This document shows positions 1-64,000 of a stretch of DNA of 64,000 bases, piece after piece. The position numbers were made by a program, and so were the translations under genes. Numbering within the stretch: position 1 is the first letter of the stretch; each line of letters begins with the position of its first letter. This stretch comes from Salinibacterium sp. G-O1 (GTDB taxonomy: Bacteria > Actinomycetota > Actinomycetes > Actinomycetales > Microbacteriaceae): assembly GCF_030063305.1 (NCBI RefSeq), contig NZ_JASISV010000001.1:682001-746000 (forward strand), in the 5' to 3' direction. Under the pieces are notes generated by a model. It saw only the letters and a program-made list of their open reading frames with translations. It was not told the DNA's origin and did no database searches.

Positions 1-3
1 CGC

Positions 4-930
4 GTGAGGCTGCGCTCTGCCAGAGGACCGCAATCGCCCGTGCCGCTCGCCGAGGTGGCAGCGGTGACACAGCGGCTCGCGGTGTTGCTGGCGGCCGGGG
101 TAACGCCGGCGTCCGCCTGGCGCCATGTCGCTGCATCCACCGGCTCGACCGTCGCGGCGAGGGTGGCGGCCGCCCGTGATTCAGAAACCGCCGACGCTGT
201 GGCCAAGGCGGCCTCGGGGCTCGACCCGCTCGAGAGCGGCGCGTGGCGTGGGCTGGCTGCAGCGTGGACAGTCGCCACTCGGGCCGGAGCGCCACTGGCC
301 CCCTGCCTCAAACGCTTCTCCCAATCGCTGCGCGACCTTGCCCAAACGCAGCGCGACTCGAAGGTCGCGCTCGCGGGGCCGATTGCGACGGCCCGAATGG
401 TCGTCGTGCTTCCCGCCGTTGGGGTACTTTTTGGCATGGTTCTGGGCTTCAACACCCTGGCCACGCTGTTCACGACGCCCATCGGGTGGGCCTGTCTCGC
501 CGTCGGCGGCATCCTCATCGCGGCTGCGTTGCGGTGGAACCGAAGCCTGGTGGCAAAGGCAAGACCGACCGATGCCACCCCCGGCATCGGCTGCGACCTG
601 ATGGCCATCGCCGTCAGCGGTGGCAGCTCCCTGGACAGCGCGCGGGCGATCGTTGACGAAACCGTGACGCGCTTTGCCCTTCCCGGTATCAGCGGTGTCG
701 ACGAAGTTCTCGAACTGTCACGAAGCGCGGGGGTGCCCGCCGCCGAGCTTCTGCACAGTGAGGCAGAAGAACAGCGCAGGGTCGCCACCGCACACGCACA
801 AGAAAACGCGGCAACGCTGACGGTGACGTTGATGCTGCCCCTCGGGTTGTGCATCCTTCCCGCATTCATGGTGCTCGGTGTCTTCCCGCTTCTGGTCACC
901 GTCATCTCGTCAACCGCAGGCACGTTCTGA
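4..930 (+). CDS. Type II secretion system F domain protein (TadB/TadC-like)
   Basis: Integral membrane platform protein of a Tad/Flp pilus or type II-like secretion machine, which couples the CpaF ATPase to pilin assembly. The 308-aa product has a soluble N-terminal T2SSF-like helical domain (about residues 15-115), two membrane segments near 132-151 and 160-177, a second cytosolic part, and a strongly hydrophobic C-terminal segment (about 275-302). It is the first gene of the locus continued by the DUF4244 and TadE-like genes at about 10.1 kb. The GTG at position 4 is used as start, but the window edge is too close to exclude a start further upstream. Assignment rests on domain pattern and context; TadB versus TadC is not resolved. 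Confidence 0.7.
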   Translation: MRLRSARGPQSPVPLAEVAAVTQRLAVLLAAGVTPASAWRHVAASTGSTVAARVAAARDSETADAVAKAASGLDPLESGAWRGLAAAWTVATRAGAPLAPCLKRFSQSLRDLAQTQRDSKVALAGPIATARMVVVLPAVGVLFGMVLGFNTLATLFTTPIGWACLAVGGILIAAALRWNRSLVAKARPTDATPGIGCDLMAIAVSGGSSLDSARAIVDETVTRFALPGISGVDEVLELSRSAGVPAAELLHSEAEEQRRVATAHAQENAATLTVTLMLPLGLCILPAFMVLGVFPLLVTVISSTAGTF

Positions 931-975
931 GTTTTTCTGCCGCGGAGGGAGGCAGAGCGATACTCTGGCCGAATC

Positions 976-1671
976 ATGGCTGCGACACCCACGAGCACGA
1001 GCGACACCCTCATGCGTGACGTTCTGGTCTGGGATGTGCGCACCTGGTCTGTCGCCGTGGACCTGTGGGACACCGCACTTCCCCAGACGGAGTCGCCGCT
1101 CACGTGCCTCGAAATCGGCGCCGGACCGGGAGGACCGTCGCTCTGGTTGGCGCTGCGGGGGCACCACGTTGTCTGCTCCAACCTCGCAGACACCCGACTC
1201 CTGGCGGAGCCACTCCATGAGAAATGGGGAGTGACCGAGAACATCGAGTATCGCGATGTCGATGCCACCGCACTTCCCTACGAGAACCACTTCGATGTGG
1301 TGATCTTCAAGTCCGTGCTGGGCGGCATCGGGCAGCTGCAGGCCGAGGCGATGGCTCAGATTCTGAAAGCGCTCAAGCCCGGTGGACGACTTCTGTTCGC
1401 CGAAAACATCCGCGGCACAATTTTCCACCGGATTGCGCGATCGATCGCGTACAAGATCCGGGGATCGTCCTGGCACTACCTGACTCTGGCCCAAATGACG
1501 GCGCTGCTGGATGGTTTCTCGTCGGCGACGATTCACTCCCATGGGGTGCTGGCCATGTTCGGCACCACCGAAGTCAGACGCCAGGCGCTGGCGGCGGTCG
1601 ACGACCGGATCCTGAATCGCATCACACCACGGTCGTGGAAATACGTCAGCTACGGCGTCGCCACCAAGTAG
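976..1671 (+). CDS. Class I SAM-dependent methyltransferase
   Basis: 231-aa protein with a Rossmann-type SAM-binding fold. Motif I reads LEIGAGPGG at residues 45-53, followed by an acidic loop (residues about 90-97) and a post-motif with LKPGGRLLF typical of this superfamily. The substrate cannot be told; the C-terminal half resembles small-molecule or lipid methyltransferases. It lies between the T2SSF gene (44 bp upstream) and the interrupted DUF4244 pilin gene, on the same strand, an unusual position inside a Tad cluster. It may be an insertion unrelated to pili or may modify a pilus or envelope component; nothing in the sequence decides this. The start ATG at 976 gives a complete domain. 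Confidence 0.8.
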   Translation: MAATPTSTSDTLMRDVLVWDVRTWSVAVDLWDTALPQTESPLTCLEIGAGPGGPSLWLALRGHHVVCSNLADTRLLAEPLHEKWGVTENIEYRDVDATALPYENHFDVVIFKSVLGGIGQLQAEAMAQILKALKPGGRLLFAENIRGTIFHRIARSIAYKIRGSSWHYLTLAQMTALLDGFSSATIHSHGVLAMFGTTEVRRQALAAVDDRILNRITPRSWKYVSYGVATK

Positions 1672-1788
1672 CACCTGCTCGTTCCCAGCGCACACTCCCT
1701 CGACGATCTGCACAGATCGTCGATGCGGCTGCGGTCTCTCTGCCCATCGGGCGAGACTCGATGTGCTCGGCCAGAACAGGAAGTGCAC

Positions 1789-1947
1789 ATGACAAAGCTG
1801 GCGAAACTGCTGCACGACAAGGTGCTGCACGATGAGGAGGGAGCGGCGACCGCTGAGTACGCCATCGCGACGATGGCAACTGTTGGACGTTTAGGGCGTA
1901 CTTCAGTGGGCGTAAAGGTCACCGAAAGCGCGTTCAAGGGCGATTAG
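1789..1947 (+). pseudogene. DUF4244 Tad pilin-like gene, 5' fragment cut by the integrative element
   Basis: The first 30 codons encode the start of a DUF4244 protein: a short basic leader, then EEGAATAEYAIATMA, the Flp/TadE-type region with the conserved Glu and Ala-rich start of the hydrophobic helix. After codon 29 (ATG at 1873) the reading frame enters element DNA, encodes 23 unrelated residues and stops at 1945-1947. The missing transmembrane half lies at 10080-10187 in the expected frame. Joining both at ATGGC gives a 63-aa protein of the usual DUF4244 size. The truncated product lacks the membrane helix and is unlikely to function as pilin. Confidence 0.88.
1871..1890. other. attL junction
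   Basis: Host DUF4244 sequence ends in ...GCGACG, then the shared core ATGGC (1873-1877), then element sequence AACTGTTGGACGT. The GTTGGACGT at 1882-1890 is the inverted partner (one mismatch) of ACGTCCGAC at 10070-10078, so the two arms would face each other across the core in the circular form (attP). Very short identity between the sites is normal for large serine integrases. Confidence 0.8.
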
Positions 1948-2331
1948 GTGCAGCATTGCTCCTCGTCGCACGCCTGCCATTGGGTGCTTAGCGTGGTAGC
2001 GGAAGACCATCACTTTCTTGTCATCGCCGACCACCGCGGGCAACGTCATCTTCAGTTGGTCGACGGGAATCATCTCGAAACCTAGTTGGTACTTCCCGGA
2101 TGTTTTGATGTCGGCCCAAGTCATCGACGCCAGCGACTCAAGCACAGCCGCAAAGGATGCCTTTTGATCCTTCGACATCTTCCTTTGTTTCACCCCGAAT
2201 TTCGGGTCGAGATGCTGCAGGCAAAATGTCGGATGATGCGACTCGTAATCGGGGGGTGAGTCGTACGGGAGGGTCCGATCACCGAAATCCGGTCGTACCG
2301 ACGGTGCCGTTTTGTCAGTTCCGCGAGCCAA
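1903..2331 (-). CDS. Putative toxin partner of the DUF4065 (Panacea) antitoxin
   Basis: 142-aa protein encoded 3 bp downstream of the DUF4065 gene, so probably co-translated, with a TTG start at 2331. A later ATG (Met52) is possible, but the preceding residues (FCLQHLDPKFGV, then KMSKDQKASF) look like conserved domain rather than noise. The C-terminal part, with VMVFRYH, MAGVRRG and the terminal FGDLYAH, resembles compact RelE/ParE-like or related toxin folds in layout. No family is recognised with certainty and catalytic residues cannot be assigned. A toxin role is inferred from pairing with a Panacea domain, which is known to accompany diverse toxins. Its stop lies 26 bp inside attL. Confidence 0.6.
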   Translation of the reverse strand: MARGTDKTAPSVRPDFGDRTLPYDSPPDYESHHPTFCLQHLDPKFGVKQRKMSKDQKASFAAVLESLASMTWADIKTSGKYQLGFEMIPVDQLKMTLPAVVGDDKKVMVFRYHAKHPMAGVRRGAMLHLIALERAFGDLYAH

Positions 2332-2334
2332 CGA

Positions 2335-2811
2335 TCAGACCGGTCGCGCTTCAGACCAAAGGCTTCCGAAATAACGCTCCAACGCTGCAGTGGGAATTGT
2401 GGTCTCCCTGACCCCGTCCTGGTAGGTGTCCTTCCAAGGAGCTTCGTTGTGCGTCATCTCACGAAGAGCCCAAGCGCTGCGCGCGCCGTGCGTCTTCCAG
2501 ACCGCTGCGAGCCACCCCGAGGTATCCCTGTCGATGCTGGAGAAGTCAAACTCGTCCTCGAACTCGATAGCGTTGCTGCCGAATTTTTTGAACTCGTGAT
2601 AGACCGCAGGGACTACAGGCCCGTGGCCCCATGCCTGAATTGGGTCCCCAAACAGCGGATTCCCATCGTGGTTAGCAATGTAGTGGCCCTGGGCGTAGTA
2701 GAGCAGCTTTTGAAGTTTGAGGTTCGAAATAACGCCTTCTTCATCGAAGCGCGCCCAAGCAAGGAACCAACGCGCGATCGTGGAGGCTTCATATGGTGCT
2801 GCTGTAGTCAT
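2335..2811 (-). CDS. DUF4065 (Panacea/SocA-like) antitoxin-type protein
   Basis: 158-aa protein with the classic DUF4065 layout: LKLQKLLYYAQGHYI at about residues 31-45, then FGDPIQAWGHGPVVPAVYHEFK in the middle, and a helical C-terminus. Panacea domains act as antitoxins or chaperone-like neutralising domains for varied toxins, and SocA/GepA-type proteins are phage-associated. A clear ribosome-binding site (AGAAGGTG) lies about 7 nt before the ATG at 2811. It is the first gene of a two-gene unit with the 142-aa protein downstream. Position beside attL, at the end opposite the integrase, is typical of a cargo or stabilisation module. Confidence 0.85.
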   Translation of the reverse strand: MTTAAPYEASTIARWFLAWARFDEEGVISNLKLQKLLYYAQGHYIANHDGNPLFGDPIQAWGHGPVVPAVYHEFKKFGSNAIEFEDEFDFSSIDRDTSGWLAAVWKTHGARSAWALREMTHNEAPWKDTYQDGVRETTIPTAALERYFGSLWSEARPV

Positions 2812-2969
2812 GGGAGTTCACCTTCTCGTGGGTGGCTGTGGGTGAGGTGGCTGGTCGGTGGCGTTTCCCAGCGAAGGTTTCGGCGTCCTGTTCGAAGGAA
2901 CCGTGCATAGTTCAGTTTATTCCTGTACCACTCCGAGGCTAGCCCCCAATTGGGCGCGTTGGATACCAG

Positions 2970-3089
2970 CTAGACCAGCGACAGCCCGCACTCCGGGCAC
3001 CTCCAGGCGATCCCGAGCCGTTCGCCGGTCGGCTCCATCCTCACGAGGCAAGCCGGACAATTCGGGGTGTCGAGGTCGTCGAGGTCCAT
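2970..3089 (-). CDS. 39-aa zinc-ribbon micro-protein
   Basis: A short frame with two CPxC knuckles: TPNCPAC at residues 8-14 and RCPEC at residues 30-34, spaced as in a treble-clef or zinc ribbon. Translation starts at ATG 3089, preceded by GGAGG 11 nt upstream, and ends at TAG 2970-2972. The protein is MDLDDLD followed by the two Cys pairs and ends GLSLV. Micro-zinc-ribbons of this kind are common in actinobacterial mobile elements, but the function is unknown. Its strand and position, between the terminator at 3143-3179 and the Panacea pair, suggest a separate transcript. Confidence 0.6.
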   Translation of the reverse strand: MDLDDLDTPNCPACLVRMEPTGERLGIAWRCPECGLSLV

Positions 3090-3142
3090 CCGGCGATCAT
3101 CCTCCGAACCCGTCCCCACGCGAGCGAGTTCTCCACAGCACG

Positions 3143-3179
3143 AAGAAACCCCCCGGTATCCACTACCAGGGGGTTTCTT
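3143..3179. terminator. Bidirectional intrinsic terminator
   Basis: Perfect 11-bp inverted repeat, AAGAAACCCCC at 3143-3153 and GGGGGTTTCTT at 3169-3179, with a 15-nt loop. The A/T-rich outer stem lets it act in both directions. It closes the minus-strand operon 3264-7298 and separates it from the zinc-ribbon and Panacea genes. Confidence 0.75.
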
Positions 3180-3263
3180 GTGTCGGGGTCCGGTCCCATC
3201 TCAAGGCATGGACCGCCGACATTGGCCGGACCCCGGGCTCGTCAAAGCGGGGTCCGGAGCTCG

Positions 3264-3485
3264 TTAGTCGCCGTAGGCGGGGCCGCTGTCCCGTCTCGGG
3301 CGGCTCGCCCTCTGGCGGCGGAGGGCGATCAAGTCGACTTGCTTCTCGGAGGCCGAGCGCGGGTCGGCGTTGACGGCCTCGCGTGCCGCTTCCACTTCGG
3401 CGAGCCGACCGAGGCGGCGCATTGCGCGATCGTCACGCTCGCGTGCCTCGTTGAGGGCCTCTATTTGTTTCTTCGTAGTGTTCAT
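3264..3485 (-). CDS. Small charged hypothetical protein of the element
   Basis: 73-aa, highly charged and helical protein (starts MNTTKKQIEALNEA) with no recognised domain. The start at ATG 3485 is supported by AAGGAG 7 nt upstream. It is the last gene of the minus-strand operon and ends about 85 bp before the strong terminator at 3143-3179. The open frame continues upstream of this start, but that extension is low-complexity translation of the neighbouring gene and is not supported. Function unknown. Confidence 0.55.
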   Translation of the reverse strand: MNTTKKQIEALNEARERDDRAMRRLGRLAEVEAAREAVNADPRSASEKQVDLIALRRQRASRPRRDSGPAYGD

Positions 3486-3538
3486 GGTGTTCTCCTTCGG
3501 ATTCGGTTGGGTGGGTTGGTCGGCGGTTCCGCTCGCCT

Positions 3539-4150
3539 CTAGTCGTCGTCCTCGTCGTCGCCGTAGTAGCTCGACACGCTCCACGCCCGAGGGCGTCGGG
3601 CTTGGCGACGGAAGGGGGAAACCGGGGCAAGCCCGGAAACTTCTCCCTCGTGCCCCTTCTCCGGCTCCGGGGTGTCGCCCCCTACCGGGAAGGCCTTGAC
3701 GGTGTCCGGCTGGACGGGGAGCACCGGCTCGCGCCAGGGCGAGGCCGCTAACTCCGCGTTGATCTTCGCCCCCCACTTCTCCAGCCGGTCCCGCATCTTC
3801 TTCGACGGCTTGGTCGGCTTCGCGTGCCTCGCCGCCTGGACCTCTCCGGCGAGCGCGACGGCGTCCGCGTCGGTCAACGGGGCCGGGGCTGTGATCGGCT
3901 CACCACTGGCGAGGAGGGCGCGCTCGCGGCGGAGAGCCTTCTCCCCCCGGCGGAGGTTCCACTCGGCCTCGTGGAGCCGGAGACGCTCGTCGCGGTTGAG
4001 CTCCTCGTAGCGCTCGCGGTCCCGGACGACCCCGAGTCGCGCCCCGGCGAGGATGCTCCCCATGAAGGCGTTCTCCTCGATCTGCTCGTCCCGCCATGCC
4101 GCGTTACGGATCGCCGCTCTCGGGTTGTCTTGTCGAATTGCTCTAGGCAT
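3539..4150 (-). CDS. Hypothetical element protein, charged helical N-terminus and acidic tail
   Basis: 203-aa protein of unknown function. Residues 1-100 are rich in Arg/Glu and probably helical or coiled coil. The middle contains a lysine-rich patch (KPTKPSKKMRDRLEK) and the end is a disordered tail finishing YGDDEDDD. Start ATG 4150 overlaps the stop of the HTH gene by 8 nt (ATGCCTAG), indicating translational coupling. The longer frame upstream is a shadow of the HTH gene. Position after a small-terminase-like gene suggests a DNA- or packaging-related partner, but no domain supports this. Confidence 0.6.
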   Translation of the reverse strand: MPRAIRQDNPRAAIRNAAWRDEQIEENAFMGSILAGARLGVVRDRERYEELNRDERLRLHEAEWNLRRGEKALRRERALLASGEPITAPAPLTDADAVALAGEVQAARHAKPTKPSKKMRDRLEKWGAKINAELAASPWREPVLPVQPDTVKAFPVGGDTPEPEKGHEGEVSGLAPVSPFRRQARRPRAWSVSSYYGDDEDDD

Positions 4151-4529
4151 CTTGTGCTCCGTTCGGAATGTCGAGCCCGAGGAGCTTCGAGCGCTGCGCC
4201 TCGGTCTTGAGAATGAGTGAATAGATTCCGTTTCGGATCGTCTGGGAGGACGCGAGGCGGAGGTCGTCGTTGAGGCGGCGGAGAACGTCGTCGAGGCGGT
4301 CCTCGACTTGTGCCCGGAGCTCCTCGGCCGCCTCGGCGGACAGGCGAGCGTATGCCAGGGACGCGAAGCTCTGCGCCTGCCAACCGGATACCCCGAGGGA
4401 CTCGCCGATCGCCTCGTAGCTGTGACCCTCCCGCCGCATGACAAGAGCCTTGAGGACCTTCTGCCCGTCCTCGGAGACCCCGGCGGGGGCGAGGACGACC
4501 GTGCTCGAAGTCTTCTTGTTCTTGCTCAC
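4143..4529 (-). CDS. HTH protein resembling phage small terminase subunit
   Basis: 128-aa protein. Residues about 20-65 form a helix-turn-helix (GHSYEAIGESLGVSGWQAQ), followed by a long helical stretch ending in SLILKTEAQRSKLLGLD. The arrangement of an N-terminal HTH plus helices ending in an R-x-KLLGLD-type motif is common in phage TerS proteins and related element proteins. TerS recognises pac or cos DNA. No large terminase gene is present, so if this is TerS it would act on a helper's packaging machine, as in PICI-type satellites. An alternative is an ordinary DNA-binding regulator. It overlaps the upstream gene by 4 nt (ATGA). Confidence 0.55.
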   Translation of the reverse strand: MSKNKKTSSTVVLAPAGVSEDGQKVLKALVMRREGHSYEAIGESLGVSGWQAQSFASLAYARLSAEAAEELRAQVEDRLDDVLRRLNDDLRLASSQTIRNGIYSLILKTEAQRSKLLGLDIPNGAQDA

Positions 4530-5140
4530 AGCGCACGCAACCGATTGACGATCACGTCGAGGGCGTGGTCGAAGCGTTGGATCGCCTCGTCAAGCTGGAC
4601 CCGGCCCTCGCCCCACTGAGCCGTGACGTGCCCGTAAGGGAGGTCGGCGGGAGCGAGGAGCTCCAGCACCCCCATGCTCGTCTCAAGGGAGGCGTACTGG
4701 AGTTGCATCTGACGGAACGCGAGAGCCAGCTTGTCGCGGGCGAGCTCGGCGTCTTTGCGGCACAGCTTCTGCCACTGGACCTTGTGGGCCGGGATCGACT
4801 CCCGGAACGCCGAGTGAGCCTGAGCGAGCACGAGCCTCCCCGGCTGGAGCCGCGCGTTCGCCTTCTTGAGCTCAATCTCGGCGAGGGTTTGGAGCTCAGT
4901 GGGGTCGTGGTCGGCGTCGTCCTTTCCTTCCTCGTAGAGGGCGGCTGTGCGCGCCTCGTCGGCGCTCTGAGCGTCAAGGAGTGCCCGCTCCGCGAGGGCA
5001 AGCCCCTGCCCGTTGCGGACAGTGCGGTCGTAGGCATCCACGAACGCCTGGAGGCGCTCCTTGATCGCCGGGATCGGAACGTCCGCCGGAGCGGGTCCCG
5101 AGTAGTTGATATTGAGGTCTCGGTCGATAATTTGGATCAT
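4526..5140 (-). CDS. Hypothetical element protein, coiled-coil rich
   Basis: 204-aa protein of unknown function. It begins MIQIIDRDLNINYSG and is then almost entirely helical with heptad-like patterns (for example about residues 60-100 and 120-150), suggesting a coiled coil or oligomeric protein. There are no cysteines in a zinc arrangement, no signal peptide and no membrane segment. It starts 27 bp after the RepA-like ATPase gene with AAAGGCAACC-type SD sequence nearby, and overlaps the HTH gene start by 4 nt. Co-transcription with a RepA-like ATPase is the only clue to its role. Confidence 0.6.
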   Translation of the reverse strand: MIQIIDRDLNINYSGPAPADVPIPAIKERLQAFVDAYDRTVRNGQGLALAERALLDAQSADEARTAALYEEGKDDADHDPTELQTLAEIELKKANARLQPGRLVLAQAHSAFRESIPAHKVQWQKLCRKDAELARDKLALAFRQMQLQYASLETSMGVLELLAPADLPYGHVTAQWGEGRVQLDEAIQRFDHALDVIVNRLRAL

Positions 5141-5167
5141 TTTGGGTTGCCTTTCGTTGGGGATGGG

Positions 5168-6706
5168 TTAGAGGTTGTCGGCGTCGAGTTCGAGACCGGG
5201 GGCGAGCGTGTACCTGGAGCCGTTCAGGACGACCTTCCCGGTCTTGTGGAGGGCGTTCATTGCGTCGTAGGACGTTTTGCGGTTCATGCCGCCCTCAATG
5301 AGAAGGTCACGCCACTGGACGCGGGTGGAGCCGCCCTCTGAGAAGGCCGAGATAAAGGTCCCGAGCGCGACCTCGACCGACGGGGCGAGACGTGCCGCGT
5401 CGGTGCCGCCGCCTCCCGAGCCTTGGATGATCGCCGAGTCGCCGCGCTTCACGATTTCGAGAGTCGCGATCGGCCCGCTCACCCCGTCTTTGGATTTGAT
5501 CGTCTCGAACTTGATCGAGGGCGACTCCCCGCTCAGGCTGTGGATTTGGTCCATTGCGCCTCGGAGGGCGGAGCTCCCTCGGAGGTCGCCGCCTTTACCG
5601 AGGTGATGAACGAGGACAATCGAGGCGCCTCGGCGGGCCTTGCGGATCGTGTCGGCGGCGGCGATGACGACGGACATACTCGTCGCGCTGTTTTCTTCGA
5701 GCCCGGGAGAGACCCTCGCGAGGGTGTCCACGACGATGAGGTCGATCGCGTTGTCGGTCACGAACCGAGCGAGCTCCTCAACGTGGGCGGAGTTGCCGAA
5801 GTCGGGCGCCGTCGTGAGAAACGTGAGAGCGCCCTCCGGGAGGGTCATCTTCCATGCGTCCTCGACGGCGCGGAGCCGGGCGCCGAGACCGGCCTCGCCC
5901 TCTCCGGCGATGTAGAGGACCTTTCCCTGTTGGGCCTTGCGCCCGAGAACCGTCCCGCCGCTCGCGACGGCGACCGACTCAAGGAGCGCCAGATGGGTCT
6001 TGCCCGCGCCGGGGTGACCGGCGAGCATGATCGTGCTCGCCTTCGGGATGATGCCCTCGACGTGCCACTCGTTGACGGGCATATCCGCGAGCTCGTCGCT
6101 GGAGAGCATCATCGAAGCGAGCGAGGGCAGACCGGCGGCTTCTTCTGCCCGGGCGCGTCGCAGACCCTCGCGGAGTGCGATCTGACGCTCCATCGACTCA
6201 TTGGCGAGGCGGTCGCGCTGCGAGTTGTGATCGAGCTCTAGGCGCTTCGCGTTGTCCTCGTCGCGAGCCGTGCGAGAGCGGACCTTCCGAGCCTCTACGG
6301 CGTCCTTCCAGATTCGGGCCACGACCTTGTCAGGCAGGCGATCGATCCCGGCCTCGACCTGATCGGACTCGAAGCGCCGGAGGGCCTTGAGCGCGCCCTC
6401 CTTGCTCGTGGCGGTCTCGACGAGGTTGTCGGCCTGGAGTTCGAGCATGAGGCGCGAGATACCGAAGTCGGGCGAGTCGTAGTCCTCGGACCCGCCCGGT
6501 CCCCGTTGCTGGGCACGAGCGGCCGAGAGGAGGTCCGCGACAGTGAAGTCTGAACCGCTGGAGAGACCGGCTTCGTCCAAGAGACGCCGGAGCCGCGCCT
6601 CACGCTCTGGGGCGAGGTTGTCGGCCCCGCTCGGGACCTCGGCGAGGACTTGAAGCGCGAGGGCGTCACAGGCCGCGAGAGCGTCGACGGGTTGGTCGTC
6701 GCTCAC
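5168..6706 (-). CDS. RepA-type AAA ATPase (hexameric replicative helicase family)
   Basis: 512-aa protein. Walker A is GHPGAGKT at about residues 230-237, Walker B LIVVD near 323-327, followed by the RepA/DnaB-like motif VLVHHLGKGGDLRGSSALRG near 364-383. These identify the AAA_25/RepA superfamily found in plasmid and phage replication proteins. The C-terminus (about 445-505) looks like a winged helix (TRVQWRDLLIEGG, then NRKTSYDAM). A primase module is not obvious in the N-terminal 200 residues, which are helical and charged. It overlaps the upstream gene by 4 nt. It is the best candidate for the element's replication helicase, probably acting at the repeat region near 7.6-7.8 kb. Confidence 0.82.
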   Translation of the reverse strand: MSDDQPVDALAACDALALQVLAEVPSGADNLAPEREARLRRLLDEAGLSSGSDFTVADLLSAARAQQRGPGGSEDYDSPDFGISRLMLELQADNLVETATSKEGALKALRRFESDQVEAGIDRLPDKVVARIWKDAVEARKVRSRTARDEDNAKRLELDHNSQRDRLANESMERQIALREGLRRARAEEAAGLPSLASMMLSSDELADMPVNEWHVEGIIPKASTIMLAGHPGAGKTHLALLESVAVASGGTVLGRKAQQGKVLYIAGEGEAGLGARLRAVEDAWKMTLPEGALTFLTTAPDFGNSAHVEELARFVTDNAIDLIVVDTLARVSPGLEENSATSMSVVIAAADTIRKARRGASIVLVHHLGKGGDLRGSSALRGAMDQIHSLSGESPSIKFETIKSKDGVSGPIATLEIVKRGDSAIIQGSGGGGTDAARLAPSVEVALGTFISAFSEGGSTRVQWRDLLIEGGMNRKTSYDAMNALHKTGKVVLNGSRYTLAPGLELDADNL

Positions 6707-7146
6707 GAGGTGGGCTCCGGGGGGCGGGCGGGACGGGAGTTGAACGCCGCGTTAACCCGGCGTGCCTGATCGACGCGGAGAAGGAACACGGCCTGTTGGC
6801 GGCGTGCCGTGGTCGAGAGCTCCGGCCATTCCTTGTCGACTTGCTCGAAGTAGCTCTCCAGGTCGGCGGGGGTGAGCCCGGCTCCAGAGTCGGTCGCGGT
6901 GACCTTGCGACCACGGCGGACGAGGCCAAGGGTTCTAAGCTCCTCCTCGACAACCTCGGGGGCGGTGCCCTTCTTCGCCGCCTTCTTGCGGTACTTCGCG
7001 ATGAAGTCGGCCCGGAAGGGCTCCTCCTTTTCCAGCTTGGCTCGCTTAGCCGCGTTCGCTTTCGCGCTCCGGGCTTCCCGCTGAGCGGGCGTCATGCGAG
7101 CGGCGGCGGCGAGGCCCCCTTTACGTCCCGTCTCGGCGTCGAACAT
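6703..7146 (-). CDS. Hypothetical basic element protein
   Basis: 147-aa protein of unknown function. The first 60 residues are Ala/Lys/Arg-rich (GRKGGLAAAARMT, then AKANAAKRAKLEKEE), suggesting nucleic-acid binding. The middle is a predicted small globular part with PADLESYFEQVDKEWPELS, and the end is Pro-rich. The start ATG overlaps the stop of the preceding 50-aa gene (TGATG), and the end overlaps the RepA-like ATPase start by 4 nt, so it sits in a tightly coupled translation unit. It may be an accessory replication protein, but this is context only. Confidence 0.6.
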   Translation of the reverse strand: MFDAETGRKGGLAAAARMTPAQREARSAKANAAKRAKLEKEEPFRADFIAKYRKKAAKKGTAPEVVEEELRTLGLVRRGRKVTATDSGAGLTPADLESYFEQVDKEWPELSTTARRQQAVFLLRVDQARRVNAAFNSRPARPPEPTS

Positions 7147-7298
7147 CAGCGAGCACCCCCGCCGAGCAGCGTCGAGAGACGGGAGGACTGTGCGCCTGAG
7201 AGTCGAGGGGCACAGTCGACGACGCGAGAGACAGCGTCGCTGTCTGACGAGGCGGACCCCTCGGCTGCTTCTGAGGGGGTTTGGTAGCGGTCGAACAT
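7146..7298 (-). CDS. 50-aa leader gene of the replication operon
   Basis: Small frame beginning MFDRYQTPSEAAEG and ending RLSTLLGGGAR, with the stop TGA overlapping the next ATG as TGATG. An AAAGGG sequence lies about 8 nt before the ATG at 7298. The C-terminal pattern (APRLS, then one short helix ending in an L-L-G-G tail) resembles small proteins in other actinobacterial elements. No function is known. It marks the 5' end of the minus-strand operon reaching to 3264, whose promoter should lie in 7299-7400. Confidence 0.5.
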   Translation of the reverse strand: MFDRYQTPSEAAEGSASSDSDAVSRVVDCAPRLSGAQSSRLSTLLGGGAR

Positions 7299-7624
7299 GG
7301 CGGACCCTTTGCGGATCGCCGTTCTAGTGGCTAGCTGAATTTACAACGGTCACCCCGAGGGGGCATTTCTTACGGGTGTTCATTCCGGACCGGTACGCCT
7401 CAACAGAGGCGAGCAAGACCAAGGTACCACCGAAAGGCGGGTGTCGACCTTGCGTACCCCCGTCTTTCCGGGGATTTTCGGTTATCTACCAAGCAGGCAA
7501 GCCCGGAAACTGTTGGTTGTCTACAAAGGGTGTTGTCGGTCCTGTTCTTGGTCCTCGATCCCCCTTCTATGCCTGTGCCGTCACCGTCACGTCTCACCTC
7601 CCCCTATAGGGGGGGGGAGGAGAG

Positions 7625-7777
7625 GGTGACGACCTAGGTGACGACCGTCCGCACTCTTCCGCACTTTCCCGGAAACATGCGGAATCTGGAGGGTGACGAC
7701 CAAGGTGACGACCGTTACACGGGTAGGTGACGACCTAGGTGACGACGACCCAAAATCACCAAGGTCGAAGGTGACGA
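7625..7777. repeat. Iteron-like GGTGACGACC repeats
   Basis: Copies of GGTGACGACC begin at 7625, 7637, 7692, 7704, 7726 and 7738 (last base changed), with a shorter GGTGACGA at 7770. Each pair is separated by TA or AA, giving an exact 12-bp period within pairs, so two proteins would bind roughly on the same DNA face. Confidence 0.8.
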
Positions 7778-7892
7778 ATTCCAAGCTGGATAGACCTCCT
7801 GTAGAGGCAAGGGACCCCGCTCGGGAGCTCGGACCGGGACCGGGACCCGGAGGGGAACTGCTAGGGCTCGTTACCCTATTCGTCCCCAGCGC

Positions 7893-7936
7893 CCGCGCAC
7901 GCCCTCGGACCCTCCCGCGCACGCCCTCGGAACCTC
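7893..7936. repeat. 22-bp tandem duplication
   Basis: Two adjacent 22-bp units (7893-7914 and 7915-7936), starting CCGCGCACGCCC and differing at one base (GGACC versus GGAACC). Located in non-coding DNA between the iteron-like repeats and the 61-aa gene. Confidence 0.7.
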
Positions 7937-8020
7937 CCACGAACCGACACGGAGCCCGAGGAAGAGCCTGATTGACCTCGATCTGGACCCGTTCAATTAC
8001 GCCCGCCGTCCGTTCGCGGT

Positions 8021-8046
8021 CGCCGTCGTCATCCGGGCGTAGAGGG
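8021..8046. repeat. 26-bp direct repeat, left copy
   Basis: Starts CGCCGTCGTCATCCG and ends GTAGAGGG; identical to 8288-8313. The two copies bracket the 61-aa gene at 8102-8287, giving a 267-bp repeat period. Confidence 0.8.
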
Positions 8047-8101
8047 TGGCGGCGGTCGACCGTATTGTGAGGCGTACAACCCACGAGAGATTGGACACAA
8101 C

Positions 8102-8287
8102 ATGGCAACTAAGCACGAGGCAGAAGCTGCGCTCTACACCGCGATCGCGAAAGTAACCGAAGACCTGGAAGCGGAAGGTGTCCGTTCACCGGGTCGCGCA
8201 AAGGCACTTGAATCACTCGCACTCGCATACCGATACGTCTTGGGCGGACCGCAACCAGGGGGAAGTTCCGGCTCCCGCGCGGAATAG
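8102..8287 (+). CDS. 61-aa hypothetical protein between direct repeats
   Basis: Small helical protein (MATKHEAEAALYTAIAK at the start, then a helix with ALESLALAYRYVLGG) on the strand opposite to every other gene of the element. There is no strong Shine-Dalgarno; GGACACAAC precedes the ATG. Short proteins with an A-L-x-x-L-A-x-A-Y pattern recur in actinobacterial phages and elements, without known function. The gene is enclosed by perfect 26-bp direct repeats (8021-8046 and 8288-8313), as if it were a removable or duplicated cassette. It lies between the candidate origin and the 3' end of the integrase gene. Confidence 0.5.
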   Translation: MATKHEAEAALYTAIAKVTEDLEAEGVRSPGRAKALESLALAYRYVLGGPQPGGSSGSRAE

Positions 8288-8313
8288 CGCCGTCGTCATC
8301 CGGGCGTAGAGGG
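8288..8313. repeat. 26-bp direct repeat, right copy
   Basis: Perfect copy of 8021-8046. It begins right after the stop of the 61-aa gene and ends 5 bp before the integrase stop codon. Confidence 0.8.
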
Positions 8314-8318
8314 AGCCG

Positions 8319-9794
8319 CTATTCCTTCCACAGAATGTCGGTCGTCGAGGCCATGCGCTCCATCGTCTGCGAGCGCCCTCCCTGGCCGACAGTGTGGACG
8401 ACTACGGTCATGAGGGTTTCTAGGACGGCGCGCTTCCGAGCGAGCGAGAGGCCCTCCCAGAGCGCGGCCACGTCGACGGCGTCGACTATGTCCCCGAGCA
8501 CGTCGACGCGTCCCGCCTCGGTCATCTGGGAGTCGATCGCCGCGAGCTTCTCTCGTAGCGACCGGATCGAGGCGCGGGCGTTCTCGGTCGTGAGGGTGCC
8601 GTCTGCCACGAGCTCGACGACACTGTCGAGGCGGGCGGACAGGGCGAGGCGCTCGGCCCGGAGGGCGTCGGCGTCGGGGCGGTCCTTGTCGAGGAGGAGC
8701 TCGACGGCGTCCGGGCGGGAGAGCCGCTCGACGATGACGGACTCGACGAAGCGGTCCAGCGGGTCGCCCCGCCTCATGAAGTGCGCCATAGAGCGGCACC
8801 GGTACGAGTGGATGCCAGCCTCGCCGCCTCCGGCCCTCACGGGCTCGTAGCAGACCCCGCACACGGCGAGGCCGGAGAGAAGCCACTTCCGGGCCACCTT
8901 GCCCCCGTTGTCGCGCCGTCCGCCGTTGCCGAGGACCTCCTTCGCCGCGAGCCACGTCTCCTCGCCGACGATCGCCTCCCACGCGCCCTCGACGCACTGA
9001 TCGCGAGTGATCGTTTCCTGGTCGTAGGTTCCCCACCCGCCCTCGGGAGGCGTCGGTAGGAGCGCCGCGTAATACGGGGAGAGAAGAATCCGTCGGACAG
9101 TGGTCGGCCGGAATGGCACGCCCTCGGGGTGATTCTTGTACGGAAGGGTTCGGCGTCCGCGTTCGTTGAGGTCCCGAGCGATCGAGCCGAGCGGCACTCC
9201 GGCGAGGAACTGCTCGAACATGAGCCGCACGTCCGCCGCTCGCTCCTCGTCGAGCTCGTAGGCCTGGACGGTGCCGCGCTCGGCCCGCTCCTTCGTCGAC
9301 ACCCATCGGTAGCCGTATGGCACGCGGCCCGAGGTGGGGACTCCCTTGGTGCGCCGGTCGCTATTGGCGAAGACTCGACGCTCTGCCTTGACCTCGCTCT
9401 CGTTGCGAGCGACGGCGGTAAGCACGTTGGCAATGAGCCGCCCGGACGGGGAGGCGAGGTCGACCTCGCCGTCTGTGGTGACCGTGGCGACCTTGGCGGC
9501 CGTGAGCGCCTCCAGAGCCGACAGGGAGCGCCCGAGCCGGTCGAGCTTGCGGACGATTAGAACGTCGAACTTGCCCGCCCTAGCGTCCCCGAGCATCCGG
9601 TCGAACGCGGTCCCCTCGCCGCGCGCCTTGTATCCACTGACATTGTCGTCGACGTAGCGCTCGACGACGGGGTAGTCGCGGGAGGCGGCGAGAGCCGTGC
9701 AAGCCTCGATCTGCCGGTCGATCCCGAGAGGCTCGGCGACGGATTGGCGGGCGTAGATTGCGGCTCGTAGCGGCGCGGGGTTCTTCGTACTCAT
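8319..9794 (-). CDS. Large serine recombinase (integrase)
   Basis: 491-aa protein. The N-terminal resolvase/invertase catalytic domain has the nucleophile Ser18 in YARQS and the arginine-rich VRKLDRLGRS motif. Next comes a recombinase domain (about 165-280: GRVPYGYRW, DLNERGRRTLP, RRILLSPYYA), a zinc-ribbon domain with CGVC near 327-330 and a later Cys, and a C-terminal coiled-coil region. This is the phiC31/Bxb1-type architecture that integrates at short att sites without accessory proteins. The start at ATG 9794 overlaps the stop of the 86-aa gene (ATGA); an upstream in-frame start at 9860 lies inside that gene and is less likely. It is responsible for insertion into the DUF4244 gene. Confidence 0.93.
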   Translation of the reverse strand: MSTKNPAPLRAAIYARQSVAEPLGIDRQIEACTALAASRDYPVVERYVDDNVSGYKARGEGTAFDRMLGDARAGKFDVLIVRKLDRLGRSLSALEALTAAKVATVTTDGEVDLASPSGRLIANVLTAVARNESEVKAERRVFANSDRRTKGVPTSGRVPYGYRWVSTKERAERGTVQAYELDEERAADVRLMFEQFLAGVPLGSIARDLNERGRRTLPYKNHPEGVPFRPTTVRRILLSPYYAALLPTPPEGGWGTYDQETITRDQCVEGAWEAIVGEETWLAAKEVLGNGGRRDNGGKVARKWLLSGLAVCGVCYEPVRAGGGEAGIHSYRCRSMAHFMRRGDPLDRFVESVIVERLSRPDAVELLLDKDRPDADALRAERLALSARLDSVVELVADGTLTTENARASIRSLREKLAAIDSQMTEAGRVDVLGDIVDAVDVAALWEGLSLARKRAVLETLMTVVVHTVGQGGRSQTMERMASTTDILWKE

Positions 9795-10051
9795 GACTCG
9801 TCTTCGTCGTCCTCGTTGAGGGCATCTAGCGCCTGCGCGCCAATAAGGGCGAGCCTGCACACGGCTTCATGGTCCGCAGTGCGCAATACGGCCAACGCTG
9901 CCTCATCGCCCGCGTGACTCCACACGTCTTTAGACGCGTTCGCGTCGTACTGTTTCTCGAATGCGGCGTACGAGGCGTTGTTCGCCTCATGAGCAAGCGC
10001 CATGGCGAGATCATCGGGGCGGTTCCGGAGGGAGTCGATATCATCGTTCAT
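9791..10051 (-). CDS. 86-aa acidic protein coupled to the integrase
   Basis: Small acidic helical protein (MNDDIDSLRNRPDDLAM at the start, DALNEDDEDES at the end) encoded between attR and the integrase, with a 4-nt overlap to the integrase start. No family recognised. Translational coupling to a serine integrase and location at the extreme end of the element make it a candidate regulator or recombination directionality factor, although known factors are very diverse and this is inference. The ATG at 10051 is 28 bp from the att core, so its promoter must change between integrated and circular forms. Confidence 0.6.
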   Translation of the reverse strand: MNDDIDSLRNRPDDLAMALAHEANNASYAAFEKQYDANASKDVWSHAGDEAALAVLRTADHEAVCRLALIGAQALDALNEDDEDES

Positions 10052-10069
10052 GCCCCAATACTGCCTTAT

Positions 10070-10084
10070 ACGTCCGACCATGGC
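10070..10084. other. attR junction
   Basis: Element arm ACGTCCGAC (10070-10078), one base, then core ATGGC (10080-10084) leading into host codons GCG GTG GGA TTC of DUF4244. With attL it defines the element ends and gives a reconstructed attB inside the pilin helix codons. Confidence 0.8.
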
Positions 10085-10187
10085 GGCGGTGGGATTCGCA
10101 GGTCTTCTGGTCGTGATCATGCGATCAGATGAGGTGCGGGGGATGCTCACCGACATCATCCGCACGGCGCTGTCGATTCCGGGATGA
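10080..10187 (+). pseudogene. DUF4244 Tad pilin-like gene, 3' fragment
   Basis: Encodes the rest of the DUF4244 protein: MAAVGFAGLLVVIMRSDEV (the hydrophobic helix and following charged turn), then RGMLTDIIRTALSIPG and a TGA at 10185-10187. It has no Shine-Dalgarno of its own and is separated from its 5' half (1789-1877) by the element. The stop overlaps the ATG of the TadE-like gene (ATGA), showing the original operon coupling. In the present state, coupling from the pilin to tadE is broken unless the element excises. Confidence 0.88.
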
Positions 10188-10543
10188 CCGCCCGGGCTCG
10201 CGGCAGGCGACGCGCACGCGATGACGGCGGCAGCGTGACCGCAGAGTTCGCGGTGACGATGCCGGCGGTCATCCTGTTGCTCGCCTGCTGCTTGTCTGGC
10301 GTGCAGGTGGCAGCCCAGCAATTGCGATTGCAGGATGCCGCGGCCTCCGCCGCACGCTCCCTCGCGCGGGGCGACTCGGCGGCCGCCACGGTCGCACGTC
10401 TGGAGCCCGGCGCCAGCGTCACCGAGCGCTCGGATGGTGAGCTCGACTGCGTCACGCTCACGACCCGATCGACCGGCGTCGTGGGGGTCATCGGAGGATT
10501 CACCTTGGCGGCCAGCAGTTGCGCACTCGGCGGGGGCAGGTAA
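10184..10543 (+). CDS. TadE-like pilus assembly protein
   Basis: 119-aa protein with a short basic N-terminus, then DDGGSVTAEFAVTMPAVILLLACC, the TadE/pseudopilin signature (G-S-x-T-A-E-F followed by a membrane helix, about residues 15-40), and a small periplasmic domain with two cysteines. TadE-like proteins are minor pseudopilins needed for Tad pilus assembly or secretion. The start ATG overlaps the DUF4244 stop and the stop TAA overlaps the next ATG. Actinobacterial versions sit beside topA and a helicase, as here. Confidence 0.82.
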   Translation: MTARARGRRRARDDGGSVTAEFAVTMPAVILLLACCLSGVQVAAQQLRLQDAAASAARSLARGDSAAATVARLEPGASVTERSDGELDCVTLTTRSTGVVGVIGGFTLAASSCALGGGR

Positions 10544-10911
10544 TGCGGAGACCAACGGTGCGGGTGCTGCGCTCAGACGCCGGGGCCGGGTCAATCCTTT
10601 CTGTCGCGATCATCGGTGCCGTCACGGCTCTCACGATGATGCTCGCACCTCTCTATATAGGAGTCATGGCGAGACGGACGGTTGCCGGGGCGGCGGATGC
10701 CGCGGCGCTCGCCGCGGCAGACACCGCCATCGGAAGAGTGCCGGGCGTGCCGTGCGACGCCGCGGCCGCCGTCGCTGGCGCGAACGGCGCATCCATCGTC
10801 TCGTGCACGGTCGATGGGCTGGTCGTCTCCGTCACTGCAGAGAGGATGGTGCTGGGGATTTCTGTGACCGCAGCGGCGACGGCTGGCCCCGCCGACTCAA
10901 CTGTGAATTAG
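10543..10911 (+). CDS. Small secreted/membrane protein of the Tad locus (TadG/Rv3654c-like)
   Basis: 122-aa protein with a basic start, then SDAGAGSILSVAIIGAVTALTMMLAPLY, a pilin-like G-S-x-x hydrophobic segment (about residues 11-40), and an Ala-rich extracytoplasmic remainder with one Cys pair. It matches the second TadE-like protein of the actinobacterial helicase/secretion neighbourhood. It starts within the stop of the tadE-like gene (TAATG) and is the last gene of the locus before topA, 81 bp further on. The DEAD/DEAH helicase often found here is absent. Confidence 0.7.
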   Translation: MRRPTVRVLRSDAGAGSILSVAIIGAVTALTMMLAPLYIGVMARRTVAGAADAAALAAADTAIGRVPGVPCDAAAAVAGANGASIVSCTVDGLVVSVTAERMVLGISVTAAATAGPADSTVN

Positions 10912-10992
10912 GTGACAGTGCGGTTGGGGTGTGTATGGTGTCGCTGACGGGGGCAGTTGCGCCTTCTCGTTCGTTCCAACCCAAGGAGTACC

Positions 10993-13839
10993 GTGCCCGG
11001 CACGAAGAAACTCGTTATCGTCGAGTCGCCCACAAAGGCAAAGACGATTGCCCAGTACCTCGGCGATGGCTACGAGGTGCAGTCTTCTGTTGGCCACATC
11101 CGCGACCTCATCGAGCCGAAGAATCTGCCGCCGGAGCTCAAAAAGGGCACACTCGGCAAGTTCTCCGTCGATGTCGAAAACGGGTTCGAGCCCTACTACG
11201 TCGTCTCCGACGCGAAGAAGAAAACCGTCGCCGACCTCAAGAGGGCGCTCAAGAGCGCCGACGAGCTCTATCTCGCAACTGATGAGGACCGCGAGGGCGA
11301 GGCCATCGCGTGGCACCTGCTGCAGGAGCTGAAGCCGAAAGTGCCCGTGCACCGCATGGTCTTTCACGAGATCACCAAGGAAGCGATCAAGCACGCGCTC
11401 GACAACACCCGCGAGCTCGACACGGCCCTGGTCGATGCGCAGGAGACCCGTCGCATCCTCGACCGTCTCTACGGTTTCGAGATCTCGCCGGTGCTGTGGC
11501 GCAAGGTCGGCCCCGGCCTCTCCGCCGGCCGCGTGCAGTCGGCAGCGACCAGGCTGGTCGTCGACCGCGAACGCGAGCGCCTCGCGTTCGTCACCGCAGG
11601 ATACTGGGATCTGATCGCCCAGTTCACACCGAAAACGGCGCCCCAACAGTTCGAATCACGCCTCGTGCGCCTCGACGGAAAACGCATCGCCGCGGGTCGT
11701 GACTTTGACGACAAGGGCGTACTCAAGGGCGACGCCACCATCGTGGACGAGCAGGCAGCCCAGACTCTCGCGGAGGCACTGCGCGACCCGAAGACTGCCA
11801 TCACGGTCAAGAGCGTCGAGTCGAAGCCGTACACGCGTCGTCCAGCAGCGCCGTTCACCACCTCGACTCTGCAGCAGGAGGCCGGGCGCAAGCTCAGGTT
11901 CTCGGCGCGACAGACGATGAGCGTGGCGCAGTCGCTGTACGAAAACGGCTACATCACCTATATGCGTACCGATTCACCCACGCTGTCACAGCAGGCGATC
12001 GACGCTGCGCGCAACCAGGCGCGAAGCCTGTACGGCGCCGAAACGGTTCCAGACAAGCAGCGCGTGTACTCCGGCAAGAGCAAGAATGCCCAGGAGGCGC
12101 ACGAGGCGATCCGCCCGTCCGGCGACACGTTCCGCACTCCGAGCGAGGTGGCGTCTTCCCTCCGTGGCAACGACTTCAAGCTCTACGACCTCATCTGGAA
12201 GCGCACGGTGGCGTCGCAGATGGCCGACGCGAAGGGCTCGACCGCGTCCATCACCATCGGCGCGGGTCCGACCCCGGCGGGTTCGATCGCCGAGTTCGTC
12301 GCCACCGGCACGATCATTACCTTCCGCGGTTTCATGCACGCGTACGAGGAAAGTCACGACGAGGAGCGCAACGAGGCGGCCGAGCCGGCCGAAGCCAAAC
12401 TTCCTCCGCTCACCGAGGGCCAGTCCCTGACTCTCGTCGAGGTCGAGGCCAAGGGCCACGAGACTTCAGCGCCTCCCCGCTACACCGAGGCCAGCCTCGT
12501 CAAGACTCTCGAAGAGCTGGGTATTGGGCGCCCGTCGACCTACGCATCCATCATCTCGACGATCATCGACCGCGGCTATGTCACGCCTCGCGGCCAGGCA
12601 CTCGTGCCCAACTGGATCGCGTTCTCAGTGGTGCGACTGCTCGAGGAGTACTTCGCCGACCTGGTTCAGTACGACTTCACCGCGGGCATGGAAGACGACC
12701 TCGACCGCATCGCCGGCGGGGAGGCCGACCGGGTCGAGTGGCTCACCGGTTTCTATTTCGGCAGCGAGAAGCACCGCGGCCTGCGCACGGTTATCGACAA
12801 CATGGGCGAGATCGACGCGCGCGAGATCAACTCGATCAGGATCGCGGATGACGTCACCCTGCGCATCGGCAAGTACGGCCCCTATCTCGAGGCGCCGGGC
12901 GACGACCCGGAGACCCCGCGGCGCGTCAACATCCCTCAGGAACTCGCTCCAGACGAGCTCACGGCCGAGAAGGCTCGCGAGCTGATCGACGCCCCCGTGG
13001 TTGGCGATCGCGTGATCGGATTGAACCCCGAGAACGGCAAGGAAATCGTGGCGAAGGACGGACGGTTCGGTCCGTACGTGACCGAGCTCGAGCCAGAGCT
13101 GCCTCCGGTCGAACCCGAATACGTGCTCGACAAGAAGACCGGTGAGCTCAAGGAGAAGAAGGCCAAGAAGGTCGCGGTCGTAAAGCCGCGGACGGCATCC
13201 ATCTTCAAATCGATGGATCTGGCCACCGTTGATCTCGACACCGCGCTCGCGCTGCTGTCGCTGCCCCGCGTGGTGGGAGTCGACCCCGAGAGTGGTGCCG
13301 AGATCCTGTCGCAGAACGGTCGGTTCGGTGCCTATCTGAAGAAGGGCACAGACACCCGCTCGCTCACCTCGGAAGACCAGATCTTCGAGATCGATCTTGC
13401 CGGCGCCCTCGAGCTGTTTGCCCAGCCGAAGTACGGCGGGCGGGCGGCATCCAGTGCCCTCAAGGAATTCGACGCAGACCCGGTCAGCGAGAAGCCGATC
13501 AAGATCAAGGATGGCCGTTTCGGCGCCTACGTGACCGACGGCACGACCAATGCGACGATCCCGCGCGGCGAGAACATCGAAGACATCGACTTCGATCGTG
13601 CCGTTCAGCTGCTTGCCGACAAGCGCGCCAAGGGGCCGGCCAAGAAGCCAGCCGCGAGAAAGCCCGCCGCCAAGAAGCCCGCAGCGAAAAAGCCGGCGGC
13701 CAAAAAGCCTGCACCGCGCGCGACAGCCGCGTCGAAGGCTGCGGGCGGCGACACCGCCGCCAAGAAGCCGGCCGCTCGCAAACCGGCAGCGAAGAAGACC
13801 GCTTCACCGCCGGCCCCTGCCCCAGCTCCGGCCGAATAG
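10993..13839 (+). CDS. topA: DNA topoisomerase I
   Basis: 948-aa type IA topoisomerase that relaxes negatively supercoiled DNA. The Toprim domain starts at residue 5 (KLVIVESPTKAKTIAQYLG) and carries the DxDxE-type DEDREGEAIAWHL. The active-site Tyr lies in YITYMRTDSPTLS. There are the usual central domains, several C-terminal repeats with DGRFGPYV/NGRFGAYL patterns and no zinc fingers, and a Lys/Ala/Pro-rich basic tail (about residues 880-948) typical of actinobacterial TopA. Start is GTG 10993 with AAGGAG 5 nt upstream; the longer frame from 10957 is not needed. It is followed by tmk with overlapping stop and start. Confidence 0.97.
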   Translation: MPGTKKLVIVESPTKAKTIAQYLGDGYEVQSSVGHIRDLIEPKNLPPELKKGTLGKFSVDVENGFEPYYVVSDAKKKTVADLKRALKSADELYLATDEDREGEAIAWHLLQELKPKVPVHRMVFHEITKEAIKHALDNTRELDTALVDAQETRRILDRLYGFEISPVLWRKVGPGLSAGRVQSAATRLVVDRERERLAFVTAGYWDLIAQFTPKTAPQQFESRLVRLDGKRIAAGRDFDDKGVLKGDATIVDEQAAQTLAEALRDPKTAITVKSVESKPYTRRPAAPFTTSTLQQEAGRKLRFSARQTMSVAQSLYENGYITYMRTDSPTLSQQAIDAARNQARSLYGAETVPDKQRVYSGKSKNAQEAHEAIRPSGDTFRTPSEVASSLRGNDFKLYDLIWKRTVASQMADAKGSTASITIGAGPTPAGSIAEFVATGTIITFRGFMHAYEESHDEERNEAAEPAEAKLPPLTEGQSLTLVEVEAKGHETSAPPRYTEASLVKTLEELGIGRPSTYASIISTIIDRGYVTPRGQALVPNWIAFSVVRLLEEYFADLVQYDFTAGMEDDLDRIAGGEADRVEWLTGFYFGSEKHRGLRTVIDNMGEIDAREINSIRIADDVTLRIGKYGPYLEAPGDDPETPRRVNIPQELAPDELTAEKARELIDAPVVGDRVIGLNPENGKEIVAKDGRFGPYVTELEPELPPVEPEYVLDKKTGELKEKKAKKVAVVKPRTASIFKSMDLATVDLDTALALLSLPRVVGVDPESGAEILSQNGRFGAYLKKGTDTRSLTSEDQIFEIDLAGALELFAQPKYGGRAASSALKEFDADPVSEKPIKIKDGRFGAYVTDGTTNATIPRGENIEDIDFDRAVQLLADKRAKGPAKKPAARKPAAKKPAAKKPAAKKPAPRATAASKAAGGDTAAKKPAARKPAAKKTASPPAPAPAPAE

Positions 13840-14462
13840 TGGCCGGGCTATTCATCACACTTGAGGGTGGTGACGGGTCGGGCAAATCAACGCAGTCTCG
13901 GATTCTGGTGGAATGGCTCGAGCAGTCCGGGCGTACAGTCGTGGTCTCACGTGAACCGGGCGGAACCGACCTTGGCCTCGAACTGCGCGAGATCGTGCTG
14001 CACCGGCGCGGGGAGATCGCTCCGCGGGCCGAAGCGCTCATCTACGCCGCAGACAGGGCCCACAACATCGCCACGAAGGTGCGCCCCGCTCTCGAGCGAG
14101 GTGACATCGTGGTGCAGGATCGCTACCTCGACTCCTCGGTCGCGTACCAGGGCGCTGGCCGCGTTCTCGGCGGTGATGAGGTGCGTGAGGTGTCGCTGTG
14201 GGCAACGGAAGGGCTGCTGCCCGACCTGACCGTGCTTCTCGACCTGCATGAGGACGCTGGCAAGGGCCGCCTGGCCGACTCACGCACGCGCTACGACCGA
14301 CTCGAGGCCGAGGCGACGGAATTCCACGGGCGTGTGCGCGCCGGCTATCTCGAACTGGCGGCGGTCGAGCCCGAGCGATTCCTCGTGTTGGATGCCAGGG
14401 ACACCGTCGAGGCCATCTCGGATGCGATTCGCGCCAGGGTCGAGGCGCTGCTCTCGAACTGA
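13839..14462 (+). CDS. tmk: Thymidylate kinase
   Basis: Phosphorylates dTMP to dTDP for DNA synthesis. 207 aa, the usual length. P-loop GGDGSGKST at residues 10-18, DRY motif (VQDRYLDSSVAYQG) near 92-105, and the LID region further on. The GTG start overlaps the topA stop (TAGTG), indicating translational coupling. The order topA-tmk-holB is conserved in Actinobacteria. Confidence 0.95.
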   Translation: MAGLFITLEGGDGSGKSTQSRILVEWLEQSGRTVVVSREPGGTDLGLELREIVLHRRGEIAPRAEALIYAADRAHNIATKVRPALERGDIVVQDRYLDSSVAYQGAGRVLGGDEVREVSLWATEGLLPDLTVLLDLHEDAGKGRLADSRTRYDRLEAEATEFHGRVRAGYLELAAVEPERFLVLDARDTVEAISDAIRARVEALLSN

Positions 14463-14526
14463 CGGGAGCTGCGGCAACCGGCATCCGCCGCAGTCTGCTG
14501 TCGGGCGCAGCGCTTAGGCTTGGCCC

Positions 14527-15690
14527 ATGGCGGTCTGGGACGAGTTGACAGGGCAGGCTGAGGCTATTGCGATAGTCGAGGCAGCGGCTTCAGCGTCGGC
14601 GATCGGTGGGTCAGGTGACTCGTCGATGACCCATTCTTGGCTCATCACTGGGCCGCCCGGGTCTGGCCGGTCCAACCTCGCCTACGCTTTCGCGACAGCG
14701 CTGCTGAGCCCCGGCGATCCCGAGGGTGACGCCGCCGCCGCTCGACAGGTGGCCGCACGCACGCACCCCGATCTCGGTGTGCTGAGCACCGAACGCGTGA
14801 TCATCGCGATCGAAGAGGTTCGGGCGCTTGTCGCCACGTCACAGTTCTCACCCTCGGTGGGGCGCTACCGCGTCATGATCATCGAAGACGCTGACCGCAT
14901 GGCGGAGCGAACCTCGAATGTGCTTCTCAAGGCACTCGAAGAGCCGCCGCCCCGCACCGTGTGGATCCTCTGTGCTCCGAGCGAAGCCGACCTCATCCCG
15001 ACGATCAGGTCGCGCGTGCGCACCGTTCGTCTGCGGGTGCCGGATATCGCCGAGGTTGCCGCTCTGCTCGAGCGTCGCGACGGAGTGGATGCCGCGACCG
15101 CGACCCGCGCCGCCCGTGAGGCCCAGTCGCACATCGGTATGGCCCACCGGCTCGCCACGAACGCCGAGGCGCGTGAACGACGCGAGCGCACGCTGGATGT
15201 CGCGCTGGGCATCCGCTCGGTGTCGGGTGCCGTCATGGCCGCGGCCTCGATGGTCGATCTGGCCAAGGCCGACGCCGTGGCGATCACGGAACAGCGCGAC
15301 TCAGAGGAACGCAACTCGGCGTTGCGGTCACTCGGTATCGAACCGGGCGGCACGATACCTCCCGCGCTGCGTAGCCAGCTCAAGAACCTCGATGAAGACC
15401 AGAAGAGACGGGCAACACGCAGTCTTCGCGACGGAATCGATCGCATCATGGTCGACCTGCTCACCCTCTATCGCGACATCCTGCTGCTGCAGCTCGGTGT
15501 GCCGGGGGAGCCGATCAACGTTCGAATTCTCCCGAGGCTCGAGGCCGCCAGTGCATCGTGCACCGCCGTCGATACGCTGGCGACCATGGATGCCATCGCG
15601 ACGGCCCGCGAGCGCATCGAGAGCAACGTGCCTCCGGCCCTCGCGCTCGAGGCGATGCTCGTCACCGCGATCCGCGGGAGCCGGGGTTGA
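14527..15690 (+). CDS. holB: DNA polymerase III subunit delta'
   Basis: Clamp-loader subunit, 387 aa. The AAA+ fold contains a degenerate P-loop, GPPGSGRSN, where the usual Lys is Arg, as expected for the non-hydrolysing delta' subunit. It is followed by IIEDADRM (Walker B-like) and NVLLKALEEPPPRTVWIL with the clamp-loader SRC-like region reading IRSRVRTV. The zinc-module cysteines are missing. It follows tmk by 64 bp. The next gene starts with a TTG overlapping its stop. Confidence 0.93.
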   Translation: MAVWDELTGQAEAIAIVEAAASASAIGGSGDSSMTHSWLITGPPGSGRSNLAYAFATALLSPGDPEGDAAAARQVAARTHPDLGVLSTERVIIAIEEVRALVATSQFSPSVGRYRVMIIEDADRMAERTSNVLLKALEEPPPRTVWILCAPSEADLIPTIRSRVRTVRLRVPDIAEVAALLERRDGVDAATATRAAREAQSHIGMAHRLATNAEARERRERTLDVALGIRSVSGAVMAAASMVDLAKADAVAITEQRDSEERNSALRSLGIEPGGTIPPALRSQLKNLDEDQKRRATRSLRDGIDRIMVDLLTLYRDILLLQLGVPGEPINVRILPRLEAASASCTAVDTLATMDAIATARERIESNVPPALALEAMLVTAIRGSRG

Positions 15691-17219
15691 GGCGGCGCCC
15701 AGTCACAGCACTCGCTGTGGCGCTGGTCGTCACGCTGACCTTGAGCGGCTGTGTCTCGTGGTTCCTCCCGCCCGCCGCGAACACGACGTCGACGCCCACC
15801 GGCGAAGATGTTGCGCCGGAACTCGAACCGTTCTACACGCAGATCCTGTCGTGGTCCAACTGCGACGGCGGCATGCAGTGCTCCACCGCAGAGGCCCCGC
15901 TCGACTGGAGCGACCCGAGCGGTGACTCCATCGAGCTCGCGCTCGTGCGCCAGCCAACGACATCCTCAGACCGGATTGGGTCGCTCTTGGTCAATCCGGG
16001 CGGGCCCGGGGGTTCAGGCTACGACTTCGTGAAAGACAGCGTCGACTACGCCACCGACGACAAGCTTCAATCCCGGTTCGATATCGTCGGCTTCGACCCT
16101 CGAGGAGTCAACCGGTCGACGCCGGTGACGTGCTACACCGACCCCGCCGAACTCGACGAATACATTTACGGAATTCTTCCCGGCATGCCCGGCTCAGACG
16201 AATGGATCGCTGCGGCCACCGCGTCGACCACGGCTTTCGGCAATCGTTGTCTCGAGTTGACGGGACCGTTGCTCGGCAACGTCGACACCCCGAGCGCCGC
16301 CCGCGATCTGGACATGCTGAGGGCGATCCTGGGGGACACGACGCTCAACTACCTCGGATTCTCGTACGGAACGCTGCTCGGGCAGGTGTACGCCGAGCTG
16401 TTCCCCGACAAGACCGGCAGGCTCGTGCTCGACGGCGCGGTCGATCCGGCCTCAGATGATTTCGAGGGCACGGCCACCCAGGCGCAGGGCTTCGAGAGCG
16501 CACTTCGGGCGTTCCTGAAAGATTGCGACTCGGCAAAAGATTGCCCATTTACGGGGTCGGTTGACTCCTCGCTGACCACGATTCGCGCCCTGCTCGACAG
16601 CCTCGACGTCAGTCCGATCGCTAACGACGATGGCCGTCAACTGGGCAGCAGCGCGATGTTCACCGCGATCATCCTGCCCCTGTACAACGCGGGCAACTGG
16701 GGTTCGTTACGCGAGCTGTTCAGCACCGTCTTCGAGGGCGATGCCAGCTTCGCTTTCCAGCTGGCCGACGCGTACAACGGTCGTGATGCGAACGGCGAGT
16801 ATGACAGCAACCAGACTGAGGCTTTCATCAGCATCAACTGCCTGGACGCTCACGGCGGCGGGGATGTGGCGCAGATGCGCTCAGAGGCGGCTGAGCTGAA
16901 GAAGCTCGCCCCCGTATTTGGTCCGCAGATGTCGTGGGGTGGCACGGGATGCCCGAATTGGCCGGTTCCGTCGAAGCGCGACCGCGCTCCGATCGTGGCT
17001 CCCGGCTCTGCCGACATCCTTGTGGTGGGAACCACGAACGACCCAGCGACCCCGTATTCCTGGGCAGAAACCGTTGCCAACACTCTTGAGAACGGCCACC
17101 TCGTCACCTACGACGGAGAAGGCCACACGGCGTACAACAAGTCCAATGACTGCGTGAATAAAGCGGTAGACGATTTCCTCATCGACGGGACTGTGCCGGC
17201 GACTGACCCCCAATGTTGA
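15687..17219 (+). CDS. Secreted alpha/beta hydrolase lipoprotein, TAP-like family
   Basis: 510-aa exported hydrolase related to actinomycete tripeptidyl aminopeptidase (TAP) and SCO-type proteases. A signal peptide ends in the lipobox LSGC (Cys about residue 22), so it is probably a lipoprotein. Oxyanion region NPGGPGGSG, nucleophile in GFSYG, and a C-terminal TAP domain with Asp in TTNDPATPY and His in GEGHTAYN. The start TTG 15687 overlaps the holB stop and gives a perfect signal peptide; the longer frame from 15558 runs inside holB and is rejected. Substrate (peptides or esters) is not determined. Confidence 0.88.
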   Translation: MRRRPVTALAVALVVTLTLSGCVSWFLPPAANTTSTPTGEDVAPELEPFYTQILSWSNCDGGMQCSTAEAPLDWSDPSGDSIELALVRQPTTSSDRIGSLLVNPGGPGGSGYDFVKDSVDYATDDKLQSRFDIVGFDPRGVNRSTPVTCYTDPAELDEYIYGILPGMPGSDEWIAAATASTTAFGNRCLELTGPLLGNVDTPSAARDLDMLRAILGDTTLNYLGFSYGTLLGQVYAELFPDKTGRLVLDGAVDPASDDFEGTATQAQGFESALRAFLKDCDSAKDCPFTGSVDSSLTTIRALLDSLDVSPIANDDGRQLGSSAMFTAIILPLYNAGNWGSLRELFSTVFEGDASFAFQLADAYNGRDANGEYDSNQTEAFISINCLDAHGGGDVAQMRSEAAELKKLAPVFGPQMSWGGTGCPNWPVPSKRDRAPIVAPGSADILVVGTTNDPATPYSWAETVANTLENGHLVTYDGEGHTAYNKSNDCVNKAVDDFLIDGTVPATDPQC

Positions 17220-17239
17220 CCCGCCCCGTCCGCGCAAAA

Positions 17240-17254
17240 TTGCACTCCGTGCAA
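17240..17254. promoter_or_regulatory. TetR-type operator
   Basis: Perfect palindrome TTGCAC-TCC-GTGCAA, 11 bp before the tetR start codon, overlapping the expected promoter/leader. Dyads of this size and spacing are typical for TetR dimers, so it is probably autoregulatory. Confidence 0.65.
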
Positions 17255-17264
17255 TAATAAAGGC

Positions 17265-17906
17265 ATGACGACGGATACTGCGACGCCGGGCCTGCGCGAA
17301 CGAAAACGTCTCGCCACCCGAAGGGCCATCCAGCTCGCGGTGCTTGATCTCGTCGTTGAGCGTGGACTGGACGGCGTCACGGTGGACGAGATCAGCCGAG
17401 TCGCCGACGTCTCACCGCGCACTTTCTTCAACTACTTCGCGTCAAAAGAGGAAGCACTGCTGGGTAATCCGCCCGAGCTCCCGTCGGGCGGCCAGGTCGA
17501 GGAATTCGTGAACGGCGGCACACCTGGGAGCTTCCTTGACGACATCACGCGACTGCTGATCAGCGCCGGCGAATCCATCACCAATGATGTCGAGATGATG
17601 CAGAGGCGCCATGCCCTGCTGAAGCAATACCCCCACCTTTTCGCGATGCGCATGGCCACGATGCGCAAGTTCGAGGAGCAGGTCGCGGCGGTCATCGCCC
17701 GCAGGCTGGGTGCCGACGACCCGACGCTGGCGGCCGATCCCATCCGCCTCGGCGAGAGGGCGAGACTCATCACGCTCGTGTCGTTCGGAGCCATGCGTCA
17801 CGCCTGGACCTGCTGGGCAAACGGGGAATCGCCCGCGAAACTCTCCGAGCGGCTCACCGAAGCTTTCACGGAATTGAAGACACTCTTCGCCTCGCCTCGC
17901 GCCTGA
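17265..17906 (+). CDS. TetR/AcrR family transcriptional regulator
   Basis: 213-aa regulator. N-terminal HTH at about residues 15-60 (TRRAIQLAVLDLVVE, then VTVDEISRVADVSPRTFFNYF), followed by an all-helical ligand-binding domain. ATG 17265 has AAAGG upstream. A TTGCAC-TCC-GTGCAA dyad lies in its leader. No efflux pump is adjacent; the nearest genes are the TAP-like hydrolase upstream and tRNA-Thr downstream, so its targets other than itself are unknown. Confidence 0.92.
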   Translation: MTTDTATPGLRERKRLATRRAIQLAVLDLVVERGLDGVTVDEISRVADVSPRTFFNYFASKEEALLGNPPELPSGGQVEEFVNGGTPGSFLDDITRLLISAGESITNDVEMMQRRHALLKQYPHLFAMRMATMRKFEEQVAAVIARRLGADDPTLAADPIRLGERARLITLVSFGAMRHAWTCWANGESPAKLSERLTEAFTELKTLFASPRA

Positions 17907-17968
17907 GTGTCGTAGCCGCCCCAAATCTCGGCTAGGCTCTCATGCTGTGCCTCGGGTAACCCGGGCCC

Positions 17969-18041
17969 GCCGCCTTAGCTCAGTCGGTAGAGCATCTCAC
18001 TCGTAATGAGAAGGTCGTCAGTTCGATTCTGACAGGCGGCT
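17969..18041 (+). tRNA. tRNA-Thr (anticodon CGT)
   Basis: 73-nt cloverleaf. The acceptor GCCGCCT (17969-17975) pairs with AGGCGGC (18034-18040). D-arm GCTCAGTCGGTAGAGC, anticodon stem TCTCA/TGAGA with loop CTCGTAA (anticodon 18002-18004), T-loop GTTCGATTC, discriminator T. CCA is not encoded. Confidence 0.97.
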
Positions 18042-18213
18042 CCGAATTCTGTCCCCCATGTGTGGGGCACCCCGGCAACGAATCGCCCCCAATGCGGGGG
18101 TCGACAGGTCGAATACGTCCCTCTGTGCTTGCCACAGCCCTGCCGCACCACATAGCTTTTACGCAGGCACACGTTTTTGGGGGTTGTGCCGCTGTGGTAC
18201 GGGGGTACACACC

Positions 18214-19032
18214 ATGAAAAAAACTGCGTTCATTTCGACGGTCTTCGCGACCGTCCTGGTTCTCGTCTTGCCGTTCTTCGGTGGAGCGGGTTCCGGACTG
18301 AGCACGTCGGTCGTCGCAGACGCCGGTGCTACAGCGCCACCGCTAGCTGCCGTGCCGGTTCCGGCAGGATCATCCATCTCCGCCGCGCCTCGTATCGAGA
18401 TAGCCACAACCACGCAGGTGATCGACGAGCCTGTGCTCCAGAGTGTCGCCGCGTCCGTTGGAGTTGCCAGCCGCGAGTGGGAGAGCCTGAAGCCAACGGC
18501 CGTGCCCAAGTCGGTCGCGCTGATCGGAGGCTCTTCGCAGAGCTCAGCCTGCACCAGCGATGTGAGTGGCACCGTCGGGGCCGCACCCGCCGCGGTTTCG
18601 GCCCAGGGTGTTGCAGGCACCACCTCTGACGACCTCGCCTCTTTCGCATACCAGTACAACGCGACGAGGATCGCGAACTGCCTCGAACCGATTTCCTACT
18701 CGAACTTCCGCTACGACTCCTGCATGGAGGCACGACTGTTCTGGATGGCCGAGTCGCCCAGCCCTGACCCTCTTGACGCCTGGGGCCACATCGGTTCGGT
18801 GCGCAGCGACGGTGTGCCGAGCACCGGCTGTGACGGAAACCTCGCGGGCGGTTCGGGCAACACCGGAGCAACCGTCGCCCAGAAGTGGTGGAACTCGACC
18901 TCGCATCGTGCCTCGTTGTATCGTCCAGGCTCCAGCATCGCCGGCGCCTGCATCGCATTCGCGATGTCGCATGGTGGAATCGACGAGCCCGTGTCGTTCG
19001 TCAGGGCCGCCGCGCGCTGGACCACCTGCTAG
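18214..19032 (+). CDS. Secreted CAP-domain-like protein
   Basis: 272-aa exported protein. N-terminal signal segment (MKKTAFISTVFATVLVLVLP), an Ala/Pro/Ser-rich linker to about residue 140, then a CAP/SCP-like domain: FAYQYNATRIANCLEPI, SCMEARLFWMAES, WGHIGSVRSDG, and WWNSTSHRASLYRPGSSIAGACI. This order of helix, metal-site-like His and the terminal strand is that of bacterial CAP proteins. Cysteines near the C-terminus may form disulfides. Start ATG 18214 follows GGGGGTACACACC; the frame upstream reads through tRNA-proximal DNA. Role unknown, likely in the cell envelope or medium. Confidence 0.75.
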   Translation: MKKTAFISTVFATVLVLVLPFFGGAGSGLSTSVVADAGATAPPLAAVPVPAGSSISAAPRIEIATTTQVIDEPVLQSVAASVGVASREWESLKPTAVPKSVALIGGSSQSSACTSDVSGTVGAAPAAVSAQGVAGTTSDDLASFAYQYNATRIANCLEPISYSNFRYDSCMEARLFWMAESPSPDPLDAWGHIGSVRSDGVPSTGCDGNLAGGSGNTGATVAQKWWNSTSHRASLYRPGSSIAGACIAFAMSHGGIDEPVSFVRAAARWTTC

Positions 19033-19071
19033 AGCTACGAGCGACTCGGTCGCTCTCGGTATCATTGACCG

Positions 19072-20502
19072 ATGAGCGACGTGCAGCAGCCTTCGGCTGA
19101 ATCCGGCTGGAACCTGAGGGCTCTGATAGCGAAGAACCCGACCGTCTGGCTGGTCTCGGCGCTCGCCGTGGTGTTCCTGCTTCTTGCCACCGCAGCGTTG
19201 TCGCTGGGGTTGGCATCGTCATCCGCACCCACGGCGGTTGTGGTCACCCCGACGAGCACCTCGACGGCGAAACCCGGCCGGGTGCAACCCGCCGGACTGT
19301 CCCCGGCGAGTCGCCTGCGCACGTGTTCGGTGAGCGGGGCGGCCGCGGATCCGGATTTGGGGAATCTCGCCGCATCCGTGATTTCGGCTACCACCGGTGA
19401 ACTGCTTTTTGACCGGTCCGGGGCATCACCGCAGAGTCCCGCAGGTGTACTCCAATTGCTGACTGCCGCCACTGCCATCGCGACGCTCGGCCCCGGCGCA
19501 ACACTGTCGACGAAAGTTATGGATGGCACCGCCCCCGGTTCGATCGTGCTGGTGGGTGGCGGGGATGCGACGCTATCGACGACCTCAAATAGCGTCTACG
19601 ACGACGCACCGCTGCTGTCGGACCTAGCGACCGCTGCGATGGAGAAGTACACGATCGCGCACCCCGACGTGCCCATCACCAGCGTCATCCTTGACGCTTC
19701 CCTCTGGGACCCGGCTGACAACTGGGACCCGTCGTGGCCGGTTTCGGAGCGCACCGAGGGCTACCAGCCTTTTGTTACGGCTCTCATGGTGGACGGTGAC
19801 AGGGCCGACCCCACGAGGCTCATCAGCCCTCGAGGGGACGACCCGGTCACCAGGGCCGGCGAGGCTTTCGTCGCTGCTGCGGGTCTCACCGATGTTGTGC
19901 TGTCCAACGGAACGGCGAACGGGTCGACCGTGCTCGCCGAGGTGTCGTCGCAACCTGTGGCGACACTCGTCAGCCAGATGCTGATGACCAGCGACAACGC
20001 CCTGGCCGAGATGCTGGTGCGGGCAAGCTCGCTCAAAAAGGGCCTCGGTGGTTCGTCTTCGTCGGTGCAGGAGGTCGTACGCGGGACGCTTGCTGGCCTC
20101 GGGATGACCGGCACCGATGTGCTCGTCATCAAGGACGGCTCGGGCGTGAGCGCCAACAACGCGGTACCGCCGGCGTTTGTCGCGCAGCTGATGGTCAAGG
20201 TCCGGGCGGGAGATGCCGGACTCGGTGCCGTCCATGACGGTTTGCCGGTGGGCGGCGACTCGGGCGACCTGTCAGACAGGTTCACCGGCGATAACGCCAC
20301 TGCCGGGGCGGCAACGCTCGCCAAGTCCGGCTGGATCTATCACGAGCGATCGCTGGCGGGAACTGTCACAGCGTCCGACGGTATTGCCCTGACGTTTGCC
20401 TTCTATGGCCTCGGTGACGCCATTTCGTTCGATACCCGTGAGGCTCTCGATTCCCTCGTTGCCGCGGTGTACGACTGCGGTAACAACCTGAGCAACAACT
20501 GA
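19072..20502 (+). CDS. DacB-like (S13/PBP4) protein with degenerate active site
   Basis: 476-aa protein with a cytoplasmic N-terminus, one membrane anchor (about residues 24-48) and an extracytoplasmic peptidase S13-like domain, the family of D-alanyl-D-alanine carboxypeptidases/endopeptidases. The SDN motif (TSDNALAEML) and KSG motif (LAKSGWIYHERS) are present. The SxxK motif is not: where PAS-x-x-K-L-L-T is expected the protein has PAGVLQLLT, so both catalytic Ser and Lys are replaced (Gly and Gln). It is therefore probably a non-catalytic peptidoglycan-binding or regulatory homologue. It is followed 15 bp later by the nicotinamidase gene. Confidence 0.85.
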   Translation: MSDVQQPSAESGWNLRALIAKNPTVWLVSALAVVFLLLATAALSLGLASSSAPTAVVVTPTSTSTAKPGRVQPAGLSPASRLRTCSVSGAAADPDLGNLAASVISATTGELLFDRSGASPQSPAGVLQLLTAATAIATLGPGATLSTKVMDGTAPGSIVLVGGGDATLSTTSNSVYDDAPLLSDLATAAMEKYTIAHPDVPITSVILDASLWDPADNWDPSWPVSERTEGYQPFVTALMVDGDRADPTRLISPRGDDPVTRAGEAFVAAAGLTDVVLSNGTANGSTVLAEVSSQPVATLVSQMLMTSDNALAEMLVRASSLKKGLGGSSSSVQEVVRGTLAGLGMTGTDVLVIKDGSGVSANNAVPPAFVAQLMVKVRAGDAGLGAVHDGLPVGGDSGDLSDRFTGDNATAGAATLAKSGWIYHERSLAGTVTASDGIALTFAFYGLGDAISFDTREALDSLVAAVYDCGNNLSNN

Positions 20503-20517
20503 CCGGGAGCGGATGAC

Positions 20518-21123
20518 GTGACCTCGGCGCTTTTCATCATCGATGTGCAGAACGATTTCACGGAGGGCGGGGCGCTCGGTGTCGCTGGCGGGGGAGCGGT
20601 AGCTGCTGGCATCGCGCGGCTGCTGCTGGAGCATCCCGGTCGCTACGATCACGTCTTCGCATCCCGCGACTGGCACGATGGCGATAACGACAACGGCGGG
20701 CATTTCAGCGCAACACCGGATTTCGTCGACAGCTGGCCGGTGCATTGCGTTGCTGGCACCATCGGAGCCAGCTACCACGAAGCCCTCGAGCCTGCGCTCA
20801 CGGCCGCCCCTGGCGTCATCCACGTGCGTAAGGGGCAGGGGGAGCCCGCCTACTCGATTTTCGAGGGGTCCACCGAGGGCGGCGAGACGGTTCAGGATGC
20901 GCTCGAGCGCCTGAACGTGACCGACATCGATGTGGTCGGGATCGCCACGGACTACTGCGTGCTGGCCTCGGCCGTCGACGCGCTGGCCGCCGGATACGAC
21001 GTCCGCGTGCTCACGGACCTCATCGCCGGGGTCGCACCGCAGTCGAGCGACGCTGCCCTGGAGAGGCTTGCCTCCGGCGGGGCCATCGTCGTGGAGTCAC
21101 CACTGGGGTTGAACGGTGGCTGA
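20518..21123 (+). CDS. pncA: Nicotinamidase / isochorismatase family hydrolase
   Basis: 201-aa cysteine hydrolase converting nicotinamide to nicotinate in NAD salvage. Catalytic triad Asp9 (IIDVQNDF), Lys105 (VRKGQ) and Cys147 (TDYCV). Metal-binding residues Asp51, His53 and His62 (DWHDGD and GGH) are all present, favouring PncA over generic isochorismatase-like proteins. GTG start at 20518. Its end overlaps the next gene by 8 nt. Confidence 0.9.
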   Translation: MTSALFIIDVQNDFTEGGALGVAGGGAVAAGIARLLLEHPGRYDHVFASRDWHDGDNDNGGHFSATPDFVDSWPVHCVAGTIGASYHEALEPALTAAPGVIHVRKGQGEPAYSIFEGSTEGGETVQDALERLNVTDIDVVGIATDYCVLASAVDALAAGYDVRVLTDLIAGVAPQSSDAALERLASGGAIVVESPLGLNGG

Positions 21124-21670
21124 GCGCACCGACGACAGCGACTCGTTCGAACCACTCGGCGAGCCGCACGAGGTCGAACCTCTCCGCACGAGAGGTCAGG
21201 GTCTGCGTCTCGCCGTCTCGCTGGTGCTCGCTGGCCTCGTCATCGGCGGAATCGTCGCCGCCGGCACGACGGTGGTCGGTGGTTTCGCACAGACCGAAGC
21301 GGGACTGTGTCGCATCACCTGGGCATCATGCACCGAACTGTCGCTGAACAGTGTCGAGTCTCTCAGCGGGCTCGACTTCCCGGAGGGCACCGAGGTCGTG
21401 AGCGGGTTCTCACGCGAATCGTCAGCCACGCCCGAATTCCGGGCAGAGATCATCCTGCCCGAGGGTGCGCAATTCACGCTTTCCACCGGCTACGACGCGC
21501 TCGAGGAGCCCCAGCCGGGACTCGTCCCCGCTGTTGACGACGCCGAGCTCAGCGACGTGCGCTACTGGTCGCGCTTCAGGCAGGTGGCGGGCAGCACAGC
21601 GGCCGCGGCACAGGGGGTCGACGCGCAGGGTCGCACGGTCATCCTGTTCGATACTCACAGTCTCGGATAG
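21116..21670 (+). CDS. Hypothetical single-pass membrane protein
   Basis: 184-aa protein of unknown function: an acidic cytoplasmic head (about 30 residues), one membrane helix (about 34-60, SLVLAGLVIGGIVAAG), and an extracytoplasmic domain with two cysteines (LCRITWASCTEL) near residues 63-71. The GTG start overlaps the pncA stop (GTGGCTGA), and it ends 2 bp before the SpoU methyltransferase start, so all three are probably co-transcribed. Confidence 0.72.
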   Translation: MAERTDDSDSFEPLGEPHEVEPLRTRGQGLRLAVSLVLAGLVIGGIVAAGTTVVGGFAQTEAGLCRITWASCTELSLNSVESLSGLDFPEGTEVVSGFSRESSATPEFRAEIILPEGAQFTLSTGYDALEEPQPGLVPAVDDAELSDVRYWSRFRQVAGSTAAAAQGVDAQGRTVILFDTHSLG

Positions 21671-21672
21671 CC

Positions 21673-22461
21673 GTGCCGGTCATTCCCATTTCGGATCTGT
21701 CAGATCCGAGGCTCAAAGACTTTTCACACCAGACGGATGTCGCGCTCAAGAAAGCGCAGGGCACTGAGCACGGGCTCTACATTGCGGAGTCCGCGCTGGT
21801 GCTCGAGCGAGCGCTGGCAGCCGGACACCGACCGCGCTCCGTGTTGGCGCTCGGCAACACGGTGGATGAGGCGGTCGCGCTGGTCGGGCCGGATGTTCCC
21901 GTGTTCTCGGGCCCGCCGGAGTTGCTCGAGCAGCTCACCGGGTACCTGCTGCACCGAGGACTCATCGCGTCAATGCACAGGCCAGCGCTGCCGCCGGTCG
22001 AGCAGCTTCTGGCGAGCGCGCGGCGAGTGGTGATCCTCGAGAACGTGGCCGACCCGACAAACGTTGGCGCTATCTTCCGCTCGGTCGCCGGGATCGGTGC
22101 AGACGCTGTGCTGGTCACGGCACGATGCTCTGATCCGTTCTATCGGCGGGCGATCCGGGTGTCGATGGGCACAGTGCTGCAGGTTCCGTGGACCAGGATC
22201 GGGCCGTGGGCCGAGGCGCGCGAGCAGCTCCAGGGGTTCCACATCGCGGCCCTCGCCCTCAGCCCGGAGGCGGTGTCGCTGCGGGAGTTCGCAGCGACGG
22301 CCACCGACCGCATTGCCCTAGTGCTCGGCGCAGAGGGGGAGGGGCTCACGCCGGAGGCGATTGCCGCGGCCGACTCCGTCGTGAAGATCCCGATGGCACA
22401 CGGGATCGACTCGCTGAATGTCGCCGCCACGGCGGCCGTCGCGATGTACGCCCTGGCCTAG
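21673..22461 (+). CDS. TrmH/SpoU family RNA 2'-O-methyltransferase
   Basis: 262-aa SPOUT enzyme methylating ribose in tRNA or 23S rRNA. N-terminal substrate-binding region (KKAQGTEHGLYIAES), then the three SPOUT motifs: NVADPTNVGAIFRSVAGIG (motif 1), IALVLGAEGEGL (motif 2), IPMAHGIDSLNVAATAAVAMY (motif 3). Trefoil-knot residues are intact. GTG start. The stop overlaps, in convergent orientation, the stop of the next minus-strand gene. Confidence 0.92.
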   Translation: MPVIPISDLSDPRLKDFSHQTDVALKKAQGTEHGLYIAESALVLERALAAGHRPRSVLALGNTVDEAVALVGPDVPVFSGPPELLEQLTGYLLHRGLIASMHRPALPPVEQLLASARRVVILENVADPTNVGAIFRSVAGIGADAVLVTARCSDPFYRRAIRVSMGTVLQVPWTRIGPWAEAREQLQGFHIAALALSPEAVSLREFAATATDRIALVLGAEGEGLTPEAIAAADSVVKIPMAHGIDSLNVAATAAVAMYALA

Positions 22462-22847
22462 AGCGCGCGCATGCTGTTGTTGCGCGCGTCGTGCGTGAGC
22501 TCGGCCTTGCCCAGTTTTTCCAGCAGCGGCGGAAGGTACATCCCGAAGCGACCGCGGTAGCCCTTGCGCAGCCCGTACCAGCCGCCGACCGGGTTTGATT
22601 CCGACCTGCCCCATGCCTCGACGGTTCCGTCAGCGGGGGACTTGCTCTCATCGGCGGCACCCAGCGGCACCCAATCGCCTTGCTCCCCGAGCCACGCGGT
22701 GAGGTCGTCGATGGCTCGCGCCTGGTATTTCAGTGTCGTGGATCCGACCTGGCAGACCAGTTCATCGCCCTCGATGAACATCGTGTAGCTCGAGCTGCCG
22801 GGAGCCGTCACTAGCTCCCACGGGCTGTCTTTCGTACCTTCGGTCAT
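22458..22847 (-). CDS. Conserved actinobacterial protein of unknown function
   Basis: 129-aa soluble protein with the pattern LVCQVGSTTLKYQARAIDDLTAW, WGRS, GGWYGLRKGYRGRFGMYLPPLLE and the end RNNSMRAL. I recognise this as a widespread actinobacterial family without assigned function. MTEG (ATG 22847) is preferred over the ATG five codons upstream because homologues in memory begin near it. It is convergent with the SpoU gene, with overlapping stop codons. Confidence 0.72.
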   Translation of the reverse strand: MTEGTKDSPWELVTAPGSSSYTMFIEGDELVCQVGSTTLKYQARAIDDLTAWLGEQGDWVPLGAADESKSPADGTVEAWGRSESNPVGGWYGLRKGYRGRFGMYLPPLLEKLGKAELTHDARNNSMRAL

Positions 22848-22891
22848 GGTCGAACGGTACACCTCGCCGATTGCCGGCGAAAGCTGTCCAA

Positions 22892-24739
22892 CTAGACCAG
22901 CAGCTGGTGCTTCGCGAGCTGCTTGTAGAGCGGGGTGGTCTGCACGAGCTCGGAGTGGGTGCCGATACCGACGACCCTCCCATGGTCGAGCACGACGATC
23001 TGGTCTGAGTCGACCACGGTCGACAACCTGTGCGCAATCACGATGAGCGTGCGGTTTTCGGCCACGGCATCGATAGCCTCGCGCAGCAACTGCTCGTTGA
23101 GGCCGTCCAGGGAGGAGGTCGATTCATCCAGCAACAGGATGGGCGCTGCCGCGAGCAGCGCCCGGGCGATGGCGAGCCGCTGCCGCTCCCCGCCCGAGAG
23201 CATGACCCCGTCTTCGCCGACCGGGGCCTCGAGGCCGAGTTCGTTTCGCTCGAGCACCTCGGTGAGGTTCACCGATCGCAGTACGTCGATGCACTCCTGG
23301 TCGGTCGCGTGGGGCGCACCGATTCTCAAATTCTCGGCTAGCGTGCCGGCGAGCACGGGAGCGTCCTGCTCGACATACCCGATCTGTGACCTCAGGTCGG
23401 TGCGGTCGAGGGCGCGCAGGTCGACGCCGCCCAGCCTCACGACGCCACCCTGTGGGTCGTAGAAGCGCTCGATCAGCGCGAGGATGGTGCTCTTTCCGGC
23501 TCCGGATGGCCCCACCAGGGCAGTGCGCTGGCCGCGCGCGGCCGAGAACGACACACCATGCAGCACACCTGTCGGCTCGGCCGATTCGGTGTCTTCCTGC
23601 GCTGGCGCCTCCGCGTTGTCGCCGGCGACGGGCGCCACCGCGTACTGGAAGTCGACATCGTGGAACGAGATCGCGTCGACCGACGCGATCGGGGGCTGCG
23701 CGTCATCCGCGATCCTGGAATCGTGCTGGCTCTCGGTGGGCAGAGTGATGATCTCCTGGATGCGTCCGAGCGCACCGAGCGCCTGGTTGACGGAGTTGAC
23801 GGCGCCAAAAGCGGTGGTGAGCGGCATGATCATCATGAACAGGAACAGGATGAACGACACCAGGCTCGCGATGGTGATGGCCCCACTGGCCACCCTGAAC
23901 CCGCCGACTCCCAGCACCATGAGCAGCGACACCTGCAACGCGATCCCGGCAATGGGTACGACGAGTGCGGAGATCTTCGCGACCGCAATGCCCATATCCC
24001 AGGCACCCTTCGCCTCCTTCTCGATGGTGGCGATCTCACGGTCAGTGGCGTTGGATGCCCGCACCGTGCGAATGGCGCTGAGCGCTCGTTCGACGGCGGC
24101 GGCGAGGTCGCCCACCTTCTCCTGCTGCTTGCGGCTGGCCACCCGGATGCGCGCGGAGAGCATCACCACTGTCACCACGGATATCGCGATGACAAGCACG
24201 GTGAGTCCGAGCAGGATGGGGTCGATGATCAGCATCGCGATGAGCGCGCCGACGAACACGAGTGCGCCGCCGATCGCGTCAACCAGGCCCTGGGTGATCA
24301 CGGCGTAGAGCAGCGTCGTGTCTGAACCGACGCGCGAGACGAGGTCGCCGGTGCGGCGGGAGTCATACTCGCTGATCGGCAGCCGCAGCATCCGTCGAAT
24401 GAGCTGCCGACGAGCGGAGAGCACGACCGAGGTGCCGGTGCGCTGAAGGAGGTAGTGCTGGAAGCCGCTGATGATGGCGGCGGCCACCACGAGACCAACG
24501 AGCACCCAGACGAGCATGCCGAGGGGGTCGTTGTTCTGCACCCGCGTGATGACCTGGCTGACCAGCAACGGTTGTGCCAACGACGCGGCAGCCCCGACGA
24601 TGCTCAACCCGATGACGACGCTCAGGATCTTCTTGTGCTCGCCCAGGTATGGCAGAAGCTGTCCGAACGTGGCGCGTGGGCCACCGTCATCCTTGGCGCC
24701 GAAACGCGAACGACGGGTGCGTGTGGGGGAGCTGCTCAT
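22892..24739 (-). CDS. ABC exporter, fused membrane and ATPase domains
   Basis: 615-aa half-transporter of the MsbA/MDR type. N-terminal transmembrane domain with six predicted helices (about residues 40-320), then an ATPase domain: Walker A GPSGAGKST, Q-loop GYVEQDAP, signature LSGGERQR, Walker B ILLLDESTSSLD, His switch VIAHRLS. A linker near 335-365 is unusually rich in Ala/Glu. Start ATG 24739 (MSSSPTRTRR) is chosen; the open frame upstream to 25033 is a shadow of ribH. It probably works as a homodimer; substrate unknown. Confidence 0.93.
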   Translation of the reverse strand: MSSSPTRTRRSRFGAKDDGGPRATFGQLLPYLGEHKKILSVVIGLSIVGAAASLAQPLLVSQVITRVQNNDPLGMLVWVLVGLVVAAAIISGFQHYLLQRTGTSVVLSARRQLIRRMLRLPISEYDSRRTGDLVSRVGSDTTLLYAVITQGLVDAIGGALVFVGALIAMLIIDPILLGLTVLVIAISVVTVVMLSARIRVASRKQQEKVGDLAAAVERALSAIRTVRASNATDREIATIEKEAKGAWDMGIAVAKISALVVPIAGIALQVSLLMVLGVGGFRVASGAITIASLVSFILFLFMMIMPLTTAFGAVNSVNQALGALGRIQEIITLPTESQHDSRIADDAQPPIASVDAISFHDVDFQYAVAPVAGDNAEAPAQEDTESAEPTGVLHGVSFSAARGQRTALVGPSGAGKSTILALIERFYDPQGGVVRLGGVDLRALDRTDLRSQIGYVEQDAPVLAGTLAENLRIGAPHATDQECIDVLRSVNLTEVLERNELGLEAPVGEDGVMLSGGERQRLAIARALLAAAPILLLDESTSSLDGLNEQLLREAIDAVAENRTLIVIAHRLSTVVDSDQIVVLDHGRVVGIGTHSELVQTTPLYKQLAKHQLLV

Positions 24740-24833
24740 TGTTCCTTCAGTCTTTTGCGGGCGCTGGCCCACCCACGAGCGTACGTCGTGGAAGCTGTGT
24801 GTCGGTGTCGCACGACGTGTGCTCCACCTGCCG

Positions 24834-25307
24834 CTATGAGTTGCGGATGCCCCGCAGAACAATCGCGGTGGCGAGGGCTGCCTCGGCAGCCTCGGCGCCT
24901 TTGTCTTCCTTGGAGCCGGGCAGCCCGGCGCGGTCGATGCCTTGCTGTTCGTTGTCCAGGGTGAGCACCCCGAAGCCGACCGGCTTGCCGGTGTCGATGG
25001 CGACACGGGTGAGTCCGTCTGTTGCGGCGGCACTCACGTACTCGAAGTGCGGGGTTCCCCCACGCACGATCACGCCGAGCGCCACCACGGCGTCGGCGCC
25101 GGCATCGAGCGCGACCTTCGCCGCCACCGGCAGTTCGAAGCTTCCGGGAACCTGAATCTCGGTGACCTCAGCGCCCGAGGCGAGCAGCACCCGGCGGGCG
25201 CCAGCAAGCAGCCCCTCCGCGATTCGGTGGTGCCACAGTCCGGAGACGATGGTGACCTTCAGGCCGGTGCCATCGGTGTCGAGTACGGGATGTCCTTCGC
25301 CGCTCAT
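24834..25307 (-). CDS. ribH: 6,7-dimethyl-8-ribityllumazine synthase
   Basis: 157-aa penultimate enzyme of riboflavin synthesis, condensing 5-amino-6-ribitylaminouracil with dihydroxybutanone phosphate. Diagnostic segments VSGLWHHRIAEGLLAGA, VPGSFELPVAAK, ALGVIVRGGTPHFEYV and GVLTLDNEQQ. Last gene of ribD-ribE-ribBA-ribH, with its start overlapping the ribBA stop by 4 nt. Confidence 0.96.
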   Translation of the reverse strand: MSGEGHPVLDTDGTGLKVTIVSGLWHHRIAEGLLAGARRVLLASGAEVTEIQVPGSFELPVAAKVALDAGADAVVALGVIVRGGTPHFEYVSAAATDGLTRVAIDTGKPVGFGVLTLDNEQQGIDRAGLPGSKEDKGAEAAEAALATAIVLRGIRNS

Positions 25308-26596
25308 GAATTTTCAGCCTTTCGTGCCGTGGACGCGGCAAGCGCCTCATCGAGCACATCGGTGGTGGGAATCACGTGACCCATGCGGTCACGCTTGGCT
25401 TCGAGGTACCCCTCGTTGAACTCTCCGACACCGACGACGAGGGGCACGCGCTCGTCGATGGTGATGCCGCGCTCCTCGAGCTGGCGAAGCTTCTCGGGGT
25501 TATTGGTGATGGCCCTGACCCGGCCGATGCCGAGATCGTTCAGGATGGCGACCGCCGCGCTGTAGTCGCGACCGTCGGCCGAGAAGCCGAGGGCGAGGTT
25601 CGCGTCGAGGGTGTCGAGTCCGTCCTCCTGAAGTCGGTAGGCCTTCAGCTTGTTGATGAGCCCGATGCCGCGACCCTCGTGCCCGCGCATGTAGATGACG
25701 ACTCCGCCCTGCTCGTGAATCATGTCGAGCGCAGCGTCCAACTGGGGGCCGCATTCGCATTTGCCGGAGTGGAAGACCTCACCGGTGAGGCACTCGGAGT
25801 GCACGCGCAGAAGCGTTCCATCGGTGGGTGTTCCCGAGATGATGGCGAGGTGGTCGGCTCCGGTCATCCTGTCGCGGTAGGCCCTGAAGCGGAATGCTCC
25901 GTGGGCCGTGGGCACCGTCGTCTCCACCTCGAAGATCACGCGGGACGTCTCCGGGATCTCGACGGCAAGCGGCACCTGCGAGTCGCAGTGCCATTCCTGC
26001 AGGTAGTCGATGAGCGCCGCGATCGTGACGACCGGGATGTCCATGGCCGCACCGAGCGCGATGAGGCCGGGAAGGCGCATCATCTCGCCGTCGTCCGCGA
26101 CGATCTCGCCGATCGCACCCACCGGAACCAGCCCGGCAAGCTTCAGCAGGTCGACCGTGGCCTCGGTGTGTCCGGGGCGCTCGCGCACCCCGCCGTCGAC
26201 AGCACGCAGCGGGATGATGTGCCCTGGGCGGTTGAGACTCATCGGCGTGGATGTCACGTCCGCCAGCACCCGCAGGGTGTGAGCCCGATCGGCGGCACTG
26301 ATTCCCGTGCTCATGCGATCCGCGGCATCCACGCTCACCGTGTACGCCGTCCTCAGCGGATCCTCGTTGTCGACGACCATCAGGGGCAACTCGAGCCGGT
26401 CGGCGATCTCGTTGGTCATGGGGGCGCAGATGAACCCCGAGGTGTTGCGAATCGTCCACGCCAGCCATTCCTGGGTGGCCGTCTGGGCGGCCAGGATGAC
26501 GTCGCCCTCGTTCTCGCGACTCTCGTTATCTGCGACGATGATCGGCTTTCCCGCGCGCAGAGCGTCGAGGGCAGCGGGAATGTTCGTAAGACTCAT
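25304..26596 (-). CDS. ribBA: Bifunctional DHBP synthase / GTP cyclohydrolase II
   Basis: 430-aa fusion of RibB and RibA. Residues about 1-205 form 3,4-dihydroxy-2-butanone-4-phosphate synthase (DNESRENEGDVILAA, GHTEATVDLLKLAG). The remainder is GTP cyclohydrolase II with the zinc cysteines in HSECLTGEVFHSGKCECGP and the loop MRGHEGRGIGL. It supplies both riboflavin precursors. Overlaps ribE and ribH by 4 nt at each end, so translation is coupled through the operon. Confidence 0.97.
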   Translation of the reverse strand: MSLTNIPAALDALRAGKPIIVADNESRENEGDVILAAQTATQEWLAWTIRNTSGFICAPMTNEIADRLELPLMVVDNEDPLRTAYTVSVDAADRMSTGISAADRAHTLRVLADVTSTPMSLNRPGHIIPLRAVDGGVRERPGHTEATVDLLKLAGLVPVGAIGEIVADDGEMMRLPGLIALGAAMDIPVVTIAALIDYLQEWHCDSQVPLAVEIPETSRVIFEVETTVPTAHGAFRFRAYRDRMTGADHLAIISGTPTDGTLLRVHSECLTGEVFHSGKCECGPQLDAALDMIHEQGGVVIYMRGHEGRGIGLINKLKAYRLQEDGLDTLDANLALGFSADGRDYSAAVAILNDLGIGRVRAITNNPEKLRQLEERGITIDERVPLVVGVGEFNEGYLEAKRDRMGHVIPTTDVLDEALAASTARKAENS

Positions 26597-27198
26597 CGGT
26601 CTGACCTTCCATCAAAACTCAGCATCCGTTCGACGTGTCTGGCCAGGATGTCCGTCTCGATGTTCACGGAATCGCCCACCACCTTGGCGCCGAGCACCGT
26701 CGCGACCAGGGTCTCGGGGATCAGCGAGACCTCAAACCAGTCCGCGCCGACCGCGCTGACGGTGAGCGAGACGCCATCCACGGCGATGGATCCCTTGCGC
26801 GCGACGAGGGGTGCGATGTCCGGGGTCAGGCTGAAACGCAGCACCCGCCAGGCGCTTCCCTCGTCGATCGAGAGCAGCGATGCTGTGCCGTCGATGTGGC
26901 CCTGCACGATGTGCCCGCCGAGGCGGTCGCCGACCTGTGCTGCTCGCTCGATATTCACGGCCTGGCCAGCAGAAATGCCTCCAAACGTCGACATGGCGAT
27001 CGACTCCGCCATCACGTCGGCGGTGAACCAGTCAGTGCCCTGGTCGACGACGGTTAGGCAGACTCCGCTCACCGAGATGGAGTCGCCGTGGCGAGCATCA
27101 CTCACGGCCAGGGGTGCGCGAACGGTGATGCGGGCAGCGTCGCCGTTGACCTCCCAGGCCGTGACTTCGCCCAGTTCTTCGATGATTCCGGTAAACAC
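26593..27198 (-). CDS. ribE: Riboflavin synthase, alpha chain
   Basis: 201-aa trimeric enzyme dismutating two lumazines to riboflavin. Two internally similar barrel halves. The N-terminus is MFTGIIEELGEV, with VSGVCLTV in the first half and VDGVSLTV in the second, and GHIVQGHIDGTA between. The GTG start at 27198 shares one base with the ribD stop (TAGTG). The 4-nt overlap with ribBA continues the coupled operon. Confidence 0.96.
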   Translation of the reverse strand: MFTGIIEELGEVTAWEVNGDAARITVRAPLAVSDARHGDSISVSGVCLTVVDQGTDWFTADVMAESIAMSTFGGISAGQAVNIERAAQVGDRLGGHIVQGHIDGTASLLSIDEGSAWRVLRFSLTPDIAPLVARKGSIAVDGVSLTVSAVGADWFEVSLIPETLVATVLGAKVVGDSVNIETDILARHVERMLSFDGRSDR

Positions 27199-28283
27199 TA
27201 GTGACCTGCTTCTGTCATGGGTCTTGCGACCAGGAGGATGTCGTTGCCGAGGTGTTCAACGGCGGTGATACGCAATTCGCGGGCGTCGCCGACGTGCGTC
27301 ACGCCGATGTCTCCGATGGCGAGGCGGTCGCCACCCAGCAGTTTCGGGGCGAGGTAGATGAGGTATTCGTCGACGAGTCCTGCTGCGACGAAGGCACTCG
27401 CGAGCGTCGGCCCGCCTTCGACGAAGGCGCGCCGGATTCCCTGTTCGAACAGCCAGGTCAGGATCTCTTCGAGGTTGCGGCTGCCGGTCTCCAGCACCCC
27501 TCGCGGGTGATCCCACAGTTTCGCCGTGCCAGGGATCTGGCGCTCGCCGATGACGATGGGCAGCGGCTGCTCGGCCAGCAGCTCGCCGGCATCGCCCCGC
27601 GCGGTAAGCGAGGGGTCATCGTCGAACACCGTCCCGGTGCCGACCAGGATGGCGTCGTTGGCCGCGCGCTGCTCGTGCACACGCTGCCGCGACGCCGTTC
27701 CCGTGATCCACTGGCTCGAACCATCGGCCGCTGCCGCCCTGCCGTCGAGACTCGACGCCCACTTGACCGTCACGAATGGCCGCCCCAGCTTCGTCGCCAG
27801 CAGCCAGGCGCGCTGAAACTCAGTGGCCTCGGCGGCCAGAACGCCCGCAATCACGTCCAGGCCGGCGTCGCGCAGTCGTGCGGCACCACCAGCCGAGGTG
27901 GGTCCCGGGTCCGACACGGCGTACACGACGCGTTCGACACCAGCGGTGACGAGCGCTTCGCTGCAGGGGCCGGTGCGACCCGTGTGGTTGCAGGGCTCAA
28001 GCGTGACCACCGCGGTCAGCCCGACGGCGGTGTCCACCTTCGAAAGCGCGTCCACCTCGGCATGGGGCGTACCCGAGCCGCGGTGCCAACCTTCCGCGAC
28101 GACCGTGCCGGTGGCATCCAGCAGCACGCAGCCGACCTGCGGGTTGACGCCGGTGGCCGGTCCGTGGGCCGCGAGTTCGAGGGCACGACGCATGGCGGGC
28201 TCGAAGCCCTGCCCTGCGGTCGGTGGCACTGCACTCAGTGGCACTGCACTCAGCGGCACTGCACTCGGTGGCACTGCACTCAT
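27198..28283 (-). CDS. ribD: Bifunctional diaminohydroxyphosphoribosylaminopyrimidine deaminase / reductase
   Basis: 361-aa enzyme for the second and third steps of riboflavin synthesis. The N-terminal deaminase has zinc ligands in HAEVDAL and the PCNHTGRTGPCSEAL segment; the C-terminal reductase has VKWASSLDGRAAA and EGGPTLASAFVAAGLVDE. Oddity: residues 1-22 are a repetitive SAVPP/SAVPL leader encoded by four 15-bp tandem repeats, absent from typical RibD. ATG 28283 has a GAGGA ribosome-binding site 8 nt upstream. Expression should be controlled by the FMN riboswitch just upstream. Confidence 0.95.
   Translation of the reverse strand: MSAVPPSAVPLSAVPLSAVPPTAGQGFEPAMRRALELAAHGPATGVNPQVGCVLLDATGTVVAEGWHRGSGTPHAEVDALSKVDTAVGLTAVVTLEPCNHTGRTGPCSEALVTAGVERVVYAVSDPGPTSAGGAARLRDAGLDVIAGVLAAEATEFQRAWLLATKLGRPFVTVKWASSLDGRAAAADGSSQWITGTASRQRVHEQRAANDAILVGTGTVFDDDPSLTARGDAGELLAEQPLPIVIGERQIPGTAKLWDHPRGVLETGSRNLEEILTWLFEQGIRRAFVEGGPTLASAFVAAGLVDEYLIYLAPKLLGGDRLAIGDIGVTHVGDARELRITAVEHLGNDILLVARPMTEAGH
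28225..28283 (-). repeat. 15-bp tandem repeats in the ribD start
   Basis: Four copies (the last truncated by the start codon) of a 15-bp unit beginning at 28225, 28240, 28255 and 28270 (plus-strand reading GGCACTGCACTCAGT with one or two changes). The unit is a multiple of three, so copy changes keep ribD in frame. Each unit also contains in-frame GTG codons. Confidence 0.85.
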
Positions 28284-28364
28284 CCGGTGTCCTCGTCTCG
28301 GTGAAAGACGGACTCCGGGTTAACGGTCGTGAGACCTGCGGCGCGACCTGATTGCCGTGACGCT

Positions 28365-28514
28365 CGTGCTGCCTCTCATCCGGACTGAGGATTGTTGCCA
28401 ACCCATTACCGTCGGTCCCGGAGTTTCACCAGGTCAACCACATCGAGGCTTTCGCCCTTCAGTGGCTCGCGGACTATCACCGCCGGTTCGGACTTTCACC
28501 GACCCCGGAGCACG
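28365..28514 (-). promoter_or_regulatory. FMN riboswitch (RFN element)
   Basis: Read on the minus strand, the conserved RFN blocks are all present: GCTCCGGGGTCGGTGAAAG, then CCGAACCGGCGGT, a variable arm, GACCTGGTGAAACTCCGGG, CCGACGGT, and AGTCCGGATGAGAGGCAGC. It binds FMN and shuts off the downstream rib operon. About 80 bp separate it from the ribD start. Confidence 0.95.
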
Positions 28515-28583
28515 TATTTACTGCTTACGAGTCTAGTCAACCTCCCGGGGCCCGCGATATTCCCGAGACATATAGTGAGTCAC

Positions 28584-29345
28584 ATGCGAGTTGAAAACAC
28601 TGTTGCTCTGATCACGGGCGGAGCGTCGGGGCTGGGTCTTGCCACTGCACGCAGGCTTCTGGATGGCGGTGCCACCGTCGTGATCGCCGATCTGGAGACC
28701 TCCCGAGGGGTCGAGGTCGCGGCCGAACTCGGGTCGCGCGCCCACTTCGTGCCCACGGATGTCACGAGCGAATCGGATGCCATCCGCGCCGTCGAGGCGG
28801 CGGCGAGCCTGGGCGGGCTCGACATCCTCGTCAACTGCGCCGGAATCGCTCCGGCGGCCAGGGTGGTCGGCAAGAAGGGACCCTTCCCGCTCGACAGCTT
28901 CAGCCGGGTGATTGAGATCAACCTCATCGGCACTTTCAACATGATCCGCATCGCTGCGGCGAGCATGGCCGAGCAGCCGACCGACGACGAGGAACGAGGG
29001 GTCATCGTCAACACGGCCTCGGTGGCAGCGTTCGACGGTCAGATCGGGCAGGCCGCGTACTCGGCCTCGAAGTCCGGGGTGGTCGGGATGACACTGCCCA
29101 TCGCCCGCGAACTCGCGCAGTTCAAGATCCGCGTGGTCACGATCGCGCCGGGAATCTTTCACACGCCAATGTTCGACGCGCTACCCGCAGACTCGATCGC
29201 GTCGCTCGGTGCTCAGGTGCCGCATCCCGCCCGGCTGGGTAAGCCCGAGGAGTACGCGTCGCTGGTCGCCCACATCGTCGACAACCCGATGCTCAATGGC
29301 GAGACGATCCGCCTCGACGGCGCGATCAGGATGGCGCCGCGCTAG
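28584..29345 (+). CDS. Short-chain dehydrogenase, 3-hydroxyacyl-CoA dehydrogenase type 2-like
   Basis: 253-aa Rossmann-fold oxidoreductase. NAD-binding [10 protein letters not shown] at residues 11-20, NCAG at about 88-91, catalytic Ser in [10 protein letters not shown], and YSASK (Tyr/Lys). The sequence [16 protein letters not shown] and the [13 protein letters not shown] segment are closest to HSD17B10-like 3-hydroxyacyl-CoA dehydrogenases, suggesting a role in beta-oxidation of branched or short acyl-CoA. Start ATG 28584; the upstream extension reads through the riboswitch and is rejected. Its stop overlaps the convergent aminotransferase stop. Confidence 0.9.
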
Positions 29346-30538
29346 CCGAACAGCTTCTGCAGCCGCTGCACGCCCTCCAGCAGCGCTTCGTCGCCGAGCG
29401 CGTACGAGAGTCGCAGGTAACCCGATGGGCCGAAGGCCTCGCCGGGCACCACAGCGACCTCGGCCTGGTCGAGGATCAGGTCCGCGAGCTCGAGCGAGGT
29501 CGTGGGCGTGACCCCGCCCCATTCGCGACCGAGCAGCCCCGTGACATCCGGGTACACATAGAAGGCGCCCTCGGGGTTGGGGCAGACGAGACCGTCGATC
29601 TTGTTGAGCTCGGACACGATCAGCTTGCGGCGGCGGTCGAACGACTGGCGCATGACCTCGATCTGGTCCTGCGGGCCCGTGAGGGCTTCTATCGCCGCTC
29701 GCTGCGAGATGTTCGACACGTTCGACGACAGGTGTGATTGCAGGTTCGACGCGGCCTTGATGGCATCGGCGGGGCCGACCATCCAGCCGAGCCGCCATCC
29801 CGTCATGGCGTAAGACTTGGCGACCCCGTTGACCAGGATGGTGCGGTCAGCGAGCGCCGGCACCGCTTCGACCACGGACACGGCCCTGACGCCGTCGTAG
29901 ACCAGGTTCTGATAGATCTCGTCCGAGATGACCCACAGCCCGTGTTCGAGCGCCCACTCGCCGATGGCGCGGGTTTGCTCGGGGGAGTAGACGGCGCCCG
30001 TGGGGTTCGACGGCGAGACGAACAGCAGCACCTTCGTGCGGTCGGTGCGTGCTGCCTCGAGCTGCTCGACCGTGACGAGGTAGTTCTGGTCGGCCCCGGC
30101 GAAGACGTCGACCGGCACACCGCCGGCGAGCTGGATCGCCTCGGGGTACGTCGTCCAGTACGGAGCCGGCAGCAGCACTTCGTCTCCGGGGTCGAGCAAC
30201 GTTGCGAAGGATTGGTACACGGCCTGCTTACCGCCGTTGGTGACGATGACCTGTGAGGCGCTGACATCCCATCCGCTGTCGCGCAGGGTCTTGGCGGCGA
30301 TCGCTTCGCGCAGTTCGGGCAGGCCGGCCGCTGGCGTGTAGCGATAGTTCTTCGGGTCGAGAACGGCCCGGGATGCCGCATCCACGATGTTCGACGGAGT
30401 CGCGAAGTCGGGCTCCCCAGCTGCGTAGCTGATGACGGGCCGACCCTCGGCCTGGAGGGCCTTGGCCTTCGCGTCGACCTTCAGGGTGGCGGATTCGGCG
30501 ATGGCGGCGATACGACGGGAGATGCGGGTCTGAGTCAC
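29342..30538 (-). CDS. Pyridoxal-phosphate aminotransferase, aspartate aminotransferase type
   Basis: 398-aa class I/II aminotransferase of subgroup I-gamma. Residues [22 protein letters not shown], the PLP lysine in [17 protein letters not shown], and the substrate Arg near the C-terminus (YLRLSYAL). It most likely transfers amino groups between aspartate/glutamate and keto acids. Monocistronic, convergent with the SDR gene. Confidence 0.93.
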
Positions 30539-30580
30539 GGGTCAAGTTTACGGCGGTCGCCTCTCGGTCGCACACGCCAC

Positions 30581-30619
30581 GGTGGCCGGAACCGGACGTG
30601 GGTCCTGGTTCCGGCCACC
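30581..30619 (-). terminator. Stem-loop after the surface-protein gene
   Basis: Perfect 13-bp inverted repeat, GGTGGCCGGAACC (30581-30593) and GGTTCCGGCCACC (30607-30619), loop 13 nt. It lies 24 bp beyond the stop of the choice-of-anchor G gene and before the aminotransferase promoter. No U-tract, as often in high-GC terminators. Confidence 0.6.
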
Positions 30620-30643
30620 GGGCTGTCATCGGCCGGCTGTGCG

Positions 30644-32662
30644 TCAGTCTGTGGCGACGGATTTCGCGTGGTTGCGCCGGTAGCCTTCCCGCGCCAGGTA
30701 GGCACCCGCCGCGAGCAGAGCGAGAATGACGGCGATCAGTGTGGCAATTCCGACGCCGGTGTACGCAAGACGGTTTGTCGCCGAGGTGATCGGCGCTCCC
30801 GCACCGGCGCCATTTCCGTTGATCTCGGTGGGCACGCTGGTTCCGAGTCCGCCGCCGTTGCAGTTCGATGTGCAGTTGGGGTCTGGATTCGACGCTCCGG
30901 GAGTGCAGTTGGTTGCACACGAGTCAACGATCCTGGTGACATTCGGCCCGACGCTGGCCTGCGCCAGGTTGACGGTGGCGCCTTTCGAGGATCCTGCGCC
31001 CCCGAGCACGGTAACCCTGACCGCGGTCTGCGTGAACATTGCATCCTTGCTGCCATGGGCACCCCGGGTGAGTTCCTGCAGGTTCACCTTCACCGATATG
31101 ACGGAAGTCAACACGGTGCCGACGCCTTTGCTGCCGAGCAGACCATCGACCGCCGGGTTGAGCAGACCGGCGTTGAGCCGGTCAACGACCTGCGCCACGG
31201 CGCCGTCCGAGTCGAACAGCGAGTCGTTCAGTCCTGCTGCCAGACCGTCAAGGATCAGGTCGGCGTCGATTTTTGCAGAGACCGTCCCGCCCAGGAGGGA
31301 GACCGACGCAGCGGCCGTCGCGGCCGTGCCGCCCAGGATCTGCTGCACGGTTCCCTTGATGTCGACGTTGACCGTGCTGCGCAGATCCGGCAACGCCTTC
31401 GAGACCACGTCGCAGACTGTCTTCGTGGTGTACCCGATGACGCCCTGAGTCACTGTGGTTCCGCCGGTGGTCCCCGTGGTGCCACCAAGCAGACCACCCA
31501 GGCCGCCCAGGACACCGCCGGTGATCGGCGTGACGATGTCGCCGATGATTGGCACTTGGATGTCCCTACAGATTTGGCTATCAAGTGACCTCTGCGGAGA
31601 CAGCATGTCGAGGTCAGCGTGCACGGTCACCTGCGCTCCGCGAAGAGCGACAGTCACCTTTTCGGCGATCTGATCGGTGAGGGTCGACACGGTGTCGGTA
31701 ATGCCGTTCAGGATCTGGTTGACGACCGGGCCCGAGAGTAGCTCCGTTCCGGGAGCGAGATCGTTGAGCTTTCCCCCTGAGAACTGTGCGAGATCGACCG
31801 AGACCTCACCCGTCTGGAGGTTGAACGTCACCCCGCCGTTGCCGTACGTGCCCGTGAGCAAGGGCTGGACCGCCCCGTGCACATCGGCCGTCACGACCGC
31901 AGACACGTTGGCTGACGACCCGATGGCTCCGAGGACGGGGTCGACGACGCGGTCGACGGCGTTGCCGAGAATGCCATCGTTTCCGCTCAGGCTGGCAATC
32001 GCGGCATCCACCGGCAGGAGCGCCGTATTCACCTTCGGGCTGAGTTGGGCGATGGCTGGGCTCGTGAACGACAGCGTCGCTTCCGCCAGCGTGTAATCGC
32101 CCGACGCGGTCGTCAGGCTCGCCCTAGCCTCGGCGGCTACGGCGTCGAGCGAGAGCTTCAGGTCACTCAGGACGGGAGCGTACGTGCCATTGAGCAGTGA
32201 GTTGAGGTGAAGATCGATGTCGTCACCCTTGCCGATGGCTCCAGACGTGGCCATCGACGATCCGTCTTTGGCGGCCTGGGCGAACTGGTGCAGGATTCTC
32301 GCGTCCAGAACGTCACCGAGCCTCAGGTGCGCGGCGTTCCCGCTGTTCACGCCAATCGTGTTCAACGCCGTCACCGACAGCGGGTCGCTGCTGCTCTGCA
32401 TCGGCTGTGAGCCGTTGTTGCTCGCGAATGCCGGCGTGAGTTCGACGATCGAATTAAGATCGAGGCCGAGCAGAGTGCCAGACAGGAACTGCCCCTCGCC
32501 GTAGGAGGCTGGCAGGGTGGCGGCGGATGCTGCGCCAGGACCCGCTAGGGCAAATCCCACCGTGAGAGCGCAGATTCCTACGGATGCGCCGACCCGTTTG
32601 ACGACAGACGCGGCAGCACTCCCTACTGGCTTTCCGAAGTGTGATGAATGTGGTGTGAACAC
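30644..32662 (-). CDS. Choice-of-anchor G family surface protein
   Basis: 672-aa exported protein. Basic N-terminus and signal peptide ending GPGAASA (about residue 48). A long Ser/Thr/Ala/Val-rich extracellular region follows (choice-of-anchor G type, GEGQFLSGTLLGLDLNSIV near the start), with paired cysteines around residues 385-420 and 610-625. The C-terminal anchor comprises the sortase-like LAYTG, a membrane helix and a basic end (YRRNHAKS). GTG 32662 is chosen as start because AGGAAGG lies 8 nt upstream; the open frame extends 22 codons further without a ribosome-binding site. Probably cell-wall-displayed; ligand unknown. Confidence 0.82.
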   Translation of the reverse strand: MFTPHSSHFGKPVGSAAASVVKRVGASVGICALTVGFALAGPGAASAATLPASYGEGQFLSGTLLGLDLNSIVELTPAFASNNGSQPMQSSSDPLSVTALNTIGVNSGNAAHLRLGDVLDARILHQFAQAAKDGSSMATSGAIGKGDDIDLHLNSLLNGTYAPVLSDLKLSLDAVAAEARASLTTASGDYTLAEATLSFTSPAIAQLSPKVNTALLPVDAAIASLSGNDGILGNAVDRVVDPVLGAIGSSANVSAVVTADVHGAVQPLLTGTYGNGGVTFNLQTGEVSVDLAQFSGGKLNDLAPGTELLSGPVVNQILNGITDTVSTLTDQIAEKVTVALRGAQVTVHADLDMLSPQRSLDSQICRDIQVPIIGDIVTPITGGVLGGLGGLLGGTTGTTGGTTVTQGVIGYTTKTVCDVVSKALPDLRSTVNVDIKGTVQQILGGTAATAAASVSLLGGTVSAKIDADLILDGLAAGLNDSLFDSDGAVAQVVDRLNAGLLNPAVDGLLGSKGVGTVLTSVISVKVNLQELTRGAHGSKDAMFTQTAVRVTVLGGAGSSKGATVNLAQASVGPNVTRIVDSCATNCTPGASNPDPNCTSNCNGGGLGTSVPTEINGNGAGAGAPITSATNRLAYTGVGIATLIAVILALLAAGAYLAREGYRRNHAKSVATD

Positions 32663-32995
32663 GACTGGTACCTTCCTGATCCTGGTGAGAGGGTGAGGAA
32701 GCTGTGGTGCGATCTGCGTCGAAATCAACTCGGGTTGTCTCTGACTGGAGACGGTGAGCTTGACGAATACTGCCTGACCTCAGCTTCGTTGCGCCCTAAA
32801 AGCGGGTACTGCTCGATATTTAGCTGTGCCGAACGCGAGCGGGTATGTCTCGCAGGCGACACATCGAGTCGTCGCTTATTTAAAGAGACAGCCCATGACG
32901 CCATCTATGACGAGCGTTATGAGACTTTTTCATCAAGGGTTTTGGGCGCGACACAGTCCCCGCCGGAGCGGGCTATGTCGACGGGGAATGCTGAG
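32663..32995. other. Intergenic region upstream of the surface-protein gene
   Basis: 333 bp between the start of the choice-of-anchor G gene and the 3' end of the UDP-sugar dehydrogenase gene, both on the minus strand. It must hold the surface-protein promoter, and an AT-rich patch near 32875-32940 is suggestive. I see no gene and no clear inverted repeat. Confidence 0.5.
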
Positions 32996-34390
32996 CTACG
33001 GCCTGCCGAGACCGCGGTAGGTCCAGCCCGCCGCGCGGAAAGCCGCGGAGTCCAGGCTGTTGCGACCGTCAACCATGATGCGGTTCCGCACGAGCCGGCC
33101 TGCCCACTCCGCGTCAAGGTGCCGAAATTCTTCCCACTCGGTGACGAGCACCACGGCATCCGCGTCGGTCAGCGCTTCCTCGAGGGTGTCGACGTAATCG
33201 AGTTGAGGATGCAGCTTCCGCGCATTCGCGATCGCGTGCGGGTCTGTGGCGACTACTGTGGCGCCGAGTCCGCGGAGCTGCACAGCGACATCCAATGCCG
33301 GAGAGTCGCGGATGTCGTCGGAATAGGGCTTGAATGCGAGACCCAGCACGGCCACCTTTTTGAGGTTGACGGAACCTCCGAGCGATTCGACGGTCAGGTC
33401 GACAACCCGCTGCCGCCGACGGAGGTTGATGGCATCCACCTCTTTGAGGAACGCTACGGACTCACCCCTGCCGAGCTCTTCCGCTCGCGCAGTGAACGCC
33501 CTGATGTCCTTGGGCAGGCAGCCTCCGCCGAACCCGACACCGGCGCCCAGGAATCGTCGCCCGATCCTGACATCCAAGCCGATGGCGTCCGCCAGCTGTG
33601 TCACGTCCGCACCGGTGACCTCAGCAATCTCGGCCATCGCATTGATGAAAGAAATCTTGGTGGCCAGGAACGCGTTTGCGGAGACTTTCACCAACTCGGC
33701 GGTCGCGTAGTCGGTGGCGATCAGCGGTGTGCCCGCATTCAGCGCCGAGCTGTACACGCCATCCAGCAATGCCTTCGCCGCGGAGGCAGCCTGCTCCTCG
33801 GGGGGCAGGCCGTAGACGAGCCGGTCGGGTGAGATGGTGTCTTTGACTGCGAATCCTTCCCGCAGAAATTCCGGGTTCCATGCCAGCATCGCATCGGCCC
33901 CTGACTCCGAAATCATCGATGCGAGCGCTTCGGCAGTTCCCACAGGAACTGTCGACTTTCCCACGACCAGATCGCCCGGATTCAGGAACGGGATGAGGTC
34001 ACGCACTGCGCCGTTCACGTAGGTGAGATCGGCGGCGTACGACCCCTTCTTCTGCGGCGTGCCGACGGCGATGAAATGCACCTGCGAGCCTTTGGCATCT
34101 TCCATGCTGGTCGAGAACCGCAGCCGTCCGGTCGCAGTAGCTGATACCAGGATCTCGGGAAGCCCCGGTTCGAAGAAGGGGGCCTCGCCGGCCGACAGCG
34201 CGTCGATCTTGGCCTGGTCGACGTCGATGCCGACGACGTCGTGGCCCAGTTCGGCCATCGCTGCGGCATGTACGGCGCCAAGGTAACCGCATCCGATCAC
34301 GGAAAGTTTGATGGTGACTCTTTTCGTCGGGGTCGAGTAGTAGTTTGCCGCAATCTGTGGGATTTGGTGTTCAACTTGGATGACGTACAC
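32996..34390 (-). CDS. UDP-glucose/GDP-mannose dehydrogenase family protein
   Basis: Oxidises a nucleotide sugar to its uronate for cell-wall or exopolysaccharide synthesis. Rossmann motif GCGYLGAVHAA, then GTPQKKGSYAADL, STVPVGTAE, AWNPEFLREG, and the catalytic Cys in GFGGGCLPKD followed by LGLAFKPYSDDIRDSPA. Up to 464 aa; family proteins usually begin at the equivalent of KLSVIGCG. No ATG, GTG or TTG exists at that point in this frame: the codons are GTC ACC ATC AAA CTT. The nearest upstream start is GTG 34390 (26 extra residues); a rare ATC start at 34312 preceded by AAAAGAG is possible. Confidence 0.9.
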   Translation of the reverse strand: MYVIQVEHQIPQIAANYYSTPTKRVTIKLSVIGCGYLGAVHAAAMAELGHDVVGIDVDQAKIDALSAGEAPFFEPGLPEILVSATATGRLRFSTSMEDAKGSQVHFIAVGTPQKKGSYAADLTYVNGAVRDLIPFLNPGDLVVGKSTVPVGTAEALASMISESGADAMLAWNPEFLREGFAVKDTISPDRLVYGLPPEEQAASAAKALLDGVYSSALNAGTPLIATDYATAELVKVSANAFLATKISFINAMAEIAEVTGADVTQLADAIGLDVRIGRRFLGAGVGFGGGCLPKDIRAFTARAEELGRGESVAFLKEVDAINLRRRQRVVDLTVESLGGSVNLKKVAVLGLAFKPYSDDIRDSPALDVAVQLRGLGATVVATDPHAIANARKLHPQLDYVDTLEEALTDADAVVLVTEWEEFRHLDAEWAGRLVRNRIMVDGRNSLDSAAFRAAGWTYRGLGRP

Positions 34391-34472
34391 TGGTGGAGGT
34401 AGTTGAAATCTGCCAAGCTTTTGCGCGCCCTCCCCTAGTGACAGCGGGGGAATGTGGTTCGTCAGAAAGCGA

Positions 34473-34545
34473 AGGGCGGTGGCTCAATTGGTAGAGCAGC
34501 GGTCTCCAAAACCGCAGGTTGCAGGTTCAAGTCCTGTCCGCCCTG
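34473..34545 (+). tRNA. tRNA-Trp (anticodon CCA)
   Basis: 73-nt cloverleaf: acceptor AGGGCGG (34473-34479) with CCGCCCT (34538-34544), D-arm GCTCAATTGGTAGAGC, anticodon arm GCGGT-CTCCAAA-ACCGC, T-loop GTTCAAGTC, discriminator G. Its position directly before secE is conserved in Actinobacteria. Confidence 0.97.
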
Positions 34546-34596
34546 CAAATCCCTGAACGCAGTTCTGCGTGCAGGGGTATCGGAAGGTGTAAACGA

Positions 34597-34878
34597 ATGG
34601 CGAGAAACGTGGTTGACGATCCCAGCGAGGACGTCGTAGCCAATGCCAAGAGTGATCGCGCCCAGAAACAGGGGCCATTCGCTGGCATCATGCTGTTCTT
34701 GCGCCAGGTCATCGGGGAATTGCGCAAGGTGGTTACACCGACGCGCAAGGAGCTCGTGAGCTTCACCCTCGTCGTCCTGGTATTCGTCGTCATCATGATG
34801 GCTCTGGTTTCAGGGCTCGACTTCGGCTTCAGCGCCCTGGTCAACTTCCTGTTCGGCGATCCGACAGTCGCAGGCTGA
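34597..34878 (+). CDS. secE: Preprotein translocase subunit SecE
   Basis: 93-aa membrane protein of the SecYEG channel. Charged cytoplasmic N-terminus, amphipathic FLRQVIGELRKVVTPTRKEL motif (about residues 34-53), one membrane helix (about 54-75). ATG 34597 preceded by GGAAGG. It follows tRNA-Trp and precedes nusG, the usual order. Confidence 0.95.
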   Translation: MARNVVDDPSEDVVANAKSDRAQKQGPFAGIMLFLRQVIGELRKVVTPTRKELVSFTLVVLVFVVIMMALVSGLDFGFSALVNFLFGDPTVAG

Positions 34879-34941
34879 TCGAACCAGTTTTTCGGCGATC
34901 GACGTTTCGCCCCATGAACAACAGCAACGAAAAGAGATTTT

Positions 34942-35946
34942 GTGTCTGAGAACCACCGCGACGACTTCGAGCTCGCTACGGCAGCAGAGCAGTCTGGTGA
35001 GGTCGACGAAGTGCAGACGGGTAACACCGACGCCGCCGCCTCCCACTCGGAAGATGCGGCTGAGCACGAGGCGATGCACGTGATCGATGACGACGAGGAA
35101 GAGGGCGACCTCGCAGGACTCCTCGAGGCTCTCGACGCCGCGATCGACCCCGAGGCAGACTCGATCGTCGATCACGCTCTCGACGTCGATTCAGTGGATG
35201 AGGCCGACGCCTCAGTGGCGGCAACCGACGACGAAGCCGACATCGAGGCAGAGGAAGAGGCCGCAGAAAAGCCCGGCGTCACCCCGTACGACGGACCCGA
35301 CCTCGGCGACGACGCGGATGCAAGCGACGTTGACCCGTATGACGCGTTCAAAGCTGAGCTGCGCGAGAAGCCGGGCAAGTGGTACGTCATCCACTCCTAC
35401 GCAGGCTTCGAGAAGCGCGTGAAGCAGAACATCGACAACCGCAAGATCTCAATGGCCATGGAAGACTACGTCTTCGAGGTTCAGGTACCGATGGAAGACG
35501 TCGTCGAGATCAAGAACGGCCAGCGCAAGCTCGTCAACCGCGTGCGCATTCCCGGATACGTGCTTGTACGTATGGATCTCAACGAAGACAGCTGGTCTGT
35601 TGTTCGACACACCCCCGGCGTCACCGGGTTCGTGGGCAACTCGCACAACCCGCGCCCGCTTCGTTTCGAAGAGGCCTTCAACATGCTCAAGAGCCTCGTG
35701 CAGATCGTCGAAGCTCCTGCCGTGAAGGGTGCGCCCGGCAAGGGCAAGACCCCGACACGAGTCATCCCGGCCGAGATCGATTTCGAGATCGGCGAGACCA
35801 TCACCATCAAGGAAGGTTCGTTCGCGGGCCTGCCCGGCTCGATCAGCGAGATCAAGGCCGAGAGCGGCAAGCTCATCGTGCTCGTGTCGCTCTTCGAGCG
35901 TGAGACCCCGGTCGAGCTCAGCTTCGACCAGGTCACCAAGATGTAG
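34942..35946 (+). CDS. nusG: Transcription termination/antitermination factor NusG
   Basis: 334-aa protein binding RNA polymerase and linking it to Rho or the ribosome. The first about 145 residues are an acidic, disordered extension (Glu/Asp/Ala-rich), longer than in most bacteria but typical of high-GC Actinobacteria. The NGN domain begins at [16 protein letters not shown] (about residue 151) and the KOW domain near the end contains [16 protein letters not shown] start. A strong terminator follows directly. Confidence 0.96.
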
Positions 35947-35962
35947 TTTTTTTTCAGAGGGC

Positions 35963-36004
35963 AGGGCGCATTCCGGGTGAAGACCCGGGTGCGCCCTTTC
36001 TTCG
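35963..36004 (+). terminator. Intrinsic terminator of secE-nusG
   Basis: AGGGCGCA (35963-35970) pairs with TGCGCCCT (35990-35997), with an inner CCGGGT/ACCCGG stem, followed by TTTCTTCGTTT. Confidence 0.85.
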
Positions 36005-36009
36005 TTTGA

Positions 36010-37386
36010 TCAGGCCGCGCGAGTGACCTGACTGCGGGTCGGTGTCCAGTCAGGAATTCCGGGCCCGCGCACGTAGGGAATGCCTGCGAACATTCGGTAC
36101 TGCCACGGCCCGGCGTCGACTATTCGATGGTGCCAGTAGCACAGCAGGATGCCATTATCGAGCGCGGTGGGCCCGTCATCTCGGTCGGGGATCACGTGAT
36201 GAGCCTGCAACATGTAGTGGGGGCTGGTGCACCCGGGCGTGGAGCAGCCGAGCCCGTCCCGGGCCACCATCCCCAGTCTCTGCATAGGGGTGAAGCAGCG
36301 TTGCGGCGAACTGATTGCGGTGACGGAACCGGTCTCGTCGGTGGTCACGACGCGGTACCCGCCGGCGTCGATGAAGCGTTCGATGGTGCGCCGGGATACC
36401 GGGAAGGGGGAGTCGGCCATGATGCCGATCGCATCTGAGTCGCGGCCGCTCTGGTTGGCGAGATCGGCGGCCGTCACGGTGACCAGCACCGAGACCGGCT
36501 GCCCGTCGAGACGGGGTGCGCCTGCTCCCGCGGCCGCTGCGATGAAGATCTCGCCGAGCGCATCGTGGCGGCGCTGCCCAGGGGTGCGCGAGTCGTAGCC
36601 GCTGGCGAGCTCGTCGGTACTCGCGAGAATGGATTCTGGATCGCTAAACCTCGGGGAGCGGCGATGATCTTCCAGCAGCCCGGCGAGCAGCGAACCGATC
36701 TCGGGTATCAGCCTGCCATTGGCAGGTATCAGGCCATCTTCGTCGGGCGCGCCGAGTCGAAACTGCCGACGACGTGTCGCACGTTCTTCGCGGGGGCGGG
36801 CACCGTCGGGGTCTGCTGCCGCCGTGACCTGACGGATCTCTCCGGCGAGGTAATTGACAGACACCGTGGCCGCAACGGCATCACCCGCGGGGGATAGGCC
36901 GCACGCAAGATTCACCATCACGCTCTCGGCAGCCTCGAGAACCCGAAACGACGTGCGCCCGGCGATCGATGCCAGTTCCGTGGCGATCAGCGTCGCGGCA
37001 TCCAGTCCAACCGCGCCAGCATTGAGCGCATCGCCCACCAACGCATGCGGAGCCGGCAGCGAACCGCCAGTGAGCCCCCTGTCTGCGCACACCGCTGCAG
37101 CGACCTTTAGGCGTGCGCCCGCCGACCGCTCCGAGATGCGCGCCAGCGACGCGACCGCAGCAATGGGCGACGCATACCCCAGACGCTCAGCGATGGCGGA
37201 GTCGCCCACTATGGGGGCAAGCACTCGCACTCGCGCGCAATCCATCAACCGACCGGCCGACTCGACCATCGCCACGGCGTCGGCCACCGGATATGTCGCG
37301 TTCTCGTCGCAGAGAAGTTCAACCAAGGCAGCCACTTCGTGGGCGACGGCCTGTACCTGACCGGCGATTGTCGAGGGGTGAACCAT
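36010..37386 (-). CDS. DUF222 / HNH endonuclease domain protein (13E12-like)
   Basis: 458-aa protein with an N-terminal DUF222 domain (about residues 5-300) and a C-terminal HNH nuclease: CSTPGCTSPHYMLQAHHVIP, then DNGILLCYWHHRIVD. Such DUF222-HNH proteins occur in many paralogous copies in Actinobacteria, including the mycobacterial REP13E12 repeats, and are suspected of mobility. MVHPS (ATG 37386) is taken as start; the frame upstream lacks a ribosome site. It lies on the opposite strand between nusG and rplK, which are normally contiguous, so it looks inserted. Confidence 0.9.
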   Translation of the reverse strand: MVHPSTIAGQVQAVAHEVAALVELLCDENATYPVADAVAMVESAGRLMDCARVRVLAPIVGDSAIAERLGYASPIAAVASLARISERSAGARLKVAAAVCADRGLTGGSLPAPHALVGDALNAGAVGLDAATLIATELASIAGRTSFRVLEAAESVMVNLACGLSPAGDAVAATVSVNYLAGEIRQVTAAADPDGARPREERATRRRQFRLGAPDEDGLIPANGRLIPEIGSLLAGLLEDHRRSPRFSDPESILASTDELASGYDSRTPGQRRHDALGEIFIAAAAGAGAPRLDGQPVSVLVTVTAADLANQSGRDSDAIGIMADSPFPVSRRTIERFIDAGGYRVVTTDETGSVTAISSPQRCFTPMQRLGMVARDGLGCSTPGCTSPHYMLQAHHVIPDRDDGPTALDNGILLCYWHHRIVDAGPWQYRMFAGIPYVRGPGIPDWTPTRSQVTRAA

Positions 37387-37576
37387 ACCATGATCGTACC
37401 GGACATTCGAACATATGTACACCCCCATTCGGGGGGTGGGCCGCACTTCTCAATGGCCAACCACCGACATTTACCGTAAGATAAACAGGTTGCCCTTTCT
37501 GGGGCGACCGCACCGCATCCGTCGGATGTCGGGAGAGCTGTCCAACACCGGCCAGTTCGAACAGAAAAGGAAAATA

Positions 37577-38008
37577 ATGGCACCGAAAAAGAAGGTTACG
37601 GGTCTGATCAAGCTTCAGATTCAGGCCGGCGCCGCCAACCCCGCACCGCCCATCGGGCCTGCGCTGGGTCAGCACGGCGTTAACATCATGGAGTTCTGCA
37701 AGGCGTACAACGCTGCGACCGAGTCGCAGCGCGGCAACGTCATCCCGGTGGAGATCACCGTCTACGAGGACCGTTCGTTCACGTTCATCCTCAAGACCCC
37801 GCCGGCGGCAGAGCTCATCAAGAAGGCAGCAGGAGTTGCCAAGGGCTCCGGAACTCCGCACACCGTCAAGGTTGCGAAGCTCACCAAGGACCAGGTTCGC
37901 ACGATTGCCGAGCAGAAGATGGTTGACCTCAACGCAAACGACGTAGAGGGCGCGATGAAGATCATCGCGGGAACCGCTCGCTCAATGGGAATCACGGTGG
38001 AGGCATAA
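37577..38008 (+). CDS. rplK: 50S ribosomal protein L11
   Basis: 143-aa ribosomal stalk-base protein. Diagnostic [32 protein letters not shown] and the C-terminal RNA-binding [12 protein letters not shown] 37577 has AAAGGAAAA upstream. Stop TAA overlaps the rplA start (TAATG). Confidence 0.98.
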
Positions 38009-38700
38009 TGTCCAAGAATTCCAAGGCATACAAGGCCGCCGTCGAGAAGATCGAAGACGGCAAGTTCTACACGGCTACCGAGGCAGTCGCTGTTGCTCGC
38101 GAGACCGGATCGAAGAAATTCGACTCCACGGTCGAGGTTGCACTGAAGCTCGGTGTCGACCCGCGTAAGGCAGACCAGATGGTGCGCGGCACCGTCATCC
38201 TGCCCCACGGAACCGGTAAGACCGCCCGCGTCATCGTCTTCGCAACGGGACCGGCCGCAGACGCCGCCATCGCAGCAGGCGCCGACGAGGTCGGTGGAGC
38301 CGAGCTCATCGAGAAGGTTGCCGGCGGCTACACGTCGTTCGACGCCGCAGTCTCGACCCCTGAGCTCATGGGCCAGGTCGGTCGTCTCGGAAAGGTGCTT
38401 GGCCCCCGCGGCCTCATGCCCAACCCGAAGACCGGCACCGTGACCCAGGACACCGCCAAGGCAGTGTCTGAGATCAAGGGCGGAAAGATCGAGTTCCGCG
38501 TCGACAAGCACTCCAACGTGCACTTCGTCGTGGGCAAGGCAGGCTTCACCCACGACCAGCTGAGCGAGAACATCAAGGCAGCGATCGACGAGATCGTTCG
38601 CTCAAAGCCCAGCTCGTCAAAGGGTCGTTACATCACCAAGGGAACCGTCTCGACGACGTTTGGCCCGGGCATCCCGCTCGACGTCAACTCGCTGGCGTAA
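38008..38700 (+). CDS. rplA: 50S ribosomal protein L1
   Basis: 230-aa 23S rRNA-binding protein and known translational autoregulator of the L11-L1 operon. Signature segments [35 protein letters not shown] and [18 protein letters not shown]. Coupled to rplK by TAATG and followed by a clear terminator. Confidence 0.98.
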
Positions 38701-38712
38701 TTCACTTCCGGG

Positions 38713-38742
38713 AAAGGGGTCGACTTCGGTCGGCCCCTTTTC
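38713..38742 (+). terminator. Intrinsic terminator of rplK-rplA
   Basis: AAAGGGGTCGAC, loop TTCG, GTCGGCCCCTTTT: a near-perfect 12-bp stem with a tetraloop and a T-run, 12 bp after the rplA stop. Confidence 0.9.
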
Positions 38743-38767
38743 TGCGTCCCCGCTCGCCCCGTACACT

Positions 38768-38853
38768 TTCCGAAATGACGGAGATCTCGTGACAAAAGCC
38801 CCCAAAACGGCCCCAGGGGCCGCCAAAACCCCGCCACCTCCGTCATTTCGGAA
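38768..38853. repeat. Inverted-repeat element, copy 1
   Basis: 86 bp bounded by TTCCGAAATGACGGAG (38768-38783) and its exact reverse complement (38838-38853), with 54 bp between. A second element with the same termini lies at 48871-48960. No coding capacity; it may form a long hairpin. It sits just after the rplA terminator and at the 5' side of the GNAT gene. Confidence 0.8.
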
Positions 38854-38884
38854 GGCAGAGGTAGAGGAGCGGGCGCAGGCTCCG

Positions 38885-39424
38885 GTGCAGGCGCAGGCGC
38901 AGGTGCGGGGCGCGGGGCCGGATGACACGGCGCTCCTTCACCGGGTAGCCGCCGAAACCTTCCCGCTGGCGTGCCCCCCGGACACCCCGCTCGAGAGCAT
39001 CGAGACCTTCATCTCGCAGAACCTGTCGGAGGCGGCCTTCGCCGGCTACCTGTCGGACCCGGAACGCGCTCTGTTCATCGCCGAGGTCGATGGCGGTATT
39101 GCCGGCTACGCGATGGTGGTTCACGGCGACCCGACGGATGCCGATGTGCTGGCATCCGTCAGCACCCGCCCGACCGCAGAACTGAGCAAGCTCTATGTGC
39201 GAGCCGCGTTCCATGGCGCGCGGGTTGCCGCGGCTCTCGTCGAGGCAGCCGTCAGTGCAGCGAACGCTCGGGGTGCGCGCTCGGTGTGGCTGGGCGTCAA
39301 CGACCAGAACGAGCGGGCGAACCGTTTCTACGAGAAGAATGGATTTGTGAAGGTCGGCGCCAAGACCTTCCGTCTGGGTGAACGGCTGGAAAGCGACTTC
39401 GTTCGCGAACGACCGCTCCGCTGA
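38885..39424 (+). CDS. GNAT family N-acetyltransferase
   Basis: About 179-aa acetyl-CoA-dependent acyltransferase. The GNAT core includes VRGAGPDDTALLHRVAAETFPLA at the start, RALFIAEVDGGIAGYAMVV in the middle, and LYVRAAFHGARVAAALVEAAV (acetyl-CoA loop), NERANRFYEKNGFVKVG at the end. Substrate unknown. Start is uncertain: GTG 38885 or 38903 begin just before the domain; the frame is open back to 38660, but that would translate the inverted-repeat element into a Pro-rich leader. Confidence 0.85.
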   Translation: MQAQAQVRGAGPDDTALLHRVAAETFPLACPPDTPLESIETFISQNLSEAAFAGYLSDPERALFIAEVDGGIAGYAMVVHGDPTDADVLASVSTRPTAELSKLYVRAAFHGARVAAALVEAAVSAANARGARSVWLGVNDQNERANRFYEKNGFVKVGAKTFRLGERLESDFVRERPLR

Positions 39425-39426
39425 GT

Positions 39427-40392
39427 TCAGCCGGGACTGACGGTGAGCACGATCTTGCCGCGCGTGTGTCCGGTCTCCAGCGCTGTGTGTGCTTCCGCGG
39501 CCTGATCGAGGTCGAAGACCTGATCGACGAAGACGCGAATATCACCGGATTCGAGCAACCGCGAGATGACGCTCAGTGTCGCTCCGTCTGCCGGCACTTT
39601 ATACCCCGTCGCGCGAACTCCGGCGGCCGCTGCGTCCTCGGCCATGGTGGGCCACGCGCCGCTCGGCACGCTCACGATGAGACCTCCCGGCTTGAGTACG
39701 CCGAGCGATCGGGTGGCGGTCTCTTCCGTGAGATTGCCGACGAGGTCGATGACGACGTCGAGATCGGAGGTGACATCCTCAAATCTGCTAAGGGTGTGAT
39801 CGATAACCTGGCTCGCCCCAAGGTCGCGCAGCCAGCCGGTGTTGCGAGTGGACCCCGTGGTGATGACGCGGGCGCCAAAGTAGTTGGCGAACTGGATCGC
39901 GAAGTGACCTACTCCGCCCGACCCGGCATGAATCAGGATGCGCTGACCCTCGTGCGCTTTCGCGACGTCAACAACGGCTCCCCATGCGGTGAGCGCAGCC
40001 AACGGCACGGCCGCCGCCTCGACGTGGGAGAGGGATGTGGGTTTCTTCGCGATGCAGGTCGCCGGAACGGCGACGTACTCGGCGTAGGTTCCGCCGAACC
40101 GGGGAACCATGGTCATCCCGTACACCTCGTCCCCGACTTTGATGGGATGCGATGTGTAGGGCGACTCGACGACGTGGCCGCTGAAATCGTTGCCGAGCAC
40201 GACCGGAAACGCGCCGAACGCCGCCGCGACCCCGGCGCCGGCGCGGGACTTGGCATCGATCGGGTTGACGCTGGCGGCAACCACTTTCACCAGAAATTCG
40301 GCGTTGACCGTGATCGGCCGTGCAATCTCTGAGAGGTGCAAGACGTCTGGCGAACCGGTTGCATCAATCACGATGGCGCGCATTGTGCTCAT
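39427..40392 (-). CDS. Zinc-independent NADP-dependent oxidoreductase (MDR/quinone oxidoreductase family)
   Basis: 321-aa medium-chain dehydrogenase/reductase. N-terminal GroES-like domain (AAFGAFPVVLGNDFSGHVVE), Rossmann domain with HAGSGGVGHFAIQFANYFGARVITT, C-terminal AHTALETGHTRGKIVL. The Cys/His zinc ligands of alcohol dehydrogenases are missing, pointing to quinone or enone reduction. ATG 40392 follows GGGAGG. Convergent with the GNAT gene, 2 bp between stops. Confidence 0.88.
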   Translation of the reverse strand: MSTMRAIVIDATGSPDVLHLSEIARPITVNAEFLVKVVAASVNPIDAKSRAGAGVAAAFGAFPVVLGNDFSGHVVESPYTSHPIKVGDEVYGMTMVPRFGGTYAEYVAVPATCIAKKPTSLSHVEAAAVPLAALTAWGAVVDVAKAHEGQRILIHAGSGGVGHFAIQFANYFGARVITTGSTRNTGWLRDLGASQVIDHTLSRFEDVTSDLDVVIDLVGNLTEETATRSLGVLKPGGLIVSVPSGAWPTMAEDAAAAGVRATGYKVPADGATLSVISRLLESGDIRVFVDQVFDLDQAAEAHTALETGHTRGKIVLTVSPG

Positions 40393-40499
40393 CTGCTGGC
40401 CTCCCTGCCGGTGTTCTTCCACCAGTAAACGGCTCCAATGAGTCAACGTTGTTTCGGCAGTGTCACTTCGGTGCAAATTCTGACCGATAGGATTCGAGG

Positions 40500-41114
40500 A
40501 TGAATCTGCTCTTCGCCTCCCTCCGTATTCTGGCGGGGGTGGCGGGGCTTTCCGCCGTCATCGCGACGCTCGCAGACACCGCGTCGCGGACGCCGATTAA
40601 TCCGTTCAACTTCTTCGGCTACTTCACTCTCCAGAGCAACATCCTGGCGGCCATCGTGCTGATTGTTGTTGCAGTCGTAATTTTTCTGGGGAAGAAGCAG
40701 TCTCCAGCGCTGATCCTCGCTCGAGGTTGCGTGACCGCCTATGTCGTCATTGTCGGTGTCGTGTACAACACTCTGCTGGTGGATACGCCGGGCGGGGGCG
40801 GCGTGGAGCTGGAGTGGGCCAACTTCGTGCTGCACATTGCCATGCCGGTCTATGTCGCGGTCGACTGGATTTTCTTCGGGGATCGCCCCCCGCTGCCGTG
40901 GCGCAGATTCTGGCTGGTGCTTGGGTATCCGATTGTGTGGCTCGCCGTCGTTCTTGTGCGTGGCGCGACGGACGGCTGGGTGCCGTATCCGTTCCTCAGC
41001 CCGACTCTCGGTTATGGCGTGGTCGCGCTGTACTGCGTCGGTATCGCTGTTGCGATTGCTGTCGTGGGCGCAGCGGTGTGGGCTCTCAGTCGCGTGCGAA
41101 TCCTGAAGCCGTAG
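40500..41114 (+). CDS. Pr6Pr family membrane protein
   Basis: 204-aa polytopic membrane protein with about six helices. The motif NPFNFFGYFTLQSNILA near residues 33-49 and YNTLLVD plus HIAMPVYVAVDWIFF identify the Pr6Pr (FAR-17a/AIG1-like) family of unknown function. It precedes the DUF998-like membrane gene by 12 bp, probably one transcript. Confidence 0.8.
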   Translation: MNLLFASLRILAGVAGLSAVIATLADTASRTPINPFNFFGYFTLQSNILAAIVLIVVAVVIFLGKKQSPALILARGCVTAYVVIVGVVYNTLLVDTPGGGGVELEWANFVLHIAMPVYVAVDWIFFGDRPPLPWRRFWLVLGYPIVWLAVVLVRGATDGWVPYPFLSPTLGYGVVALYCVGIAVAIAVVGAAVWALSRVRILKP

Positions 41115-41126
41115 CGAGAGCTTCCT

Positions 41127-41807
41127 TTGCGCAGGGCCGAGTTCGTTGCATCCATTGGGGGATGCCTGCTGGTGATGATGTCGCTCGTGATCATCTGGTC
41201 TGCGCGACTGTCGGTCCCGGGAGGGGTGTACGTCAGCGAACTGGGAGCTGAGGGCATGCACACAGCGGCCTGGTTCGAATTCGCACTGCTACTGCTCGTT
41301 CTGGGCGGGAGCGCGATCGCGTGGGCCGGACGCCGAGAGCGGTCGCGGGTGGGGGTGCTGCGCGCCTGGTCTCCCGCGATGTCGCTGTGGATCGGCTGCG
41401 ATCTGTTCCTCATCGCTTCTCAGGTGACGTGCACGTCCGGCTGCCCGATCCCGTACGGGTCGACGTTCAACTTCCAGGATTTCACGCACACCCTGGTCGC
41501 GGTGCTGGCCTTCGCGGCAGCCTGCTGGGCGATGCTCCAGTCTGCGTTCGCCCACAACCATCGCGCGCTCGCGGTGTTCTCGAGCGTGGCGGGCATCCTG
41601 GTCGCCGTCATCGCAGCCACCGGTGGGATCTTCTCGCTGTTCCGGTTCCAGCTGGAGTTGGGAAGCTGGTTGGAGTTCGTCGCCACGACGCTCGCGATCA
41701 CCTGGCTCGTGGTGTTCGGTGCGGTTCTCGCCGCTCGGTTGCTGCGCGAAGCCGCCTCGCGATCAGCGCTGCATGAGCCCCAGCAGGCGGTTGGCGAGTC
41801 CCACTAA
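41127..41807 (+). CDS. DUF998-type membrane protein
   Basis: 226-aa membrane protein with about six helices (for example residues 8-27, 49-67, 83-100, 120-140, 150-170, 185-207), resembling the DUF998 family in size and spacing. A Cys pair (CTSGCPIPYG) faces the outside between helices. TTG start at 41127. Its last 45 nt overlap, in convergent orientation, the YqaJ-type gene. Function unknown. Confidence 0.68.
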   Translation: MRRAEFVASIGGCLLVMMSLVIIWSARLSVPGGVYVSELGAEGMHTAAWFEFALLLLVLGGSAIAWAGRRERSRVGVLRAWSPAMSLWIGCDLFLIASQVTCTSGCPIPYGSTFNFQDFTHTLVAVLAFAAACWAMLQSAFAHNHRALAVFSSVAGILVAVIAATGGIFSLFRFQLELGSWLEFVATTLAITWLVVFGAVLAARLLREAASRSALHEPQQAVGESH

Positions 41808-42368
41808 TACGTGGATCTCGTTGTCGTCCCGTTCCACCCAGCGGCATTCCGGCTCAGGGTTCACCGGCACGAAATCGTTGTGCTGCTCCCACACCACGAG
41901 GGTTCGTTCGGCCCCCAGCACGTACTGCTGCCACCACACCTGACGGAGGTAGGAGCGGGGGATGCTGCGCCACGAGTGCCCCGTCGTCTTGATCTCAGCC
42001 AGCACCACCGTGCCGTCATGGGTCGAAACGCCGTCGGGGGTGGCGAGGTGCAGCGGTTGGCCGTGCGCGTGGAAAAGTGTGGAGCTCGGCTCGATCCTGT
42101 GGCGCGCTCGAACCCAGCGGGCGATCTCGGGTTCGCGGGCCCTGCCGTGGTCGGTGTAGGCGTTTCCGCCGAACCCTGAGCCGAGCAGCTTGTCCTGCAG
42201 CACGGAGTGCATGGCTTTCTCGCTGGAGAACCTTGCAGCGTCGGTGGCGGTGACGCCGCGGCTACGGGCCCGGATCCACGCCACCCGATCGTCAGAGCTG
42301 GCAACGACCCGGTCCCGGTGGTTCGGGGCGGGAAGCTCCCACAGATCGAGTTCGGGCTGAATGCTCAC
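41763..42368 (-). CDS. YqaJ-type viral recombinase / lambda-exonuclease-like nuclease
   Basis: 201-aa PD-(D/E)XK nuclease. RSRGVTATDAARF at the N-terminus, then GRAREPEIARW, ATPDGV with the metal Asp, and VLAEIKTTGHSWRSIP carrying the E-x-K active site, followed by QVWWQQYVLGAERTLVVWE. In phages such proteins resect DNA ends with a single-strand annealing partner; chromosomal orphans are common in Actinobacteria. No annealase is adjacent. GTG 42368 is preferred; the frame upstream enters the divergent gene's leader. Confidence 0.85.
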   Translation of the reverse strand: MSIQPELDLWELPAPNHRDRVVASSDDRVAWIRARSRGVTATDAARFSSEKAMHSVLQDKLLGSGFGGNAYTDHGRAREPEIARWVRARHRIEPSSTLFHAHGQPLHLATPDGVSTHDGTVVLAEIKTTGHSWRSIPRSYLRQVWWQQYVLGAERTLVVWEQHNDFVPVNPEPECRWVERDDNEIHVLVGLANRLLGLMQR

Positions 42369-42422
42369 GTGTCCATTGTCATACAGTGGTGGGTGCGCTC
42401 GTGTGTCAACGAAGGAGTTTCC

Positions 42423-43166
42423 GTGTCGCAACATCCACTTTCGGTCCAGCTCTACACGGTCAGGGACGCTCTCGCAGCCGACCCGGCTGCAACCCTGGAG
42501 CGCATCGCCGGTCTCGGGTTCACCACTGTCGAACTCTTCGGCATGGTGGAAAAAGTCGACATGTTTGAAGAACTGTTGCCGCGATTCGGTCTCACACCGT
42601 CGTCAGCACACGCCCCCCTGCTGGGCGTAGATGTGGTTCCCGTGTTTGACGCGGCTCGACGGCTCGGGGTGACGACGGTCATCGATCCGAACATCCCGGC
42701 TGCTGTCTGGACGGAGTCAGACTCCGTCGTCCGGGCGGCGAACGAGCTCAACGCCGTCGCTAGCGTCGCCGCCGACCTCGGCATCACCGTCGGTTACCAC
42801 AATCACTGGTGGGAGTTTGGCGACCTGGACGGCACGACCGCCCTGGAGGCGTTCGCCGACAACCTCGACCCAGCCGTCCTGCTTGAGATCGACACCTACT
42901 GGGCGCAGGTCGGAGGGGTGCCCGCGGTGGGCCTGCTCGAGCGCCTCGGTGACAGCGTGGCGTTCATCCATGTAAAAGATGGAGACATCAGCGAGGACAA
43001 CAAGGCCCAGGTGGCCGTCGGCAGCGGCAGGATGCCCGTGGCTGATGTGCTCGCAGCGGCACCGCAGGCCGTGCGGGTCGTCGAGCTCGACGACTTCAGC
43101 GGTGACGTATTCGATGCGCTCGCAGACAGTGTCACGTTCCTCCGATCGCTCGGAGAGGACCTGTGA
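42423..43166 (+). CDS. Sugar phosphate isomerase/epimerase (xylose isomerase-like TIM barrel)
   Basis: 247-aa AP-endonuclease-2/xylose isomerase-like barrel. LSVQLYTVRDALAADPAATLERIAGLGFTTVELFG at the start, metal ligands in YHNHWWEF, LLEIDTYWAQVGG and FIHVKDGD. GTG 42423 follows AAGGAG. It overlaps the next gene, a Gfo/Idh/MocA dehydrogenase, by 4 nt (GTGA); such pairs act together in catabolism of inositol-like or modified sugars. Exact substrate unknown. Confidence 0.88.
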   Translation: MSQHPLSVQLYTVRDALAADPAATLERIAGLGFTTVELFGMVEKVDMFEELLPRFGLTPSSAHAPLLGVDVVPVFDAARRLGVTTVIDPNIPAAVWTESDSVVRAANELNAVASVAADLGITVGYHNHWWEFGDLDGTTALEAFADNLDPAVLLEIDTYWAQVGGVPAVGLLERLGDSVAFIHVKDGDISEDNKAQVAVGSGRMPVADVLAAAPQAVRVVELDDFSGDVFDALADSVTFLRSLGEDL

Positions 43167-44266
43167 GCCGCTCTGGACGCGTTGGCGTCGGGATCATCGG
43201 TGCGGGCAACATCAGCACCCAGTACCTCGACAATCTGACGACCTTCCCCGATGTTGAGGTGCTCTTCATCGCCGATATCGACCTGGCGCGCGCCCGGGAG
43301 CAGGCCGACAAGTACGGGGTGGCCGGCAGCGGAACCACCGAGCAGCTTCTGGCCCACGACGGCATCGAGATCGTCGTCAACCTGACGATCCCCGCCGCGC
43401 ATGTCGAGGTGGCCAGGCTCGCGCTCGCGGCCGGAAAGAACGTCTGGACCGAAAAGCCGATCGCCCTCGACCGCGAGAGCGGCAAACAGCTGCTCGCCGA
43501 GGCCGCACGGCTGGGTCTTCGCGTCGCAACGGCACCAGACACGTTTCTCGGCGCAGGGCTGCAGACCGGCAAAAGGCTCATCGAGGACGGCCGCATCGGC
43601 ACGCCGCTGACGGCACTGGTGCTGTTCCAGAATGCGGGACCCGAGCCGTGGCATCCGAACCCCGACTTTTTCTATGTGCACGGCGGTGGCCCGCTCTTCG
43701 ACATGGGGCCGTACTACCTCACGACCCTGGTGCAGAATTTCGGCCCCGTGAAACGGGTCGCGGCGACGTCATCCGTCTCGAAACAGTCTCGCGTGATCGG
43801 CTCGGGTTCGAGGGCTGGGCAAGAGATCCCCGTCGAAGTACCCACTCACATCAGTGCTCTTGTGCAGTTCGAGAGCGGCGCGTCGGCGCAGTGTGTCTTC
43901 AGCTTCCAGTCTGCGTTGCCCCGCAGCGGGTTCGTCGAGTTCGCGGGCTCGACCGGCACCCTCGTTTTCCCGGATCCGAATATGTTCGACGGTGAGCTGC
44001 TGCTGTGGGCGGATGGCGCGAAGGAGGCCGAGATCGTGTCGACCGAATCTGCTGTCGGTCGCGGCACCGGAGTGGTCGAACTGGCTCGGGCGATCCGCGC
44101 GGGAGTGCCGGAACGGGCATCCGGCGAGCAGGCCTATCACGTGCTCGACGTCATGGTCTCGATGGTCGAGGCGGCGGAATCCGGCGAGTTCGTGACGGTG
44201 GAAAGCACGGTCGAACTGGCAGGATCGCTGCCCGAGGGATGGGACCCCCGCACAGCGACCCTGTAG
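43163..44266 (+). CDS. Gfo/Idh/MocA family oxidoreductase
   Basis: 367-aa NAD(P)-dependent sugar dehydrogenase. N-terminal Rossmann GIIGAGNISTQYLDNL, the EKP motif in NVWTEKPIALD, and the C-terminal catalytic domain with HGGGPLFDMGPYYLTTLVQNFGPV (His/Asp active-site region). Coupled to the isomerase gene by 4-nt overlap, together a two-gene sugar-modification unit without an adjacent transporter. Confidence 0.92.
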   Translation: MSRSGRVGVGIIGAGNISTQYLDNLTTFPDVEVLFIADIDLARAREQADKYGVAGSGTTEQLLAHDGIEIVVNLTIPAAHVEVARLALAAGKNVWTEKPIALDRESGKQLLAEAARLGLRVATAPDTFLGAGLQTGKRLIEDGRIGTPLTALVLFQNAGPEPWHPNPDFFYVHGGGPLFDMGPYYLTTLVQNFGPVKRVAATSSVSKQSRVIGSGSRAGQEIPVEVPTHISALVQFESGASAQCVFSFQSALPRSGFVEFAGSTGTLVFPDPNMFDGELLLWADGAKEAEIVSTESAVGRGTGVVELARAIRAGVPERASGEQAYHVLDVMVSMVEAAESGEFVTVESTVELAGSLPEGWDPRTATL

Positions 44267-44268
44267 CG

Positions 44269-44937
44269 CTACTTCTCGGTCACCTTGCCCTGCTTGATGT
44301 GGAGGCGGCGCTGGGCCCGTTTGGCCACGGCCGAGTCGTGCGTGACGATGATCAGGGTCAGGCCCCGGTCGCGCCACGAGGTCTCGAGGAGATCCATGAT
44401 GTCGTCACGGGTGGCTTCGTCGAGGCTTCCGGTCGGCTCGTCGGCCAACAGCACCTCCGGCTCTTTGACGAGAGCCCGCGCGATGGCGACCCTCTGCTGT
44501 TGCCCGCCCGACAGCTCGGAGGGCCGATGCGCGCCGCGATCGGCTAGACCAACCGACGCGAGCGCCGTCGCTGCCCTCGACCTGCGCTCGGCGGAGGTCA
44601 GTCCAAGAGGCTCAAGTGCCGTCTCGACGTTTTCTTGCGCGGTCAGGGTGGGGATCAGGTTGAATCCCTGGAAAACGAACCCGATCTCCTTTGCCCTGAT
44701 GCCGCCCAGCCGCGAATCCGGCATGGTCGAAAGATCATTGTCGCCGAGCGACACCGACCCCGTCGATGGCCGTTCGAGTGCGCCCAGCATCTGCAACAGC
44801 GTGGATTTTCCGCCGCCGGTTGGCCCCTGAATGGCAACCATCTGGCCGCGCGGAATGGTGAGGGTCACGTCATCCAGCGCCTTCACAGTGCGTCTGGACG
44901 TTGCGTAACTCTTGGTGACGTTCTTCAGTTCGTACAT
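44269..44937 (-). CDS. ABC transporter ATPase, MacB/LolD type
   Basis: 222-aa ATPase: Walker A GPTGGGKST, Q-loop FVFQGFNLIP, signature LSGGQQQRVAIARAL, Walker B VLLADEPTGSLD, His VTHDSAVA. The LADEPTG sequence and partner FtsX-like permease place it in the MacB/LolD/FtsE class, which drives mechanotransmission or lipoprotein/peptide release rather than import. MYELKNVT (ATG 44937) is the start. Gene lies 22 bp downstream of its permease. Confidence 0.93.
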   Translation of the reverse strand: MYELKNVTKSYATSRRTVKALDDVTLTIPRGQMVAIQGPTGGGKSTLLQMLGALERPSTGSVSLGDNDLSTMPDSRLGGIRAKEIGFVFQGFNLIPTLTAQENVETALEPLGLTSAERRSRAATALASVGLADRGAHRPSELSGGQQQRVAIARALVKEPEVLLADEPTGSLDEATRDDIMDLLETSWRDRGLTLIIVTHDSAVAKRAQRRLHIKQGKVTEK

Positions 44938-44959
44938 GTTCTGACTCCTGATCGGGTGG

Positions 44960-46438
44960 CTACGAGATGCTGCGCAGGGCTTCGGCTGGCCGGAGTCTGG
45001 CGGCACGCCAGCCCCCGAACACTCCGGCGATGATGCCGCCGAGAAGGGCGAGCCCCACGGCGATGAGGATGATGGGCACGGTCACGGGGGCCTGAAGCAC
45101 GATGTCTGTTGTCGCCGCGACCTGGGTGGCTGCTGCTGGACCGCCTCCGCCGCCGCGTCCACCGAAACCTGCCGCGCTGGCCGCATCGGCGGTGGTTCCC
45201 GCACTCAGTGTGGGCGCGGCGAGGTTGACGGCGAGCAGCCCGATGAGTCCGACCGCAACACCCACCGCGCCTCCGATGGCACCCTGCACGACGCTCTCGC
45301 CGGCGACCTGGCCGACGATCCGTCGGTTGCTCCAGCCGATGGCTTTGAGTGTTCCGAACTCACGCGTGCGCCTGGTCACGCCCGAGATTGTGAACAGGAC
45401 GGCGATCAGGAAGGCGGCGGCCAGCACCAGGATCGACAGCCAGGTGCCGAGTCCGGCCACGAGGGTGGAGGCCGTGGACAGCGACCCTGACACGCTCGAC
45501 GCGAGGTCGGCCTGGGTCTGCACCGTGGCATCCGGAAGCGCAGTCTCGATGTCAGACTGCACCTGGGTGATCGCCTCGGATGACGACGCCTGGACGTAGA
45601 TCGAGCTCACCTGGCCGTCGAGTCCCGAAACCGCCTGCGCAACTCCCAGCGGGATGTAGGTGTTCGACGCGGTCGCGGCATCGGACGTTCCGGATGTCAC
45701 GAGGCCGATGACCTCGAAGTCGGTGCCGCCGATCGCCAGGGTGTCTCCCACGGCAACGCCTGCGGTGGTGGCGTAGGCGGAGTCGACGACGACCACGCTC
45801 GCGGCGGAATCCGTGGACTCGAAGGTGCGGCCATCGGTCAGAGTTGCCGAGGTGAGGGGACCAACCGCAACGCCGGCGACATCGATGCCCTCCACCGTGA
45901 AGGAGTCGACATCGAACGAGCTGCCACCGCCGCCGTCTGGACCGCCGCCACGAGGGGCGCCGCCGTCGGTGGGGCCGGCAGCAGCAGTGCCCTCCTGGGT
46001 CTGTGTGATGTCGGGGATCTGCCCGTTGAAGCTCGTGTTGCTCAGTGACAGTGTCGCTGTTCCGGCTGAGACGTTGTCGACGGCGAGCACAGTCTCAAGC
46101 GTCGTGGAGTCGAAGGTGGTGGTGTCGCGATCGACGGCCAGCCGGGACTGGCTCAGCGACGTCGAGCCATCCGTGGTCTGCCCGTCGGCTGCGCCGAAGT
46201 CGAACGACGGTCGTTGGCCCGCTCCGTCTCCGGTCGGAGCCACGGGAGTCTGGCTCACGGTGATGTCGGTGCCCACCCCGTACACGGAGGCGAGCACGCT
46301 GGACTGCGCATCGCGCACTCCGGCAGCAACGCCATTCACGATGATGACGAGGGCGATCGCGAGGGCCATGCCGATCGCGATGATCGCTGTATGTTTCTTG
46401 CGGTTGGTGAGTTCCCGCATGAGATAGGTACCGAACAC
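44960..46438 (-). CDS. ABC transporter permease, FtsX/MacB type
   Basis: 492-aa permease: first helix after MRELTNRKKHTAIIAIGMALAIA, a large extracytoplasmic domain (about residues 45-340, with Gly/Asp-rich stretches), then three helices in the FtsX domain (LSILVLAAAFLIAVLFTISG; GAIGGAVGVAVGLIGLLAV; IILIAVGLALLGGIIAG). GTG 46438 is supported by AAGGAG 6 nt upstream; the frame further upstream is a shadow of the divergent regulator. Together with the ATPase and the divergent two-component system it resembles antibiotic- or envelope-stress-responsive modules. Confidence 0.88.
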   Translation of the reverse strand: MFGTYLMRELTNRKKHTAIIAIGMALAIALVIIVNGVAAGVRDAQSSVLASVYGVGTDITVSQTPVAPTGDGAGQRPSFDFGAADGQTTDGSTSLSQSRLAVDRDTTTFDSTTLETVLAVDNVSAGTATLSLSNTSFNGQIPDITQTQEGTAAAGPTDGGAPRGGGPDGGGGSSFDVDSFTVEGIDVAGVAVGPLTSATLTDGRTFESTDSAASVVVVDSAYATTAGVAVGDTLAIGGTDFEVIGLVTSGTSDAATASNTYIPLGVAQAVSGLDGQVSSIYVQASSSEAITQVQSDIETALPDATVQTQADLASSVSGSLSTASTLVAGLGTWLSILVLAAAFLIAVLFTISGVTRRTREFGTLKAIGWSNRRIVGQVAGESVVQGAIGGAVGVAVGLIGLLAVNLAAPTLSAGTTADAASAAGFGGRGGGGGPAAATQVAATTDIVLQAPVTVPIILIAVGLALLGGIIAGVFGGWRAARLRPAEALRSIS

Positions 46439-46516
46439 TGACGCTCCTTGAGAAGTGGATGTTACGGCGAAGCTATTCGCCACTTCTATGAGGAGGCCAA
46501 GGCCAACCTGTGCTTT

Positions 46517-46552
46517 ACCTATGCACTGGAGGCTCATAGGTGACTCATAGGT
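46517..46552. promoter_or_regulatory. Direct-repeat operator for an OmpR-type regulator
   Basis: CTCATAGGT at 46533-46541 and again at 46544-46552, an 11-bp period, plus an inverted ACCTATG at 46517-46523. Tandem half-sites one helical turn apart are the usual target of OmpR/PhoB regulators. It lies 19 bp before the response regulator start, in the divergent intergenic region with the ABC genes. Confidence 0.65.
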
Positions 46553-46571
46553 TGATGGCGATACTGGAGTT

Positions 46572-47321
46572 ATGTCAGATTCCCGCCACACCTCGTCGGT
46601 GACCCAGCCGAAACTTACCCGTGCAGACGGCAGCCCCATCCGCGCCGTCGTTGTCGACGATGAGGAGTCGCTCACCGACCTCCTGTCGATGGCGCTCCGC
46701 TACGAGGGTTGGGATGTCCGAATTGCAGCAGATGGACAGAAGGCCATCTCCATGGTCCGCGAGTTCCGCCCTGACGTCATCGTTCTCGACATCATGCTCC
46801 CGGACATCGACGGACTCACGGTCCTGTCGAGACTCCGGGCTGACGGCATCCAGACACCGATCCTGTTCCTCACGGCGAAGGATTCGGTGGATGACCGCGT
46901 CGCGGGGCTGACCGTCGGGGGCGACGATTACGTGACCAAGCCGTTCAGCCTTGAAGAACTGGTGGCCAGGCTGCGTGGGCTCATCCGGCGTTCGAGCGTG
47001 ACGGCGTCCGCTGAGGAGCAGTCGATCATTGAGGTAGGCGACCTGATACTCGACGAGGAGAGCTACGAGGTTCGCCGGGGAGACACGCTCGTCGAGCTCA
47101 CCGCGACCGAGTTCGAGCTGCTGCGGTTCCTCATGCGCAACCCGCGACGGGTTCTGAGCAAGTCGCAGATTCTCGACAGGGTCTGGAGCTACGACTTCGG
47201 CGGCCGCTCCAGCGTTGTCGAGATCTACATCTCCTACCTGCGCAAGAAGATCGACTCGCTCGGGCCCGCGATGATTCACACAGTCCGTGGCTTCGGCTAC
47301 GTTCTGAAGCCGCACCAGTGA
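46572..47321 (+). CDS. OmpR-family response regulator
   Basis: 249-aa regulator. Receiver domain with acidic pair Asp29/Asp30 (VVVDDEESL), phosphorylation site Asp73 (VLDIMLPD), and Lys in YVTKPFSLEEL. C-terminal winged helix with LTATEFELLRFLMRNPRRVLS and VEIYISYLRKKID. A 20-residue N-terminal extension precedes the receiver. Overlaps the kinase gene by 4 nt. The operator-like repeats upstream suggest autoregulation and control of the divergent ABC transporter. Confidence 0.95.
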   Translation: MSDSRHTSSVTQPKLTRADGSPIRAVVVDDEESLTDLLSMALRYEGWDVRIAADGQKAISMVREFRPDVIVLDIMLPDIDGLTVLSRLRADGIQTPILFLTAKDSVDDRVAGLTVGGDDYVTKPFSLEELVARLRGLIRRSSVTASAEEQSIIEVGDLILDEESYEVRRGDTLVELTATEFELLRFLMRNPRRVLSKSQILDRVWSYDFGGRSSVVEIYISYLRKKIDSLGPAMIHTVRGFGYVLKPHQ

Positions 47322-48787
47322 GCGGCCGCCGCTCCCGGCTGACGCTGCGTCGCAGGCTGGTCCTCGGCATCGCCGTGCTGCTTGCGACCCTGACGCTGAT
47401 GATCGGGGTGGTGAGCGTGTTCTCGCTTCAGGGGTTTCTCGTGAATCGAGTTGACGCGCAGCTGGATGCCGCGACGAGCCGTTCGCAGGGCGCATTCAGG
47501 CCGCCGGATGGCGGTGTCGGCGGCTCGGGGGAGAAGCCTCGGGCCGAGAAATTCCTTGCGCTTTCGGGCCAGCCCGAAGGCACCCTCGGGGCCATCATCA
47601 ACTCGGGCGCTGTATTCAACGCCGCGGTGCTCGATGCCTACGGCCAACCGGTGACGCTTGATTCGACGACGCTCGACGCGCTGCTGTCCCTCCCCACGGA
47701 CAGCACACCGGTGACGGTCGACCTCGGCGAGGGCCTGGGCCAATACCGGGTCGCGGCGCAATCGAGCGGACCGGCCGGCGATTCGCTCGTCATCGGACTA
47801 CCCCTGCAAAGCGTGCAGGACACCCTCGTGCGACTTTCGCTGCTCATCGCCGGAATAGGCCTGCTCGGCGTGATCGCCGCCGTCGTTGCTGGCGCGCTGA
47901 TCGTTCGAGCGGCGCTGCGTCCGCTGCAGCGGGTCGCCGCGACGGCCACGCGGGTCGCGGAGCTTCCGCTCGACCGCGGCGACGTGGCGCTCGCGGTACG
48001 GGTGCCGAGCGCTGACGCCGACCCCGCGACCGAAGTTGGTGCCGTGGGCTCGGCCCTGAACCACATGCTTGAGCACGTGGCATCCGCTCTCGAATCGCGC
48101 CAGGCGAGTGAAAACAAGGTGCGCACGTTCGTCGCCGATGCCAGCCACGAGCTGCGCACTCCGCTTGCCTCCATCAGGGGATACTCGGAGCTGACGCGGC
48201 GAGGCAATCACGTGCTTCCCGACGATGTCGTGCATGCCATGGGCCGCATCGAGTCGGAGTCGGTGCGCATGACCTCGCTGGTCGAAGACCTGTTGTTACT
48301 GGCGAGGATCGACGAGGGAAACAAGCTGGAGACCGCCGAAGTCGACCTCGGGAGGTTGCTCGTCGACGCCGTCAGTGACGCGCGGGCAGCTGGGGGTGAC
48401 CACACCTGGTCGGTGGATGTTCCGGATGAGGTCGTACTGATCACCGGTGACCCCGGCCGGCTGCACCAGGTGATCGCTAACCTGCTCACCAACGCGCGCA
48501 CGCACACCCCGGCCGGGACGAGCGTGACCGCGAGTCTCACGTCCGACGGCGACAACGCCGTAATCGAGGTGCGCGATACGGGCCCCGGAATTGACAGCTC
48601 ACTGCAGCCCAACATCTTCGAGAGGTTCGTGCGCGGCGACGGTTCGCGCTCCAGGGCCAAGGGCAGCACAGGCCTCGGCCTCGCAATTGTCAGCGCAGTG
48701 GTCGAGGCGCACGGTGGTCGCGCTGAGGTGACGAGCGAACCCGGCAACACGGTGTTCCGCGTCATCCTGCCCGGTCTCGTCGACTGA
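47318..48787 (+). CDS. Two-component sensor histidine kinase
   Basis: 489-aa membrane kinase. Helix 1 near residues 15-38, extracytoplasmic sensor (about 40-170), helix 2 near 172-197, HAMP (about 198-262), HisKA with phospho-His277 in DASHELRTPLASIRGYSEL, then HATPase with N box (QVIANLLTNARTHTPAG), G1 DTGPGI and G2 GSTGLGLAIV. GTG start at 47318 coupled to the regulator gene. Likely senses an envelope signal related to the divergent MacB-like transporter. Confidence 0.94.
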   Translation: MSGRRSRLTLRRRLVLGIAVLLATLTLMIGVVSVFSLQGFLVNRVDAQLDAATSRSQGAFRPPDGGVGGSGEKPRAEKFLALSGQPEGTLGAIINSGAVFNAAVLDAYGQPVTLDSTTLDALLSLPTDSTPVTVDLGEGLGQYRVAAQSSGPAGDSLVIGLPLQSVQDTLVRLSLLIAGIGLLGVIAAVVAGALIVRAALRPLQRVAATATRVAELPLDRGDVALAVRVPSADADPATEVGAVGSALNHMLEHVASALESRQASENKVRTFVADASHELRTPLASIRGYSELTRRGNHVLPDDVVHAMGRIESESVRMTSLVEDLLLLARIDEGNKLETAEVDLGRLLVDAVSDARAAGGDHTWSVDVPDEVVLITGDPGRLHQVIANLLTNARTHTPAGTSVTASLTSDGDNAVIEVRDTGPGIDSSLQPNIFERFVRGDGSRSRAKGSTGLGLAIVSAVVEAHGGRAEVTSEPGNTVFRVILPGLVD

Positions 48788-48870
48788 CGTCCGCCGCAAT
48801 CCCCTCCCCGCCGCTCTCCCACCATCTTTCCCACATCCGCGCCGCACCCGCCCGCCCCTTCCGCCCGCCC

Positions 48871-48960
48871 CCTTCCGAAATGACGGAGGTTCGCGCGTAT
48901 TTACCGCGTTTTGCGCCAAATCGGGGCTGTTTGGGCCGCCATCTCCGTCATTTCGGAAGG
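48871..48960. repeat. Inverted-repeat element, copy 2
   Basis: 90 bp bounded by CCTTCCGAAATGACGGAG (48871-48888) and its exact reverse complement (48943-48960), 54 bp between, the same internal length as copy 1 at 38768-38853. The centres are diverged but share G-runs and GGGCCGCCA. Located between the kinase gene and the epimerase gene. Confidence 0.8.
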
Positions 48961-49062
48961 TGGCGGGGCGGGGCGGCGCCGGTCGGAGCGCGTGGAGTGA
49001 GCGAGCGCCGCGCGGTGGCACACTGGAAGGATGACTATTTCTTACACAGCGCGGTGTGCAGC

Positions 49063-49908
49063 ATGAGGGTCGCCGTCACGGGCGGAAACGGAAAGCTCGG
49101 CCGCGTCACAGTGCAGGCGCTGCGGGATGCCGGCCATGAAGTGACCGTGCTCGACGTAGTCGGCTCCGACCGCCAGGCGTTTACCGTCGTGGATTTCACC
49201 GACTACGGCCAAACTGTCGACGCGTTCAGCAGCATCGACAATCGCCACGACGGTATCGATGCCGTCGTGCACCTCGCCGCGATTCCGGCGGGTGGTCTGC
49301 GCTCTGACAGCGCGACGTTCCACAACAACATGAACTCGACGTTCAACGTGTTCCAGGCGGCTCGACGGGTCGGCATCCGCACCATCGTTTACGCCTCGAG
49401 TGAGACGCTGCTGGGCATCCCGTTCGAGACGCCACCGCCGTACGTGCCGCTCGACGAGGAGTACGCGAGCCGGCCCGAGTCGACCTACGCCGTCGTCAAG
49501 CACCTCGAGGAGGAACTCGCGCAAAAACTCGTGCGCTGGGACCCCGAGCTGAGCATCACGGCCCTGCGCTTCTCGAACGTGATGAATGTCGACGACTACG
49601 CGGCATTCCCCGGCTACGACGCGGATGCCACGCTCAGGTCGTGGAACCTGTGGGGCTACATCGACGCCCGCGATGGTGCTGAGGCCATCAGGCTGTCGCT
49701 GGATGCCGCCCGCCCGGGTTTCGACGTCTTCAACATCTTTGCCGCAGACACCGTGATGTCCCGGCCCAGCGCCGAGCTCATGGCCGAGGTGTTCCCTGAC
49801 GTGGAGTTCCGCTCTGAGGTCGAGGGTACGAATTCGCTCGCCCCCAGCGAGAAAGCCCGCCGAATCCTCGGCTTCGTGCCGAGGCACAGCTGGCGCGATC
49901 ACGTCTAG
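49063..49908 (+). CDS. NAD-dependent epimerase/dehydratase family protein
   Basis: 281-aa extended SDR. NAD-binding AVTGGNGKLGRVTVQAL at residues 4-20, VVHLAAIPAGG, catalytic Ser/Thr in YASSETLLG, and YAVVK (Tyr/Lys). Resembles uronate dehydrogenase/UDP-glucose epimerase-like enzymes acting on sugars. MRVAV (ATG 49063) begins the Rossmann fold. An 11-codon frame starting at 49031 ends within its ATG. Confidence 0.87.
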   Translation: MRVAVTGGNGKLGRVTVQALRDAGHEVTVLDVVGSDRQAFTVVDFTDYGQTVDAFSSIDNRHDGIDAVVHLAAIPAGGLRSDSATFHNNMNSTFNVFQAARRVGIRTIVYASSETLLGIPFETPPPYVPLDEEYASRPESTYAVVKHLEEELAQKLVRWDPELSITALRFSNVMNVDDYAAFPGYDADATLRSWNLWGYIDARDGAEAIRLSLDAARPGFDVFNIFAADTVMSRPSAELMAEVFPDVEFRSEVEGTNSLAPSEKARRILGFVPRHSWRDHV

Positions 49909-49949
49909 TTTGCGCCGTGCGGCAGTTTCGCCTAGTCTTACCGAAGCCA

Positions 49950-50180
49950 AAGACCGCAGGTGGTTTTCGTGTGCGCAAGCACGGGAAGACCGAAGTGCCG
50001 CGAAAGCGACAGCCAGCGCAGGTGTGTGAAGAAGTTTTTCGGGTCAGCCCGTTTCTCAGCTCCGTGCCCTGCGCTCACTCAAGAGTTTTCACTCCAGAGT
50101 GAACCTGCAGCAGGCCGGAGCTTTTTTGTTCCCGGTGTGCACTGTTCGGCGGCAGTCCAATCCACAATTTAGGGAGCACC
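49950..50180 (+). promoter_or_regulatory. rplJ-rplL leader (ribosomal L10 leader-like)
   Basis: The 231 bp before rplJ contain AAAGACCGCAGGTGG (from 49951), which resembles the conserved L10-binding leader core, then CTGCAGCAGG and CCGGAGCTTTTTTG (50115-50128), a possible attenuator. In many bacteria, L10(L12)4 binds such a leader to repress its operon. Recognition is by memory of the motif only. Confidence 0.5.
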
Positions 50181-50696
50181 ATGGCGAACAAGGAAGCATC
50201 AGTCGCCGAGTTGACGGAGAAGTTCCGTACCTCGACCGCTGTCCTGCTCACCGAGTATCGCGGACTCACTGTTGCCCAGCTCAAAACGCTGCGCAAGTCA
50301 ATGAGTGAGCACGCAACATACGCCGTGGTGAAGAACACGCTGACAAAGATCGCGGCTAACGCGGCAGGAATCTCGTCTTTCGACGAGGAGCTTGTCGGGC
50401 CTTCCGCTATCGCCTTCGTACACGGTGACCCGGTCACCGTCGCGAAGACTCTGCGTGACTTTGCCAAGGCAAACCCTCTGCTGGTTGTGAAGGGCGGTTA
50501 CTTCGACGGTAACCCCCTGAGCGCTGCAGAGGTCACCAAGCTCGCCGATCTTGAGACCAGGGAGGTGCTCCTCGCGAAGTTTGCCGGAGCCGCCAAGGCC
50601 TCGCTGTTCGGCGCCGCATATCTGTTCAACGCACCGCTTGCAAAGGCCGTTCGCACGGTCGAGGCGTTGCGCGAGAAGCAGGACTCTGCTGCGTAG
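50181..50696 (+). CDS. rplJ: 50S ribosomal protein L10
   Basis: 171-aa stalk protein that carries L7/L12 dimers. [41 protein letters not shown] and the helical C-terminus [18 protein letters not shown] 50181 follows AGGGAGCACC. 65 bp before rplL. Confidence 0.97.
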
Positions 50697-50761
50697 TGCG
50701 AAGCACTCCGACAAGCACAGCGCGCGTTATCAGTAATTAGACATCTACAAGGAGATACATC

Positions 50762-51145
50762 ATGGCAAAGCTGACAAGCGAACAGCTGATCGAAGCATTC
50801 AAGGAGCTCACGCTCATTGAGCTCAGCGAGTTCGTCAAGTTGTTCGAGGAGACCTTCGAGGTCACCGCAGCAGCACCCGTCGCCGTTGCGGCCGCCGGTG
50901 GCGCCGCTGCAGCAGCAGAAGAGGTTGAGGAGAAGGATTCCTTCGACGTCATCCTTGAGGCTGCTGGCGAGAAGAAGATCCAGGTCATCAAGGAGGTGCG
51001 CGCTCTCACCAGCCTCGGCCTCGGTGAAGCGAAGGCAGTCGTTGATGGCGCTCCGGGCCCAGTGCTCGAGGGTGTCAACAAGGAGACCGCCGAGAAGGCA
51101 AAGGCTCAGCTCGAAGAGGCTGGCGCCACGGTTACCCTCAAGTAA
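50762..51145 (+). CDS. rplL: 50S ribosomal protein L7/L12
   Basis: 127-aa multicopy stalk protein recruiting translation GTPases. N-terminal dimerisation part ([18 protein letters not shown]), Ala-rich hinge, and C-terminal domain [47 protein letters not shown] precedes ATG 50762. Confidence 0.98.
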
Positions 51146-51156
51146 CTTCGGTTTCA

Positions 51157-51198
51157 CGCGAAGGCGTCGCTCCCTCCGGGGGGCGGCGCCTTCGTCGC
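51157..51198 (+). terminator. Stem-loop terminator after rplL
   Basis: CGAAGGCG (51159-51166) pairs with CGCCTTCG (51187-51194), extended inside by CGCTCCC/GGGGGCG-type pairing. Very stable, without a T-tract. Confidence 0.7.
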
Positions 51199-51667
51199 GT
51201 TAAGGGGCGGGTTAAGGCGAAGGCTAATGGATGTCCCGGCGGCAGTTGCGCCCGGCCGAATGCGGCTCCATAATTAGGTTTGTCCCCACCCCCCGAATGT
51301 GGGACGCCCATCCGAAAAGCACTCGCATCCCGACCGAGTTGCGCTAATCGGGTCTAGACAGTCTTACCCTCTGGCTAGCACCGACACCCGGCAATGCAAG
51401 TGCTCCTACGAAGTTCGTACCTGAAAGTGCACCCCCGATGCATACTCGTGCCGTTCCGATTGCTGCACCCCTGAGTTCGGGCGCAAACCTGCTCGCGCTG
51501 GGCGGGCTCGGGTTCCTCCAGCGCGGGCTTGTGCCCGCGGGGCTCACCCTTTCCACGCGCCGTTCGGGGACGCGGGAAGTGTGACCCCAGGAAGTCCGGT
51601 CTGCGTTCGTCACTGTTCGTGGGCCGGGCTTTCAATTTGTGCGGCGCCAGGTGAGAAAGTCGAATGG
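51199..51667. other. Gene-free stretch between rplL and the lacI-type gene
   Basis: About 470 bp without a frame I can support. Small open frames on the minus strand (for example 51344-51613) have unnatural Arg/Pro/Ser composition. No tRNA or repeat family is seen. It receives the 3' ends of rplL and the LacI-type gene from both sides. Confidence 0.5.
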
Positions 51668-52687
51668 TCACCCTGCCGACGGCGCAGTGGTGCTCCCTCG
51701 CACTTCGAGGCTCATGGGGTACGCGTGCCAGGTCGGGGGCGAGCGGTCCGGGCGCTCGACCAACTCATCCATCGCGAGGTTCACCGCCATCGTTCCCTGC
51801 ATTTTCGGATTCTGGGCGAGAGTGGTGAGCCCGAACATCGGCGCGAGGTCGTGTCCGTCGATTCCGACGACGGACAGTTGCGCAGGGATCTGAATGCCCA
51901 GCTGGCGGGCGGCAACGATGATGCCGATGGCGACCTCGTCAGACCCCGCCACAATGGCGCTGGGACGCGTGCGGGGGTCGGCCAGTATGGCCAGGCCCGC
52001 GGCGTATCCACCCGGCATCGAGACCTCGGCTTCACGGAATAATTCGTCGCCGCAGGGCAGTCCGGCGAGGTTCATCGCCTGCCTGTAGCCGGCCAGCCGC
52101 TGGGAGTGCACGCGGAAGTCCATTTCGTCCTCCAGGAATCCACCGATATGCATGATTCGGGCATGGCCGAGGCTGATGAGATGATCCGTGACCAGTGCGG
52201 CGGCGGCTACATCGTCAATGCTCAGGGTGGCAATTCCATCGACCTGGCCTCCAATGCCGATGATTGGCTTGGCCAGCGAGTGCAGAAGCCCAATTTCGTG
52301 GGCGGTGAGTTCTATTCCCACCGCGATGACAGCATCCACACGTTTTCGTACGAGGAAGTATTCGGCCACGCGGCGGCGCTCTGTGGCGTCGGCGCTCAAT
52401 CGATACAGCGTGAGGTCGTATCCTTCGGCGATGAGGGACGTCTCGATGCCCTCGAGAACTTCGCCGAAGTACCAGCGATTGATGTGGGGGATGACCACCC
52501 CGATATTTTTGGTGGATCCAGTTACGAGGCTGGACGCGTTCGACGAGACGACGTACCCCATGGTCGCTGCCGCAGACACGACGCGGTTGCGGGTTTCTTC
52601 GGAAACATAGCCGTTTCCGCTGAGTGCGCGGGATGCGGTGGCCTTGGAAACCTCCGCGAGGCGGGCGACATCGCTGAGCGCGCTCAT
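51668..52687 (-). CDS. LacI family transcriptional regulator
   Basis: 339-aa sugar-responsive repressor. HTH and hinge at residues 3-60 (LSDVARLAEVSKATASRALSGNGYVSEETR), then a periplasmic-binding-protein-like effector domain (NIGVVIPHINRWYFGEVLEGIE, SIVAGSDEVAIG-like segment, VVGIDGHDLAPMFGLTTLAQN). Divergent from the SBP-permease operon at 52992; four operator-like palindromes lie between. It presumably represses that operon and itself until the imported sugar binds. Confidence 0.94.
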   Translation of the reverse strand: MSALSDVARLAEVSKATASRALSGNGYVSEETRNRVVSAAATMGYVVSSNASSLVTGSTKNIGVVIPHINRWYFGEVLEGIETSLIAEGYDLTLYRLSADATERRRVAEYFLVRKRVDAVIAVGIELTAHEIGLLHSLAKPIIGIGGQVDGIATLSIDDVAAAALVTDHLISLGHARIMHIGGFLEDEMDFRVHSQRLAGYRQAMNLAGLPCGDELFREAEVSMPGGYAAGLAILADPRTRPSAIVAGSDEVAIGIIVAARQLGIQIPAQLSVVGIDGHDLAPMFGLTTLAQNPKMQGTMAVNLAMDELVERPDRSPPTWHAYPMSLEVRGSTTAPSAG

Positions 52688-52744
52688 GATGCTCCCTTCG
52701 ACGCTGATAGGACTGCCACAGCCTAACCGCGGGCTGGGAAATGT

Positions 52745-52756
52745 GGAACCGGTTCC
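52745..52756. promoter_or_regulatory. LacI-type operator 1
   Basis: Perfect palindrome GGAACCGGTTCC (within TGGAACCGGTTCCA, 52744-52757), with the central CG of LacI/GalR operators. Close to the lacI-type gene start, so likely autoregulatory. Confidence 0.75.
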
Positions 52757-52788
52757 ATGCGCTGAGGGCGAGCGTGATGCAATCGTTG

Positions 52789-52802
52789 TGAGAGCGCTCC
52801 CA
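52789..52802. promoter_or_regulatory. LacI-type operator 2
   Basis: TGAGAGCGCTCCCA, a 14-bp imperfect palindrome centred on GCGC; the half-site GAGCG/CGCTC differs from operators 1 and 4. Confidence 0.6.
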
Positions 52803-52846
52803 TATTTTGTGGGGATGTGGCCGAATTGTTAGGCGGAACTTCATGT

Positions 52847-52856
52847 CAAGCGCTTG
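52847..52856. promoter_or_regulatory. LacI-type operator 3
   Basis: CAAGCGCTTG, perfect palindrome with central CG, in a good position to block the SBP operon promoter. Confidence 0.6.
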
Positions 52857-52889
52857 CAATGGACACGATCTTGACCTAGTTTGGCCTGT

Positions 52890-52901
52890 GGAACCGGTTC
52901 C
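52890..52901. promoter_or_regulatory. LacI-type operator 4
   Basis: Second perfect GGAACCGGTTCC, 91 bp upstream of the SBP start and 145 bp from operator 1, a spacing that would allow looping. Confidence 0.75.
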
Positions 52902-52991
52902 CGAATTGGTAGTGGTTCTTCCCTTGCAACACATCCCCCCACGCGTGAGTCCCTAGTGGCACCCGCGATCCACCCTCAATGAGGAGGAAGT

Positions 52992-54323
52992 ATGAGTTTC
53001 ATCGTGCAGCGTAGATTCACAGCACCCTTTGCCGTACTCGCCGTAGCAGGTCTCGCACTCGCGGGCTGTTCAAGTGACACGGGCTCCAACGCGGGACCGG
53101 GAGACGCCGGCGAAGCCGATGGCGTCGTCACCATCTACGGCACCATTCAGGACACCGAGGCAGATCTGCTCAACGAGTCCTGGGCCGCCTGGGAAGAAGA
53201 AAACGGCATCGACATCCAGTACGAAGGATCGAAGCAGTTCGAAGACCAGATCACCGTACGCGCTCAGGGTGGCACCGCGCCGGACCTCGCGATCTTCCCG
53301 CAGCCTGGCCTGCTCGCCGACCTGTCGTCGCGCGACTACATCCAGCCAACTCCCGACAGCGTCAAGGCGAACGTCGACGAGTACTGGGGTGCCGACTGGG
53401 CTGGTTACGCCACCTCTAATGACACCCTCTACGGCGCACCGCTCATGGCCAGCGTCAAGGGATTCGTTTGGTACTCGCCGGCAAAGTTCGCCGAGTGGGG
53501 AGTCGAAGTTCCCACCACGTACCAGGAGCTTCTCGACCTGACCAAGACGATCCAGGGCAAGATCGGCTCCGCACCGTGGTGTGTCGGATTCGGCTCTGAC
53601 GCCGCAACCGGCTGGCCCGGAACCGACTGGGTCGAAGACCTCGTGCTGCGTGAAGCCGGCCCGGATGTCTACGACCAGTGGGTTGCTCACGAGATCCCGT
53701 TCAACGATCCCGCGATCGCCTCGGCGTTCGACTCGGTCGGCGAGATCCTGCTGAACCCGGACTACGTGAACGCCGGATTCGGTGACGTGAAGTCGATCAA
53801 CACCACACCCTTCGGCGACCCGGCTCGTGCCCTCGGCGACGGCTCGTGCGCACTCCACCACCAGGCATCGTTCTACGACGGATTCATCCAGGACCCCGCC
53901 AACGGCAATGCCACGGTCGGACCGGATGCTGACATCTGGGCCTTCATCACCCCCGGCACCGAAGCAGGAGCACCGGCAGTCACCGGTGGTGGCGAGCTCG
54001 TCGGAGCGTTCTCGAACGACGCAGACACCGTCAAGGTTCAGGAATACCTGTCGAGCCCCGAGTGGGCGAACAGCCGCGTTGCCCTCGGCGGTGTGATCAG
54101 CGCTAACAAGGGTCTCGACCCGGCAAGCGCATCCAGCCCGATCCTCCAGTCTGCGATCAAGATCCTGCAGGACCCGAAGACGACCTTCCGTTTCGATGGA
54201 TCGGACCTCATGCCCGGTGTCGTCGGTGCAGGTTCGTTCTGGACCGGCATGGTCGACTGGGTCAACGGCAAGTCGACTGAAGAGGTTCTGAGCACGATCG
54301 AGGCTTCCTGGCCATCTGAATAG
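52992..54323 (+). CDS. Sugar ABC transporter substrate-binding lipoprotein (alpha-glucoside type)
   Basis: 443-aa lipoprotein. Signal peptide with lipobox LAGC (Cys about residue 26), then a family 1 extracellular binding domain: VVTIYGTIQDTEADLLNES, the GTAPDLAIFPQPGLL segment, and WCVGFGSDAATGWPGTDWVED, which resembles AglE-type alpha-glucoside binding proteins. GAGGAGGAAGT precedes ATG 52992. It is first in a three-gene uptake set with two permeases; no ATPase is encoded nearby, so a shared MsiK-like ATPase is expected. Confidence 0.88.
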   Translation: MSFIVQRRFTAPFAVLAVAGLALAGCSSDTGSNAGPGDAGEADGVVTIYGTIQDTEADLLNESWAAWEEENGIDIQYEGSKQFEDQITVRAQGGTAPDLAIFPQPGLLADLSSRDYIQPTPDSVKANVDEYWGADWAGYATSNDTLYGAPLMASVKGFVWYSPAKFAEWGVEVPTTYQELLDLTKTIQGKIGSAPWCVGFGSDAATGWPGTDWVEDLVLREAGPDVYDQWVAHEIPFNDPAIASAFDSVGEILLNPDYVNAGFGDVKSINTTPFGDPARALGDGSCALHHQASFYDGFIQDPANGNATVGPDADIWAFITPGTEAGAPAVTGGGELVGAFSNDADTVKVQEYLSSPEWANSRVALGGVISANKGLDPASASSPILQSAIKILQDPKTTFRFDGSDLMPGVVGAGSFWTGMVDWVNGKSTEEVLSTIEASWPSE

Positions 54324-54361
54324 GCCCAGCACCTCACGCACGACCCGGCCCCAGGGCCGGT

Positions 54362-54393
54362 GAGGGCCGACGGAGTATGTTCCGTCGGCCCTC
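54362..54393 (+). promoter_or_regulatory. Intercistronic stem-loop between binding protein and permeases
   Basis: Perfect 13-bp inverted repeat (GAGGGCCGACGGA at 54362-54374, complement 54381-54393, loop 6 nt). In binding-protein operons such hairpins stabilise upstream mRNA or partly terminate, giving more SBP than permease. Confidence 0.7.
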
Positions 54394-54453
54394 GTCATCC
54401 CCTAGTCTCGAAGCACAACGACCGAGTTCATTGCCGCACTCGAAAGGACGTTC

Positions 54454-55581
54454 ATGTCAGCGTTTTTGAAATGGCTCGCCGATCTATCGCCATTCGCGCA
54501 GATACCGCTCGTCATCCTCGCATTTCTGTTCGTCATCGCGGCGGTGCTCTTCTTTATCGAGATCGCCCCCAGGTCCGGAACCAAATACACGGTAATCCGC
54601 CTCGTGGTGTGCGTGGTCGCTCCGACCGCACTGTTCCTCATCCTCGGATCGGTCTGGTGGGCCGCGATCCTCGCGGCATTGCTCGGCGCCGCGTTCTTCC
54701 TCCTGGACTACCGGGCGAAAGCCGGCTCCGGCTACCTTTTCCAGCTCATTGGGTTCCTCAGCCCCGCCATGTTCCTGCTGGCGATCGGCCTGGTCTACCC
54801 GACCATCGCGACCTTCTTCAAGTCGTTCATGAACGCTCGCGGCAACCGATTTGTCGGCTTTGAGAATTTCATCTTCGTGTTCGGGCAGGAGGGCAACCGC
54901 GTCACCATCCTCAACACGATCATCTGGGTGCTCGTCGTTCCCGCCTTCTCCACCATCGTCGGCCTCGGCTACGCGGTGTTCGCCGACAAGGCGCGCGGCG
55001 AGAAGGTGCTGAAGGCACTGGTGTTCATGCCGATGGCGATCTCGTTCGTCGGCGCGAGCATTATTTGGAAGTTCGTCTACGACGCCAACGGCGCGGGCCA
55101 ACCACAGATCGGCATCCTGAACGGGATCATCGTCGCCCTGGGCGGACAACCGATCGACTTCATCGCGGAGGCGCCGTGGAACAACCTGTTCCTCATGATC
55201 ATCCTGATCTGGGTGCAGACCGGTTTCGCCATGGTCATCCTCTCTGCCGCCATCAAGGGTGTGCCGACCGAACAAATCGAGGCAGCCCAGCTCGACGGCA
55301 CCAACGCCTGGGAGCGGTTCATCAACGTGACGGTTCCCGGCATCCGGAGCTCCATCATCGTGGTGCTGACCACGATTTCGATCGCGTCCCTCAAGGTCTT
55401 CGACATCGTGCAGACCATGACGGGTGGCGCGAACGGAACGAACGTGCTTGCCAACGCGGTCTACGCACAGAAGCTTGAGGAGGGCAGGTCGTCGGCCTTC
55501 GCCGTGATCCTCTTCCTGCTGGTTCTCCCGATCATCATTTACAACGTCAGGCAGATGCGCCTGCAGAAGGAGATCCGATGA
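54454..55581 (+). CDS. Sugar ABC transporter permease (AglF-like)
   Basis: 375-aa inner-membrane permease. An extra N-terminal region of about 90 residues with three helices (PLVILAFLFVIAAVLFF and following) precedes the standard six-helix MalF/AglF core. The EAA loop for ATPase docking is EAAQLDGTNAWERFINVTVP near residue 275. Ends NVRQMRLQKEIR and overlaps the second permease by 4 nt (ATGA). Confidence 0.9.
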   Translation: MSAFLKWLADLSPFAQIPLVILAFLFVIAAVLFFIEIAPRSGTKYTVIRLVVCVVAPTALFLILGSVWWAAILAALLGAAFFLLDYRAKAGSGYLFQLIGFLSPAMFLLAIGLVYPTIATFFKSFMNARGNRFVGFENFIFVFGQEGNRVTILNTIIWVLVVPAFSTIVGLGYAVFADKARGEKVLKALVFMPMAISFVGASIIWKFVYDANGAGQPQIGILNGIIVALGGQPIDFIAEAPWNNLFLMIILIWVQTGFAMVILSAAIKGVPTEQIEAAQLDGTNAWERFINVTVPGIRSSIIVVLTTISIASLKVFDIVQTMTGGANGTNVLANAVYAQKLEEGRSSAFAVILFLLVLPIIIYNVRQMRLQKEIR

Positions 55582-56558
55582 GCGCGGTCGCTCCGATCGA
55601 TGTTCCGGTTGACGCCAAGACGGAACGCCAGCTTCGCAAGGGTGAGAAGGCCGCAGAGCGTCCCACCCTGCGCAAGTCCAAGGAAAAGCTGACGAGCAAG
55701 GGCGCGACAATTGCTGCCGTCATCATCGCGATCCTCTGGACGACGCCGACGCTGGGCCTGCTCATCACCTCGTTCCGGCCCGCCGAGCTGATCAACACCT
55801 CAGGGTGGTGGACGGTCTTCAGCAACTGGGGATTTACGACCAACAACTACGAGCAGGTGATCGGCGGTGAGGCAACCACCGTCACGCTCGGGCAGTCGTT
55901 CATTAACTCGATTGCCATCACGATTCCTGCGTCGCTGTTTCCCCTCGTGCTCGCGGCTCTCGCGGCGTACGCCTTTGCGTGGATTCCGTTCAAGGGCCGC
56001 AACATCGTCTTCATCGGTGTTTTCGCCCTGCAGGTCGTGCCCATCCAGATGGCCCTCGTACCGCTGTTGAGCCTGTTCGCGCGAGGTTTCAAAATCGGTG
56101 ACGTCGCGCTTTTCGACGGATTGGGCGCCGGAGGAAACTCCTACGGCCAGATCTGGATCGCGCACACCATCTTCGCGCTGCCGCTGGCGATCTTCCTGCT
56201 GCACAACTTCATCTCGGAGATCCCGGCCGAGCTCGTGGAAGCAGCGAGGGTGGATGGCGCTGGCCACGGCCAGACATTCTTCCGAATCATCCTGCCGCTG
56301 TCGATGCCGGCGATTGCCTCGTTCGCCATCTTCCAGTTCCTCTGGGTGTGGAACGACCTGCTGGTGGCGCTGGTCTTTGCGGACGGAGCAGTCGGGCCGA
56401 TCACCAAGGTGCTTCGCGAGATCACCGGAAACCGCGGTCAGGACTGGTACCTGCTCGCGTCTGGCGCATTCGTCGCCATGATTGTTCCGCTGATCGTGTT
56501 CTTCGCGCTGCAGAGATTCTTCGTTCGAGGACTGCTCGCCGGTTCGACCAAGGGCTAA
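55578..56558 (+). CDS. Sugar ABC transporter permease (AglG/MalG-like)
   Basis: 326-aa permease with a charged 40-residue N-terminus and six helices. EAA loop VEAARVDGAGHGQTFFRIILPLSMP near residues 215-240. Pairs with the upstream AglF-like protein to form the channel. Coupled translation; a terminator follows 18 bp after the stop. Confidence 0.92.
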   Translation: MSAVAPIDVPVDAKTERQLRKGEKAAERPTLRKSKEKLTSKGATIAAVIIAILWTTPTLGLLITSFRPAELINTSGWWTVFSNWGFTTNNYEQVIGGEATTVTLGQSFINSIAITIPASLFPLVLAALAAYAFAWIPFKGRNIVFIGVFALQVVPIQMALVPLLSLFARGFKIGDVALFDGLGAGGNSYGQIWIAHTIFALPLAIFLLHNFISEIPAELVEAARVDGAGHGQTFFRIILPLSMPAIASFAIFQFLWVWNDLLVALVFADGAVGPITKVLREITGNRGQDWYLLASGAFVAMIVPLIVFFALQRFFVRGLLAGSTKG

Positions 56559-56576
56559 GTGCTCGATAGCTAGTGC

Positions 56577-56600
56577 AGCCCGCCGGGAAACCGGCGGGCT
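56577..56600 (+). terminator. Intrinsic terminator of the sugar uptake operon
   Basis: AGCCCGCCGG, loop GAAA, CCGGCGGGCT (56577-56600), a perfect 10-bp stem with tetraloop, extended by GTGC/GCAC, then TTTA. Confidence 0.85.
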
Positions 56601-56629
56601 CAGCACTTTAACCGTCATACAGTGGAGCA

Positions 56630-58468
56630 ATGAGCGGAATGCACGGCGGTGGCCGCATGCGGGGTGGTGATGCGACCGCGCAGAGGGCGGCCAATGCGAC
56701 GGCGCCCAGGATTCCCCACCTGCTCAAGCGAATTTCCGGACTGTTCGCGCCACATCGCCGGGCACTCACGGTCACCATCGTGCTGGTGCTTGTCAGCGCC
56801 GCACTCAGTGTGGTGCCGCCTCTGCTCACCAAGCAGGCGTTCGACCTCGGGCTCTTTCCGTCCAGCGGCAGCCCGGACGTGCCCGTACTGATTGAACTCG
56901 TGTCCATCATGGTCGCGCTCTGGATCGCATCAGCGGCCCTCGGGGTGTGGCAAACCTGGTTGACGGCAACCGTCGGCAACAAGGTGATGGGGGCACTGCG
57001 CATCCGTCTCTTCGGCCACCTGCAGGCGATGGAACTCGCGTTCTTCACCCGCACCAAGACTGGCGTGATCCAGTCGAGGCTGCAGAACGACGTCGGCGGG
57101 GTCGCCGGGGTGCTGAGCAACACCATCTCGAGCGTCATCGGCAACACCGTCACCGTGATGGCGGCCTTTGTGAGCATGCTGGTGCTGAGCTGGCAACTCA
57201 CGGTGGTAGCGGTCATCCTGCTCCCGATCCTGGTCATCGCCCAGCGCCGGGTCGGCCAGGTGCGCGCGCGAATAGCGACGAAGACGCAGGAGTCGCTCAG
57301 CGACATGACCGCGATCACGCAGGAGACGCTGAGCGTCAGCGGCATCCTGCTCGCGAAAAGCTTCAACCAGCAGAAGGCCGAAATCGGGCGCTACGAGGCC
57401 GAGAACCGCAACCAGATCAGGCTGCAGGTGAGCCAGCAGATGAGCGGCCAGTGGTTCTTCGCCATGGTCAACATCTTCCTCTCGATCATTCCTGCCGTGA
57501 TCTACATCGTTGCCGCGTACCTGATCACCGGGGGAGTGGATGTCACGGCGGGCACGATCGTCGCCTTCACGACGGTGCAGGCTCGCCTGATGTTCCCGCT
57601 GCTGGGCTTGCTGCGTGTTGCCCTCGATCTGCAGACGTCGTCTGCGTTGTTCGCGAGGATCTTCGAATACCTCGACCTCATTCCGGCCATCACCAACAAG
57701 CCCGACGCGCACGCGGTCAGAGACACCGAGTTGGGCAGGATCGAGTTCGACGACGTCGTGTTTCGCTATCCGGATGCGAACGACGACTCGCCGGCCACCC
57801 TCAAGGGCGTCTCGCTGGTCATCGAGCCTGGGCAGTTCGTCGCCTTCGTTGGCCCGTCGGGGGCGGGCAAAACGACGGTCTCGTATCTGATTCCGCGCCT
57901 GCACGATGTGACGAGTGGTCGGGTGCTGTTCGCGGGCGACGATGTTCGTGATCTCGAGTCCGATTCCCTCGTGCGGAACATCGGGATCGTCAGCCAGGAG
58001 ACCTACCTTTTCCACGCCACCATCGGCGAGAACCTGCGGTACGCGAAGCCGGATGCCACGCAGGAGGAGCTGGAGAGCGCGGCGAGGGGCGCCAACATCC
58101 ACGACACGATCGTGTCGTTCGCTGACGGGTACGACACGGTCGTGGGGGAGCGCGGCTATCGACTCTCCGGAGGAGAAAAGCAGCGCATCGCCATCGCGCG
58201 GGTGCTGCTGAAAGATCCGGCCGTGCTCATCCTCGACGAGGCGACGAGCGCGCTCGACTCGATCTCGGAGCGGGTGGTGCAGGATGCCCTCGACGCGGCT
58301 TCCCGTGGCCGCACCACGATCGCTGTCGCGCATCGGCTGTCGACGGTCATATCCGCTGACGTCATTTTCGTGGTGGTGGCAGGCAAGGTCGTGGAACGAG
58401 GCACGCACGAGGAACTGCTGTCATCAGGTGGGATGTACTCATCCCTCTATTCGCAACAGCTGCGATAG
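56630..58468 (+). CDS. ABC exporter, fused membrane and ATPase domains
   Basis: 612-aa half-transporter. N-terminal Gly/Arg-rich cytosolic start, transmembrane domain with six helices (about residues 45-330), ATPase with Walker A GPSGAGKTT, Q-loop GIVSQETYLF, signature LSGGEKQR, Walker B VLILDEATSALD and His VAHRLS. Similar in plan to the exporter at 22892-24739 but not a duplicate. Independent of the sugar operons on either side; substrate unknown. Confidence 0.93.
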   Translation: MSGMHGGGRMRGGDATAQRAANATAPRIPHLLKRISGLFAPHRRALTVTIVLVLVSAALSVVPPLLTKQAFDLGLFPSSGSPDVPVLIELVSIMVALWIASAALGVWQTWLTATVGNKVMGALRIRLFGHLQAMELAFFTRTKTGVIQSRLQNDVGGVAGVLSNTISSVIGNTVTVMAAFVSMLVLSWQLTVVAVILLPILVIAQRRVGQVRARIATKTQESLSDMTAITQETLSVSGILLAKSFNQQKAEIGRYEAENRNQIRLQVSQQMSGQWFFAMVNIFLSIIPAVIYIVAAYLITGGVDVTAGTIVAFTTVQARLMFPLLGLLRVALDLQTSSALFARIFEYLDLIPAITNKPDAHAVRDTELGRIEFDDVVFRYPDANDDSPATLKGVSLVIEPGQFVAFVGPSGAGKTTVSYLIPRLHDVTSGRVLFAGDDVRDLESDSLVRNIGIVSQETYLFHATIGENLRYAKPDATQEELESAARGANIHDTIVSFADGYDTVVGERGYRLSGGEKQRIAIARVLLKDPAVLILDEATSALDSISERVVQDALDAASRGRTTIAVAHRLSTVISADVIFVVVAGKVVERGTHEELLSSGGMYSSLYSQQLR

Positions 58469-58496
58469 CTATTCCTCCTCGTTGCGCTGTGTCGCT

Positions 58497-59333
58497 CTAG
58501 CCCTTGACCGCGCCCGCGGTCAGACCCTGAACAATGTATTTGCTCGCGAATGCGAACATGACCAGGGTCGGAATGACGGTGAGCACAGCCGCAGCGGCCA
58601 TCGGGCCCCACTCGATGTTGAAGCTCGTGATGAAGCCGTTGAGCGCGGTGGGAATGGTCTTGTTCGAGTCCGAGTTCATGAGTGTCACCGAAAGGAACAG
58701 TTCGTTCCAGGAGTTCACGAAGCTGAAGATGAAGGTGGCCATGATTCCCGGAAGCATCACGGGGACGAGCACGCGAAACAGTGCCCCAATCCGCGAGCAT
58801 CCGTCGATCATTGCGGCTTCTTCGAGTGCGTCCGGAATGTTAGCGAAGAACCCGCGGAGCATGATCGTGCTGAACGGTATGGAAATTGCGATGTAGACCA
58901 CGATCAGTCCCCCGCGAGTGTCAACCAGGCCGAGATCCGACATCATGTTGTACAGCGGGCCGAGCGCGATGAACGCCGGAATCATCTGTGTGACCAGGAA
59001 GGCCCCCAGGACTGCGCCCTTCGACTTGAACTCGAAGCGGGCGAGGATGTACCCGGCCAGAAGTGAGATCAACGTGACAACCGTCGCGGTCATGGTCGCT
59101 GCGAACAGACTGTTGAACATGTAGGTGCCGAAGTCGGCTTTGCTGAACAGTCCGATGAAATTGTCGAAGGAAATCTCGGTCGGCCAATATTCGAGAGGGA
59201 ACTTGAAAATCATTCCCGGTGACTTCAGCGACGTAACCACGATCCAGTACAGCGGGAACAGGGTGATGATGAGCCAGGTGCCCAGAAAAATGAACTTCGC
59301 GATGCGCCCGGCAACGGACTCTCGATTAATCAC
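58497..59333 (-). CDS. Carbohydrate ABC transporter permease (MalG type)
   Basis: 278-aa permease with six helices. Starts MINRESVAGRIAKFIFLGTWLIITLFPLYW, EAA loop EEAAMIDGCSRIGALFRVLVPVMLPG near residues 178-203. Third gene of the minus-strand unit SBP-permease-permease, immediately after the MalF-type gene (start one base before its stop region). No ATPase gene follows. Confidence 0.92.
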   Translation of the reverse strand: MINRESVAGRIAKFIFLGTWLIITLFPLYWIVVTSLKSPGMIFKFPLEYWPTEISFDNFIGLFSKADFGTYMFNSLFAATMTATVVTLISLLAGYILARFEFKSKGAVLGAFLVTQMIPAFIALGPLYNMMSDLGLVDTRGGLIVVYIAISIPFSTIMLRGFFANIPDALEEAAMIDGCSRIGALFRVLVPVMLPGIMATFIFSFVNSWNELFLSVTLMNSDSNKTIPTALNGFITSFNIEWGPMAAAAVLTVIPTLVMFAFASKYIVQGLTAGAVKG

Positions 59334-60302
59334 CTACTGCTCCTTCTTTTCGCGCATTGCCATGAGGTAAAACGTCGAGAACACCAGCAGGACCAGCACG
59401 ACGATCAAACCGACGGCGGATGCTTGCCCGTAGTTGCCCTGCTGGGTGAGGTCAATCATGAAGGTGGTTACGATGTGCGTTTGCCCGGCGGGGCCGCCGC
59501 CGGTCATTCCGTAGATGATGTCGGGGAAGTTGAATATCCAGATAATTCTCAACAGCACTGTCAGTGCCAGAGTGGCGCGGATGTACGGGATCGTGATGCT
59601 GAACAGGGTGCGAATCTTGCCTGCGCCGTCGATCGCCGATGACTCGAACAGGTCGTCAGGCACTGACTGAAGGGCGGCAAGAATCATGATGGCGAAGAAG
59701 GTCACCCCGTACCACACGTTTGCGATGATGATCGCGGTCATGGCGAAGTGGGGATCGGACAGCCAGGGTATCGGCGTCTCGATGAGGCCCGTTTTCAGCA
59801 GCAGATCGTTGATGACGCCGAATTCCCCGTTGAACATCCAGCGAAACAGGATGCCAATGAGAAAACCGGAGACGGCCCACGGGAAGAAGATGAAGGCTTG
59901 GTACACACCGCGAAGGAAGAACCGGCGCCGCAGCCACAGCGCGAGAGCGAATCCGATCAAGAACTGGGGGATCAAGGAGCCGACAACCCACAACACGGTG
60001 TTGCCCAGCACGCCCCAAAAATCAGCGTTGGCGAAGATCTCGATGAAGTTGTTGAAACCCACCCAATCGGTATTGCTGAGGTCGTTGAGGTTCCAGTTGC
60101 GGAACGCCATCTGACTTCCGGACAACATCGGATAGTAGGTGAAGATGGTCACGAAGATCGCTGACGGTGCGAGGAATCCCAGGATCGTCCACGCGCGACG
60201 CCGCGTGAACTGGCGACGCTTTCGTGATCTGTTGTTGTGGTCGGGGGGACCCACCGTGATCGATGAGTCCCCCCTTTCAACACTGCGTGTTGCAATCGAC
60301 AT
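59334..60302 (-). CDS. Carbohydrate ABC transporter permease (MalF type)
   Basis: 322-aa permease. Arg-rich cytoplasmic N-terminus (NNRSRKRRQFTRRRA), six helices, EAA-like loop ESSAIDGAGKIRTLFSITIPYIRAT, in which the usual EAA reads ESS. MSIATRS (ATG 60302) is chosen, 2 nt after the SBP stop; the seven extra codons upstream overlap the SBP end. Confidence 0.9.
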   Translation of the reverse strand: MSIATRSVERGDSSITVGPPDHNNRSRKRRQFTRRRAWTILGFLAPSAIFVTIFTYYPMLSGSQMAFRNWNLNDLSNTDWVGFNNFIEIFANADFWGVLGNTVLWVVGSLIPQFLIGFALALWLRRRFFLRGVYQAFIFFPWAVSGFLIGILFRWMFNGEFGVINDLLLKTGLIETPIPWLSDPHFAMTAIIIANVWYGVTFFAIMILAALQSVPDDLFESSAIDGAGKIRTLFSITIPYIRATLALTVLLRIIWIFNFPDIIYGMTGGGPAGQTHIVTTFMIDLTQQGNYGQASAVGLIVVLVLLVFSTFYLMAMREKKEQ

Positions 60303-60304
60303 TT

Positions 60305-61609
60305 TTAGCCGGCGTTCTTCCACTTGTCAGTCCAGAACTGGTCCCAGCTCGCCAGCAGTTCATCCGAGGTCATGCTGCCAACGAGGACCTTCTGAACCTC
60401 GGTGTCAGACTTCTTGACCCACTCTGTCCACCAGGACACATTGCGAGGCTGGATGACGTTGAGGTACGTCTCAGGCTGCTCGTTCATTGTCACGTACGAG
60501 GCCCACGGCCCTGTCGTGTAGTACGGGTCGTCCGCTGCGCCCTTCACGATCGGCACCAGCGAGTTGCCCTTCGCAAAATCGATGGTGCGATCTCCCGATG
60601 TGAGGAACTCGATGAGCTTGACGGCTTCTGCCTTGTGAGTGCTGCTCTCGGCAACTCCCCAACCCGCGGTCGCTACGGGCTGCGCTGCCATTCCAGACGG
60701 CCCGACGAGGAGCGGCGTGGTTCCCCACTGATCCGCGGTGATCGACTGCGACTCCGAAACTGTGGCAATGACTTCGGGGTCCTGCAGGAGGAATGCGGTC
60801 GTGCCGGAACTGAAGCCCTGAACCATCTCGGGATATCCCCAAGCGACGGAGGACGGCGGCGAACCCTTCTCGAAGAGCTCGAGGTAGGTTTTCATCGCGT
60901 CCTTGGCTTCGGGAGCCGCGAAAATTGTGCTGCCGTCGTTCATCTTGAATGCGTTGGCCTTGTCGAGGTTTTCGGCGACATATGCCTCGATGATCGCCAC
61001 AACATTGCTGTTCGCGTTACTTCCACCGCGGAAGGCGTAGCCAAAAACGTTCTTCGAAGGGTCGTTGATCTTCTCGGCTTGCTCGAGGAGGTCCTCCCAG
61101 CTGTGAGGCGGCTCGGCGAATCCGGCCTCTTTCACCAGGTCCGTGCGATAGAACAGGCTCAATCCGTAGAAGCCGTACGGCACGTAGTAGGCCTTGTCGT
61201 CCTGCACCGTGTAGCTCTTGGCATTGTCGGTGAGGTCGTCCCAGCCGTCCCAGCCCTTGAGGTCATCCTTCATGTCATAGAGCCAACCGTTGGAACTGAA
61301 CGGCCCGACGGTGATGTCGCGCACCTCCAGCACATCGATGCCCTTCTTTGACTGGAGCATCTGCTGGAGCTTCTGATCCGCCGAATCCGTCGGGGGAGAG
61401 ATCAGGTTGACCTTGACCCCCGGATTGGCTTTCTCGAACTCGTCCAGCTGTCCCTTGATGAGCGTGGTACGCGCGGGGTTGGTCAGACTCTCGACCATGT
61501 TGAGAGTGACGGTGCCCCCGTCGCCCCCGCCGCCGGCACTGCATCCGGCCAATGCCAGTGCAGCGACGACGCCCATAGCGGCGAGGCTGAGTTTCCTGTT
61601 GTGAATCAT
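60305..61609 (-). CDS. Sugar ABC transporter substrate-binding lipoprotein
   Basis: 434-aa lipoprotein. Signal peptide with lipobox LAGC (Cys about residue 23), followed by a Gly-rich linker and a family 1 solute-binding domain (VTLNMVESLTNPARTTLIKGQLDEFEKANPGVKV). AAGGAAGG precedes ATG 61609. Sits between the class V aminotransferase gene and two permease genes, suggesting uptake of an amino-containing or modified sugar; substrate is inference. Confidence 0.9.
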   Translation of the reverse strand: MIHNRKLSLAAMGVVAALALAGCSAGGGGDGGTVTLNMVESLTNPARTTLIKGQLDEFEKANPGVKVNLISPPTDSADQKLQQMLQSKKGIDVLEVRDITVGPFSSNGWLYDMKDDLKGWDGWDDLTDNAKSYTVQDDKAYYVPYGFYGLSLFYRTDLVKEAGFAEPPHSWEDLLEQAEKINDPSKNVFGYAFRGGSNANSNVVAIIEAYVAENLDKANAFKMNDGSTIFAAPEAKDAMKTYLELFEKGSPPSSVAWGYPEMVQGFSSGTTAFLLQDPEVIATVSESQSITADQWGTTPLLVGPSGMAAQPVATAGWGVAESSTHKAEAVKLIEFLTSGDRTIDFAKGNSLVPIVKGAADDPYYTTGPWASYVTMNEQPETYLNVIQPRNVSWWTEWVKKSDTEVQKVLVGSMTSDELLASWDQFWTDKWKNAG

Positions 61610-61660
61610 GTGATGCCTTCCTTGTGACGGAGTAGCGCTCTACTTCTGGTGTGGTGCTTC

Positions 61661-62944
61661 TTACCCTCGTTGGGCCGACCGTCCCTGTTCTGCGATGAAA
61701 GGAACAGCCCGCTCAACAAAATCTTCAAAATCGTCTGCTGTGTTGTAGACGTGGGTCGACAGACGCAGATAGCCATGACCTGCCCAGCTGGTGATGGCCG
61801 TTTCGATGCCGAGGCGCTGCGCAATGAGGTGGCGCAGGTCATGCGAGCCTTCGAGGGTCGTCGCGAGTCCACGGGGAAGGCGGATGAGTCGAAGACCGTT
61901 GACGGGTTCGCCCACGTCGACGGCAGCATCCTCATCCATCTCGGCAGAGAGGGCCTCGGTCACTATCGCTTGCGCGTAGTCGCCGAGCTCGGTGATGTAC
62001 CGGCGTGCCTCATCCCAGCCGTAATGCTCCTGGACCAGAGCGAACGCCGAAGGTGCAGCCAGGTATGGCGTGACGTCTATGGTGCCCTGCTGGTCGAAGC
62101 GGGTCGGGTATGGTTCCGGGCTTCCCCAGGAGTCAATGACGGGAAAAAGCTTCTGAGTGTGCTCGCCGGAGGCGACGATGGCCGCAGTGCCGCGGGGGGC
62201 GCATGCGAATTTGTGGAGGTTGCCGACCCAGAAATCTGCATCGATTCCGTCCACAGGGTCTGCGAAGAGGGCGGGCGAATGTGCGGCATCGACCAGCACT
62301 GGGATGTTCAGTTGTCGCCCCAGAGCTGCAATCCGCCCCACCGGAAACTGTCGCGCCGTGGACGACGTGACGTGGTCGAGCACGATTAGCCCGACGTTGT
62401 CGTTGAGCTCTGCGGCGAGCAGGTCGAACGCGTCGTCGTTACTGGCATTCAACGGGATGTGAACCGTGACAACTGTTCCATTCCAGCGGCGGGCGAGTCT
62501 CTCAGCCCCCATCAGTACGGCGCCGTACGTGTGGTCGGTAGTAACGATCGTCATGCCGGACCAGGCCGGCACATTTGCATAGACAACGCTGACGCCCGCG
62601 CTGACATTGGGAACGAGGGCCGTGGCATCGGCGTCGGTGTTCAGAAACGACGCGATCTCGAGTCGAGCCTGAGCAACCCTGCCGCCGAGATTCATGAACC
62701 AGTCGCACGGGTTGGCATCCATGATCCGCTGGAAGTCCTGCTGAATGCGCTGTGCTGCGCGTGGGACCGCCCCGAAAGACCCGTGGTTGAGGTGTCGAAC
62801 TCCGGAGTCGAGCGACCAGTCCGTGAGTGCGGGCTGTCCCTCCGGGGTCAGCAGCCCCGACGGTCTGCTGGGTATCTCGGTGGGAGTCGCCCGCAACGGA
62901 GCCACAGTCGGCGTCGTCGCTGTCGAAAGCTGGTCCGGAAGCAT
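61661..62944 (-). CDS. Class V aminotransferase, isopenicillin N epimerase-like
   Basis: 427-aa PLP enzyme. HLNHGSFGAVPR near the start, NVSAGVSVVYAN, LIVLDHVTSSTARQFPV, VDAAHSPALF (PLP Asp), and Lys in FWVGNLHKFACAPRG, then WAGHGYLRLSTHVYNTADD. The family includes epimerases, cysteine desulfurase-like enzymes and selenocysteine lyase relatives; sequence alone does not give the reaction. It is first in the minus-strand unit with the sugar transporter and is divergent from the GntR regulator. Confidence 0.88.
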   Translation of the reverse strand: MLPDQLSTATTPTVAPLRATPTEIPSRPSGLLTPEGQPALTDWSLDSGVRHLNHGSFGAVPRAAQRIQQDFQRIMDANPCDWFMNLGGRVAQARLEIASFLNTDADATALVPNVSAGVSVVYANVPAWSGMTIVTTDHTYGAVLMGAERLARRWNGTVVTVHIPLNASNDDAFDLLAAELNDNVGLIVLDHVTSSTARQFPVGRIAALGRQLNIPVLVDAAHSPALFADPVDGIDADFWVGNLHKFACAPRGTAAIVASGEHTQKLFPVIDSWGSPEPYPTRFDQQGTIDVTPYLAAPSAFALVQEHYGWDEARRYITELGDYAQAIVTEALSAEMDEDAAVDVGEPVNGLRLIRLPRGLATTLEGSHDLRHLIAQRLGIETAITSWAGHGYLRLSTHVYNTADDFEDFVERAVPFIAEQGRSAQRG

Positions 62945-62999
62945 GGTTCCTCGTCATTGGGGTCATGGGGCGCCTGGTGTAGAGCGCAATACACAGCAT

Positions 63000-63014
63000 A
63001 GTCATGCGATGACT
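63000..63014. promoter_or_regulatory. GntR/FadR-type operator 1
   Basis: Palindrome AGTCAT-GCG-ATGACT, 56 bp before the aminotransferase start on the minus strand. Short GTCAT-like dyads are usual for the FadR subfamily. Confidence 0.65.
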
Positions 63015-63074
63015 TTTGTCCAGAGGGGCGAAGTAGAATCCCATAAGATCGATTTTTGAGGGATCACATGCAAA

Positions 63075-63084
63075 GTCATATGAC
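63075..63084. promoter_or_regulatory. GntR/FadR-type operator 2
   Basis: GTCATATGAC, perfect 10-bp palindrome with the same GTCAT half-site as operator 1, in the same divergent intergenic region. Confidence 0.6.
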
Positions 63085-63233
63085 CTCTTGTAGAATCAAG
63101 GCAATTCTCGATCGTCGATGGCGCGACTGCGGGCGCGCAGCACGATCGCCTCCGCGTGAGTCGCTAGATTAGGGATGCGGATTTCGGTCCTAAGAGTTCC
63201 GGTGCGGCGTTGATCGAGTGAGGGCGGTGTCAC

Positions 63234-63920
63234 ATGGCGGCAATGACGAAGGCTCTCGATGGCTTGCGCGAGATGATCTCCTCGGGCGAGTTGGCCAAAG
63301 AGCAGCGATTTCCGCCCGAGCCAGAACTGTGTGAACGGCTAGGCGTCTCGCGGGGCGCACTGCGCGAAGCATTGCGCACCCTGGGCGCCCTTGGAGTCAT
63401 CGAGGCCAGGCATGGGTCCGGAACCTACGTGTCGAAGCTCGATCCTGCAGATATCGTGCGGAGTTTTTCACTGACGGTGGACCTTCTGCCACTCGAGGGG
63501 TTGCTGCAGCTCTTCGAGATTCGGCGCGTCCTCGAGGCCCATGCCGCGGCTCAGGCGGCCGCTCGGTGTACGCCCGAAGAGTCCGAGCACCTAAATTCAC
63601 TGGTTGCGCAGATGGAAGCCGAGCCGGACCAGAGGGTAGCGGCGGATCTCGACAGACAGTTCCATGACCTCATCTGCAGGATCGCCGGCAACCCGACGAT
63701 TGCCTCCCTCATGGATGTCTTCCGCTCGCGCTCGAGTGATTACAACATTCTGGAGGGACCGGACGGCGAAGCCGCGCAAGCGGCGAGCGACTCGGGGCAC
63801 CGCAGCATGGCGTCGGCGATTACATCGCACGATCCCGTGGCGGCAGCGAGCGCCGCGGGATCGCACGTCGCGCAGACCGAGCACTGGCTGCGTAGGTTCA
63901 TGGATGCGACTGAACACTAG
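63234..63920 (+). CDS. FadR/GntR family transcriptional regulator
   Basis: 228-aa regulator. Winged HTH at about residues 5-75 (LREMISSGELAKEQRFPPEPELCERLGVSRGALREALRTL, then GSGTYV), followed by an all-helical FCD ligand domain with metal ligands in DRQFHDLI, SGHRSMASAI and GSHVAQTEHW. Divergent from the aminotransferase-sugar transporter unit with two GTCAT-type palindromes between, so it most probably controls that unit. Confidence 0.92.
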   Translation: MAAMTKALDGLREMISSGELAKEQRFPPEPELCERLGVSRGALREALRTLGALGVIEARHGSGTYVSKLDPADIVRSFSLTVDLLPLEGLLQLFEIRRVLEAHAAAQAAARCTPEESEHLNSLVAQMEAEPDQRVAADLDRQFHDLICRIAGNPTIASLMDVFRSRSSDYNILEGPDGEAAQAASDSGHRSMASAITSHDPVAAASAAGSHVAQTEHWLRRFMDATEH

Positions 63921-63945
63921 CTGTGCATCCCTCCCGGCCAGCTAG
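63917..63945. terminator. Possible bidirectional stem-loop
   Basis: CTAGCTG (63917-63923) and CAGCTAG (63939-63945), 15-nt loop, between the convergent GntR gene and the partial gene at the window edge. Short stem, modest support. Confidence 0.4.
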
Positions 63946-64000
63946 GTGTCGATGAGTTGTTCGATGCGGTACCCCACCATTTCCCGCATCACCAGGCCGG
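63942..64000 (-). CDS. 3' end of a gene running off the window
   Basis: Open minus-strand frame of about 18 codons ending in TAG at 63942-63944, reading LVMREMVGYRIEQLIDT at its C-terminus. Codon composition is coding-like and it is convergent with the GntR gene. Too short to assign a family. Confidence 0.45.
   Translation of the reverse strand, partial: GLVMREMVGYRIEQLIDT

Follow-up and report, generated by a model that had tools for sequence, protein, structure and literature searches.

The Tad locus of Salinibacterium sp. G-O1 is interrupted by an integrative element which sits inside a small pilin-like gene of the DUF4244 family, and this raises the question of whether the element serves its host as a reversible switch or occupies the gene to its own ends. 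The window analysed is a stretch of 64,000 nucleotides (contig NZ_JASISV010000001.1, positions 682,001 to 746,000) in which the locus shows the gene order T2SSE - T2SSF - methyltransferase - DUF4244 - TadE. The features around the insertion are as follows.

4..930, plus strand: TadB/C-like membrane protein (T2SSF; PF00482, 54.5 bits)
976..1671, plus strand: methyltransferase, between tadC and the pilin gene (PF08241, 46.2 bits)
1789..1875, plus strand: 5' 29 codons of DUF4244, carrying the Flp-type processing motif G/AATAEY
1876..1877, no strand: left crossover dinucleotide GC (attP dyad centre in 12 genomes), where the host 5' half meets the integrase-distal attP arm
1878..10082, no strand: inserted element, 8,207 bp from GC to GC (junctions set against intact relatives)
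10083..10084, no strand: right crossover dinucleotide GC (attP dyad analysis)
10083..10187, plus strand: 3' 34 codons of DUF4244 plus stop (47.4 bits, PF14029 positions 22-54)
10184..10543, plus strand: TadE-like protein whose start overlaps the pilin stop (PF07811, 31.2 bits)
10543..10911, plus strand: ORF after tadE, TadE/G-like by position only, no Pfam match

The DUF4244 gene is present in two parts, codons 1-29 at 1789-1875 and codons 30-63 plus the stop at 10083-10187, and the rejoined flanks form one frame of 63 aa that scores 78.5 bits against PF14029 (cut-off 27). The genome itself yields two part-matches to this family alone (47.4 and 24.8 bits) and no intact copy. DUF4244 is found above the cut-off in all 60 genomes that the relatives search covered, this one included, and among the 30 loci fetched from that search the nearest intact gene (G017, L022) has 92% identity over 53 aa and no indel, which argues that the split gene is not the work of chance; G017 also has a similar methyltransferase gene in the equivalent position. 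The initial annotation, which had described an integrative element splitting a Tad pilin-like gene and had suggested looking for intact copies in related genomes, agrees with these results, and its continuous 63-aa frame with a stop (10185-10187) overlapping the tadE ATG (10184-10186) is borne out by the coordinates. The short size of the joined product, the motif G/AATAEY and the placement between tadC and tadE are all those of a Flp/Tad-type pilin, and both the processing motif G/XXXXEY and the gene order agree with the Tad locus of Micrococcus luteus, where transformation requires the Tad/Flp genes (PMC4322843). Judged by its sequence, DUF4244 is a small Tad/Flp-type pilin and putatively a pilus subunit. 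In the integrated state the 5' half frame continues for 23 codons beyond the junction and then stops, giving 52 aa in total, and because this product would retain the processing motif but lose the hydrophobic helix, the integrated element probably inactivates the pilin. The further claim that translational coupling to tadE is lost does not follow, as two in-frame ATGs, at 10080 and 10050, precede the 3' half.

The element itself encodes the following genes, all on the minus strand with one exception.

1903..2331, minus strand: 142-aa ORF, possible toxin partner by position only, adjoining the Panacea protein; no Pfam match
2335..2811, minus strand: SocA/Panacea-domain antitoxin-like protein (PF13274, 73.9 bits)
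3539..4153, minus strand: 204-aa ORF with a relative in the G424 element (27%)
4143..4529, minus strand: 128-aa HTH-like protein (phrog_645, labelled there 'Rnase E'), with relatives in the G424, G435 and G020 elements (45-54%)
4526..5140, minus strand: 204-aa ORF with relatives in the G424 (37%) and G435 elements
5168..6706, minus strand: AAA_25 ATPase, replicative helicase/primase-like (PF13481, 118 bits; phrog_906, 1.7e-45)
6703..7146, minus strand: 147-aa ORF with weak matches in G424 and G020
8102..8287, plus strand: 61-aa ORF, 50% identical to an ORF of the G020 element
8319..9794, minus strand: large serine integrase, ATG at 9794 (PF00239, 87 bits; PF07508, 48.6 bits; phrog_95, 7e-87)
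9791..10051, minus strand: small ORF overlapping the integrase start, no family match

The protein encoded at 8319..9794 is a predicted large serine integrase with an open frame, in which the Resolvase catalytic domain is followed by the Recombinase domain and a zinc ribbon scores 16.5 bits, under the cut-off of 25.3. To name the small ORF next to it (9791..10051) as a directionality factor would be only a guess, and no candidate for this role within the element is backed by evidence. The element shares six genes with an element of Labedella, in which they are colinear and inverted as a block; a search for plasmid relatives gave no match, and the defence genes sought with PADLOC amount to two weak matches (E 0.0025 and 0.0072). 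The element had initially been called phage-like, but no virion structural or packaging gene was found among its scanned proteins, the best phage integrases are about 32% identical to its own and no close relative was seen in viral contigs, so that a phage origin was rejected.

The letters ATGGC are present at both junctions (1873-1877 and 10080-10084), as had been noted when this shared stretch was taken as the join, but the dyad symmetry of attP places the crossover at GC and the identity of ATGGC is partly coincidence. Over 12 genomes the attP dyad centred on GC has a mean of 10.9 matches out of 20, compared with 4.2-5.9 when any of 16 other even centres is taken and no more than 6.7 (of 19) for odd ones, and its total of 131 stands against 69.5 ± 6.4 for shuffled sequences, with 0 of 2000 shuffles as high. 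The attB dyad reaches 8.75 at GC and 9.42 three bases off, GC not being the sharpest centre there. An outer motif learned from 24 attP arms lies at -25 in 17 of them; all 12 attB left arms, which are homologous coding sequence and hardly independent, have it at -20, and in the attB right arm it is not clear. Relative to attP, the motif in attB is moved inward by 5 bp and covers the Glu-Tyr codons of the pilin; the shift matches that described for the A118 integrase (PMC3783163). The att structure of serine integrases, an imperfect dyad around a 2-bp core with the outer motif of attB shifted inward by about 5 bp, is found for attP and for the attB left arm, and recombination is predicted at the palindromic dinucleotide GC, within the Ala codon that follows T-M/L (codon 30 here). 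Excision at this core would repair the gene exactly, as first proposed, and in sequence the frame is restored in 12 of the 12 genomes where both halves were joined.

The integrase belongs to a set of 33 related large serine integrases, in which L043 and L044 duplicate the genomes G424 and G020 and are counted once with them, and from which L045 (Nocardioides sp. GY 10113; 32% across a part of the integrase) was left out. Sixteen of the 33 accompany a DUF4244 gene interrupted at one and the same codon; the distance between its halves, measured in 12 cases, ranges from 7.9 to 42.7 kb, and matches to the 5' half are weak in G714 and G778 (E about 3e-5 and 4e-5). A further nine lie in ComM and one in a TadA-type ATPase gene. 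Tad or transformation genes hold 26 of the 33, whereas 1 of 28 control integrases lies beside any such gene; the controls, 30 loci minus the family members L163 and L164, are a small set from a single family and the 33 span a wider range. In G320, G346 and G030 dprA was considered as the target and rejected, as the integrase abuts a short 3' comM stub, identified by residues rather than by family search, with dprA next to it, and these were counted as ComM. The other 7 of the 33 are elsewhere or at unclear sites, and include G521, which sits on a very short branch together with an integrase that targets DUF4244. Pfam analysis of neighbouring ORFs gave no likely target in G058 and G858, where rhodanese and DUF6326 are nearby, the G129 integrase is located where a hydrolase-hemerythrin ORF ends, and the ORF neighbouring G986 has no Pfam match. 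The insertions in DUF4244 are parallel to the gene in 7 cases and antiparallel in 9, the mixture expected of a palindromic core, and orientation has changed at least 4 times on the tree. Their carriers vary, with one large ICE-like element, one with a MobA-type relaxase (MobA/MobC), and type I restriction and Abi genes. Diverse elements have thus been inserted recurrently by related integrases into transformation or Tad genes.

The explanation that appears probable is that the element is one of a family with an integrase site in DUF4244, which disrupts the pilin and may excise precisely, and is not an evolved host switch. The integrase would recombine at the palindromic GC of the Ala codon and the element would enter either way round. 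The element may gain, more tentatively, a nearly invariant and dependable target, the site covering the Glu-Tyr codons, and loss of the Tad pilus may lower natural transformation, by which hosts can cure themselves of inserts; the comM-resident members of the family fit the latter gain. The set of predicted targets speaks more for disruption of DNA uptake that depends on the Tad pilus than for an evolved host switch. It is possible, though speculative, that the integrase lineage once targeted comM and later turned to the Tad pilin gene, that many actinobacteria take up DNA through Tad pili with a DUF4244 subunit and that the elements are specialised reversible transformation blockers in either orientation.

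The regulated switch put forward initially, akin to regulated lysogeny, would have controlled exit and return toggle the pilin and tadE to the benefit of the host. The exact restoration of the frame and the open integrase frame would suit it. So would the spacing found in 4 of the 7 insertions in parallel orientation, where 3 nt separate the end of the truncated pilin frame from the integrase ATG downstream, so that the two could be coupled (2 others differ and G714 has no value). It is nevertheless unlikely, since the assembly holds no excised form (neither an attP junction nor an intact gene), the insertions are scattered, being present in 2 of the 60 genomes that the relatives search covered, whose integrases share only 62% identity, and the varying orientation means that no fixed connection to the pilin promoter is conserved. 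Targeting may also simply reflect a conserved and dispensable site, DUF4244 being a non-essential harbour in nearly all hosts whose loss gives the element nothing. The presence of the gene throughout the relatives search, the overlap of attB with strongly conserved codons and another Flp pilin in the genome are in keeping with such a harbour, which is rather doubtful in view of the common transformation/Tad theme of the ComM and TadA-type targets and its rarity among the controls. Pilus-specific phages exist for other Tad systems, and if the Tad pilus were their receptor the element would profit from its removal by excluding superinfection. Defence-like genes in some carriers point the same way, but the targeting of ComM by related integrases is left unexplained, and this explanation is highly improbable.

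Elements that interrupt genes are familiar from comK, sigK/skin and gerE/gin, where excision linked to host physiology is reported. The DUF4244 element likewise lies within a coding gene and would be repaired exactly upon excision; the tie to physiology is a feature of those systems, and exact repair is here read from the sequence. In streptococci, prophages insert in the competence pilin gene comYC with a documented transformation defect (PMC4774983, PMC12637031). As in comYC, insertion recurs in the major-pilin gene of a DNA-uptake pilus (putative in the present case), at an orthologous place, by related integrases and in several genera, whereas the DUF4244 carriers, known from sequence, are small as well as ICE/IME-like elements in a Tad/Flp-type pilin, with a palindromic GC core and both orientations. 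Large serine recombinases have already been reported to be enriched in competence genes, with the Mg-chelatase-like (ComM)/ATP-dependent protease gene as a major target (Durrant et al. 2022, PMC10083194), and related integrases here also target ComM; the available portion of that text does not name DUF4244 or a Tad pilin, and the supplement may list DUF4244. Chromosomal elements, often with defence systems, also inactivate the transformation gene comM in Acinetobacter, but unlike those described here they are largely Tn7-like AbaR islands with other recombination chemistry (PMC11472951).

Natural transformation in actinobacteria is tied experimentally to Tad/Flp pili in Micrococcus luteus only, in the literature found (PMC4322843). 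The repeated breaking of DUF4244 by varied elements, together with the related comM integrases, is an independent evolutionary hint that the pilus takes up DNA in many genera. With a natural palindromic core and 16 insertions in both orientations, the set is suited to testing orientation choice and excision directionality. Other pili may compensate in the genome of Salinibacterium sp. G-O1, which has a second locus with a Flp_Fap pilin and further T2SSE ATPases (5 matches above the cut-off in all). A ComEC-family gene is also present, the same family profile matching in E. coli as well.

The DUF4244 (PF14029) pilin gene of Salinibacterium sp. G-O1 is interrupted by an element that carries a large serine integrase. 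The initial annotation had described this gene as split, with a stop codon that overlaps the start of tadE, and the sequence of the window, G000:C1:682001-746000, bears out both points:

1789-1875, DUF4244 codons 1-29, 5' half of the gene
8319..9794, minus strand, large serine integrase
10083-10187, DUF4244 codons 30-63 and stop, 3' half of the gene

Against PF14029 the joined protein scores 78.5 bits, and a family search of the genome recovered no intact DUF4244 copy and only the two part-matches. DUF4244 exceeds the family cut-off in all 60 genomes of a search among relatives, where it is present solely as two part-matches at the break in the own genome and G020, whereas G016 and G039 each have a partial match in addition to an intact one. 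Intact genes, for which the relatives were to be checked, are thus found, for example in G017, which lacks the insert but shares the gene order of this locus, with a methyltransferase gene likewise separating tadC from the pilin gene. An inverted repeat with perfectly matching 10-bp arms and a loop of 2 nt lies 66 nt upstream of the pilin start (1701-1722, found by eye) and might be a terminator or a regulator site.

Relatives of the integrase were collected with the own integrase as query in 297 genomes of the order and 398 of the family (E <= 1e-60), and in a second round (E <= 1e-70) with the G113 integrase in 396 order genomes and the G346 integrase in 394 class genomes; the samples overlap one another. 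Together with G020, which was added through its integrase (L044), 33 genomes possess a family integrase. DUF4244 is two-halved in 12 of the first 21, with about 7.9 to 42.7 kb between the halves and the integrase at most about 0.2 kb from one of them in 11 cases (4.25 kb away in G113), while the remaining nine comprise eight with an intact DUF4244 elsewhere and G288 without any. Four further genomes from the order sample (G113 query) are counted on the basis of the integrase-proximal half, and DUF4244 insertions represent 16 of the 33 family integrases.

Joining the halves at the GC dinucleotide of an Ala codon yields an open frame to the gene's own end in all 12 genomes with both halves, with identical spacing, and the proposed exact restoration of the frame therefore holds in sequence. 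When attP is reconstructed in 12 genomes by putting the element ends together, its dyad symmetry is maximal at this GC core (mean 10.9 of 20; the 16 other even centres compared give 4.2 to 5.9, and odd ones at most 6.7 of 19), and the total of 131 compares with 69.5 +/- 6.4 in shuffles, none of 2000 being as high. A weight matrix built from the 24 attP arms defines an arm motif with its best position at -25 in 17 of the 24 and at -20 in the left arm of attB in 12 of 12, which is close to one observation because all 12 attB derive from homologous coding sequence. This 5-bp inward shift is the same as that described for the zinc-domain motif of A118 in PMC3783163. The attB motif reads AGTACGC or near it and corresponds to the codons of Glu-Tyr-Ala in the G/XXXXEY site of the pilin. 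The same scan of the 12 attB found no comparably clear motif in the right arm, and the attB dyad is sharpest off-centre (8.75 at GC versus 9.42 three bases away).

The core dinucleotide GC is palindromic, and the dependence of orientation on the central dinucleotide is known (PMC3783163). In seven of the 16 DUF4244 insertions the integrase is on the side of the 5' half and runs parallel to the pilin gene; in the other nine it is on the side of the 3' half and runs antiparallel. This distribution requires at least four changes on the integrase tree. The elements of the own genome and of Labedella endophytica, whose integrases are 78% identical, have opposite orientations, and the six genes that they share keep their order but are inverted as a block, which implies that the whole element was turned. 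In four of the seven parallel insertions (L043, L048, L068, L061) the truncated pilin frame ends 3 nt upstream of the integrase ATG, with two others differing and one giving no result; such spacing could make translation of the integrase dependent on expression of the pilin.

Tad or transformation-associated genes hold 26 of the 33 family integrases. The site is comM in nine of the 17 cases outside DUF4244: in five the integrase adjoins comM cut in its C-terminal domain (Mg_chelatase_C ends at 70-74 of 94), in three (G320, G346, G030) it adjoins a short comM 3' stub followed by dprA, and in G175 it occupies a different place within comM. As with DUF4244, insertions into comM therefore place the integrase towards one or the other part of the gene. 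In G914 the integrase lies in a T2SSE ATPase gene, designated TadA-type on the basis of its T2SSE domain and sequence reading, which is interrupted at position 183 of the 370-position profile, with one half identified. The other seven are elsewhere or at ambiguous sites (G129, G288, G521, G058, G858, G916, G986). A control drawn from 199 genomes of the bacterial family used the 30 loci listed there for phrog_95, a general integrase family, minus two that belong to the own integrase family. None of these 28 integrases lies beside DUF4244, none beside ComM and one beside a TadA-type gene, in what is a small sample from one bacterial family with about 1.5 kb of flank in view. The serine integrase at L172 (G161), a distant one with 23% identity to the own integrase, lies beside a TadA-type ATPase gene, like that of G914. 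The 16 DUF4244 integrases and that of G521 form one clade (support 100/99), and because the tree root is weakly supported ComM can be put forward only tentatively as the older target. The G521 integrase (L070, at 9080) is very close to the DUF4244-targeting integrase of G224, yet it is located elsewhere and DUF4244 is intact in that genome.

Durrant et al. 2022 (PMC10083194) report a strong enrichment of DNA competence genes among the targets of large serine recombinases, with 12.4% of the predicted site-specific ones directed to a Mg-chelatase/ATP-dependent protease gene, so that the theme of serine recombinases in competence genes is already known. The literature surveyed on DUF4244, on serine integrases with Tad pili, on active lysogeny with pilins and on wider combinations of these themes revealed no Tad pilin reported as a target, and within this literature the DUF4244 pilin appears to be a new target within a known wider theme.

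The elements differ in content. Besides the integrase, the own element encodes a replication-type ATPase (AAA_25), an HTH-like protein that bears the label phrog_645, small ORFs, and a Panacea-type antitoxin and its neighbour, with no virion genes among the proteins scanned. The antitoxin adjoins a 142-aa ORF at the element end (1903-2811), possibly as a toxin-antitoxin pair. In the large elements, the scan covered ORFs of 110 aa or more predicted with a simple caller. The G113 element (36/39 ORFs) looks ICE-like because it encodes a TrwC relaxase, a T4SS coupling protein, MmeI restriction and SIR2/STALD domains; its PHROG scan gave, among the 25 of 40 families listed, single phage-type matches, to endolysin, tape measure and minor head protein. 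The G112 and G192 elements, scanned jointly over the integrase-side half of each (23/24 ORFs), contain type I restriction and Abi genes, and that of G224 (21/23 ORFs) contains MobA/MobC, ArdA and GmrSD genes. One integrase lineage is therefore common to different element types.

At the level of sequence, the target, core, arm motif, both orientations and exact restorability of the pilin gene are established. The integrated element would inactivate the pilin, because the 5' product of 52 aa lacks the hydrophobic helix. The initial annotation went further and proposed a regulated host switch akin to regulated lysogeny, in which excision turns the pilin back on; this is opposed by the absence of the excised junction from the assembly, by the variable orientation of the element and by the scattered insertions. 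The gain to an element that disrupts the pilin might, more speculatively, be the loss of host transformation. In Micrococcus luteus, natural transformation depends on Tad/Flp genes (PMC4322843). In streptococci, prophages in comYC cause a loss of transformation, which has been read as an escape from removal by transformation (PMC4774983, PMC12637031). The own genome has a ComEC-family gene, a family that occurs in E. coli too. It also has, on contig C2, a second locus with an Flp pilin gene (L129:12379-12651, PF04964, 55 bits) and further T2SSE ATPases besides the interrupted Tad locus, which may compensate for the broken pilin. G016 has a piece of the DUF4244 5' part at L047:2490-2585, where a direct repeat of 56 nt (89%) ends exactly at GC and is followed, as judged by eye, by sequence with the motif of the attP arms at the expected spacing, with an intact pilin gene 1.77 kb downstream (L047:4216-4416); the repeat looks like the relic of an old insertion alongside a working pilin gene.
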